Origin: Gammaproteobacteria bacterium
GTDB taxonomy: Bacteria; Pseudomonadota; Gammaproteobacteria; Steroidobacterales; Steroidobacteraceae
Direction: 5' to 3'
DNA length: 43,053 nucleotides
Assembly (NCBI GenBank): GCA_003164785.1
Contig: PLUE01000020.1
Coordinates: 1-43,053 of the forward strand
The translations under genes were made by a program, and so were the position numbers. Under the pieces are notes generated by a model. That model saw only the letters and a list, made by a program, of their open reading frames with translations, searched no databases and was not told where the DNA came from. Positions 1 through 43,053 of the stretch are shown in pieces (position 1 is the first letter of the stretch; every line of letters starts with the position of its first letter).

Positions 1-313
1 CGTGGACGGCCAGTGCCACAGAATAGATACCGCCTCGGCTATCCCTCTTTCGGGAGGGCGACCCTGAAGCCGCTTGCGGCCTCATTTCCAGGGTAAGGGT
101 GAAATGGTGCGGTAAGAGCGCACCGCGCTGGTGGCAACATCAGTGGCACGGCAAACCCCACCTGAAGCAAGACCAAATAGGGAAGCAAGCGGTGCCTTTG
201 GCCGCAGTGTGTGGCCCACATATAGGCTTCCGGGTAGGTCGCTAGAGGTGCGCGGCGACGCGCATCCCAGAGGAATGACTGTCCACGACAGAACCCGGCT
301 TAACGGCCGACTC
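1..313 (+). ncRNA. rnpB: RNase P RNA (class A), 5'-truncated by the window edge
   Basis: Catalytic RNA of ribonuclease P, which matures the 5' ends of tRNAs. The conserved blocks of bacterial class A RNase P RNA appear in order: an ACCGCC block near 29, GGTAAGGGTGAAA at 91-103, the GTGCGGTAAGAGCGCACCGC stem at 107-126, GTGGCACGG near 143-151, AAACCCCACC..GCAAGACCAAATAGGG at 154-182, GGGTAGG near 232, and GAATGACTGTCCACGACAGA followed by ACCCGGCTTAACGGCC up to about 310. Compared from memory with the E. coli RNA, roughly the first 125 nt are missing to the left of the window. The 3' end is approximate: the final GGCC block is followed by CTCCTTTTTA, whose short T-run may help termination. mraZ follows about 470 bp downstream on the same strand. 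Confidence 0.96.
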
Positions 314-320
314 CTTTTTA

Positions 321-480
321 TGCGCTGACGCGCGGGTTCAACGGGGGCGAAGCACCCCCGACCGATAGGCGCGGGGCGCGCGTGGGAGAGAAGAGGCGGA
401 TCTTTGCGCTGACGCGCGGGTTCAACGGGGGCGAAGCGCCCCCGACCGATAGGCGCGCGGGGCGCGCGTGGGAGAGAAGA
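321..480. repeat. Two-copy direct repeat with internal hairpins
   Basis: Copy 1 is 321-394 and copy 2 is 405-480, separated by 10 bp. They are nearly identical. Copy 2 has a 2-bp CG insertion in the GC-rich 3' part, and one base in the hairpin differs (A353 in copy 1, G in copy 2). Each copy contains a CGGGGG/CCCCCG stem capped by GCGAAGC; the base difference makes the copy 2 stem perfect and leaves a C.A mismatch in copy 1. Neither hairpin is followed by a T-run, so these are not typical intrinsic terminators. Two copies with a 10-bp gap do not form a CRISPR array. Function unknown. Confidence 0.85.
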
Positions 481-484
481 AAAA

Positions 485-600
485 GATATCGGGTGGGATT
501 TTTCTGCTCATCGTGAGCATGTCGATCGCGTTGACGCGACGTCGATCTATGTCGTGTCCGCAGGACCGCTGCCTCGTCGAGGCTGGCATTAACAATGCCC
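485..600. other. Non-coding stretch with consecutive small hairpins
   Basis: No plausible gene was found between the direct repeat and the mraZ promoter. Several short inverted repeats follow one another: GCTCAT-cgt-GAGC near 508-519, a longer imperfect GTCGATCGCG/CGCGACGTCGAT palindrome near 522-547, GCCTC-gtc-GAGGC at 571-583, and GGCATT-aac-AATGCC at 585-599. They could be part of an untranslated RNA, processing sites of the rnpB transcript, or chance structures in GC-rich DNA. From 600 to 657 nothing recognisable was seen. Confidence 0.4.
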
Positions 601-657
601 CCTAAGAGGTTGATTCAAAACACACTCGAGTTCCAACCTCCCCGTCGTCCCGCAAAG

Positions 658-673
658 TGTGACCTAAGTCACT
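658..673. promoter_or_regulatory. CRP/Vfr-like dyad upstream of the dcw promoter
   Basis: TGTGA-CCTAAG-TCACT matches the CRP-family consensus TGTGA-N6-TCACA at nine of ten consensus positions. The core GTGAC-CTAA-GTCAC is a perfect inverted repeat. Its centre (about 665.5) lies near -72 to -75 relative to the start point expected from the TTGACA/TATAGT promoter, within the range of class I activator sites. The regulator is not encoded in this window, so the assignment rests on the motif and its position. Confidence 0.5.
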
Positions 674-703
674 GTTGCCCCAAGTTTTTTTTAACTTAAG
701 TCG

Positions 704-733
704 TTGACAGTGCGGCGGCCCGCTCCCTATAGT
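704..733 (+). promoter_or_regulatory. Sigma70 promoter of the mraZ/dcw operon
   Basis: The -35 TTGACA (704-709) is a perfect consensus match, and the -10 TATAGT (728-733) matches five of six positions, with an 18-bp spacer. Transcription should start near 740, directly before the three MraZ boxes and about 47 nt before the mraZ ATG. As no further strong promoter was seen before the ftsA-ftsZ gap, this is the likely main promoter of the dcw operon. Confidence 0.8.
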
Positions 734-742
734 GGTGCCCGG

Positions 743-767
743 TGGGAAAAAGTGGGAGGGAATGGGT
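743..767 (+). promoter_or_regulatory. MraZ operator (three TGGGN boxes)
   Basis: TGGGA (743), TGGGA (753) and TGGGT (763) occur with exact 10-bp periodicity, that is, separated by 5 nt. This is the arrangement known for the MraZ autoregulatory operator in E. coli and other bacteria. A degenerate TGGTG at 733 would be in phase as a fourth box. The boxes lie at the expected transcription start and in the mraZ leader, a position suited to repression by MraZ. Confidence 0.85.
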
Positions 768-786
768 CGCGGGACCCAATCCAGCG

Positions 787-1239
787 ATGTTCAGGGGCGC
801 CAATAAACTAACTCTCGATGCAAAAGGCCGGATGGTGATGCCCACCCGGTATCGAGAGCGGCTGCAAGAACGTTGCGGTGGGAAATTGGTGGTCACGGTG
901 GACAAGGACCAGTGCCTGCAGATCTACCCGCTTCCCGACTGGGAAGAAGTCGAGCGCAAGTTGATGCGATTGCCTTCGTTCGACGTCCAGGCGAGGCAAT
1001 TGCAGCGGTTGATGGTGGGGCACGCGACGGACCTTGAGCTCGACAGCCATGGTCGGATCCTGTTGCCGCCCAACCTGCGTGAGTTTGCCTTTCTGACCCG
1101 CGATGCGACGTTGATCGGACAGGGAGTGCGTTTCGAATTGTGGGACGAGACTCGGTGGAACGAACGGCGCGACGCGTGGCTCGCGAGTGACGACACCCCG
1201 GGTGCATTGCCCACCGAACTCGAACGCCTGTCGTTGTAG
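787..1239 (+). CDS. mraZ: Transcriptional regulator MraZ
   Basis: MraZ is a ring-forming, AbrB-like DNA-binding protein that regulates its own dcw operon by binding TGGGN direct repeats. The product is 150 aa, the usual length, and begins with the family-typical MFRGAN. Both half-repeats keep the signature: DAKGRMVMPTRYRE near residues 11-24 and DSHGRILLPPNLRE near 87-100. I chose the ATG at 787 because the in-frame ATG at 742 would overlap the operator and add residues foreign to the family. No strong Shine-Dalgarno sequence precedes it. First gene of the dcw operon; rsmH follows after 10 bp. Confidence 0.97.
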   Translation: MFRGANKLTLDAKGRMVMPTRYRERLQERCGGKLVVTVDKDQCLQIYPLPDWEEVERKLMRLPSFDVQARQLQRLMVGHATDLELDSHGRILLPPNLREFAFLTRDATLIGQGVRFELWDETRWNERRDAWLASDDTPGALPTELERLSL

Positions 1240-1249
1240 CGGTCGGGCG

Positions 1250-2194
1250 ATGAGCGATACGGCAGCGGGACACACGCCGGTACTGTTATCCCAAGTACTG
1301 GCCGCGTTGAATATACGGACGAGTGGCACCTACCTGGATGCCACTTTTGGGCGGGGCGGACATGCAGGGGCTCTATTGGAAAAGCTCATCGCTGACGGTC
1401 GATTGCTGTGCCTCGACCGCGACCCGCTCGCGGTCGCCGAAGCCCGGGCACGGTTTGCGTCCGATCCGCGCGTGTCGGTGTTTCTCGGCCCCTTCTCCGC
1501 GCTCGCGGCCTGCGCCGACGAGGTCGAGCCGGGACTCAAGTTCGACGGCATCCTGTTCGATCTGGGCGTCTCGTCGCCGCAGCTCGACGATGCCTCGCGC
1601 GGCTTCAGCTTCATGCAGGACGGCCCGCTGGACATGCGCATGAGCGGGGATCAGGGTTTGAGCGCCGCCGACGTGGTCAACACGGCCTCGGAAGGCGAGT
1701 TGATCCGCATCTTCCGTGAATTCGGCGAGGAGAAGCTGGCGCCGCGAATCGCGCGCGCCATCGTCGCCGATCGGGTGTCCCGGCCGTTCGAGCGCACGCT
1801 GCAGTTGGCGGAAATGATTGCACGCGTCGCCCGCAGCAAGGAGCGCAAGCATCCCGCGACCCGCGTCTTTCAGGCGCTGCGCATCCACGTGAATCGCGAA
1901 CTCGAAGAACTCGACATCGCGCTCAACGCGGCTTTCGAGCGGCTCGCGCCGCACGGGCGCCTGGTCGTGATCAGCTTTCATTCGCTCGAAGATCGCATCG
2001 TGAAACAGTTCATGCGCCGACATGCCTCCACCGATCCCGTCTATGCCGGTCTGCCGTTCGTGCCCAAGCATGCGCAGCCGAAACTCCGCCTGATCGGCAA
2101 GTCCATACAGGCCGACGAGGCGGAAACCGACCGCAACCCGCGCGCGCGCAGCGCGCGATTGCGCGTCGCGGAACGCGTGGGGGAAGCAGCATGA
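1250..2194 (+). CDS. rsmH: 16S rRNA (cytosine(1402)-N4)-methyltransferase RsmH (MraW)
   Basis: SAM-dependent enzyme that methylates N4 of C1402 in the 16S rRNA decoding centre. The 314-aa product starts MSDTAAGHTPVLL, the typical N-terminus, followed by the SAM-binding motif DATFGRGGHA (residues about 30-39). Further conserved blocks are FDLGVSSPQLD, RGFSF..DGPLDMRM, HPATRVFQALRIHVN and VISFHSLEDRIVK. The ATG at 1250 fits the family; the reading frame is open further upstream but overlaps mraZ. The stop overlaps the ftsL ATG (ATGA, 2191-2194), implying translational coupling. Confidence 0.97.
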   Translation: MSDTAAGHTPVLLSQVLAALNIRTSGTYLDATFGRGGHAGALLEKLIADGRLLCLDRDPLAVAEARARFASDPRVSVFLGPFSALAACADEVEPGLKFDGILFDLGVSSPQLDDASRGFSFMQDGPLDMRMSGDQGLSAADVVNTASEGELIRIFREFGEEKLAPRIARAIVADRVSRPFERTLQLAEMIARVARSKERKHPATRVFQALRIHVNRELEELDIALNAAFERLAPHGRLVVISFHSLEDRIVKQFMRRHASTDPVYAGLPFVPKHAQPKLRLIGKSIQADEAETDRNPRARSARLRVAERVGEAA

Positions 2195-2469
2195 AACTCG
2201 GTAAATTGATGCCCGTCGTCTTTCCCGTCCTCTGGCTGGCCGTGCTGGGCTCGTCGATGCAGGTGATTTACGCGCGGCACAAGGCGCGCGACCTGTTCGT
2301 GCATCTGGAAAAGCTCAACGCCGAACGCGACTCGCTCGAAATGGAGTGGGGTCGTCTGCAGCTCGAGCAGAGCTACTGGTCCTCGCATGCCTTCGTGGAG
2401 CGGGTGGCCAACGCCAAGCTGCAAATGAACCTGCCGCAGACGCGCGATGTGCGGATCGTGCGTCCGTGA
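2191..2469 (+). CDS. ftsL: Cell division protein FtsL
   Basis: Small bitopic membrane protein of the FtsQLB divisome subcomplex. The 92-aa product has a short cytoplasmic start (MKLGKLM), one transmembrane helix at about residues 8-27, and then a periplasmic helix with heptad-like hydrophobic spacing (residues about 30-62), as expected for coiled-coil pairing with FtsB. Sequence conservation in the family is low, so the call rests on position between rsmH and ftsI, size and architecture. Its stop overlaps the GTG start of ftsI. Confidence 0.93.
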   Translation: MKLGKLMPVVFPVLWLAVLGSSMQVIYARHKARDLFVHLEKLNAERDSLEMEWGRLQLEQSYWSSHAFVERVANAKLQMNLPQTRDVRIVRP

Positions 2470-4211
2470 AGCCGCGCTCCAGCGAAAACGATGCGCAGGC
2501 GAAGAGCTATCGCTGGCGTTCCACCGTGGTGCTGGGCCTCGTGTGCCTGGGCGCCGTGGGCCTGGCGGTGCGCGCGGTGGAACTGCAGCTGCTCGATCAT
2601 GGGTTCCTGGCCAAGCAGGGCGACGATCGTTCCATGCGCGTGGTCAAGATCGCCGCGCACCGCGGCGCCATCACGGATCGGTCGGGTGAGCCGCTGGCCA
2701 TCAGCACGCCCGTCGACAGCGTGTGGGTGAACCCGCAGGAACTCAACGACAACATCGATCAGCTGCCGAAGCTGGCCAAGGCATTGAAGCAGGATCCGCA
2801 ATTCCTGGCCCGCCGCATCACCAGCAATCTGGATCGCGAATTCCTGTATCTGGTGCGCCACATGCCGCCGGAGCAGGCAGCCTACATCAAGTCGCTCGGC
2901 ATTCCGGGCGTGAACCTGCTGCGCGAGTACCGGCGCTACTATCCGGCGGGCGAAGTCGCCGGCCACGTGGTCGGGTTCACCACCATCGATGATCAGGGCC
3001 AGGAGGGGATGGAGCTGGGCTTCGATCAGCTGCTGAACGGCGAGGACGGGTCCAAGCGGGTCATCCAGGATCTGTACGGCCGTTATGTCGAAAATGTCGA
3101 GAGCATCCGCGCACCTCGTCCGGGCCGGGATCTCGTCACCAGCATCGATCTGCGCATTCAATATCTCGCCTATCGTGAACTCAAGGCGGCGATGCAGGAG
3201 TACCGCGCACAATCCGGGTCGGTGATCGTCATCGACGTCGACACCGGCGAAGTGCTGGCGATGGTGAACCAGCCATCGTACAACCCGAACGATCGCGCAC
3301 AGCTGAAGCCTGAGCTGTATCGCAATCGCGCGGCCACCGACATCTTCGAGCCCGGTTCCAGCATCAAGCCCTTCATCATGGCCGCCGCGCTGGCGTCGGG
3401 ACAATATCGCGCGGACAGCGTGGTCGACACGTCGCCGGGCTTCATCAAGGTCGGCCCGAAAGTGTTCGAGGACGAGAGCAATCTCGGCGTCATCGATCTT
3501 GCCACCATCCTGGCCAAGTCGAGCAACGTGGGCACCGCCAAGGTCGCTCTGTCCCTCAAGCCGGAGCAGATCTACAAGACGCTCACCGGTCTGGGCCTGG
3601 GTCAGGTGACCGGCAGCGGGTATCCCGGTGAATCGGCCGGCATGCTGTCCAGCTACACTCATTGGCGCCCCATCGGGATCGCCACGTTGTCCCACGGCTA
3701 TGGAATATCCGTGACGCCGCTGCAGTTGGCGCATGCCTATGCCACCATCGGCGCCGGCGGCATCAAGCGGCCCATCTCGTTCGAGCGGGTGTCCGGGCCG
3801 GTGCCCGGCGAGCAGGTGCTCGATCCGAAGGTGGCGCACGAGTTGGTGCAGTTGATGGAGCAGGTCGTCGAAAAAGGCGGCACCGCGACCCGGGCCGCGG
3901 TGGTGGGCTACAAGGTGTCGGGCAAGACGGGCACCGCCTTCAAATCGATTGCCGGCGGCTATTCCACCGACAAGATCATGGCGGTGTTCGCCGGTCTGGT
4001 GCCTGCCAGCCATCCGAAAATCGCCACGGTGGTGGTGATCGACGAGCCGAGCCGGGATGTGCAGCAGGGCGGCACGTTGGCTCAAGGCGGCACGGTCGCG
4101 GCGCCGGTGTTCTCGAATGTGATGTCCGGCGCGCTGCGCCTCATGGACGTGCCCCCCGATGACCTGCAGAGCGTGCCGGCGGAAAGGCTCGTGCAGGCGA
4201 ACGCACCATGA
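2466..4211 (+). CDS. ftsI: Peptidoglycan D,D-transpeptidase FtsI (PBP3)
   Basis: Septal class B penicillin-binding protein that cross-links peptidoglycan at the division site, in partnership with FtsW. The 581-aa product has a cytoplasmic tail, a transmembrane helix at about residues 18-40, a PBP-dimer region, and a transpeptidase domain with catalytic Ser298 in EPGSSIKPF, the SxN motif S352-S353-N354 and the KTG motif at K487. I chose the GTG at 2466, which overlaps the ftsL stop (GTGA) and places the transmembrane helix correctly; the ATG at 2346 is inside ftsL. It overlaps murE by ATGA. Confidence 0.96.
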   Translation: MKPRSSENDAQAKSYRWRSTVVLGLVCLGAVGLAVRAVELQLLDHGFLAKQGDDRSMRVVKIAAHRGAITDRSGEPLAISTPVDSVWVNPQELNDNIDQLPKLAKALKQDPQFLARRITSNLDREFLYLVRHMPPEQAAYIKSLGIPGVNLLREYRRYYPAGEVAGHVVGFTTIDDQGQEGMELGFDQLLNGEDGSKRVIQDLYGRYVENVESIRAPRPGRDLVTSIDLRIQYLAYRELKAAMQEYRAQSGSVIVIDVDTGEVLAMVNQPSYNPNDRAQLKPELYRNRAATDIFEPGSSIKPFIMAAALASGQYRADSVVDTSPGFIKVGPKVFEDESNLGVIDLATILAKSSNVGTAKVALSLKPEQIYKTLTGLGLGQVTGSGYPGESAGMLSSYTHWRPIGIATLSHGYGISVTPLQLAHAYATIGAGGIKRPISFERVSGPVPGEQVLDPKVAHELVQLMEQVVEKGGTATRAAVVGYKVSGKTGTAFKSIAGGYSTDKIMAVFAGLVPASHPKIATVVVIDEPSRDVQQGGTLAQGGTVAAPVFSNVMSGALRLMDVPPDDLQSVPAERLVQANAP

Positions 4212-5710
4212 GTGTCAGTCTGATGTGGCTGCTCGACGGCATCACGGCGCTGCCCGCGAACACCGCGCGCGTCGAGGATCTGACCATCGACAGCCGCGAG
4301 GTTCGCGCCGGCAGCCTCTTCTTTGCGCTGGCCGGGCAGCAATGCCACGGCCTGAGGTTCGCGGAGGAAGCCGTCGCGCGCGGCGCCAGCGTGGTGTTGT
4401 GGGAGCCCGATGCGGCCGCCGGCGCGGACCGTGCCGCGGCGCTGGGTCCTGCGGTCTTCGTCGCGGCGGTGCCCGGCTTGCGCCAGTTGCTCGGCCGTAT
4501 CGCGGACCGCTTCTTCGGCTGGCCGTCGTCGCATCTGCGCGTCGTCGGCATCACGGGGACCAACGGCAAGACCACGTGCGCCTACCTGCTCGCGCAATGT
4601 CTCGAGAAGCTGAAGGGCAGTGCGGCGTATATCGGCACCCTGGGCTGGGGCCGCGTCGGTGTCATGCATGCGCCGACGCACACCACGCCCGACGTCGTGA
4701 GCGTGCATCGGATGCTGGCCAAGCTGCGCGCCGCCGGCGCGCGCGACGTCGCGATGGAGGTGTCGTCGCACGCCCTCGACCAGGGCCGCGTCGACGCGGT
4801 GCGCTTTCATTCGGCGGCGTTGACCAATCTCACGCGCGATCACCTGGACTATCACCCGTCCATGGAGGCTTACGGCGCCGCCAAGGCACGTCTGTTCGCG
4901 TTCACCGGTCTGCAGCACATCGTCATGAACATCGGGGACAGCGTCGGCCGGGAGTTCGCGCTGCGCTACAGCGGCCGGGTGCCGCTGACGGCGGTGTGGG
5001 TTGGCGACTGCGACTCGGGCTGGCTCGCGGACCGCTCGCTGTGCGTCAACGAGGTGGCGCTCGGCCTGCAGGGCATGTCGATGACCCTCGGCGGCAGTTT
5101 CGGCAAGCGCACCGTGACCACCCGCCTGCTGGGCCGCTTCAATGCGGAGAATGCGGTGATCGTGCTCGGCTGCCTGGTGGCGCTCGGTTCGTCGCTCGAC
5201 GAGGCGTGCACGCTGCTCTCCGAGTGCACGGCACCGCCGGGACGCATGGAGGTCATCGAATCGAGCTGCGGCGGCAAGCCGTTGGCGGTGATCGATTACG
5301 CGCACACGCCCGATGCGCTGGCCAAAGCCTTGAGCGCCCTGCGCGAACATTGCCGCGGCGCCCTCTGGTGCGTGTTCGGCTGCGGCGGCGACCGTGATCC
5401 CGGCAAGCGTCCCATGATGGGCGCCATCGCCGACGAACTCGCCGACCGGATCATCGTCACCGACGACAACCCGCGTTCGGAGAATCCCGCCAGCATCACG
5501 CAGGGCATCACGCAGGGCATCCAGTCGCACGCGGCGCGGGTGATTCACGACCGCGGCGAAGCGATTGCCGTCGCCCTCGGCGAGGCGGCTCTCGACGACA
5601 TCGTCCTGATCGCCGGCAAGGGCCACGAGGATTATCAGATCTACGGTGAGACCCGGCGCAGCTTCAGCGACCGCAACGAGGCATTGCGCAGTCTGGGAGC
5701 GGCGGCATGA
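4208..5710 (+). CDS. murE: UDP-MurNAc-L-Ala-D-Glu:meso-diaminopimelate ligase MurE
   Basis: Cytoplasmic Mur ligase that adds the third residue of the peptidoglycan stem peptide. The 500-aa protein has the ATP-binding motif GITGTNGKTT (near residue 115), the central-domain EVSSHALDQGR and DHLDYH motifs, and the C-terminal DYAHTPDAL and GCGGDRD motifs. The DNPR tetrapeptide at D420-R423 is the known marker for meso-diaminopimelate over lysine specificity, so the wall is inferred to be mDAP-type. Start ATG overlaps the ftsI stop; the last four bases overlap murF. Confidence 0.97.
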   Translation: MSVSLMWLLDGITALPANTARVEDLTIDSREVRAGSLFFALAGQQCHGLRFAEEAVARGASVVLWEPDAAAGADRAAALGPAVFVAAVPGLRQLLGRIADRFFGWPSSHLRVVGITGTNGKTTCAYLLAQCLEKLKGSAAYIGTLGWGRVGVMHAPTHTTPDVVSVHRMLAKLRAAGARDVAMEVSSHALDQGRVDAVRFHSAALTNLTRDHLDYHPSMEAYGAAKARLFAFTGLQHIVMNIGDSVGREFALRYSGRVPLTAVWVGDCDSGWLADRSLCVNEVALGLQGMSMTLGGSFGKRTVTTRLLGRFNAENAVIVLGCLVALGSSLDEACTLLSECTAPPGRMEVIESSCGGKPLAVIDYAHTPDALAKALSALREHCRGALWCVFGCGGDRDPGKRPMMGAIADELADRIIVTDDNPRSENPASITQGITQGIQSHAARVIHDRGEAIAVALGEAALDDIVLIAGKGHEDYQIYGETRRSFSDRNEALRSLGAAA

Positions 5711-7200
5711 AGCGCACATTGCTCGACGCGGCGCGGGCTCTGGGCGGCGAGCTCGTGGGCGGGCCAGTTGGCGGGGATGGCGCGTACGGCGCGGTGTCCA
5801 CCGACACCCGGACGCTCGGCGCCGGGGCATTGTTCGTCGCGCTGCGCGGCCCGAATTTCGATGGCGGCGAATTCGTGGCGGCCGCCGCAGCCCGCGGCGC
5901 GAGCGGCGCGCTCGTCGAGCGCGCCGTGCCTGTCGCGCTGCCGCAGATCGTCGTGCCCGATGCCTTGCACGCGCTGCAGCGCCTGGGCGCGACGTGGCGC
6001 GGCGGTTTCAGCGTGCCCATCGTCGCGGTGGGCGGCAGCAACGGCAAGACCACGGCGAAGGAGATGACCGCGGCCATCCTGTCGCGCATGGGTCCGTGCC
6101 TGGCCACGCTGGGCAACTTGAACAATCACATCGGTGTGCCGCTGACGTTGCTGCGCCTCGACGCGAGCCATCGCAGCGCCGTGATCGAGATGGGCGCCAA
6201 TCGCGTCGGCGACGTCGCCGAACTCGTGAAGCTGGCCCGACCCACCGTGGGGCTCATCACGAATGCGGGCGCGGAGCATCTGGAAGGCTTCATCGACCTG
6301 GACGGCGTCGCCAAGGGCGAGGGCGAAATGGTGGCGGGCCTCGAACCTCAGGCGACCGCCGTCATCAATGCGGACGATGCCTATGCGGGCTACTGGCGGG
6401 GGGTCGCCAACGCCGACCGCGTGCTGACGTTCGGCGTCAAAGGCGTGGCGGACGGCCGTCCTGCGGGAAGCCGCCCCGCCGACTTCACCGCCCGCCAAAT
6501 CGTCCAAAGCATCGAGGGCGGGGAGTTCGCGACGCGCTTCATTCTCGTGTGTCCGTTGGGCGAGCGCCCGATCCACTTGAAGGCGGGTGGTACGCACAAC
6601 ATCGTCAACGCGCTGGCGGCGGCCGCGGCGGCGAGCGCCGCGGGTGCCTCCCTCGATCACATCGACGAGGGACTCTCGGCCTTTCGCGCGGTATCCGGAC
6701 GGCTGCAGCTCAAGGCGGGCGTGCACGCGAGCTGGATCATCGACGACTCGTACAACGCGAATCCCAGCTCGGTGCGGGCGGGCCTCGACGTGCTGCATTC
6801 GTTGTCCGGGGCGACCTGGTTGGTTCTCGCCGACATGGCGGAACTGGGCGAGCATACGGCGGATAGTCACGCGCAGATGGGCGGCTACGCCCGCGCGCTT
6901 GGCGTGCAGCGGCTGTTCGCCACGGGGCCGCAGAGCGTCCACGCGGTCGAGTCGTTCGGCGCAGGCGCGGAATGGTTTGCCGATGCGGCGGCGTTGAGCG
7001 CGCGCGTGCGGACCGAGCTGGCGCCGGGTGTGACCGTGCTGGTCAAGGGCTCACGGGTCAACCGGTTGGAGCGCGTCGTGCAGGCGCTGCTGGCGGAAGG
7101 ACCTGCGGCGGCGGGCGGTGGCGCGGCGGTGGGCGGTGGCGCGGCGGCAACCGGCGAGCCGGTGGCGCCTCCTGCGGCGGGGACGGTGACATCATGCTGA
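5707..7200 (+). CDS. murF: UDP-MurNAc-tripeptide:D-Ala-D-Ala ligase MurF
   Basis: Adds D-Ala-D-Ala to complete the UDP-MurNAc-pentapeptide. The 497-aa product shows [13 protein letters not shown] (near residues 108-120), an [13 protein letters not shown] block, [10 protein letters not shown], the [11 protein letters not shown] block and [10 protein letters not shown]. The C-terminus is odd: after the conserved [15 protein letters not shown] block, about 30 residues rich in Ala and Gly are encoded partly by a perfect-but-one 18-bp tandem repeat (7113-7148). This tail overlaps the mraY start. Function is assigned with confidence; the tail has no known role. Confidence 0.97.
7113..7148 (+). repeat. 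18-bp tandem repeat in the 3' end of murF
   Basis: GGGCGGTGGCGCGGCGGT (7113-7130) is followed directly by the same 18-mer with one change at the last base (7131-7148). It encodes the repeated [12 protein letters not shown] segment of the MurF tail. In-frame 18-bp units can change copy number by slippage without disrupting the frame. Confidence 0.85.
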
Positions 7201-8279
7201 TCTATCTCACCGAATACCTGGCGAAGTACTACTCCGGCTTTCACGTCTTCCAGTACCTGACGCTGCGGGGCATCCTGGCGGCCATCACCACGCTGGCCAT
7301 CACGCTGTTCATCGGCCCGCGCATGATCGAGCAACTGACCCGTTATCAGATCGGCCAGCAGGTTCGCAGCGATGGGCCGCAGACCCATCTGAAAAAATCC
7401 GGCACGCCGACCATGGGCGGGGGCTTGATCTTGACGGCGATGGTGATCGGCACGCTGTTGTGGGCGGACCTGTCCAGCCGCTTCATCTGGATCGTGATGA
7501 CGACCACGCTGGCATTCGGCGCGATCGGCTTCTACGACGATTACTTGAAACTCGTCGTCGGCAATTCGAAGGGCCTGCCGGCGCGCTACAAATATCTGGC
7601 GCAGTCCTTGGTGGCCTTGATAACGGCGTATGTGTTGCACGCCCTGCACCAGACGGCCGCGGAAACCACCCTGTACGTGCCGTTCTTCAAGACCGTGGCG
7701 GTGCCGATGAGCACGCTGGGGTTCGTGGCCTACGCCTACATCGTCATCGTGGGCACCAGCAATGCGGTGAACCTGACGGACGGGTTGGATGGCCTCGCGA
7801 TCATGCCGGCGGTGATGGTGGTCACCGCGCTCGGCATCTTTGCCTACACCACGGGCAACATCAAGTTCGCGACCTATCTGCAGATTCCGTACATCACGGG
7901 GGTGGGCGAGCTGCTGATTTTCAGCGCCACCCTGACGGGCGCCGGACTCGGGTTTCTGTGGTTCAACGCCTATCCGGCCGAAGTGTTCATGGGCGACGTC
8001 GGGGCCCTGGCGATCGGCGCCGCGCTCGGCACCATCGCCGTCATCGTGCGCCAGGAAATCGTCCTGTTCGTCATGGGCGGCGTGTTCGTGCTGGAAACCG
8101 TGTCAGTCATCATGCAGGTGGCCTCGTTCAAGCTGACGGGCAGGCGTATTTTCCGGATGGCGCCGCTGCATCATCATTTCGAACTCAAGGGTTGGGCGGA
8201 ACCCAAGGTCATCGTGCGCTTCTGGATCATCAGTTTCGTCCTCGTGCTGGCGGGTCTCGCCACGTTGAAGATCCGCTGA
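7194..8279 (+). CDS. mraY: Phospho-MurNAc-pentapeptide transferase MraY
   Basis: Integral membrane enzyme that transfers phospho-MurNAc-pentapeptide to undecaprenyl phosphate, forming lipid I. The 361-aa polytopic protein contains the family motifs [16 protein letters not shown] (near residues 62-77), FYDDYLK with the two catalytic-region aspartates, [13 protein letters not shown], and the [15 protein letters not shown] block near the C-terminus. Start at 7194: the ATG overlaps the murF stop (ATGCTGA) and gives the family-typical MLIYLTEYL. The stop shares its A with the murD ATG (TGATG). Confidence 0.97.
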
Positions 8280-9646
8280 TGGGCGCCGTCGTGGTCGGTC
8301 TGGGCAAAACGGGGGCTTCGTGCCTGCGCTATCTCGCGAAGCACGGCATCCCCGTGACCGCGACGGATTCGCGCACCGTGCCGCCGAATCTGGCGGAGCT
8401 CGGCCATCTGGCAAAGACGCTGGACATCCGCGTGGGCGGCTTCGACTTGTCGCTGCTCGACGGCGCGACCCAGCTGGTGATCTCGCCCGGCGTGTCGCTC
8501 GACGAGCCCATCGCGCGGGCGGCCCGTGACCGTGGCATCGAAGTCGTGGGCGACGTCGAGTTGTTCGCGCGCGCCGCCCGCGCACCCGTCATCGGCATCA
8601 CGGGCACCAACGGCAAGAGCACGGTGACGGTGCTGGTCGCGGCCATGGCGAATGCGGCGGGCCGACGCGTGCTGGCGGGCGGAAATTTGGGCGAGCCGGT
8701 GCTGGATCTTCTGGATCAACCGCTGCCCGATCTGTACGTGATCGAATTGTCGAGCTTTCAACTGGAGACGACCTCCTCGCTCGGCCTGCTGGCGGCGGCG
8801 GTGTTGAACGTCACGGCCGATCACATGGATCGCTATGACACGGTGGAGGACTACGCCCGCGCCAAGGCGCGCATCGTGGCGCGGGCGGCCACCGTGGTGC
8901 TGAATGCGGATGATCCCTTGGTGTCGGCCATGCGGGCCGGCGCGACGCGGGTGGTGACGTTCTCGACGCGGCAAGCGGATGCCGATTATTCGCTGCTGCG
9001 CAGCGGCGAGCGAACTCACTTGGTGCGCTTCGGCGAACCGGTGCTCGACACCGCGTGCATGAAGATCAAGGGGCTGCACAACGCGGCCAACGCGCTGGCC
9101 GCGTTGGCGCTGGGCGATGCGGCGGATCTGCCGCTGCCCGCCATGCTCGATGCCATCGAAGCTTTCCCGGGCCTGCCGCACCGTTCCTCCTGGGTGGCGG
9201 ACATCGATGGCCTGCGCTTCGTCGACGACTCGAAGGGCACGAATGTGGGCGCCACCGTCGCGGCCATCGCGGGCTTCGACGGACCCTTGGTGTTGATCGC
9301 GGGCGGCGAGGGCAAGGGCCAGGACTTCGGGCCGCTGGCCGCGGCATTCCAGGGCAAGGTGCGGCATGTGGTGCTGATCGGCAGGGACGCGCCGGCCCTC
9401 GAGCGTGCGCTTGCCGGCGTGTGCACGACGGAGCGTGCGGCCTCGATGGACGCCGCCGTCGCGGCCGCCGCCCGGGCCGGGCGGTCCGGCGATACCGTGC
9501 TGTTGTCGCCCGCGTGCGCGAGCCTCGACATGTTTCGCGACTATGGGCATCGCGGCGACGTGTTCGCGGCCGCCGTGCGCGCTCTGGCGGCCAGCGAGAG
9601 CTCCCTGGCCAGCGCGCGCGGAACGGCGCCGGGAGAGGCGCGATGA
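8279..9646 (+). CDS. murD: UDP-MurNAc-L-alanine:D-glutamate ligase MurD
   Basis: Cytoplasmic Mur ligase adding D-Glu as the second stem-peptide residue. The 455-aa protein has an N-terminal Rossmann-type UDP-binding domain (VVGLGKTGASCLRYL), the P-loop GITGTNGKSTVT, ELSSFQLETT, NVTADHMDRY, the nucleotide-domain HNAANALAAL block, and DDSKGTNVGAT in the C-terminal domain. Start ATG at 8279 uses the last base of the mraY stop. The end overlaps ftsW by ATGA. Confidence 0.97.
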   Translation: MGAVVVGLGKTGASCLRYLAKHGIPVTATDSRTVPPNLAELGHLAKTLDIRVGGFDLSLLDGATQLVISPGVSLDEPIARAARDRGIEVVGDVELFARAARAPVIGITGTNGKSTVTVLVAAMANAAGRRVLAGGNLGEPVLDLLDQPLPDLYVIELSSFQLETTSSLGLLAAAVLNVTADHMDRYDTVEDYARAKARIVARAATVVLNADDPLVSAMRAGATRVVTFSTRQADADYSLLRSGERTHLVRFGEPVLDTACMKIKGLHNAANALAALALGDAADLPLPAMLDAIEAFPGLPHRSSWVADIDGLRFVDDSKGTNVGATVAAIAGFDGPLVLIAGGEGKGQDFGPLAAAFQGKVRHVVLIGRDAPALERALAGVCTTERAASMDAAVAAAARAGRSGDTVLLSPACASLDMFRDYGHRGDVFAAAVRALAASESSLASARGTAPGEAR

Positions 9647-10830
9647 ATGCAACCACCATGGGTTACGGGTTGCGGGCCCGCGAGCGCATGCCCTTCGCCT
9701 GGGACGGCATCACCCTGGGGTTGGTGGCGGCCTTGTTGCTGGTCGGAATGGTGATGGTCACGTCGGCGTCGATGGCGGTTGCGGCCAAGGATCTGCACGA
9801 CCCGTTCTACTTCATGGAGCGGCAGTTCTTCTTCGGCGGGTGCGGCCTGCTGCTGGCCTGGGCCGTGACGCGCGTGCCCGCCGAGGTGTGGGATCGTTAC
9901 AGCATGGCCTTGCTGGTGCTGGGGCTGGCGCTGCTGCTGCTCGTGCTGATTCCCGGTCTTGGGGCGAAGATCAACGGCGCGCGCCGTTGGATGCGCATCG
10001 GTCCGATGAATTTCCAGGTCTCGGAGCTGGCCAAGGTGCTGGTGCTCACCTGGGTGTGCAGCTACTGCGTGCGCAAGCGCGCCGAGCTGGAGACCACCTT
10101 CGCGGGCCTGTTCAAGCCCGTGAGCTTGTTGACCGTGGCGGGGTTGTTGTTGTTGCTGGAACCGGACTTCGGCGCGACCACGGTGTTGTTCGCCACAGGC
10201 TTCGCGGTGTTGTTCGTGGCCGGGGCGCGACTGCGCTACGTGCTGTCGTTGGTGTCGGTGGTCGCCGGGGCCTTCGCGATGCTGGCGGTGCTGTCGCCGT
10301 ACCGGTTGAAGCGGCTCACGGTGTTCCTGCACCCCTGGGAGGATCCGTTCAACGGCGGTTTCCAGTTGACGCAATCGCTGATCGCCATCGGCCGCGGCGG
10401 CTGGTTTGGCGTCGGCCTGGGCAGCAGCATCCAGAAGCTGTTCTATCTGCCCGAGGCGCATACCGACTTCGTGTTCGCGGTGCTGGCGGAGGAGTTGGGG
10501 TTGGTGGGCGTGATCGGCGTCATCGGCCTGTTCGTCGCGCTGGTGTGGCGCTCGTTCCAGATCGCGCGCATGGCGTCGCAGGCGGGCCTCAAGTTTCAGT
10601 CGTATCTGGCGCTGGCCTTCGGTGTGTGGCTGGGCCTGCAGGCCATCGTCAACATCGGCGTCAACATGGGCGTGCTGCCGACCAAGGGCTTGACGCTGCC
10701 GTTGCTGAGTTACGGGCGCAGCAGCCTGATCGTGAGCCTCGGATGGTTGGGCGTATTGCTGCGCATCTACCACGAGGTCAAGTGCACCTCGCGGTCGGCG
10801 GTGATGCGCATGCCGGGAGGGTCCCGCTGA
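9643..10830 (+). CDS. ftsW: Septal peptidoglycan glycosyltransferase FtsW
   Basis: SEDS-family polytopic enzyme that polymerises lipid II at the septum together with FtsI. The 395-aa protein has about ten hydrophobic segments by eye. Conserved SEDS features include [10 protein letters not shown] in the first helix, [10 protein letters not shown]...[20 protein letters not shown] (containing the conserved acidic residue of the family), [47 protein letters not shown] and [19 protein letters not shown]. The start overlaps the murD stop (ATGA); the stop shares a base with the murG ATG. Confidence 0.96.
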
Positions 10831-11948
10831 TGGCGCGCGCGTGGCCGAACCCGCCGCAGTCCCCGGTGCTCATCATGGCGGGCGGCACCGGCGGCCATGT
10901 GTTTCCGGCGTTGGCGGTGGCGAAGGTGCTGCGCGACCGCGGCGTGCCGGTGGTGTGGCTGGGCGTGCCCGCGAGCATGGAGTCGCGCCTGGTGCCGGCC
11001 AACGGCTTTCCGATCGAATGGCTGCGGGTCAAGGGCATTCGCGGCAAGGGTTTGGGCGCCTGGTTGCTGGCCCCGATGCATATCCTGAGCGCGGTCTGGC
11101 AGGCCATGGCGGTGCTGCGCAAGGTGCGGCCGCGCGCGGTGCTGGGCGCCGGCGGCTACGTCAGCGGGCCGGGGGGCATCGCGGCGTGGCTGATGCGCGT
11201 GCCGTTGTTGATCCACGAACAGAATGCGATTCCGGGCCTGACCAATCGCTGGCTCGCCAAGCTCGCCGGCCAGGTCATGCAGGCGTTTCCGGGCAGTTTC
11301 GCGCCGGCCGTGCACGCCCGGACCGTGGGCAATCCGGTGCGGGCGGATATCGCGGCCATCGCCGAACCGGCGGTGCGCTTTGCGGGCCGCAGCGGCCGGG
11401 CGAGATTGTTGGTGTTCGGCGGCAGCCTGGGCGCGCAGCGCTTGAACGCGATGGTGCCGCAGGCCCTGTCGAAGATCGATCCGGAGCGCCGCCCGCAGGT
11501 GCGGCATCAGGCGGGCGAGCGCGGCATCGACGCCGCGCGGGTCGCCTACCAAGAAGCGCGCGTGGACGCGGACGTCACGGCATTCATCGACGACATGGCG
11601 GCGGCCTATGCGTGGGCCGACGTCGCGGTGTGCCGCGCCGGCGCCATGACCATCGCGGAATTGCAGGCCGTGGGGCTGGGGGCATTGCTGGTGCCCTTTC
11701 CCTCGGCCACCGACGATCATCAGACGAAGAATGCCGACGCCATGGTGCGGGTCGGCGCCGGGCGCGTGCTGCAGGAACGGGACCTGACGCCGGACAGCTT
11801 GAGCGCGTGCATCGTCGACCTCACGGCCGACCGCGCCCGCATGCTGGCGATGGCCGAGGCCGCGCGTCGCAGCCGGGTGATCGATGCGGCGGCACAGGTG
11901 GCGGACCTGTGCATGGCGGCGGGCGCTGCGGTGGGGGCCACGGCATGA
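10830..11948 (+). CDS. murG: UDP-GlcNAc:lipid I N-acetylglucosaminyltransferase MurG
   Basis: Peripheral membrane GT-B (GT28) enzyme converting lipid I to lipid II. The 372-aa product has the N-terminal glycine-rich motif [16 protein letters not shown] (near residues 17-32), the GGYVSGPGG and [15 protein letters not shown] motifs, a second glycine-rich loop [10 protein letters not shown] at the start of the C-terminal domain, and [11 protein letters not shown] with [14 protein letters not shown] for UDP-GlcNAc binding. ATG at 10830 overlaps the ftsW stop (TGATG). Overlaps murC by ATGA. Confidence 0.97.
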
Positions 11949-13366
11949 GCAGCACCCCGAACGACCGCATGCGTCGCATCCACATCATCCACCTGGTCGG
12001 CATCGGCGGCAGCGGCATGGGCGGCATCGCGGAGGTCTTGCTGAATCTGGGCTACGACGTGCAGGGTTCCGACCTCAAGGCCAACGGCGTCACGCAACGC
12101 CTGGCGCGCTTGGGCGCGAGCATCTTCATCGGCCACGCCGCCGACCATCTGGGCAAGGCCGACGTCGTGGTGGTGTCGAGCGCGGTGAATCGCACGAACC
12201 CCGAAGTGGCCGCCGCTCTGGCGAATCGCGTTCCGGTGGTGCCGCGCGCCGAGATGCTCGGCGAGCTCATGCGCTTTCGGTACTCGGTGGCGGTGGCGGG
12301 CACGCACGGCAAGACCACGACCACGAGCTTGGTCGCGAGCATCCTGGCCGAGGGCGGCCTCGATCCGACGTTCGTCATTGGTGGCCGCCTGAAGAGCGCG
12401 GACACCAATGCGCGGCTCGGTGCCGGCCGCTACCTGGTGGCGGAGGCGGACGAGAGCGATGCGTCATTCATGCACCTGCAGCCGATGATCGCCATCGTCA
12501 CCAACATCGACAACGATCATCTCGCGACGCACGAGGGTGATTTCTCGCGGCTCAAGCAGAGCTTCGTGGATTTCCTGCACAACCTGCCGTTCTACGGGCT
12601 CGCCGTGCTGTGTGCCGACGACGAGCATGTGCGCAGCATTCTCGACGCTGTCGGCCGGCCGGTGGTGACCTATGGGTTCGCGGAGGGCGCCGACATTCGC
12701 GCGGTCAACGTGGTGCGCGCCGGCCTGCAGTCGCGCTTCGACGCCGAGCGCGCCGGGCACGAGCCGCTGGCGCTGACGATCAATTTGCCCGGCCGTCACA
12801 ATGTCCTGAATTCGCTGGCGGCGGTGGCGGTGGCCACCGAACTCGGCATCGCCGATGCGGCCATCCAGAAGGCCTTGGCCAGTTTCCAGGGCATCGAGCG
12901 GCGCCTGCAGCAGCTCGGTGAAATCCAGTGGCCGGGCGGCCGCGCCGTGATCGTCGATGACTACGGGCATCACCCCACCGAGGTCGCGGCGACCTTGGAA
13001 GCCGTGCGTCAGGGCTGGCCGACGCGGCGCGTGGTGCTGGCGTTTCAGCCGCATCGCTACACGCGCACGCGCGATCTGCTGGACGATTTCGGCCGGGTAC
13101 TCGGCGAGTGCGACGTGCTGCTGGTGACCGAGGTGTACGCGGCGGGCGAAGCGCCCATCGCCGGCGCGGACGGCCGCGCCATCTGCCGTGCGGTGCGTTC
13201 GCGGGGGTTGATGGAGCCGGTCTTCGTCGAGCACGTCGACGATCTGGCCGATGCGCTGCGGGGCGTTCTGCACGACGGCGACGTCGTGCTCACCATGGGC
13301 GCCGGCAACATGGGCGACGTGGCTCAGGAACTGAAGAGCCGGTTTGCGGCGGGGGCGGCGGCATGA
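11945..13366 (+). CDS. murC: UDP-MurNAc:L-alanine ligase MurC
   Basis: First Mur ligase of the stem-peptide series, adding L-Ala to UDP-MurNAc. The 473-aa product shows [17 protein letters not shown] near the N-terminus, [17 protein letters not shown] (P-loop), EADESDASF, the NIDNDHL motif, [17 protein letters not shown], and the C-terminal [10 protein letters not shown] with [13 protein letters not shown]. Start ATG overlaps the murG stop; the end overlaps murB by ATGA. As usual in gammaproteobacteria, it is directly downstream of murG. Confidence 0.97.
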
Positions 13367-14277
13367 GCGGCCCGGCGCGCATGGAGACGCTGCGGATCTC
13401 GTCGGAGTTCGGCGCGCGTCTGGCGTTCGATGCACCCCTGTCGAAATACACCTCGTGGCATGCCGGCGGTCCGGCGGACCTCTTCTTCACACCGCGAGAC
13501 GTGTCGGATCTAGCGTCGTTCCTGCGCCAATTACCGGACAACATGCCGCTGCTCTGGATCGGCCTCGGCAGCAATCTGTTGGTGCGCGACGGCGGCGTAC
13601 GCGGCGCGGTGGTGTCGATGAACGGCACGTTGGGGTCGCTCGAACGCGTGAGCGCGACGCGCATCCAAGCTCAGGCTGGCGTGCCGTGCGCGAAGCTGGC
13701 CAAACAATGCGTGAAATGGGGCCTGGGGCCGGCCGAGTTCTTCGCCGGCATCCCCGGCACGCTGGGCGGCGCGCTGGCGATGAACGCCGGCGCCTGGGAT
13801 GGTGAAACCTGGCGGCATGTGGTCGAGGTCGACGTCATCGATCGCCACGGCGCGCGCCGCACCCGCCCGGCCAGCGACTATCAGATCGGCTACCGCAGCG
13901 TGCGCGGTCCCGCCGACGAGTGGTTCGTCGCGGCCCGCCTGGAATTCGAGCACAAGCCGGGCGCGAGCGACGCCGCCATCCGCGACCTGCTCGAGCGGCG
14001 CAAGGAAACCCAGCCCATCGGCGAATGGAGCTGCGGCTCGGTGTTCACCAATCCGCCGGGGCAGCATGCCGGGCGATTGATCGAGAGCGCCGGCCTCAAG
14101 GGCTTTCGCATCGGGGATGCCTCGGTGTCCGAGAAGCACGCCAACTTCATCGTCAACCACGGCGCCGCACGCGCCGCGGACATCGAGGCGGTGATCGCCC
14201 ATGTGCAGCGCACCGTCGCGGAACTGCATCACGTCGACCTGAAAACCGAAGTGCGCATCGTCGGGGAGCCCACATGA
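13363..14277 (+). CDS. murB: UDP-N-acetylenolpyruvoylglucosamine reductase MurB (type II-like)
   Basis: FAD- and NADPH-dependent enzyme reducing UDP-GlcNAc-enolpyruvate to UDP-MurNAc. The 304-aa protein has the FAD-binding [16 protein letters not shown] and [15 protein letters not shown] segments, [21 protein letters not shown], and the catalytic [19 protein letters not shown] block. Length and the SCGSVF..P.G..AG.LIE arrangement resemble type II MurB enzymes rather than the longer E. coli type I protein; this subtype call is by eye. Position between murC and ddlB, with four-base overlaps at both ends, places it within the dcw operon. Confidence 0.96.
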
Positions 14278-15242
14278 GCCTGCTCAACACGCAATCCGTG
14301 ACACGCCGGGCGTGTTCCGCCTTGGACTTCGGCAAGGTCGCCGTGCTGCGGGGCGGCGACTCCTCGGAGCGCGAAGTCTCGCTGATCAGCGGCGCCGCCG
14401 TGTTGCTCGCGCTGCAGAACCGCGGGGTCGATGCCCACGGATTCGATCCGCACGAGAAGCCGGTCCAAGCGCTCGTGAGCGAGGGTTTCGACCGTGCGTG
14501 GAACGCACTGCACGGCCCGGGGGGCGAGGACGGTTTGATGCAGGGGGCGCTCGAGTGGCTGGGGATTCCCTACACCGGCAGCGGCGTGCTCGCCTCCGCG
14601 CTCACCATGGACAAGCTCAAGACCAAGCGGGTGGTGGTGGGTGCCGGTTACGTCGCGCCCGAATATGCCGTGTTGACGAGCCCCGCCGATCTGCCGGCGG
14701 CGTTGGCCCGGCTGGGCTTGCCGATGATGGTGAAGCCCGCCTCTCAAGGGTCGAGCGTCGGCATGACCAAAGTGAAAACGGCGGAGGAGTTTCCCCGCGC
14801 CTATGCCGACGCGCGCGCGGTCGACCCCATCGTCTTTGCCGAACGGTTCATCACCGGTGACGAATACACCGTGGGCGTCCTGCAGGGGCAGGCCCTACCG
14901 TCGATCCGAATCGTGCCGGCCACGGAATTCTACGATTATCAGGCGAAGTACTTTCGCGACGACACCCAATACCATTGCCCGAGCGGGCTGGATGCCGCCG
15001 CCGAGGCGGAGTTGGGCGCCGCCGCGCTCGCGGCGTTCAACGTGACCGACTGCTTCGGCTGGGGCCGTGTCGATTTCATGCGCGACAAGGTCACCAACCA
15101 GTTCTATTTCATCGAGATCAACACCACCCCGGGCATGACCAGCCACAGTTTGGTGCCGATGGCGGCGCGTCAGGCCGGCATCGATTTCCCCGAGTTGTGC
15201 TGGCGCGTGCTCGAGACGAGTTTCCTGAGGGAGCGGAAATGA
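14274..15242 (+). CDS. ddlB: D-alanine:D-alanine ligase DdlB
   Basis: ATP-grasp ligase making the D-Ala-D-Ala dipeptide used by MurF. The 322-aa product contains VAVLRGGDSSEREVSLISG, the LHGPGGEDG motif, PYTGSGVLASALTMDK, VKPASQGSSVGMTKV, the EEF..AYADA region, and the metal-binding FIEINTTPGMTSHSLVPMAA. Some 20 residues before the conserved VAVLRGG block are longer than in many homologues, but the ATG at 14274 overlaps the murB stop (ATGA), which supports it. Overlaps ftsQ by ATGA. Confidence 0.96.
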   Translation: MSLLNTQSVTRRACSALDFGKVAVLRGGDSSEREVSLISGAAVLLALQNRGVDAHGFDPHEKPVQALVSEGFDRAWNALHGPGGEDGLMQGALEWLGIPYTGSGVLASALTMDKLKTKRVVVGAGYVAPEYAVLTSPADLPAALARLGLPMMVKPASQGSSVGMTKVKTAEEFPRAYADARAVDPIVFAERFITGDEYTVGVLQGQALPSIRIVPATEFYDYQAKYFRDDTQYHCPSGLDAAAEAELGAAALAAFNVTDCFGWGRVDFMRDKVTNQFYFIEINTTPGMTSHSLVPMAARQAGIDFPELCWRVLETSFLRERK

Positions 15243-16060
15243 AACGCAATCGCCCCAAGGTCGAGAAGCCGGTGCGACGCTGGCCCAAGCTGTTCACGGA
15301 ATGGCGCTCGTACGCACGCCGCGCGGCGGTGTTCATGGGCGTCGTGGCCGCCGTGGGCGCGGCGGCGTGGGCGCTCGACCGGCCGATTCGTGTGATTTCC
15401 ATGGACGGCAGCTTTCAGCGGGTGTCCCCCGGCCAGGTGGAAAAGGCGGTCGCGCCGTTCACCCAGTCGGGCTTCATGTCGGCCGATCTCGATTCCATTC
15501 AGCGCGCCGTCGAGGCGGTGCCCTGGGTGGATCATGCGCGCGTCCAGCGTCGCTGGCCCAACAGTCTGCACGTCACCGTCGTCGAGGAGACCGCCGCGGC
15601 GCGTTGGGACGAGTCCGGGCTGCTCAACACGCGCGGGCAGCTGTTCGTGCGCGAAGCCGCCCACGTGCCGGCGGAACTGCCCCGCTTGAGCGGTCCCGAG
15701 GGCACCGAGAACCAGGTGGTGCAGCGTTACATGGCGGCGCAGGGTCGCATGCTCGAGGCGGGCATGCGCATCGCGGCGCTGCGTCTCGACGAGCGCGGCG
15801 CCTGGGAGATGGATCTGGACAGCGGCGTGACCGTGCGGCTCGGGCGCCGCGAGGTCGACGAGCGGCTCGACCGGTTCATCCGCACGGCATCGCAGGTCAT
15901 CGCGCATCGCTTGAACGACATCACTTACGTGGACATGCGCTATTCCAACGGCTTCGCCATCGGCTGGCGCAATGCTGCGCCCGCCCCCGCCACGCCGGCC
16001 GCGGTACCGGCCAATGTTCTGCTACCGACGTCCAAGGATTCAAAGACACGACATGGCTAA
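15239..16060 (+). CDS. ftsQ: Cell division protein FtsQ
   Basis: Bitopic divisome protein that links early and late division proteins through the FtsQLB complex. The 273-aa product has a basic cytoplasmic N-terminus, a transmembrane helix at about residues 29-46, a POTRA domain (starting near IRVISMDGSFQRVSPGQV) and the FtsQ beta domain, with PWVDHARVQRRWPNSLHVTVVE typical of the family. The last 20-25 residues are rich in Ala, Pro and Thr and probably disordered. Start overlaps the ddlB stop; the end overlaps ftsA by 8 bp. Confidence 0.95.
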   Translation: MKRNRPKVEKPVRRWPKLFTEWRSYARRAAVFMGVVAAVGAAAWALDRPIRVISMDGSFQRVSPGQVEKAVAPFTQSGFMSADLDSIQRAVEAVPWVDHARVQRRWPNSLHVTVVEETAAARWDESGLLNTRGQLFVREAAHVPAELPRLSGPEGTENQVVQRYMAAQGRMLEAGMRIAALRLDERGAWEMDLDSGVTVRLGRREVDERLDRFIRTASQVIAHRLNDITYVDMRYSNGFAIGWRNAAPAPATPAAVPANVLLPTSKDSKTRHG

Positions 16061-17291
16061 GCGTTCTGATCGCAATTTGGTAGTCGGACTCGACATCGGC
16101 ACGAGCAAGGTGGTCGCCATCGTGGGCGAGATCAAGTCCGACGGGGCGCTCGAGATCATCGGCATCGGCAGCCACCCCTCCCGCGGCCTGAAGAAAGGGG
16201 TGGTGGTCAACATCGAGTCGACCGTGCAATCGATCCAGCGCGCCGTCGAGGAAGCGGAGCTGATGGCGGGCTGCGAAATCCATTCGGTGTATGCCGGCAT
16301 CGCGGGCAGCCACGTGCGCAGCCTGAATTCGCACGGCATCGTCGCCATCAAGGACAAAGAGGTGGTGCAGGGCGATGTGGATCGCGTGATCGACGCGGCC
16401 AAGGCGGTGGCCATTCCCGCCGACCAGAAGATCCTGCACGTGCTGCCGCAGGAATACATCATCGACACGCAGGAAGGGATCCGCGATCCCATCGGCATGT
16501 CGGGCGTGCGGCTCGAGGCCAAGGTGCACATCGTCACCGGCGCGGACAGCGCGGCACAGAACATCGTCAAGTGCGTGCAGCGCTGCGGGCTGGCGGTGGA
16601 GGACATCGTGCTCGAGCAGCTGGCCTCGAGCTATGCGGTGCTCACGGACGATGAGAAGGATCTGGGCGTGTGCGTGGTCGACATCGGCGGCGGCACCACG
16701 GACATCGCGGTGTTCGGCGGCGGCGCCATCCGTCATACGGCGGTGATTCCGATTGCCGGCGATCAGGTCACCAATGACATCGCGGTTTCGATGCGCACAC
16801 CAACCCAGTATGCGGAAGATATCAAGATCAAATACGCGTGCGCCTTGTCGCAGTTGGCAAATCCGGACGAGACCATCGAGGTGCCGAGCGTCGGCGATCG
16901 TCCGCCGCGCCGGCTCGCCCGGCAGACGCTCGCGGAAATCGTCGAGCCGCGCTACGAGGAATTATTCGGTCTGATCCGCGACGAGTTGCGCCGCGCGGGC
17001 CTCGAGGAGGCGGTGGCCACGGGCATCGTGCTCACCGGCGGCAGCGCCAAGATGGAGGGCGCCATCGAACTCGCCGAGGAAGTGTTTCACATGCCGGTGC
17101 GCCTGGGCGTACCGCAATACGTCAGCGGACTCGTTGACGTCGTCAGCAATCCGATCCATGCCACGGGGGTCGGGCTGCTGTTGTATGCAAAAAGCACCAT
17201 GGATGTGCGTCGCACTGAGGCGCCGCTGCTATCGGGTGGCATGAAGTCGATATTTGAACGTATGAAGGCGTGGTTTCAAGGCAATTTTTGA
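16053..17291 (+). CDS. ftsA: Cell division protein FtsA
   Basis: Actin-like ATPase that tethers FtsZ to the membrane and recruits later division proteins. The 412-aa protein starts MAKRSDRNLVVGLDIGTSKV (phosphate 1 motif), contains the 1C subdomain after about residue 80, VVDIGGGTTDIAVFGGG (phosphate 2) and VLTGGSAKMEG (adenosine motif). It ends with an amphipathic membrane-targeting helix (MKSIFERMKAWFQ). Start overlaps ftsQ. A 42-bp gap separates it from ftsZ, the first clear gap since mraZ. Confidence 0.97.
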   Translation: MAKRSDRNLVVGLDIGTSKVVAIVGEIKSDGALEIIGIGSHPSRGLKKGVVVNIESTVQSIQRAVEEAELMAGCEIHSVYAGIAGSHVRSLNSHGIVAIKDKEVVQGDVDRVIDAAKAVAIPADQKILHVLPQEYIIDTQEGIRDPIGMSGVRLEAKVHIVTGADSAAQNIVKCVQRCGLAVEDIVLEQLASSYAVLTDDEKDLGVCVVDIGGGTTDIAVFGGGAIRHTAVIPIAGDQVTNDIAVSMRTPTQYAEDIKIKYACALSQLANPDETIEVPSVGDRPPRRLARQTLAEIVEPRYEELFGLIRDELRRAGLEEAVATGIVLTGGSAKMEGAIELAEEVFHMPVRLGVPQYVSGLVDVVSNPIHATGVGLLLYAKSTMDVRRTEAPLLSGGMKSIFERMKAWFQGNF

Positions 17292-17332
17292 TTCACGACA
17301 ACATTGAATATAAACCGATGAAGGAGAACTGG
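17288..17332 (+). promoter_or_regulatory. ftsZ leader: strong ribosome binding site and weak promoter candidate
   Basis: AAGGAG (17321-17326) lies 7 nt before the ftsZ ATG and is the strongest Shine-Dalgarno sequence in the dcw cluster, consistent with higher FtsZ synthesis than its coupled neighbours. TTGATT (17288-17293) and TATAAA (17309-17314) resemble -35 and -10 boxes, but the 15-bp spacer is short, so the promoter is only a candidate. Confidence 0.45.
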
Positions 17333-17333
17333 A

Positions 17334-18518
17334 ATGTTTGAACTGATGGACTCGTACAGCCAAAACGCTGTCATCAAAGTGATCGGGGTGGGCGGCGGCG
17401 GCGGCAACGCCGTGGCGCACATGGTGCAGGCCGGCCTCGAAGGGGTGGAATTCATTTGCATCAACACCGATGCGCAGGCGCTGAAGCACGGCAAGGTGCG
17501 GACCGCCCTGCAGATCGGCTGCAACATCACCAAGGGTCTGGGCGCGGGCGCCGATCCGGAAGTGGGCCGCCAGGCCGCGATGGAGGATCGTGATCGCATC
17601 ATCGAGTTGATCGAAGGCTGCGACATGTTGTTCATCACCGCCGGCATGGGCGGCGGCACCGGCACGGGTGCAGCGCCGGTGGTGGCGCAGGTGGCGAAGG
17701 AACTCGGGATTTTGACGGTGGCCGTGGTCACCCGCCCGTTCGAGATGGAAGGCAACAAGCGCGGCCGCGTCGCGGACCAGGGCATGGTCGAGTTGTCGAA
17801 GTACGTCGATTCGTTGATCACCATCCCGAACCAGAAATTGCTGGCGGTGTTGGGCAGCAGCACGACGTTGCTGGATGCGTTCAAGGCGGCCAACACCGTG
17901 CTGCAGGGCGCGGTGCAGGGCATCGCGGAACTCATCACGCGGCCGGGTCTCATCAACGTGGACTTCGCGGACGTGCGCACGGTCATGTCGGAAACCGGCA
18001 TGGCGATGATGGGTTCGGGCGCCGCATCCGGCGAGGATCGGGCGCGCGAAGCGGCCGAGGCCGCGATCTCCAGCCCGCTGCTCGAGGACATCAATCTCGC
18101 CGGCGCGCAGGGCATCCTGGTCAACGTCACCGCGGGCATGGACCTGTCGATCGGCGAGTTCCAGGAAGTGGGCAACGTCATCAAGCAGTTCGCCTCGGAT
18201 GACGCCACCGTGGTCGTGGGCACCGTCATCGATCCGGAAATGAGCAATCAGATCCGCGTCACCGTGGTGGCGACCGGTTTGGGCAAGCCGGTGGTGCGGG
18301 CGCAGCAGCCGCCGCAGCAGCAGATGGCCTCCACGATGGTGCCGCCGCCCACCATGCGGGTGGTGCGTCAGAAGTCGTCGATGGCGCCGACCGATTACGC
18401 CATGTTGGACCGTCCGACGGTGCAGCGGCAGCGTGCGGTGGGCGACGGCCTGCGGCAGGAAGTGGAATCGGAGGATTTGTTGGACATCCCGGCCTTTCTC
18501 CGCCGCCAGGCGGACTAA
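17334..18518 (+). CDS. ftsZ: Cell division protein FtsZ
   Basis: Tubulin-like GTPase that forms the cytokinetic Z ring. The 394-aa product contains [17 protein letters not shown] at the N-terminus, the tubulin signature [13 protein letters not shown] (near residues 105-117), the [12 protein letters not shown]7-loop region that completes the GTPase site of the neighbouring subunit, a Pro/Gln-rich linker (about residues 320-375), and the C-terminal peptide [11 protein letters not shown] that binds FtsA and ZipA. Preceded by its own strong ribosome binding site; followed by a probable terminator. Confidence 0.98.
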
Positions 18519-18546
18519 GCCGGCTCGTTCGACGACATTCCAGTTT

Positions 18547-18581
18547 GGCGCTCGGGCGGCTTTTCGGTCGCCCCGAGCGCC
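18547..18581 (+). terminator. Probable intrinsic terminator after ftsZ
   Basis: GGCGCTCGGGCG pairs with CG(C)CCCGAGCGCC around a short loop containing CTTTTCGGT, with one bulged C. The stem is followed by CGTTTGAACTTTTTCCGGTTTTTAG, a T-rich but interrupted tract starting 2 nt downstream. It lies 28 bp after the ftsZ stop and may separate the dcw transcript from lpxC, fully or partly. A TGTGGTACCTT segment (18620-18630) further on could be an extended -10 for lpxC, but no good -35 is seen. Confidence 0.6.
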
Positions 18582-18664
18582 CGTTTGAACTTTTTCCGGT
18601 TTTTAGCTTCTGACCGGCCTGTGGTACCTTTGGCGACGTTTTACAAGATTGGTCCCGCTTTCCC

Positions 18665-19579
18665 ATGCTGAATCAAAGAACATTGAAGAATTCGATCCGT
18701 GCCACCGGCGTGGGTCTGCATACGGGCAAGAAGGTGTTGATGACCTTGCGCCCCGCCGGCCCGGACACCGGGATCGTCTTCCGACGCACCGATCTGGCCG
18801 ACAGCGTCGACATCAAGGCGCATGCCGAGAATGTCGGCGACACCACGATGGGGACCACGCTGCAGGCGGGCGAGGTCAAGATTTCGACGGTGGAGCATCT
18901 GCTCTCCGCCCTGGCTGGCCTCGGCATCGACAACGCGCTGGTCGAACTGAGCGCGGGGGAAGTGCCCATCATGGACGGCAGCGCGGGGCCGTTCGTGTTT
19001 TTGCTGCAGTCCGCCGGCATCGAGGAGCAGAAGGCGCCCAAGCGCTTCATCCGCATCCTCGAGAGCCTGCAAGTCGACGACGGCGACAAGTGGGCGCGCT
19101 TCGATCCGTACGACGGGTTCAAGGTGAATTTCCAGATCGAATTCAACCATCCGACGTTCAAGAAGCATTCGCAAACCGCCACCATGGATTTTTCGACCAC
19201 CTCGTTTCTGCGCGAGGTCAGCCGCGCCCGGACGTTCGGATTCGTGCGTGATCTGGAGAGCCTGCGCTCGCGCAACCTGGCGCTCGGCGGCAACATGGAT
19301 AATGCGATCGTGCTCGACGATTACCGGGTGCTCAACGAGGATGGCCTGCGCTACGAAGATGAATTCGTGAAGCACAAGATCCTCGACGCGATCGGGGATT
19401 TATATCTGCTCGGGCACAGCCTCATCGGCGAGTTCAGCGGCTACAAGTCGGGTCACGCACTCAACAACAAGCTGCTGCGAACGTTGATCGCCAAGCAAAG
19501 CGCCTGGAAGGAAGTGACGTTCGAGAGCTTGAAGGATGCGCCGATTTCGTACGTGGAGGCGGCGGCGGCGAGGGTTTGA
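18665..19579 (+). CDS. lpxC: UDP-3-O-acyl-N-acetylglucosamine deacetylase LpxC
   Basis: Zinc-dependent deacetylase performing the committed step of lipid A synthesis. The 304-aa product is the typical length and starts [11 protein letters not shown]. The zinc ligands fit known numbering: H78 in [10 protein letters not shown]237 and D241 in HKILDAIGD; catalytic H264 lies in SGHALNNKL. The [10 protein letters not shown] and [13 protein letters not shown] motifs are also present. It lies 146 bp after ftsZ, behind a probable terminator. The C-terminus (YVEAAAARV) is Ala-rich; the FtsH-recognition tail known from E. coli LpxC is not obviously conserved. Confidence 0.98.
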
Positions 19580-19599
19580 AGGGGATCAATCCCACGGAT

Positions 19600-19923
19600 T
19601 TACGCCCGAGGCGGGATGACCTTGATCCGGACCTTCTGCAGTTCGACGTTCATCGAAGTGCCCACACGCGTCCTCAGGTCATCGGTGACATACCGTAGCC
19701 GCGCGGCCCAGGGGGCACCGGCGACACCCAGGGTGAGGCAAGCTTCCTCGATACCCGCGGTCATCACGGCATCCGCCAGCTTGGGCGGCAGGGCGGCCTT
19801 CACATGCTCCAAAGCGACGTTTCGCTCCAGACTCTTCGTTTTGAGGTCCGAAAGTCGTTTGCCACCTATCCTCAACAACTCGTTGATACTTTTGGGTTTG
19901 TGCATTCCGAACGTTGCCCGCAC
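19600..19923 (-). CDS. dciA: DciA-like (DUF721) protein
   Basis: Small 107-aa protein of the DUF721/DciA family. DciA proteins are the replicative-helicase operators of bacteria that lack DnaC/DnaI-type loaders. Seen here: a basic N-terminus (MHKPKSINELLRIGGKRLSDLKTKS) and a compact domain with the family-typical APWAARLRYVTDDLRTRV segment. Its location between lpxC and the M23-secA pair is a familiar context in gammaproteobacteria. It is antisense to both neighbours. The start is uncertain: GTG at 19923 or ATG at 19905 (101 aa, MHKPKS). No strong Shine-Dalgarno decides between them. Confidence 0.8.
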   Translation of the reverse strand: MRATFGMHKPKSINELLRIGGKRLSDLKTKSLERNVALEHVKAALPPKLADAVMTAGIEEACLTLGVAGAPWAARLRYVTDDLRTRVGTSMNVELQKVRIKVIPPRA

Positions 19924-20059
19924 CGTGAATCCGCGCCCTCAAGGGATGCGGAAATCCTTGTTTTGCCTCACCTTATTCTGCATAGTTTACGCCCTTTGAT
20001 CCCCAAGCCTTAGCCTTAGGAGGTAGACCTCAGATGACGGCGTTGGAGCGAATTTCCCT

Positions 20060-20980
20060 ATGAATGTCATTTTCGTCGGCCGCAAAACGAGCCGTATCAA
20101 ACAATTGGACCTCCGCCATCCGCTCGTCGTGGCGGCTGCGCTTGCGATCGTCGGCTGTATCGTCGGTGGTGCGTTCTCGATCGGCGTGGGTCTCGGCTCC
20201 CGCCATCGGGGCCCGAATCCCATCGATCAACTGGGCAACTGGTCGGCCGAACTCTTGCATCAAAAGGCCCAGGTCGAGGACGTGCGGCGGGTGCTGCAGG
20301 AGAAGGTCAACGCCCTCGCGATGCGCGTGGGTCAGATGAACGCCAATGTCATCCGTCTCGATGCGCTGGGCAAGCGCTTGACCCGCATGGCCAATTTGAA
20401 CGACGGCGAGTTCGATTTCGGCAATCCGCCGGCGTTGGGCGGCGAGAGTGCGGACGGTCAGCCGGCGCAGATCCCGAATCTGACCGCGATGGTCGATGAT
20501 TTGCAGAATCAATTGTCGAGCCGCGAGCAGCAACTGGGGGTTTTGGAGACGCTGATCCTGACCCGGGAGCTCAACAAACAGGTCTATCCGGAAGGTCGGC
20601 CGGTGGAGCAGGGGTTCATCTCGTCGTATTTCGGTACCCGGGCCGATCCCTTTACCGGGTATTCTGCAGTGCACAAGGGCCTTGATTTTGCCAGTCCCGA
20701 GGGCACCAAGGTGTCTTCGGTGGCGGCGGGATTGGTGACCTTCGCCGGCGAGCGGCCCGGGTACGGCCAGATGATCGAGATCAATCACGGCAACGGCCTG
20801 GCCACCCGGTATTGCCACAGCGAAAAGCTGCTGGTGAAGCAGGGCGACATGGTCCGCAAGGGTCAGGAGGTCGCGTTGATCGGGTCTACCGGCCATTCGA
20901 CCGGTCCGCACCTGCATTTCGAGGTGCTGAAGGATGGTGTCCAGGTCGACCCGCTGCGCTTCATCGGCGAGGAGCGCTGA
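20060..20980 (+). CDS. M23 family (LytM-type) metallopeptidase, membrane-anchored
   Basis: Likely peptidoglycan endopeptidase or divisome-associated LytM factor. The 306-aa protein has an N-terminal transmembrane helix (about residues 22-45), a helical coiled-coil-prone region with many Gln and Leu (about 65-180), and a C-terminal M23 domain. The zinc-site motifs are present: HKGLDF (HxxxD) and HLHFEV (HxH), plus the upstream His in [12 protein letters not shown], so an active enzyme is expected. It belongs to the LytM protein commonly found next to secA. A GGAG (20045-20048) precedes the ATG by 11 nt. The gap to dciA is divergent. Confidence 0.9.
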
Positions 20981-20999
20981 CAGACGGTAGGCGCGGGGT

Positions 21000-21016
21000 G
21001 AAGGCTACGAGCCTTC
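21000..21016. other. Perfect hairpin between the M23 gene and secA
   Basis: GAAGGCT-acg-AGCCTTC forms a perfect 7-bp stem 20 bp after the M23 stop. No T-run follows (ATTGGGTG), so it may stabilise the 3' end of the upstream message or terminate weakly rather than act as a standard intrinsic terminator. Confidence 0.4.
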
Positions 21017-21086
21017 ATTGGGTGCCGGGCGACTCACCGCCCCCGGCCGCGCTAGACGGTACATACCGCCTCTCGTGTGAAACGAG

Positions 21087-21115
21087 TTCCCGGCTTTCGG
21101 GTCTATCCGTACAAT
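21087..21115 (+). promoter_or_regulatory. Candidate secA promoter
   Basis: TACAAT (21110-21115) is a five-of-six match to the -10 consensus. TTCCCG (21087-21092), 17 bp upstream, is a poor -35. Expected start is near 21122, just before the AAGGA ribosome binding site at 21128-21132, giving a leader of about 20 nt. There is no secM-like ORF in this gap, so SecM-type translational control of secA is not evident. Confidence 0.45.
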
Positions 21116-21141
21116 ACGCAGTTTTTCAAGGACTCCCCCTC

Positions 21142-23943
21142 GTGTGGAAGCTTCTGACTCAAGTTTTTGGCAGCCGTAACCAGCGCCTCGTCAAGGAATT
21201 GACCCGCACGGTCGCGGCCATCAATGGATTCGAGCCCAGCGTCGCTGCGCTGACGGACGAGCAATTCCCGGACAAGACGCGGGAATTGAAGGCCCGATTT
21301 GCCGCGGGAACCTCGCTGGACGATCTCGTTCCGGAGGCGTTTGCGCTGGTGCGTGAGGCCTCGCGCCGCAAACTGGGACTGCGCCATTTCGACGCGCAGC
21401 TCATCGGCGGGCTGGCGTTGCACTCCGGCAAGATCGCCGAGATGCGCACGGGCGAAGGCAAGACCTTGATGGCCACCTTGCCGGCGTACCTCAACGCCCT
21501 CAGCGGCGACGGTGTGCACGTGGTGACGGTCAACGAGTACCTGGCGCAACGCGACTCCGACTGGATGGCGCCGGTGTTCCGATTTCTGGGACTCGCAGTG
21601 GGCGTCATCAAGAACGCGCAATCGTCGGATGAAAAGCGTGCCGCGTACGCGTGCGACATCACCTACGGGACCAACAACGAGTTCGGCTTCGATTACCTGC
21701 GTGACAACCTCGCCTTTCGGTTGGAGGACCGGGCGCAGCGCAAGCTGTCCTTCGCCATCATCGACGAAGTCGACTCGATCCTGATCGACGAAGCACGTAC
21801 GCCGTTGATCATTTCCGGCCCGGCCGAAGAGAGCACCGAGCTCTATCTCAAGATCAATACGTTGATTCCGCGGCTCATCAAGCAGAAGGATGAAAACGGT
21901 CCCGGCGATTACGCCGTCGATGAGAAATCGAAACAGGCGACGCTGACCGAAGACGGCCACCAAAAGGTCGAAGAATTGATGGCGGAACAGGGACTGCTGC
22001 GCGAAGGCGAGAGTCTGTACGACGCCACCAACATCCGGCTGATGCATCACTTGAACGCGGCGCTGCGGGCGCATTCCTTGTACAAGCGCGACGGCGAGTA
22101 CATCGTGCGCAACGGCGAAGTCATCATCGTCGACGAGTTCACCGGCCGCACCATGCAAGGTCGGCGCTGGTCGGATGGCCTGCATCAGGCCGTCGAGGCG
22201 AAGGAAGGTGTGAAAGTTCGCGAGGAGAACCAGACGGTTGCCTCGATCACCTTCCAGAACTTCTTCCGTCTGTATTCCAAGCTGTCCGGCATGACCGGCA
22301 CGGCCGATACGGAAGCCTTCGAATTCCAGCAGATCTACGGACTGGAAGTGGTCGTGATCCCGACCCACAAGCCCATGATCCGCAAGGACAAGTCCGACCT
22401 GGTGTTCCTCTCCGAGCAGGACAAGTTTCAGGCCATCCTCGAGGATATCGAGGATTGCGTGAAGCGGGGCCAGCCCGTGCTGGTGGGCACGACGTCGATC
22501 GAGACGTCGGAGCGTCTGGCGAAACTTCTGGCGGGCGCCAAGATCCCCCACGAGGTGCTGAACGCCAAGCAGCACGAGCGCGAGGCCCATATCGTGGCCG
22601 AAGCGGGACGGCCCGGGGCCATCACGGTCGCCACCAACATGGCCGGTCGCGGCACCGACATCGTGTTGGGCGGCAGCCCGCAGACGCAGATCGATGCGAT
22701 GGAGAGTGCTCCGGACGAAGCGCAGCTGAAGCAGATCCACGAGGACTGGCGCAAGCGGCACGAAGAAGTGCTGGCGGCCGGCGGCTTGCATATCATCGGC
22801 ACCGAACGCCACGAATCACGGCGCATCGACAACCAGTTGCGCGGTCGATCGGGCCGGCAGGGTGACCCGGGTTCCAGCCGGTTCTACCTGTCGCTCGAGG
22901 ACAATTTGATGCGCATCTTCGGCGATCCGACCCGCATGAAGGCGCTCATGACCCGGGTGGGCATGAAGGCCGGCGAGGCGATCGAGAGTGGCATGCTGAC
23001 CCGGCAGATCGAGCGCGCGCAGCGGCGCGTCGAGCAGCACAATTTCGATGCCCGCAAGCAATTGCTGGAATACGACGACGTGGCGAACGATCAGCGGCGG
23101 GTGATCTACCAGCAGCGCACGGATCTCATGAGCGCGGAGGACGTTGCCGAAGCGGTCAAAGGCATTCGCGAAGAGGTCGTGGCCCAGCTGGTGGATCAGT
23201 ACGTTCCCGGCGGCGCGGCGGAGGATCAGTGGGACGTCCCGGGCTTGATGCATGCGGTGGAGCGCGACTTCGGTCCGGCCTTGGCCGTAGATGCGTGGGT
23301 CAAGGCCGAAACGGCGGGCGACGGTTCCGGGCTCAAGAAGAAGCTTTTGGAGGCGCTCGAAGAGGTCTATTCGCAGAAAGAGATCAGTGTCGGTCCGCAG
23401 GTGATGCGCTACATCGAAAAAGAAGTGATGTTGCGCACCCTCGATCAGCATTGGCGCGAGCATCTGGCCGCCATGGACTACATGCGCCAGGGCATTTATC
23501 TGCGCAGCTATGCGCAGAAGAACCCGAAGCAGGAATACAAGCGCGAGGCCTTCGAGCTGTTCTCGGCCATGCTGGACCGCATCAAGTTCGATACCGTGAC
23601 CACGGTGTCGAAGATCCAGGTGCGCAGTCAGGACGAGATCGAGCGGGAGGAACTGGAGCGCCAGCAACGTCTGGCCCGGGCCCTGCAGATGCAGCATGCC
23701 GATGCCGTGTCGCCCATTCAGGCGCCCGGCGGGTTCGACGAGCGGTCCGGCCCCGATGGTGGTGGCCCGGTCGGCTTCGGGCCCGGCGGCGGCTCCCTGG
23801 TGGCGGATCCGGCCGAAGCCGGTCCGATCGCGACGCCTTTCGTGCGTGAGATGCCCAAGGTGGGGCGGAACGAACTGTGCCCCTGCGGCTCGGGCAAGAA
23901 GTTCAAGCACTGTCACGGCGCGCTGCAACAAGCGAACGGTTGA
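21142..23943 (+). CDS. secA: Preprotein translocase ATPase SecA
   Basis: Motor ATPase that drives preproteins through SecYEG. The 933-aa protein begins [15 protein letters not shown], matching the family N-terminus, which supports the GTG at 21142; AAGGA lies 9 nt upstream. Walker A is MRTGEGKTL, Walker B is [15 protein letters not shown], and the second helicase domain contains [14 protein letters not shown] and [15 protein letters not shown]. After a Gly/Pro-rich linker the protein ends with the zinc-binding [14 protein letters not shown] that also contacts SecB. The open frame extends upstream to 20812 inside the M23 gene and is not used. The stop overlaps the probable start of the next gene. 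Confidence 0.97.
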
Positions 23944-24425
23944 CCGAATCAGGCGAAGTTAAGAAGACCGTCCACGTCGTTGCCGCCGCGGTGACCGACG
24001 CGACGGGGCGGGTTTTGATCGCCCAGCGCCCGCCAGGGAAGGTACTGGCGGGGAGTTGGGAGTTTCCGGGGGGCAAGGTCGAGCCGGGGGAGACCCGGGT
24101 GCAGGCGCTGGCTCGCGAGCTCCTGGAGGAACTCGGCATCACACTCACCGGGCAGCCGCGGCCGTTGATGCGGTTGCGGCATAGCTATCCGTTTGGCGAC
24201 GTGCTCATCGACATGTGGGTGGTCACGAGGTATAGCGGGGAACCGGTCGGTTTGGACGGGCAGGCGTTGCGGTGGTGCACGGTTGAGGAGCTGGAGACGG
24301 CGGAGATGCTGGCGGCGGATCAGCCGATCGTCGCTGCCCTGCGCCTGAACCTTTCCCTCCATGGCCAGGGCGATAGCTTGGATGATGCCGGGATGCCCGG
24401 CGCAGGCGGCAGCCGCACGCCGTAA
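23940..24425 (+). CDS. mutT: MutT-type Nudix hydrolase (probable 8-oxo-dGTP diphosphatase)
   Basis: Sanitises the nucleotide pool by hydrolysing 8-oxo-dGTP. The Nudix box [24 protein letters not shown] is complete (G-x5-E-x7-REL-x-EE-x-G-I). The protein opens with [24 protein letters not shown] and ends with an [10 protein letters not shown] block, as in MutT. Start: the only ATG in frame is at 23877, deep inside secA; TTG at 23940 overlaps the secA stop (TTGA) and puts 8 residues before KKTVHVV, giving 161 aa. The TTG call is inference from position. The final 20 residues (Gly/Pro-rich) are not typical. It converges with the next gene. Confidence 0.88.
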
Positions 24426-24459
24426 GAGGGCGGGCGTCAACGTCGGGGCGGCGGGAGTG

Positions 24460-26718
24460 TCAACGCTTGAGGCTGTCGTCGAAGAAACGCTCGATCGTCG
24501 CATAGGCGTGACGGCCGTCGTGCTGCCGGAGCAGACCGTGTTTCGCCCCGGGATAGACCATCACGTCGAATGGCTTGCCCAAATCCTGCAATCTTCGAAA
24601 CAACTTCGTGCTGTTGAGAAACAGGACGTTGTCGTCGGCCATGCCATGGATCACCAACAGCTTCCCTTTGAGATCGCCGGCGTACGGGAGAACCGAACTT
24701 GCGGCATAGCCGGCCGCATTGTCCTGCGGGCGGCCAAGGTAGCGCTCCGTGTAATGCGTGTCATACAGGCTCCAGTCCGTGACCGGTGCGCCGGCGACGC
24801 CTGCGCGGAACACGTCGGGCGCCTTGAACATCAACATCAGGGTCATGTAACCGCCGTAGCTCCAGCCCCAGACGCCGATGCGGGAGGCGTCGACGAAGGG
24901 CTGCGAGCCCAGCCAGCGCGCACCCAATACCTGGTCCGCGACCTCCGCTTCGCCGAGCCGCTCGTGGATCGGCGCCTGGAATGCCGTCCCGCGCGATGCA
25001 CTGCCGCGATTGTCGAGCTGGAATACCACGTAACCCGCGCGCGTCAATATTTGCGTGAAGGAACTGCCCGTCCAGCTGTCCGTCACGCGTTGGGTGCCGG
25101 GTCCGCCGTATACCTCGACGATGGCCGGGTAGTGGTGTGAGGCATCGAAGTGCAAAGGTTTGAACAATCGATAGTGGAGCAGCTGACCATCCGAGGCCTT
25201 GAGAGTCCCAAATTCGGGCACCGCGTTGTCGGCGCGGTAGGACGCATCGGGATGCTGCTCGTTCAGCGCATTTTCCAGCAGATAGGTCATCAACTTGCCG
25301 TCCCGGTCATGCAGGCCGACCTGGGGCGTCTGTTCCGTGCTGTTGAAGTTGTCGACATAGAACTTCGCGTCCGGCGACATGGTGATGCTGTGAATTCCTG
25401 ATCGTTGCGAGATCCGGGTCGTCCTGTGAGGATCGTCCGTGTCCAGCGACGCGCGATAGAGCTGCCGCTCGATGGCTCCCGCTTCAGTCGAGGCGAAGTA
25501 CACCAGGCGATGGGACTCATCCACGGCCTTGATGGCGCGCGCCCTGAAGTCGTCCACGTTCCATTCGCCGGCCGTCAGCCGTCTCTTGAGATGGCCGTCA
25601 TAATCGTACAGGTACAAGTGCTGGTAGCCGTCGCGCATCGACGCCCAAATGAATTCCCGCGACCGCTTCAGGAACGTCAGCTCGTCATTGAGTTCGATCC
25701 ACGTCGGGCTGGTCTCCGACAACACGACCCGGCTCCGTCCCGTGGCAATGTCGACCAGCAGCAGGTCCAGGCGGTGCTGATCGCGGGATTCTCGTTGAAC
25801 GGCCAGTGTTTTCCCGTCCGGCAGCCAATTTACCCGGGCGAGATAGATGTCGGTGTTCGCCCCCAAATCGACGAACGTCGTGGCACCGGTTGCGACGTCC
25901 GCAACGCCGAGGCGCACCAGCACGTTGGGACCGCCCGCGACGGGATAGCGCTGGTCGAAGGTGGCCACGTTGTCCGCGGCAATTTCGAATCGTTGCGTCA
26001 CCTTGACGGGAGTTTCGTCCACACGCACGAAGGCGACGTGTTGGTCGTCCGGAGCCCACCAATAGCCCGTGCTGCGATCCATCTCTTCCTGGGCGACGAA
26101 TTCCGCCATGCCGTTCTTGATCGGTCCCACCCCGTCGCTGGTCAGCGCCTTCTCCGTCCGAAGGGACAGATCGTAGGCATAGAGGTTCTGATCGCGCACG
26201 TAGGCCACGTACCCACCTTTCGGCGAAACGGTCGCGTCGGTGGCGAAGCCCTGGGAGTGTGTGATCTTGGTCAATGCCTCGTTCGCCGGCGCGGTCAGGT
26301 CGTAGTAATAGATCTCCCCGCCGAGCGGAAACAACAGGGCGCGACCGGAGGGCGCGAACGAGTATTCCAGGATCCCGGACAGGGCGGCGGTTCGCTGGCG
26401 TTCGCGCCGGCTCAACTCTTCGTTGGACAGGGTTTCATGGACGGACGCGAGCACCGATGAGTCCACCAGCAGCCGCGCACGGGCGTCGTGAATATTGTAT
26501 TCCCACAGGTCGAGACGGTCCTTGTCACCCGGTTTGCCCTGCAGGTAGGTGACGCGCGAGCCATCGGGCGCCACCTGCATCCCTAAGGCGGTCGGGCCGG
26601 ACAAGGCCGGCGCGTCGAACAATCGATCGATGGTCAGTTCGGCGGCGTGCGACGTGGCGACCGCGCAGGCGACGAGGGCGGGCGCCAGGTAACGCCTTGG
26701 CTTGCGCGATTCGGTCAT
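24460..26718 (-). CDS. Dipeptidyl peptidase IV-like serine protease (S9B), secreted
   Basis: Prolyl oligopeptidase-family protease expected to release N-terminal X-Pro dipeptides in the periplasm or outside. From the ATG at 26718 it has 752 aa: a signal peptide (basic start, hydrophobic LAPALVACAVA, cleavage near SHAA), an eight-bladed propeller-type N-terminal region with the double-Glu motif QEEMDRSTGYWW that holds the substrate amino terminus, and an alpha/beta hydrolase domain. The catalytic triad is visible: Ser in GWSYGGY, Asp in ADDNV, His in KHGL. The open frame continues 33 codons upstream, but those residues precede the signal peptide. It is last in the minus-strand run and converges on mutT with a 34-bp gap. 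Confidence 0.93.
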   Translation of the reverse strand: MTESRKPRRYLAPALVACAVATSHAAELTIDRLFDAPALSGPTALGMQVAPDGSRVTYLQGKPGDKDRLDLWEYNIHDARARLLVDSSVLASVHETLSNEELSRRERQRTAALSGILEYSFAPSGRALLFPLGGEIYYYDLTAPANEALTKITHSQGFATDATVSPKGGYVAYVRDQNLYAYDLSLRTEKALTSDGVGPIKNGMAEFVAQEEMDRSTGYWWAPDDQHVAFVRVDETPVKVTQRFEIAADNVATFDQRYPVAGGPNVLVRLGVADVATGATTFVDLGANTDIYLARVNWLPDGKTLAVQRESRDQHRLDLLLVDIATGRSRVVLSETSPTWIELNDELTFLKRSREFIWASMRDGYQHLYLYDYDGHLKRRLTAGEWNVDDFRARAIKAVDESHRLVYFASTEAGAIERQLYRASLDTDDPHRTTRISQRSGIHSITMSPDAKFYVDNFNSTEQTPQVGLHDRDGKLMTYLLENALNEQHPDASYRADNAVPEFGTLKASDGQLLHYRLFKPLHFDASHHYPAIVEVYGGPGTQRVTDSWTGSSFTQILTRAGYVVFQLDNRGSASRGTAFQAPIHERLGEAEVADQVLGARWLGSQPFVDASRIGVWGWSYGGYMTLMLMFKAPDVFRAGVAGAPVTDWSLYDTHYTERYLGRPQDNAAGYAASSVLPYAGDLKGKLLVIHGMADDNVLFLNSTKLFRRLQDLGKPFDVMVYPGAKHGLLRQHDGRHAYATIERFFDDSLKR

Positions 26719-26779
26719 GGCGGGGTTAAACCAACCCAGCCCGTGACCAACGGTCCAGCCAGAATTCACGATGCATGTG

Positions 26780-26974
26780 TCAAGAGTCGCCGGCCGTGTC
26801 TCGGTGAGACTCCTCACCCGCGTCTGGAGACTCGTCGGGGATTTTATGCTGCTCCGTCAGCCAGGCGCCGAGATCGACCAATCGACAGCGGTCGCTGCAG
26901 AAGGGCCGGTAGAGCGATTCCGATGACCACTCCACCGACCGACGACACGTGGGACATTTCACCATGGTGGCCAT
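26780..26974 (-). CDS. yacG: DNA gyrase inhibitor YacG (zinc-binding)
   Basis: Small zinc protein of the YacG family; the E. coli protein binds GyrB and inhibits DNA gyrase. The 64-aa product has the four zinc cysteines as CPTC (CxxC) near the N-terminus and CSDRC (CxxxC) about 15 residues later, followed by [17 protein letters not shown], which matches the family closely. The start may be ATG 26974 or ATG 26965 (MVKCPTC). It lies 18 bp downstream of zapD, the usual coaE-zapD-yacG order. Confidence 0.93.
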
Positions 26975-26992
26975 TCTTACGAACCTTGGCCA

Positions 26993-27799
26993 CTATGCGC
27001 AGCAGGTCAAGAGGAAGGGCACGTCCGTGTCCACATGAATGGGCCGGCTCGCAGCGCTCGACCATTGCAGGAAGCGAATGGTGCAGCGGTGGCCGCTGCC
27101 GCTGATCTCCGGAAACAAATCGCTGTTCGGGGGCATGGTCACGCGCACCAGCTGGCAGGGATTCTCGCGATCGAACTGCAATTGGAAAATGCCGCCGCTC
27201 GCGGTTTCCTGTTTGCGTTTGGCGTTCTGGCGCGTGATCCACAGGAGTTCGGCGATGCTGTCGCACAGGGGTCTGATGAGCGCCAGCCAGGAATTGAATT
27301 CCGCAGTGCGGACATCCGCGGGACGTGTGAGCCAAAAACAATAGTCCGGCAGATCGAAATCGCAGGTGCCGCCGGGTATGGCGCTGCGGTGCTTGATGGC
27401 GCTCAGAAACTCCGAATCGCGCAGGGGCGTCATATAATTACCGCCCACCGTGGACAGCTCGTCGCGCATTTTCAGGAGGTTGGACATCAGGGACTTCAGC
27501 CGGCTCGGGTCCACGCCGGTTTTGGTCTGGAATTCCTTGAGTACGTTGACGTTTCTCTCGAGTTCCTTGAGGACTTCGCTGCGCGAGTCGCCGCGGGCGG
27601 TGATGGCGAGAATCTCCAGGAGGCTGGTCACCGCCGACCGGGTGCTCCAGGGATTGGGGAAATCCGCATGATAGGAAGCCTGGGTATAGAGAAATTCCAT
27701 GCGCAAAAACGTGCGCATACGCTCGTTCAGGGGTTGTTCGTACGTGACCGGAGCCAATTCCGGCTCGGCGTCGGTTCGTGGATCGAGGTAGGAGTTCAT
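26993..27799 (-). CDS. zapD: Cell division protein ZapD (FtsZ-associated)
   Basis: Cytosolic FtsZ-binding protein that bundles FtsZ filaments through their C-terminal peptide. From ATG 27799 the product has 268 aa. It has the family start EQPLNERMRTFLRMEFLYTQ, a helical N-terminal domain, and a beta-rich C-terminal domain ending in VDTDVPFLLTCCA. The frame could also start at TTG 27817, adding six residues; the ATG has a close AGGG. It sits between coaE and yacG as in other gammaproteobacteria, and co-occurs here with ftsZ, its partner. Confidence 0.93.
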   Translation of the reverse strand: MNSYLDPRTDAEPELAPVTYEQPLNERMRTFLRMEFLYTQASYHADFPNPWSTRSAVTSLLEILAITARGDSRSEVLKELERNVNVLKEFQTKTGVDPSRLKSLMSNLLKMRDELSTVGGNYMTPLRDSEFLSAIKHRSAIPGGTCDFDLPDYCFWLTRPADVRTAEFNSWLALIRPLCDSIAELLWITRQNAKRKQETASGGIFQLQFDRENPCQLVRVTMPPNSDLFPEISGSGHRCTIRFLQWSSAASRPIHVDTDVPFLLTCCA

Positions 27800-27854
27800 G
27801 TCCCTATTCTGAGCCAAGGCCGGCCCCAGGGTAAACCTTGGATTTCAGTTAAAT

Positions 27855-28469
27855 TCAGCCGGGGCCCGCCGCAGCCATTTTTAGGTATCGGGCGTGGAGG
27901 TCGTCGACCGCCTGCCACAGCTCGGAAACGGTCCCTACGTTCAGAATTACATCATCCGCCACTTGCAGTCGATTTTCACGGCTGGTCTGAGCTGCGAGGA
28001 TGGCCTGCGCCTGCTCCGCGGACACGCCGTCACGCCGCATGACGCGTTGCCGCTGGAGGTCCTCGGGCACGTCCACCACCAAAATCCGGTCAACGCGATC
28101 GATTGCGCCGCCTTCAACCAGCAGGGGTATGGCCATGACGATGTAAGGGCCGGCCGACGTGTGGGCGCGCTGCTCCATATCGGCCCGAATCAAGGGGTGC
28201 AAGATGGCTTCCAACTCGCGGCGGCGGTCGGGATCGGCGAAGATCAAGTGACGGAGGGCGCGGCGGTCCAGCTCGCCATCGGCGATCAGCAAGCCGGTGC
28301 CGAACTTGTCGACCACTGCGGCGAGCCCCGGCATGCCCGGCGCCACCACAGTCCTGGCCGACTCGTCGGCGTCTATGACCGGTATCCCCAGTTCCACGAA
28401 CCGATGAGCGACCGTGGTCTTGCCGCTCGCGATGCCGCCCGTGAGTCCGATGCGCAGCCGGCGTGCCAT
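27855..28469 (-). CDS. coaE: Dephospho-CoA kinase CoaE
   Basis: Last step of coenzyme A synthesis: phosphorylates the 3'-OH of dephospho-CoA. The 204-aa P-loop kinase has RIGLTGGIASGKTTVA (residues about 6-21), IDADESAR for substrate binding, LHPLIR, IPLLVEGGAIDRVDRILVVDVP and the QRVMRRDGVSAEQAQAILAAQ lid region. Three bases separate it from the pilD stop, so it is co-transcribed with the pilus genes, a conserved pilD-coaE link. Confidence 0.97.
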   Translation of the reverse strand: MARRLRIGLTGGIASGKTTVAHRFVELGIPVIDADESARTVVAPGMPGLAAVVDKFGTGLLIADGELDRRALRHLIFADPDRRRELEAILHPLIRADMEQRAHTSAGPYIVMAIPLLVEGGAIDRVDRILVVDVPEDLQRQRVMRRDGVSAEQAQAILAAQTSRENRLQVADDVILNVGTVSELWQAVDDLHARYLKMAAAGPG

Positions 28470-28472
28470 GCG

Positions 28473-29393
28473 TCAGTGCTGAATTCCCGACAGGCGCAGG
28501 TAGCCGTCGACGATAGCGTTTCCGTACATCATGGCAATCCACCCGGCCGCCGCCAGGTAAGGCCCGAAGGGCATGGGTGCCGCGCGATCACGGCCGCGCA
28601 GGACGATCATCAGAATGCCCAGCGCCGCCCCGGTCGCCGCCGCCAGCAAGATCACCAAGGGCAGGAGCTTCCAACCGAGCCATGCGCCCAAGGCCGCAAA
28701 GAGCTTGAAATCGCCATAACCCATGCCTTCCTTACCAGTCACGAGTCGGAACAGGTGGAACACCAGCCAGAGGCTCAGGTAACCGGCGGCGGCGCCGATG
28801 ATGGCGTCGCGAGGCGACACGGGAAGCGATTGCCCCTCCGGCACTCCCACAACGACTGCCGCCAACAGACCGCCCCACATCAGGGGCAGCGTGATGCTGT
28901 CGGGCAGCAATTGATGGTCCACATCGATGCCGGTGAGGGCCACCAAGGCCCATGTGACCAACAGTGCGCATGCCGCCGTGGGGCCGAAACCAAAATGCCA
29001 TGCAACCGCGGCGGAAAGCAGTGCCGTGGCCAGCTCCACAAAGGGATAACGGATGGAGATCGCACCCTTGCAGGACGCGCACCGCCCGCGCAGCAACAGC
29101 CAGCTGACCACCGGAATATTGTGCCAGGCCGCGATGGGGACTTTGCAGGTGGGGCATGCCGATCGAGGGAAGCTCAGGCTCAGGCGGTCGGCCGGCGCGA
29201 GGCTGGCCTCCGTCGCCGGCGGCTCCCCGGCCCGCAATTCACTTGCCTGAGCCTGCCATTCGCGCTCCTGCATGATGGGCAGCCGATAGATGACGACGTT
29301 GAGGAAGCTGCCGACCACCAATCCCAGGACGAAGATCGAGCTGGCAAACAGCGCGATCTGCCCGGAATAGAGCGCGGCAAGGTCACTCAGCAT
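28473..29393 (-). CDS. pilD: Type IV prepilin peptidase / N-methyltransferase PilD
   Basis: Inner-membrane aspartyl protease that cleaves the leader of PilA and related pseudopilins and methylates the new N-terminus. The 306-aa polytopic protein has the N-terminal VGSFLNVVIYRLP, a cytoplasmic zinc-type cysteine set CPTC...CASC, and the two catalytic aspartates in TGIDVDHQLLPD and GMGYGDFKL. The ATG at 29393 gives the family-typical start; the open frame extends 34 codons further upstream without family similarity. It lies between pilC and coaE. Confidence 0.96.
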   Translation of the reverse strand: MLSDLAALYSGQIALFASSIFVLGLVVGSFLNVVIYRLPIMQEREWQAQASELRAGEPPATEASLAPADRLSLSFPRSACPTCKVPIAAWHNIPVVSWLLLRGRCASCKGAISIRYPFVELATALLSAAVAWHFGFGPTAACALLVTWALVALTGIDVDHQLLPDSITLPLMWGGLLAAVVVGVPEGQSLPVSPRDAIIGAAAGYLSLWLVFHLFRLVTGKEGMGYGDFKLFAALGAWLGWKLLPLVILLAAATGAALGILMIVLRGRDRAAPMPFGPYLAAAGWIAMMYGNAIVDGYLRLSGIQH

Positions 29394-29424
29394 GGGCTGG
29401 GGCTCTTGTGCCTCCCGCGCTGCG

Positions 29425-30651
29425 TCATCCGACCACCGCACCGAGCTTGAAGATCGGCAGATACATGGCGATGACCATGCCGCCGACGAGGACACCCAGG
29501 ATCGCCATGATCATCGGTTCGAGGAGGCTCGACATGCTGTCGACGGCATTGTCGACTTCGCTTTCGTAGAACTCGGCCACTTTTCCCGACATGGTGTCGA
29601 GCGAGCCCGATTCCTCGCCGACCGCGATCATTTGCACCACCATGTTCGGGAAAAGTCCGGTGTTCTCCATGGCCCGCTGCAAGCGCTGGCCAGTGGCGAC
29701 TTCATCTTTCATACGCAGCACGGCCTCTTCGTAGACGATGTTGCCCGTGGCGCCCGCCACCGACTGCATGGCTTCGACCAAGGGTACGCCCGCCGCGAAC
29801 ATGGTCGACAAGGTCCGTGCAAAGCGCGCGATCGCGGCTTTCACCAGAATGGGTCCGATGATCGGCATCTTCAGCAGGATGCGATCGGCCGCCAGCTGCA
29901 TTTTCTTGGAGCGTTTCAGCATGTAAAAGAAGGCATAGAACCCACCGCCGATCAACAGCGCCACCCACCAACCCTGGTGCTGCACGAACCGCGACAGGTT
30001 GACCACCATCTGGGTGAAGGCGGGAAGGTCGGCGCCGAAACCTTTGAACAGCTCTTCGAACTGCGGAATCACGAAGATCAACAAGATGGCGGAGACGATG
30101 ACCGCGATACATAGAACCGCGATTGGATACGTTAGGGCCTTCTTGATCTTTTTCTTCAAGGCTTCGGTCTTTTCCTTGTACGTCGCGATCTTGTCCAGCA
30201 GCGACTCCAGGGCACCGGCTTGCTCGCCGGCCTCGACCAGATTGACGAATAGATTATCGAAATACAGCGGAAACTTTGCCAGCGATTCGTGCAAGGTGCT
30301 GCCGCCTTCGATGCTGGCTTTGATGTCGAGCACGAGCTTCTGCATCGCGGGCTTTTCATGGCCGTTGCCGATGATTTCGAACGCCTGGACCATGGGGATG
30401 CCCGCCGCCATCATGGTCGCGAGTTGACGGGCAAACACCGAGATATCCTGATTGCTGACCTTGCCGCCGGAACGAAACAAGGTGCTCTGCGTCTTGACCC
30501 GGGTCGCAGCGACTCCTTGGCGCCGCAAGTCGGCGCGTAACGATGCCTCACTGGCGGCGAGAGATTTCCCGCGAACCTTGTGGCCGCGCTTGTCCTTGCC
30601 CTCCCAGACAAACTGGATCTCTTTCTTGGTGGAGGCAGCCGAAATCGCCAT
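29425..30651 (-). CDS. pilC: Type IV pilus inner-membrane platform protein PilC
   Basis: Polytopic GspF-family protein on which the PilB and PilT motors act. The 408-aa protein shows an N-terminal cytoplasmic domain with FVWEGKDKRGHKVRG, two homologous T2SF domains (FARQLATMMAAGIPMVQAF and FARTLSTMFAAGVPLVEAM are the matching repeats), and about three transmembrane segments, with the last near the C-terminus (PMIMAILGVLVGGMVIAMYLPIF). It is 21 bp downstream of pilB. Confidence 0.97.
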   Translation of the reverse strand: MAISAASTKKEIQFVWEGKDKRGHKVRGKSLAASEASLRADLRRQGVAATRVKTQSTLFRSGGKVSNQDISVFARQLATMMAAGIPMVQAFEIIGNGHEKPAMQKLVLDIKASIEGGSTLHESLAKFPLYFDNLFVNLVEAGEQAGALESLLDKIATYKEKTEALKKKIKKALTYPIAVLCIAVIVSAILLIFVIPQFEELFKGFGADLPAFTQMVVNLSRFVQHQGWWVALLIGGGFYAFFYMLKRSKKMQLAADRILLKMPIIGPILVKAAIARFARTLSTMFAAGVPLVEAMQSVAGATGNIVYEEAVLRMKDEVATGQRLQRAMENTGLFPNMVVQMIAVGEESGSLDTMSGKVAEFYESEVDNAVDSMSSLLEPMIMAILGVLVGGMVIAMYLPIFKLGAVVG

Positions 30652-30672
30652 ACATCTGTCCTTGCGTGAGCG

Positions 30673-32418
30673 CTATTCGATAGTGACGTTATTGATCTCT
30701 TCCAGGCTCGTGACGCCCGCCTTGACCTTTTCCAACCCTGACCGACGGAGATTCCAGATGCCGTCCTTGGTCGCTTGATCGCCGATATCGAGCGCACCAC
30801 CGCCTTGCATGATGATGCGACCGATGGTCTCCGTGACCGGCATGACCTGGTAGATACCCATGCGGCCCTTGTACCCATCGGTGCACTGGCTGCAACCCAC
30901 CGCTTTATAAACACGGATTCCCTGCTGAATGTCGGCGTCCTGAAAGCCTTCCTTCTTGAGCGCTTCCGCGGGAATGTCGATCGGCTGCTTGCAGTTGGTG
31001 CATAGTTTTCGAGCCAGGCGCTGCGCGATGATGAGACTGACCGAGGTGGCGATCGCATAGGGCTTCACGCCCATGTCGACCAGGCGGGTCAAGGTCTGCG
31101 GTGCATCGTTGGTGTGCAGCGTCGACAGCACCAAGTGGCCGGTCTGTGCGGCCTTGATCGCGATCTCGGCGGTTTCAAGATCGCGGATTTCGCCGACCAT
31201 GATGACATCGGGATCCTGGCGGAGGAAGGCGCGAAGCGCGGCGGCGAAGGTCAACCCCACCTTGTTGTTCACATTGACCTGATTGATCCCGGGCAGATTG
31301 ATTTCTGCGGGATCCTCGGCCGTCGAAATATTACAGTCTTCCGTGTTGAGGATGTTGAGCCCGGTGTACAAGGACACCGTCTTGCCGCTGCCGGTGGGCC
31401 CGGTCACGAGGATCATGCCCTGCGGTTTCGCGAGATATCTCAGATAGGTCTCGCGCTGCACCGGTTCGTATCCTAGCGCATCGATACCCAGCATGGCGCT
31501 CGACGGATCGAGGATACGCGTGACCACCTTTTCGCCGAACAAGGTTGGGCAGGTGCTGACGCGGAAATCGATGGCTCTTGTTTTCGACAGGCGCATCTTG
31601 ATGCGACCGTCCTGCGGCACGCGGCGCTCGGCGATATCGAGCCTCGCCATGACCTTGAGCCGTGCGACGATCTTGATCGCCAGCTGCACGGGCGGCAGAG
31701 CGACCTCTTTCAGTACGCCATCCAAGCGGGTGCGAATGCGGAAAATTTTCTCGTAGGGCTCGAAGTGGATATCCGAGGCGCCCTTCTTGATGGCGTCGAG
31801 CAGTATCTTGTTGACGAAGCGCACGATGGGGGCATCTTCGACATCATCTCGGCCCGACGTCTCGGCGTTGGCTTCGTCATCCCCGCCGGTGACCTCGAGG
31901 TTCTCCAGATCGAAGTCATCGTCGGTCAAGCCCGGCATCACCGCTTCGGCCTGGTCGATGGCCCGATTCACCGCGATCTGCAACTTGTCGTCTTCGACCA
32001 CGACGAACTCGATGCTCATGGAGGTCTGAAAGCGGATCTCATCCAGTGCATGTAGATTCGTCGGATCGGACACGGCGAGGAACAGACGCTTGCCACGCTT
32101 CATCAATGGCAAGACCCGGTGCTTTTGCAGCAGTTTTTCGCTGACCGAGCGAACGGCCTCCGGGTCCGTGGCGATCGCATCCAGATCGAGGAGGGGTACG
32201 CCAAATTCGTTGGAGGCTGAGATGGCAATATCGCGGGCCGTCGCGAGATTGGACGCCACCAGATGCGTCACCAAGCTGGTTTGCTTCTCCTTCGATTTTG
32301 CGATGGCGGCCTGCATGACGGACTCCTCCAGCAGGCCGTCTTGGACGAGGCGTTGTGCAAGGCCCCCCAAGGCCATTCGGCTCGAAGCGCTGGTGGAAGC
32401 TATTACGTTATCATTCAT
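30673..32418 (-). CDS. pilB: Type IV pilus assembly ATPase PilB
   Basis: Cytoplasmic hexameric ATPase powering pilus extension. The 581-aa product has an N-terminal MshEN-type domain (about residues 15-160), Walker A GPTGSGKT, the Asp box and Walker B region (RQDPDVIMVGEIRDLETAEIA), and the His box TGHLVLSTLHTNDA. The tetracysteine zinc site is split between CTNC and CSQC. These mark it as an extension (PilB) rather than a retraction (PilT) ATPase. The ATG at 32418 is weakly supported; ATG 32376 (MALGGLAQRL) is an alternative. Confidence 0.96.
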   Translation of the reverse strand: MNDNVIASTSASSRMALGGLAQRLVQDGLLEESVMQAAIAKSKEKQTSLVTHLVASNLATARDIAISASNEFGVPLLDLDAIATDPEAVRSVSEKLLQKHRVLPLMKRGKRLFLAVSDPTNLHALDEIRFQTSMSIEFVVVEDDKLQIAVNRAIDQAEAVMPGLTDDDFDLENLEVTGGDDEANAETSGRDDVEDAPIVRFVNKILLDAIKKGASDIHFEPYEKIFRIRTRLDGVLKEVALPPVQLAIKIVARLKVMARLDIAERRVPQDGRIKMRLSKTRAIDFRVSTCPTLFGEKVVTRILDPSSAMLGIDALGYEPVQRETYLRYLAKPQGMILVTGPTGSGKTVSLYTGLNILNTEDCNISTAEDPAEINLPGINQVNVNNKVGLTFAAALRAFLRQDPDVIMVGEIRDLETAEIAIKAAQTGHLVLSTLHTNDAPQTLTRLVDMGVKPYAIATSVSLIIAQRLARKLCTNCKQPIDIPAEALKKEGFQDADIQQGIRVYKAVGCSQCTDGYKGRMGIYQVMPVTETIGRIIMQGGGALDIGDQATKDGIWNLRRSGLEKVKAGVTSLEEINNVTIE

Positions 32419-32453
32419 GGGTTTACGGCGAGTTCCGGCCTGGTGCGAGCTAG

Positions 32454-32484
32454 TTTACAACGTGGCGTGGCCATCAATTGTCAA
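32454..32484 (-). promoter_or_regulatory. Candidate sigma70 promoter of pilB-pilC-pilD
   Basis: On the minus strand TTGACA (complement of 32479-32484) is a perfect -35, followed after a 19-bp spacer by TGTAAA (complement of 32454-32459), four of six for -10. The expected start is near 32446, some 28 nt before the pilB ATG. It lies behind the pilA terminator and would allow pilBCD to be expressed separately from pilA. Confidence 0.45.
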
Positions 32485-32640
32485 ATCCCTCACCGATATT
32501 GGCATAGTCGCCGCGATATCCGCCGTGATTTCCTTCCCACTATCGCTCATGAGGCTTATTTGGCGCTGGGATGCGGTGGGTGATTGGAATCTCGGAGGGA
32601 TTTCTTCGGACGTGCGGTTGGGGTCTTTGACCCCCAAATG

Positions 32641-32666
32641 AAAAGAGCCCCTCCTTTGAGGGGCTC
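32641..32666 (-). terminator. Intrinsic terminator after pilA
   Basis: Read on the minus strand, GAGCCCCTC-aaag-GAGGGGCTC (32666 down to 32645) forms a perfect 9-bp stem with a 4-nt loop, followed at once by TTTTCATTT. It lies 25 bp after the pilA stop and before the pilB promoter, separating the abundant pilA message from pilBCD. Confidence 0.9.
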
Positions 32667-32690
32667 CAGGTGCCCGAAAAAGCTACTCAG

Positions 32691-33221
32691 TTAGGAGTGG
32701 CAGGAAGTGGGCAGATATTGCACGGGAATGGTCGTGGCCACAGCAGTAACGCCCGTTCCGATCACTGCTCCGCCGCCCGTCGGGGCAAGAGCCGTACCGC
32801 ATTTCCATACGATATCGTTGTTCGCGGTGACGTAGGGTACAAATGTAAGAGTGTTGGCGCCAGCGACACCGAGTTTAGCATTGGCAGCATACGGCGCCGC
32901 GCTCGAAAAGGTAACGACAACAGTTCCGGTGGTAATCGTAACGCTATTGACGTACTTGCCCGTGCCTGTTGCGGTCGTGTTAACGCAACCAGCCACGGGG
33001 GCCGCTATCGTGCTAACACAAAGCGGGAAGGTACCATTCTCTGCAAAGAATTCGCCTATTCCCGTCTGGAGAGTACCGGCAAGGCTCATGCCTTCTGTTA
33101 CCTGCGCTCGAATCGTGTAGTTCTGATAGGCCGGGATGGCGATCGCGGCCAAGATGCCGATGATCGCAACGACGATCATCAACTCGATGAGGGTGAAACC
33201 CTTTTGCACTTGCTTAAGCAT
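32691..33221 (-). CDS. pilA: Type IV major pilin PilA
   Basis: Structural subunit of the type IV pilus. The 176-aa prepilin has an 8-residue leader (MLKQVQKG) cleaved before Phe9, a mature N-terminus [20 protein letters not shown] with Glu5, and a globular domain of about 130 residues rich in Thr, Ala and Gly. Four cysteines: one pair around the middle (LCVST...AGC) and a C-terminal pair (WKC...TSC) bounding a D-loop of about 35 residues. The last residue is Ser. A strong AGGAGG precedes the ATG at 33221. Regulated by the sigma54 promoter at 33289-33304; an intrinsic terminator follows. Confidence 0.96.
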
Positions 33222-33288
33222 GAGTCCTCCTAGGACGTAATGTAGAAATTCTGTTTCGAACAACGGCCCGCGCCGGTGAGATGGTTGA

Positions 33289-33304
33289 AGCAAGGGTCGT
33301 GCCA
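33289..33304 (-). promoter_or_regulatory. Sigma54 promoter of pilA
   Basis: On the minus strand TGGCACG-ACCC-TTGCT matches the sigma54 consensus TGGCACG-N4-TTGCW at every defined position. The -24 GG corresponds to 33302-33303 and the -12 GC to 33290-33291, so transcription should start near 33278 and give a leader of about 57 nt. The NtrC-type activator PilR, encoded at 38876-40225, is the obvious candidate regulator. Confidence 0.93.
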
Positions 33305-33322
33305 GCGGAGGTGCGTGTCTCG

Positions 33323-33335
33323 TAATTACATGATA
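33323..33335 (-). promoter_or_regulatory. IHF-like site upstream of the pilA sigma54 promoter
   Basis: On the minus strand TATCATGTAATTA fits the IHF consensus WATCAANNNNTTR with one mismatch. Its centre is about 50 bp upstream of the expected pilA start, between the -24 box and the region where PilR would bind (33340-33435, AT-rich with several TGTC/GACA-type elements). DNA bending here would bring the activator to sigma54 polymerase. The motif is short and degenerate. Confidence 0.4.
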
Positions 33336-33435
33336 AGTGTGCATTTATCGATTTTTGCGGCGCAAAAGATATGTCCGTGATTTCGCGTGACCAGGTATCG
33401 GTGTGGCGCATTACGTCAGGCGGTGACAAAGATTG

Positions 33436-35049
33436 TCAGTCGGCCCCGCTCAGCTCCGCCAATTCCTCGTGGTATGTGGCTTCGGCGTTGATCTGCCAAA
33501 TATCGGCCCTCCCACGTCCGCCTGCGATGATCGAATCGACCGCGCCGTTGGCGGCCAGCATGGAATGATCCTGATTGTTATAGCGGTGCATCCCATTGCG
33601 TCCGACCGGATACAGATTCGAAAACCGATCCAGGTACGCGCGTATCTTCCCGAATCCGCTGTACTCGCCGAAGTAGGCGGGGTAGGCCTTGGGCACGCGG
33701 ACCACGGTGCCGTCCAAGACGTCCCGGCGATCGATCATCTGCAGCGTTTCGAGTTCCTGCGCGGCGAAGTCGAGGAACTGCCGGTCGCCCATCGACCATA
33801 AGTCGTCTCCTTCCTGGCAAAAATACTCGAGCCCCAGCCAGATGGTGTCGGGGTCCGCAACCAGGGCGGGGCTCCAATTGTTGAACACCTGCAGACGACC
33901 GATCTTGACGTCGGGTTCTTGAATGTAGATCCAGTTGTCGGGCGGCATGCCGTTGGCTGACGCACGACAGCTGCCGTTCAACTTCATCCTTTTCACGAGC
34001 AATCCGGCGGTCATGAAATCGCGATACGGCAGCCGGTCGGCGATGTGAACCACGCCGGGATCGTCAGGCTGGAGCATGGCGGTGAGGTCGCGAACCGGCA
34101 TGGTGGAAACGAAAAAATCGCAGGCCACGCGCCGGACGGACCCCGTCGCGTGATCTTTGACGCTGACCGCGGTGACCGCAGAGGCACTACGTTCGATGCC
34201 GACGACGCTATGGTCGAGATGAATGGCTGCTCCGCCCCGGGCGACTCGTCTCGCGACCTCCTCCCACATCTGGCCCGGTCCGAATTTTGGATAGAGAAAC
34301 CGTTCGATCAAGCTGGTTTCCGTGTTTCTCTGTGCGTTGTCCGTGGCGGAGCGCCAGCGGCCGATGATGGCGTGTGTCAGCGCCTTGGTCACCGACAGTC
34401 CCTTGATGCGCTGGGCACCCCATTCCGAAGAGATCTCCCCGCAGCGGACCCCCCAGACTTTCTCGGTGTAGTCCTTGAAGAACGTTCTATACAGCCGGTC
34501 GCCGAATCGATTGATCAAGAAATCCTCGAGCGACACCTCCGGCGACCGACGGGCAACCTGCGCCCGACCGTAACTCAGGCCGACGCGGAGCGTTTCCAGC
34601 AGGCCCATGTTCATGACCGTCGCGGCATTGAGCTTGAGCGGATAGTCGAAAAATCGCCGCCGATAGAAAATCCGCGAGAGACGTTGACGGACCAGCATGA
34701 CCGCATCGGGGGATGCCGCTCTGAGCCGTTCGGGGACGATGTCCTTGACGCGCCCTTGATACGCAAGCCGCAGCATCTCACCGGCCTCCGACTGGCCCTC
34801 GGCCACGGGAAGAATCTCCTGCCACCAGCGCATGACCCAATCGGACTTCGAAAAGAAACGGTGACCGCCCAAGTCCATTCGATTTCCGCGGTAGTTGATG
34901 GTCCTGGAGATTCCCCCCACCTGACCCTCCGCTTCGAAGACGATGGGCGTGATGTTCGAGCGTCGCAGCAATTCGAGCGCAGCGGTCAATCCGGCGGGCC
35001 CTGCACCCGCGATGACGGCAATCTTTCCCGACTCAGCCGGTGAACCCAT
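33436..35049 (-). CDS. FAD-dependent oxidoreductase (amine oxidase / UDP-galactopyranose mutase-like fold)
   Basis: 537-aa flavoprotein. The N-terminus has the dinucleotide-binding motif [20 protein letters not shown] with the following acidic [14 protein letters not shown], then [12 protein letters not shown], which resembles the GGH..F motif of UDP-galactopyranose mutase-like and protoporphyrinogen-oxidase-like enzymes. A C-terminal FAD-contact segment is less clear ([11 protein letters not shown]). No signal peptide or membrane helix is obvious. AAGGA lies 8 nt before the ATG at 35049. Members of this family often sit in polysaccharide or glycolipid gene clusters, which fits the two membrane proteins upstream, but substrate and reaction are unknown. 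Confidence 0.75.
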
Positions 35050-35130
35050 ATCGGAATCCTTTCAACCGGCGGAGCAAAGTAAGAACGGTGAACAGCATGG
35101 TGTGGGCGCGAATGGTCTCATAGGTTCGAT

Positions 35131-37071
35131 TCAAGTGCCGGATTCGGTCGAACGCACCCGGTCGCAATCGTAGAGAGTCCAGCGCTTCGATTCGCCGACA
35201 GGCTTGCGAAGCGCGAAAGCGATTCCCACGTCTTGCGCGGACACGACGAAGCCCATCTGCGGATCGCGGCATAGGCGCACGAGTCCATCCGCGGTAAGCG
35301 CACGCGGTTTGCGTTGCGGGGCGCCTGCGGCGAGGGTTTCCCCAAGTGGGGTGCGTAATTGCCAGTCCGGTTCCATGACGGGCAAAAGCACCATCGATCG
35401 GCGCTTGATTTCCAGGGCCGTCGCCCGCGAGAAAACGACGCCGGCTGATTGGTCGACGGACAGGTAGCTCGGGCGCCGTAACGTGAACCAGGCGAACGCA
35501 GCCGAATAGTGTGCCGGAGCAACATAGACGTTGCTCGTCGGTGGAATGAGGCGCCGCCAATCGGCAAAGGCCGTGATCTCCGTCAATGCAGAGTCGCGCT
35601 GCATGCTCTCGAGAGCCGCCGTCATGGCAAGCGCCGTGCACGCGGCGAGCGATGCAATGGTGAGCGTCAATGCAAGTACCGAGCGGCTCCTGGAAACCCA
35701 GCACGTCAAGAGCAGCACCACCGCCAATGCCGCGACGCGCGCACCTGATAGTGCTTCGAGCGCCGTGCCTGTGGCTTCACCATTCGCACCGGTGGCCGGA
35801 CCGAGCTCGAGTTTGCCCCAGTGGAGCGCCATCCAAGCCACCGCGACGGTTGAAACTGCCACGGCGAACCATCGCAAGCGTGCCGCGATCGGCGGCTCGA
35901 TTCGCTCTCGAACCGAACAGAGGAATAATGCCAGGGCCATGCAGATGATCCCGACGACCGCCGGCAGCAGCCATCCCGCCAGCAGCAACACGGCGGTGAC
36001 CACGCCGCAGCGTTCATCCCGGTATATGGCGGCGATCGTCGGCAGCGACAGCAAAACGCTCAAGAAGCAGGCGATCCACATCCAGCGCCACGGTTGTGCC
36101 TGAATCATTATGGCGATATGGCCGATCGATCCCGCGATGAGGGCAATCGTCAAACCGGTCGCGCCGACGAGAATGGCCGCGCCGCTCAGTGCGCGTAACC
36201 GCGAATGCCGGAACACCACCGCGGTGAGCGCCAGACACAATAGCGGCCGACCATTGGTTGCCCAGTCAACGCCCGTCCATAGATGCGGAAACAGAAAGAT
36301 CGATCGTTCGCGGACGACGTCCAACCAGGGCGGATCCATGACTGCGAGCGGCCCGGCACTCGGCGGTGCATGCAGTGCGGCGAGCGACCCTGCGAAGACC
36401 AACAGCACGCCCAACGCCGCCGCCCCGAGATTGATGCGCGGCGAACAATGCAGGCAGAGGAGAATCAACAAGGCGGGGAGAGCCATGATGGGGTGCATGA
36501 GCAGGGCGATGAGAGCCGCGAGAAGAGCGAATGCTTTGAAGCCATAGAGGTGCAGGGCGATGGCGAAAATGGCGAGTGCTTCGGCGAGTGAGCGCGCCGT
36601 CAGCAAGTCCTCCGCATAGCGGAATACTCCGTAGCCACCATAGGTTCCGTCGATGACCATCAATAGTCCGATCGACAGACATGCGACTCGGGCATTGGAC
36701 ACCCTGTATACCAACGCCCAAGACGCTGCGAACAGCCAGGTCTTGAACGCGAATGACAGCGCGATGGCGGCCGTCGGCAGACCCAGCCAGGCGATGCACC
36801 GGGCGTAGATCGGGGAGAAAATCGTATAGCTGTCCTGGGACCCATTTTGCAAAAAGACGTCTTCGGCAAGACCGGGATGAAGTCGGGCCATGGCTTGAAC
36901 GGCGTAAAGCTCCGCGTCACCGACCAGGCCCAGGTAGCGATGTGAAACCACGAAAAGTGCGATGAGTATGGACGTCAACGCGATCGCGACGAGCAGCGAC
37001 TTCATGACGTGGCGCACTTTGATTTCATCTTGACTCATGTTTAGCAGGTTCAAAGGGCGGTCGCACTTCAT
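35131..37071 (-). CDS. Polytopic membrane protein, possibly GT-C-like; function unknown
   Basis: 646-aa protein with roughly 12 hydrophobic segments between residues 24 and about 480 and a soluble C-terminal part of about 150 residues. Just after the first helix is an acidic motif LVGDAELYAVQAMA (D52, E54), followed by a long loop NGSQDSYTIFSP. An acidic motif in the first extracytoplasmic loop is typical of GT-C glycosyltransferases, so a lipid-linked sugar transferase is possible but not shown. I do not recognise the family. The ATG at 37071 overlaps the stop of the upstream gene (ATGA); ATG 37038 (MSQDEIK) is an alternative. Co-transcribed with its neighbours. Confidence 0.7.
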   Translation of the reverse strand: MKCDRPLNLLNMSQDEIKVRHVMKSLLVAIALTSILIALFVVSHRYLGLVGDAELYAVQAMARLHPGLAEDVFLQNGSQDSYTIFSPIYARCIAWLGLPTAAIALSFAFKTWLFAASWALVYRVSNARVACLSIGLLMVIDGTYGGYGVFRYAEDLLTARSLAEALAIFAIALHLYGFKAFALLAALIALLMHPIMALPALLILLCLHCSPRINLGAAALGVLLVFAGSLAALHAPPSAGPLAVMDPPWLDVVRERSIFLFPHLWTGVDWATNGRPLLCLALTAVVFRHSRLRALSGAAILVGATGLTIALIAGSIGHIAIMIQAQPWRWMWIACFLSVLLSLPTIAAIYRDERCGVVTAVLLLAGWLLPAVVGIICMALALFLCSVRERIEPPIAARLRWFAVAVSTVAVAWMALHWGKLELGPATGANGEATGTALEALSGARVAALAVVLLLTCWVSRSRSVLALTLTIASLAACTALAMTAALESMQRDSALTEITAFADWRRLIPPTSNVYVAPAHYSAAFAWFTLRRPSYLSVDQSAGVVFSRATALEIKRRSMVLLPVMEPDWQLRTPLGETLAAGAPQRKPRALTADGLVRLCRDPQMGFVVSAQDVGIAFALRKPVGESKRWTLYDCDRVRSTESGT

Positions 37072-38810
37072 GGGTCGGGGGCCTGCGTCGGGGCAGCGTC
37101 GGCGTAAGTCACCTCAAACCGCTCGGGACTCGGTTCGCCGGCGGACCGACTCGGGGACGCCGGCCCGACATCCCATGCTTCGATGGCGCCCCTGCGCTCG
37201 ACCAAGACGGCTGCCGGCCAGTTCTGTTGCCTCAGGCTGGCATCCAGCTCCGGACCGCGGCTGAATAGAAACAGATCGGGCTGCCGCAGCAGCGGATCCA
37301 TCTGGACCAAGTCCGCGGCATAAAATCCGCCGCGAACCTTGATGAAATAAACATAGCGTGCCGGCCGTTGCGGCCTCGGTAGCTGCGCCAGGTGACGCTC
37401 GATGACGCTGTCGATCTGCAGCAGTTGGTAGGGGACAACCAAGAGCAGGCTCAACATCGCTGCGGCGCCGGCAAACGCGATCAGCCGACCGGTGGATCCC
37501 GGTCTTTCAATCATGGCGCATCCCGCGAGTATCGGAACCACACCCCACGCGGAATGAAGGTAACGGTATCCCCAGCCGTGTCCCTGGTCGAACACCACAA
37601 AAAAATATCCGCCGAACGTCAACACCGCGGACCATGCCAAGAGCCGTACGCGGTAATCATCGCCGCAACGGAGGCGGCCCAGCAGCGCGAGCAGGAACAA
37701 CCCGGGGACGGCCCAAATCCACATTTTGACCATTGCGGCCGCGCGCAGATCCAACATGAAAATGGTCGGGAGTTTGAGGACGCTGCTCATGGTGGCAGTG
37801 ATCGGCTCGAAGCCGGGCTGTCCTCCGGTTATTGCGCCGCGCAGGTGCAGCCAGCCTGCACCCACGACAATCAAAAGCGGTAGATAGCCAGCGATCAGTA
37901 TTGGGAGAGAGCGCCGGCGTTCCTTGGAAAACGCCATGGAGAGGATCCAGGGCGCGGCGAACAGGGCGTGGGGAAATGGGCTGTGCACCACCAGCGCAAA
38001 GGAGCCGACGATTCCTGCGGCAAAACTGCGGCGGGGATCGGGCTTCAAAAGCAGCCATGCAAAAAGCAGGTTGGTGGTCAGGCGAGCCTGCATCGAGTAA
38101 TAGGAAATCGAGTACGCCACGAAGACTCCGGAAGCCAACGTGAACAGAACGGCCCATCCGGCGGCACGACGATTCCCGGTGACGTCCAAGGTGATGCGGT
38201 GGATGAGGAAAACAGCCACGCCGGCCAGGCACGGGTTGCACAACCAGGGAATACCCAACGCCTCGAAGGGCGCCAGCATCAGCGGGAAGCCGGGCCAAAA
38301 GACTTCGATTGCCTCTCCGGAGATTTTCGAGGCAGCCAAAAAAGCGCCGTTGAGTTCCGGCGGTACCAGCCAGTCAACCACCGTGGCGGGCAAATGCGCG
38401 CGCAACTGCCCCGCCGCGAACGTCTTCGCTTGAAAGACTTCCGCATACTCGTCCATCGCGAAGGCATTGTCGTGATAGACGAAGACCGTGCCCAGGGCCA
38501 ACAACGCGACCGACGCGATGACGATGGGAACGAGATGTGCGTTCACGAAATCCACGATTTTGAGCGACGGCGCGGGATTGCTCCAGCATGCGGCGGCGAC
38601 ACAGATACCGAGGGTCAACCAGGCGGTTTTGGCGTCATACTCCTTGAGCAGATAGCGAAAAATCCCCGACATGTACCGGGACGAGAACAGGTGGTGATCG
38701 AGCGCATGGAAGTAGGCCAGAGCCACTGCCGACAGCAAGATGGCGAGGATGATCGTCAGGCAGTCGGCCGCGCGGGCCCGCGAGACCTCACCGTTGGCGG
38801 AAGTCATCAA
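37068..38810 (-). CDS. Putative GT-C membrane glycosyltransferase (PMT/ArnT/GT39-like)
   Basis: 580-aa polytopic protein with about 12 predicted transmembrane segments by eye and a C-terminal soluble domain. The motif AMDEYAEVFQAKTFAAGQL (D120-E121) after the third or fourth helix resembles the catalytic acidic motif of undecaprenyl-phosphate-sugar-dependent transferases of the PMT/ArnT type. Expected role: transfer of a sugar from a lipid carrier to a periplasmic acceptor such as a glycan, lipid or protein. The acceptor is unknown. It follows pilR by 65 bp and overlaps the next membrane protein gene by 4 bp. Confidence 0.7.
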   Translation of the reverse strand: MMTSANGEVSRARAADCLTIILAILLSAVALAYFHALDHHLFSSRYMSGIFRYLLKEYDAKTAWLTLGICVAAACWSNPAPSLKIVDFVNAHLVPIVIASVALLALGTVFVYHDNAFAMDEYAEVFQAKTFAAGQLRAHLPATVVDWLVPPELNGAFLAASKISGEAIEVFWPGFPLMLAPFEALGIPWLCNPCLAGVAVFLIHRITLDVTGNRRAAGWAVLFTLASGVFVAYSISYYSMQARLTTNLLFAWLLLKPDPRRSFAAGIVGSFALVVHSPFPHALFAAPWILSMAFSKERRRSLPILIAGYLPLLIVVGAGWLHLRGAITGGQPGFEPITATMSSVLKLPTIFMLDLRAAAMVKMWIWAVPGLFLLALLGRLRCGDDYRVRLLAWSAVLTFGGYFFVVFDQGHGWGYRYLHSAWGVVPILAGCAMIERPGSTGRLIAFAGAAAMLSLLLVVPYQLLQIDSVIERHLAQLPRPQRPARYVYFIKVRGGFYAADLVQMDPLLRQPDLFLFSRGPELDASLRQQNWPAAVLVERRGAIEAWDVGPASPSRSAGEPSPERFEVTYADAAPTQAPDP

Positions 38811-38875
38811 CCGATGTACCGAGTGTCGATCCCATTGTCGATTATTGCACCAACCCGCGGCGACCCATGGCGCCT

Positions 38876-40225
38876 CTATTCAATCCCGAGCTTCTTGATT
38901 CGATAGCGCAGGGCTCGGAACGACATGCCGAGGGTCTTGGCCGCGGCCGTCTTGTTATAGCGGCTCTGCTCGAGCGCCTTGACGATGGCCTCGCGTTCGA
39001 TGTCCTCGAGGTGGTCTTCCAAGGCGGAAGATGTCGTCGCGGGCGCACTGTGGGGGGAATCGGCGGCCGAATGCATCGGAGTGGCCCGCAACTGGATGTC
39101 GCTTGCATTGATTTGGCGATCGGTGCACAGAGTGACGGCGCGTTCCAGGATGTTCTCGAGTTCACGAACATTGCCCGGAAATGAATACGCGTCGAGAGCC
39201 TTCAAGGCATCCTTGCCGAGCGCCGGCGGCGTGATCTTCATGCGCCGCCCCAGCCGTCGCAATATCGCATCCGCGAGTTCCGGTATATCTTCCCTGCGCT
39301 CGCGCAATGAGGGCACTCTCAGCTCAATGACATTCACGCGATAAAACAGGTCCTCCCTAAATGCGCCTTTTGCGACCAGTTCCGAGAGATTCTGGTGGGT
39401 TGCCGACAAGATGCGCACATCGACACCAATCTCGTGCTGCTCACCGATGGGGCGCACCGATCTTTCCTGAATGACGCGCAGCAGCTTCACCTGCATGTGA
39501 AGGGGTAGATCGGCAATCTCGTCGAGCAGCAGTGTGCCGCCCTCGGCGGATTGGATCAGGCCCTTTTTGTCGCCAACGGCACCGGTAAAGCTCCCCCGCT
39601 TGTGCCCGAACAGTTCGCTTTCCATCAGCTCATTGGGAATGGCGCCGCAATTGACCGGTACGAACGGGCCGTCTCTGCGGGGTCCCGACTCATGAATCAG
39701 CCTTGCCACCAACTCCTTGCCGGTCCCGGATTCGCCATAAATATGCACAGGCGCCTGGCTTCGGGCCATCCGAGCAATCATTTCGCGCATATGCTGCATC
39801 GCGCCGGAAGTTCCCAGGAGACGCGGCCCAAAAAGCTCCGTATCTCCATTCGGATCCTCGGACATCTTGATGGCGGTGGCAACCAGCTTTCTGAGTTCGG
39901 CCAGATCCAGCGGTTTGGACACGAAGTCGAACGCGCCGAGCTTCAGGGCTCGGACGGCGGTTTCCATATTGCCATGCGCCGTGATGACGGCCACCGGCAC
40001 ACCAGGCGCATATTTTTGGATCCAGCCGATCAGTTCCAGTCCGTCGCCGTCCGGTAGTTGCATATCGGTGAGGCACAATTCGTATCTATCGGCCCGGAGC
40101 ATGCGTTGTGCGGCGGCGACGGTCGACGCAGTATGAGGATCGAGATCCATGCGACGCAATGTGATGGACAGCAATTCACAGAGGTCCGGTTCATCGTCGA
40201 CAACAAGAACTGCGGGCTTGGGCAT
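38876..40225 (-). CDS. pilR: Sigma54-dependent response regulator PilR
   Basis: Response regulator that activates pilA transcription with sigma54 polymerase. The 449-aa protein has a receiver domain with acidic pocket DDE and phosphoacceptor D54 (LTDMQLPDGDG), an AAA+ domain with Walker A GESGTGKE, the sigma54-contact loop GSFTGA (Ser in the second position, as I recall for other PilR proteins), Walker B GTLLLDEIADLP, SATHQNL and FREDLFYRVNV, and a Fis-type helix-turn-helix at the C-terminus (YNKTAAAKTLGMSFRALRYRI). The kinase gene pilS is directly upstream and its likely target pilA is 5 kb downstream on the same strand. Confidence 0.95.
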   Translation of the reverse strand: MPKPAVLVVDDEPDLCELLSITLRRMDLDPHTASTVAAAQRMLRADRYELCLTDMQLPDGDGLELIGWIQKYAPGVPVAVITAHGNMETAVRALKLGAFDFVSKPLDLAELRKLVATAIKMSEDPNGDTELFGPRLLGTSGAMQHMREMIARMARSQAPVHIYGESGTGKELVARLIHESGPRRDGPFVPVNCGAIPNELMESELFGHKRGSFTGAVGDKKGLIQSAEGGTLLLDEIADLPLHMQVKLLRVIQERSVRPIGEQHEIGVDVRILSATHQNLSELVAKGAFREDLFYRVNVIELRVPSLRERREDIPELADAILRRLGRRMKITPPALGKDALKALDAYSFPGNVRELENILERAVTLCTDRQINASDIQLRATPMHSAADSPHSAPATTSSALEDHLEDIEREAIVKALEQSRYNKTAAAKTLGMSFRALRYRIKKLGIE

Positions 40226-40400
40226 TTGCCGATTGTAGCGTTTACGTCTTTTTTTGGTGAGTCAATCGCCCAACTATTGCGCCACGAAGATAATCTCATC
40301 GCCCAACAAAGTTTCCGAACACGATGCGGCGCGGATCGATGCCGTGTGCCTGGGGGCGGCATCGCCGCGGTTGCGATCTTCGGCTGCGTGGCGCTCGGTG
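40226..40400 (-). other. pilS-pilR intergenic gap
   Basis: A 175-bp gap, long for a two-component pair. On the minus strand it holds an A7 tract (complement of 40247-40255) and TACAAT (complement of 40232-40237) only 6 bp before the pilR ATG. As a -10 box that would place the start at or beside the ATG, but no acceptable -35 lies 16-18 bp upstream; the TTGACT (complement of 40260-40265) is 22 bp away. I see no terminator and no gene. pilR may have some independent expression. Confidence 0.3.
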
Positions 40401-42017
40401 TTATTCCTCCCACCGTTGGGGATCGCTGAACACCACCCGGAAAACGGTCCCGTCCCGGCCACGCGGTTCATAGAGCAACACCGCGCGATTGAGTTGACAC
40501 AGTTCGCGGGCGATGAACAAGCCCAGCCCCGTTCCCCCCTTATGCCCGGTGTAGAACGGCTCGAAGATGCGATCGACGGCCGCGGTCTCGATTCCGGGAC
40601 CGCCATTGATCACCTCGAGATAAGGCCGGCCGCTGGGGCTGAGCCGGCCCATCCTGATCTCGACGTTGATGCCGTCTTGGGCCTCGCCGTATTTCAGGGC
40701 ATTGTCGCAAAGGTTCCACACCGCCTGGCGCAAGTGACTTGGGTCTATGAGGACCTCCAGATTGACCGCTTCCTCCACCACGGCGATCTGGGTCATCGAG
40801 ACCTGCATGGTTTCGCAGAACTCATCCACGAAGTCCTCCAACCAGTCTCCCAGCGTCAGCCGCGTCGGCCTCGTGGCTTCACGACGCGAGAGCTGCAAGA
40901 CATTGTTGATGATGGTACTCACGCGTTCCGAATTGCTGCGGATGATGTCCGTGAGATGACGTTCATCGGCACCCATGACCGGGCTCTCCGCAAGCAATTG
41001 GCCGGCATGGCTCATGGCGCCCACCGGATTGCGGATCTCATGGGCGATGCTGGCAGAGAGTCGGCCGAGCGCCGCCAATTTGCTTTGCTGCACACGCTCG
41101 GCCATCAGGCTCGTGTCTTCGAGGAAAATCAAGGTTGGGCCCGGATCGAGTCCCCCCAGCGGCGCAAAATGAGGTTGGATCAGTCGAGCACCGTCCGCCG
41201 CGACGAAGCTCGATGGATCTTCGTCGCCCCGATTGCTCTGCCGCCAGGTGGCGAGCGAATACAGCAAGCGGGGTGAGACTTCGCCGACCAGCGCGCCCGG
41301 CACCGCTTGTTGATCCCCGAGGATTTGCGCCGCCGATTCGTTGATCAAGCGGATGCGATCGGCGGCATCCACGACCAGAAGACTCTCGCGCAGATGCTGC
41401 ACGATGTATTGGGATAGTTCCGCCATGTTCGCGAGGTCCACATCCCGTTGCCGAACCAGGTCTTCGCTCTGTCGTATGCGGGTTGCGACGATGCTCGCCG
41501 CAGCGGCGATCGAGAACAGAACGACGCCGAGCAGGCCGGCGGCCGCATAGACATTGATATCCACACGGCCGGTGAGCTGTTGCCAGATCGTGTCCGCCAG
41601 CAACGCGATGATGGTGATGGCCGCGAGGAATAGCGCGCTGCGTGGCGGCAGCAGGAAGGCGAGGCTGCCCACGGGAACGAGAAGCAGCAAGCCGAGTCCG
41701 CTGGCCACCCCACCGCAGGCCTGCAAGAGCACCATGAGCACGATCAAATCGAGGGTGGCTTGGAGAATCGTCTGGCCGTACGCGCTGCCCAAGCGTCTGC
41801 GCACCAACATGACACTGAACAGCCCAAATCCCAGATAGAACGCCGTCGCCGCGAAGAACAAGCGCGGCGAGTCGACGGCAATTCCGCGCCCACCTCCGAC
41901 TGAGTAGAGGCTGACCAGCACCAGCGGCACTAAAATCCGATACAGGTTCAGCAGGCCGAGGATGCGCCAGTTCATGGCGAGCTTTTCGCCGTTAATGCGC
42001 CCTGATTGACGGTTCAA
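40401..42017 (-). CDS. pilS: Sensor histidine kinase PilS
   Basis: Membrane sensor kinase of the PilSR system; in Pseudomonas PilS senses PilA levels through its membrane domain. From TTG 42017 the product has 538 aa: about six transmembrane helices (residues about 18-190), a PAS-like linker (about 200-310), a HisKA domain with the phosphoacceptor H326 in SASIAHEIRNPVG, and an ATPase domain (N box DNALKYGE, G boxes NGGPGI and GGTGLGL). The start is unusual. An upstream ATGGATGTA, homologous to the start of the duplicate ORF, is put out of frame by a 1-nt deletion and stops after five codons. Translation must use TTG 42017 or ATG 41973 (MNWRILG). Confidence 0.92.
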   Translation of the reverse strand: MNRQSGRINGEKLAMNWRILGLLNLYRILVPLVLVSLYSVGGGRGIAVDSPRLFFAATAFYLGFGLFSVMLVRRRLGSAYGQTILQATLDLIVLMVLLQACGGVASGLGLLLLVPVGSLAFLLPPRSALFLAAITIIALLADTIWQQLTGRVDINVYAAAGLLGVVLFSIAAAASIVATRIRQSEDLVRQRDVDLANMAELSQYIVQHLRESLLVVDAADRIRLINESAAQILGDQQAVPGALVGEVSPRLLYSLATWRQSNRGDEDPSSFVAADGARLIQPHFAPLGGLDPGPTLIFLEDTSLMAERVQQSKLAALGRLSASIAHEIRNPVGAMSHAGQLLAESPVMGADERHLTDIIRSNSERVSTIINNVLQLSRREATRPTRLTLGDWLEDFVDEFCETMQVSMTQIAVVEEAVNLEVLIDPSHLRQAVWNLCDNALKYGEAQDGINVEIRMGRLSPSGRPYLEVINGGPGIETAAVDRIFEPFYTGHKGGTGLGLFIARELCQLNRAVLLYEPRGRDGTVFRVVFSDPQRWEE

Positions 42018-42308
42018 CGGGTTACATCCATGGGCGCTTGGCGCTGCCCAGGCGCTTGCGCACCAAAAGGACGCTGAACAGTGCGAAACCCAGATAGAAG
42101 CCGCCCGCTGCGAAGAACAGGCCGGGCGACTCGGCGAGGCCGCGGCGGCCGCCGCCCAGGGAGTACAGGCTGACCAGGACCAGCGGTACCAGGACGCGGT
42201 ATAGGTTCAAAAGGCCGAGAACGCGCCAATTCAGGGCGAGTTTCGATCCGGGATTGCGTTCTGACTGTCGATTCAACCGTTTTACATCCATGGCGGCTTT
42301 GCGCTGCC
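41782..42308 (-). repeat. 260-bp partial tandem duplication of the pilS 5' region
   Basis: The octamer GCGCTGCC (plus strand) occurs at 41782, 42041 and 42301, bounding two direct repeats of 259 and 260 bp. The proximal unit is the 5' end of pilS; the distal unit holds the truncated duplicate ORF. Over about 199 aligned bases I counted about 50 differences and no gaps; one 1-bp indel lies near the start codons. On the coding strand the octamer (GGCAGCGC) lies both in the leader of the distal copy and in the LGSA codons of pilS, so recombination at that short homology can explain the duplication. Confidence 0.9.
42022..42291 (-). CDS. Truncated PilS duplicate: two N-terminal membrane helices only
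   Basis: 89-aa ORF starting MDVKRLNRQSERN. From LALNWRVLGLLNLYRVL to the end of the repeat it matches PilS at about 53 of 67 residues by eye. It contains two transmembrane helices (about residues 28-45 and 58-76), and then the duplication junction replaces the PilS sequence after LGSA with KRPWM and TAA. There is no kinase, PAS or DNA-binding part. The stop is 4 nt before the pilS TTG start, so its translation could feed ribosomes into pilS. It may be a decaying fragment, a leader ORF needed for pilS translation, or a small membrane protein acting on PilS or PilA. Divergent from sucC. Confidence 0.65.
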   Translation of the reverse strand: MDVKRLNRQSERNPGSKLALNWRVLGLLNLYRVLVPLVLVSLYSLGGGRRGLAESPGLFFAAGGFYLGFALFSVLLVRKRLGSAKRPWM

Positions 42309-42370
42309 TGCAAGCTTAATTCAGAATACCCGGCCTCAATGCGATCCAAATCAGCCTTCAAGGACAATTC

Positions 42371-43053
42371 ATGAATTTGCACGAGTATCAGTCGAAGCAG
42401 CTTTTTGCCAAATACGGCATACCGGTGCCCAAGGGCGGCGTGGCGTCCAGCCCTGAGGAAGCGGTCGCCGCGGCCAAGAAACTGGGGGGTTCCCTGTGGG
42501 TGGTCAAGGCCCAGGTGCATGCGGGCGGCCGCGGCAAGGCGGGCGGGGTCAAGGTCGCGAAGGACTTGGACACGGTGAGTTCCGCCACCAAGGCGATGAT
42601 CGGCACCACGCTGGTCACCCACCAGACCGGGCCGGAGGGCCTGCCGGTGCACCAGGTGTACGTGGAGGAGGGGTCGAAGATCGTCCGGGAGATTTACCTC
42701 AGCGTGGTGTTGAATCGTGAGGCGGGGCGGATCGCCTTCGTCGCGTCCTCGGCGGGCGGCATGGACATCGAGGAGGTGGCGGAGCACACGCCGGAGAAGC
42801 TGATCCATGTCAACGTTCACCCGACGGCGGGGTTGCAGGACTTCCAGTGCCGCCAATTGGCGTTCGCGCTGGAGCTGACCGGGCCGCAAATCGCCCAGTT
42901 CGGCAAGATCGCCCACGCGCTCTACAAGCTGTATCTGGAACAGGACGCGGCGTTGGTGGAGATCAACCCGTTGATCGTCAGGGGTGACGGGGGCTTGCTG
43001 GCGCTGGACGCGAAGATCGGCATCGAGGACAACGCGCTGTTCCGGCACAAGGA
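42371..43053 (+). CDS. sucC: Succinyl-CoA ligase [ADP-forming] beta subunit, 3' end outside the window
   Basis: TCA-cycle enzyme converting succinyl-CoA to succinate with ATP or GTP formation. The first 227 residues are present and the frame is still open at the edge. MNLHEYQSKQLFAKYGIPVPKG is the family N-terminus; the ATP-grasp motifs VVKAQVHAGGRGKAGGVKV, VYVEEGSKIVREIYLS, FVASSAGGMDIEEVA and LVEINPLIV are intact. AAGGA (42360-42364) lies 6 nt before the ATG. The 79-bp gap to the divergent PilS duplicate must hold both promoters; none is clear enough to call. Confidence 0.96.
   Translation, partial: MNLHEYQSKQLFAKYGIPVPKGGVASSPEEAVAAAKKLGGSLWVVKAQVHAGGRGKAGGVKVAKDLDTVSSATKAMIGTTLVTHQTGPEGLPVHQVYVEEGSKIVREIYLSVVLNREAGRIAFVASSAGGMDIEEVAEHTPEKLIHVNVHPTAGLQDFQCRQLAFALELTGPQIAQFGKIAHALYKLYLEQDAALVEINPLIVRGDGGLLALDAKIGIEDNALFRHK

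Follow-up and report, generated by a model that had tools for sequence, protein, structure and literature searches.

The sensor kinase PilS carries a membrane domain of six helices (6TM_PilS, PF25323), and in Pseudomonas it is stated to contact PilA (excerpt of PMC6058289). Short membrane peptides are known beside or within two-component circuits; MgrB, which acts on PhoQ, is described as an inhibitor of that protein in the excerpt of PMC8404706 drawn on here. In homology-facilitated illegitimate recombination a diverged copy is joined at a short shared stretch, which measures 3-10 bp at illegitimate joints according to an excerpt of PMC6382021. Translationally coupled gene pairs have their stop and start codons close together, and the commonest of them overlap by 4 or 1 nt; in the pairs tested reinitiation drops steeply with distance, but of three E. 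coli pairs two retained much of it across a 2-nt gap (all from an excerpt of PMC10666635).

The locus described here, in a window of 43,053 nt (the whole stretch of DNA that was analysed), resembles each of these systems in part. A short reading frame in front of pilS shares homology with PilS membrane helices one and two out of six, scoring barely above the Pfam cut-off, and has no counterpart of HisKA, HATPase_c, the PAS-like part or the remaining four helices. Like MgrB, it would place a short membrane peptide next to, or inside, a two-component circuit; unlike with that inhibitor, any contact with the kinase would be hypothetical, and its versions show no sign of constraint when compared with one another. 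As in illegitimate recombination, a diverged copy is joined at a short shared stretch, here of 8 bp, whereas no donor was found (among the best 120 of 385 matches) and no imported tract could be delimited. As in coupled pairs, stop and start are close on one strand, here at 4 nt; the pair has a small gap instead of an overlap, and its first cistron is probably a relic. The features are as follows.

38876..40225, minus strand: pilR response regulator, with receiver, sigma-54 activator and Fis-type HTH
40401..42017, minus strand: resident full-length pilS, with 6TM_PilS, HisKA and HATPase_c; TTG start at 42017
41782..41789, minus strand: 8-mer GGCAGCGC within pilS, where the fragment's match to pilS stops
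42018..42021, minus strand: 4-nt spacer from the fragment's stop codon to the TTG of pilS
42022..42276, minus strand: pilS fragment ORF, read from the TTG that probably starts it: 79 codons alignable with the pilS start, followed by KRPWM and TAA
42025..42029, minus strand: GGATG, a possible ribosome-binding motif of pilS, within the fragment's last codons
42041..42048, minus strand: 8-mer GGCAGCGC at the junction of the fragment and the second leader
42301..42308, minus strand: 8-mer GGCAGCGC, leader copy
42314..42328, minus strand: conserved leader box TATTCTGAATTAAGC, a putative promoter element, single copy in the window

The resident pilS is followed by pilR. Read from an upstream in-frame ATG at 42291, the fragment ORF spans 42022-42291 on the minus strand and has 89 codons; read from the in-frame TTG at 42276 it has 84. 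The TTG is the likelier start, because pilS and several relatives begin with a TTG at the aligned position. The initial annotation had taken this ORF for a copy of the N-terminal part of PilS, and we recovered the ORF, its match to the 5′ end of pilS (E 1.5e-33 in a search of the same genome, pilS copy) and its match to 6TM_PilS (27.9 bits, where the cut-off is 27, over profile positions 6-63 of 189). The reported differences (50 of 199 bases and 14 of 67 residues) were essentially right, as our gap-adjusted recount gave 59 of 234 bases and 16 of 78 residues; without gaps, 19 of 79 residues differ. The copy was also said to be limited to the first two transmembrane helices. Indeed, two 19-residue windows have mean Kyte-Doolittle hydrophobicities of 2.07 and 2.09, and an AlphaFold model of low confidence (mean pLDDT 63.5) has two helices, so that both agree on two membrane helices. 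The fragment has neither the full PilS membrane domain nor the kinase domain, and does not qualify as a PilS; it is a partial copy of the resident gene minus the catalytic part, as a truncated relic would be.

The two copies are far apart at silent sites. Third-position differences are 0.47 between the fragment and the resident pilS, 0.54 between the resident pilS and that of the relative G011, and 0.44 between the fragment and G011. Branch codon models, fitted to 10 of the 15 aligned sequences, gave the fragment branch an omega of 0.121 (ungapped) or 0.065 (gapped), with 0.095 or 0.094 for the rest. When both copies were given equal ages omega was 0.072, in line with the earlier remark that most changes are silent, and fixing it at 1 cost 24.7 lnL; if the ages are equal, neutrality of the fragment lineage over most of the time since the split is thus strongly rejected. 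Without a clock, an omega of 1 cost 2.1 to 2.9 lnL, or 1.5 to 2.5 lnL when omega of the resident pilS branch was also left free; these clock-free estimates are weak because silent sites are near saturation. The argument that a dead fragment would not look like this therefore holds strongly under equal ages and weakly otherwise. Counting amino-acid changes expected under neutrality was tried and carries less weight: with all changes on the fragment 32.8 are expected and 16 seen, but with half of them there 19.1 are expected and the chance of 16 or fewer is 0.16, so that this crude count alone fails to reject neutrality.

The excess of silent change between the copies is genuine, yet it is no proof of selection on the fragment, since a tandem copy can inherit its constraint from a past as a full gene. 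Changes between versions of a fragment, set against the conserved columns of the parent family, can separate the two readings, even when protein sequences alone are available from other strains. A protein collection yielded 18 short proteins among 22 candidates. One, P0001 (84 aa, 93% identity, from a cluster of 3 members, on a contig of 47,587 bases), ends in SAKRPWM; P0002 (87 aa, 76% identity) ends in the same way, as does the fragment. As both proteins have this tail, the junction is older than the fragment versions and is no accident of a single assembly. Three versions are known in all, one of them as DNA.

We compared these versions over a 63-column core of PilS; conservation reaches at least 0.9 in 42 of its columns, here called conserved. 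Between P0001 and the nearest PilS there are changes at 8 of the 63 sites, with one of these in a conserved column; for PilS pairs at a similar distance the share in conserved columns is 0.13 on average. Between the window and P0001, in contrast, both substitutions fall in conserved columns (0.93 and 0.99), alongside one insertion and one deletion, the latter in a 0.93 column. Among PilS pairs that differ at 2-3 sites (n=125), the conserved-column share averages 0.06, with a maximum of 0.67. P0002, which lies on a 714-base contig, was aligned by hand and may contain sequencing errors, differs from P0001 by 17 substitutions, 11 of them in conserved columns, and by indels; in PilS pairs with 16-20 differences (n=1529) the share averages 0.25 and reaches 0.62, with the proviso that PilS pairs are not independent and that the fragment versions number three. 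An internal gap in the core was found in none of 137 PilS; the sole gapped core among the 138 backbone sequences is that of P0075, whose first residues are missing. In addition, the first helix of P0002 contains an arginine and a proline.

Constraint at the protein level thus appears to have been lost between the three versions (one known as DNA), as expected of a relic, and the changed conserved columns and the indels do not fit a sequence selected as a short protein. Because the versions differ mostly at positions that PilS rarely changes, the fragment is probably no longer maintained as a separate protein, and the step from silent excess to a selected free fragment finds no support: the differences strike columns conserved in PilS and include indels, which are unseen in this region of PilS. 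Reading frames of relics are often, though not always, broken. Here the frame is open in the window, P0001 and P0002, all indels are in frame and no stop was seen, which, in a protein search that finds open versions only, speaks weakly for retention of the frame as such.

Our preferred interpretation, to which we give a probability of about 0.58, is that the ORF duplicates the leader of pilS together with its first 79 codons, joined through the 8-bp repeat to the resident leader, and that it is what remains of a second full-length pilS that had diverged, not a microprotein under selection. Because constraint acted early and is absent among the versions that have the join, the second gene would have diverged at full length under constraint and then lost its remainder when the join formed. 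The initial annotation had offered as its alternative a copy that spent most of its history at full length before being truncated, and this fits best with divergence under constraint followed by a lack of constraint between versions. The second copy could have come from a relative, through homology-facilitated illegitimate recombination, or could go back to an older pair of pilS genes in tandem; among the 217 family genomes searched, we found none with two full-length tandem pilS genes.

The junction itself suits more than one history. The short sequence shared at the joint is the 8-bp GGCAGCGC, as in a scar of illegitimate recombination, and slippage or deletion would leave the same 8-bp trace. 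The 8-mer occurs seven times in the window, both strands together, and the three copies listed above lie 260 and 259 bp apart. Both the tail of the fragment and its stop come from an in-frame reading of the second leader copy, so that the ORF would have had its stop, and been complete, from the moment the join formed. A simple partial tandem duplication, long constrained and now decaying, with a second full-length pilS never having existed, is a less probable history. Three copies of the 8-mer bound its two units, as slippage would leave them, and a one-step slippage of 260 bp requires no second pilS gene, which counts against the history we prefer. The fragment would, however, have to hold an omega of about 0.07 for most of its life and then lose constraint. 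Of the partial tandem duplication first proposed, the partial copy in tandem therefore stands, and a one-step origin is possible provided that constraint was first held and later lost.

Phylogenetic placement divides between these two histories. On codons, the fragment is sister to the resident PilS, 10 lnL above the two alternatives tested (positions next to G011 or basal), which favours the simple duplication and counts against a second pilS. On proteins, with P0001 standing for the fragment on 273 branches of a 138-sequence PilS backbone, the best placements are near P0127 and P0104, and the stem of the resident clade (P0019-P0021, in which P0020 and P0021 have PilS at 87% and 85%) is 0.24 lnL lower; a position as sister to the resident PilS alone is disfavoured (5.7 lnL worse, AU p 0.08), which counts against the simple duplication. 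A first protein tree had grouped the fragments with P0087, P0104 and P0127 (support 95), a grouping we dropped when the all-branch placement made the stem of the resident clade equally good. Import from the G011 lineage was likewise rejected (28.7 lnL worse on proteins, AU p 0.0003; 10 lnL worse on codons). No full-length PilS among the best 120 of 385 matches is nearer to the N terminus of P0001 than 84%, the resident PilS being at 80%. Fourfold-site differences from G011 are 0.48 in pilR and 0.53 in pilS, and from the fragment to 51.7 kb they are 0.28-0.39 in six of seven matched frames and 0.50 in the seventh; over this region (38876-51731 of the contig) the drop beyond the fragment is also seen with other relatives, where it is smaller. 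Third-base G+C gave no compositional sign of foreign origin, with 0.78 for the fragment against 0.77 for the corresponding part of pilS.

The fragment also lies where it could affect expression of pilS. The box TATTCTGAATTAAGC was present upstream of pilS in all 14 loci examined (L059, L061-L067, L069, L070 and L072-L075; 13 from the genus and one from another genus of the family), exactly in 12 and with one mismatch in two, at 51 to 212 nt before the reference position. The leader element, approximately GGCGCGCTATTCTGAATTAAGCT followed by CAGCGCAAAGC, is kept before pilS even where the adjoining upstream DNA differs. In 12 loci outside the genus we found no such box, and since their best matches have 3 to 5 mismatches it is a feature of the group. 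A scan of the window allowing up to 3 mismatches found the box once, before the fragment. With the only box so placed, transcription of pilS probably begins ahead of the fragment and is predicted to run through the fragment into pilS; the box is a putative promoter or regulator site. A sigma-70-type scan found one promoter-like site on the fragment strand, at 42411-42384, where 0.2 are expected; within the fragment there is one terminator-like site, where 0.8 are expected. Neither site enters the interpretation.

The gap between the fragment's stop and the start of pilS is very short, at 4 nt, as expected of a translationally coupled pair. From this gap and the possible ribosome-binding motif in the last codons, we propose that the fragment is a leader cistron: its translation is plausible from the layout, and it is probably still transcribed and translated in coupling to pilS, which it would feed by reinitiation. 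Coupling would help to keep the frame open even as the amino-acid sequence drifts, and no function of the peptide would be needed. If so, a gene relic is being held open by translation of the next gene through it.

A role for the peptide itself appears doubtful. On this view the fragment would have arisen in a simple partial tandem duplication, by slippage between the 8-bp repeats, and would then have been selected because its free hairpin in the membrane binds PilS or PilA and so adjusts the autoregulation of pilin. Contact of PilS with PilA via its membrane segments is reported in an excerpt of PMC6058289, the genome has pilin-like genes (10 N_methyl matches), the fragment-branch omega of 0.065-0.121 is like that of PilS, the open frame and hydrophobic helices are retained in the window and P0001, and codons place the fragment as sister to the resident PilS. 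Against this, the differences between versions disregard PilS conservation and include indels, P0002 has the arginine and proline noted above in its first helix, and tandem copies occur in one of the 217 family genomes searched. One pilin-like N_methyl match (E 3.5e-10) lies at 33135-33209 on the minus strand, in a 217-codon open frame about 6 kb from pilR.

The distribution of the tandem arrangement is narrow. In the genus, 18 of 23 genomes matched the search: the genome of origin with two copies, 17 others with one; 5 had none. In one of the single-copy genomes (G004) the locus is cut off by a contig end, so that 16 of the 22 other genus genomes could be judged, and the tandem copy was absent from all 16. 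In the family, 134 of 217 genomes matched, with tandem copies in the genome of origin only; G086 had two matches, on different contigs. Absence of the ORF from close relatives had been named beforehand as an observation that would speak against a translated fragment; it is what these genus genomes display, but versions do exist in the metagenomic proteins P0001 and P0002.

It is rather improbable, though conceivable, that PilS has given off a copy of its first membrane hairpin as a free leader cistron in its operon, each round of pilS translation also making a decoy for PilA or PilS that would damp the pilin sensor in proportion to the amount of sensor made; the idea comes from the PilS-PilA contact in Pseudomonas and the presence of pilin-like genes. 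A false join made in assembly, between two related strains that share a metagenomic bin, is very unlikely, for although the genome is listed with 6.45% contamination, two more short proteins, each listed on another contig, have the same junction tail, the word shared at the junction is just 8 bp, and the gene order on the sucC side is as in relatives.

A literature search on truncated, N-terminal or duplicated PilS in type IV pili gave no title on a PilS fragment, and one on truncated or partially duplicated histidine kinases as small membrane proteins found nothing. Other short forms occur among the proteins. P0003, P0004 and P0006 (the last on a 63.6-kb contig) look like pilS starts that enter another frame at or just past the second helix, close to the fragment's end point. 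Eight PilS relatives among the best 120 of 385 matches (P0141, P0146, P0147, P0148, P0149, P0152, P0157 and P0161) have no HATPase_c in precomputed domains; these may be truncated PilS recurring in the group, or assembly errors. Among them, P0148 (331 aa) lies on a contig of 552 kb and P0152 (329 aa) on one of 70 kb.
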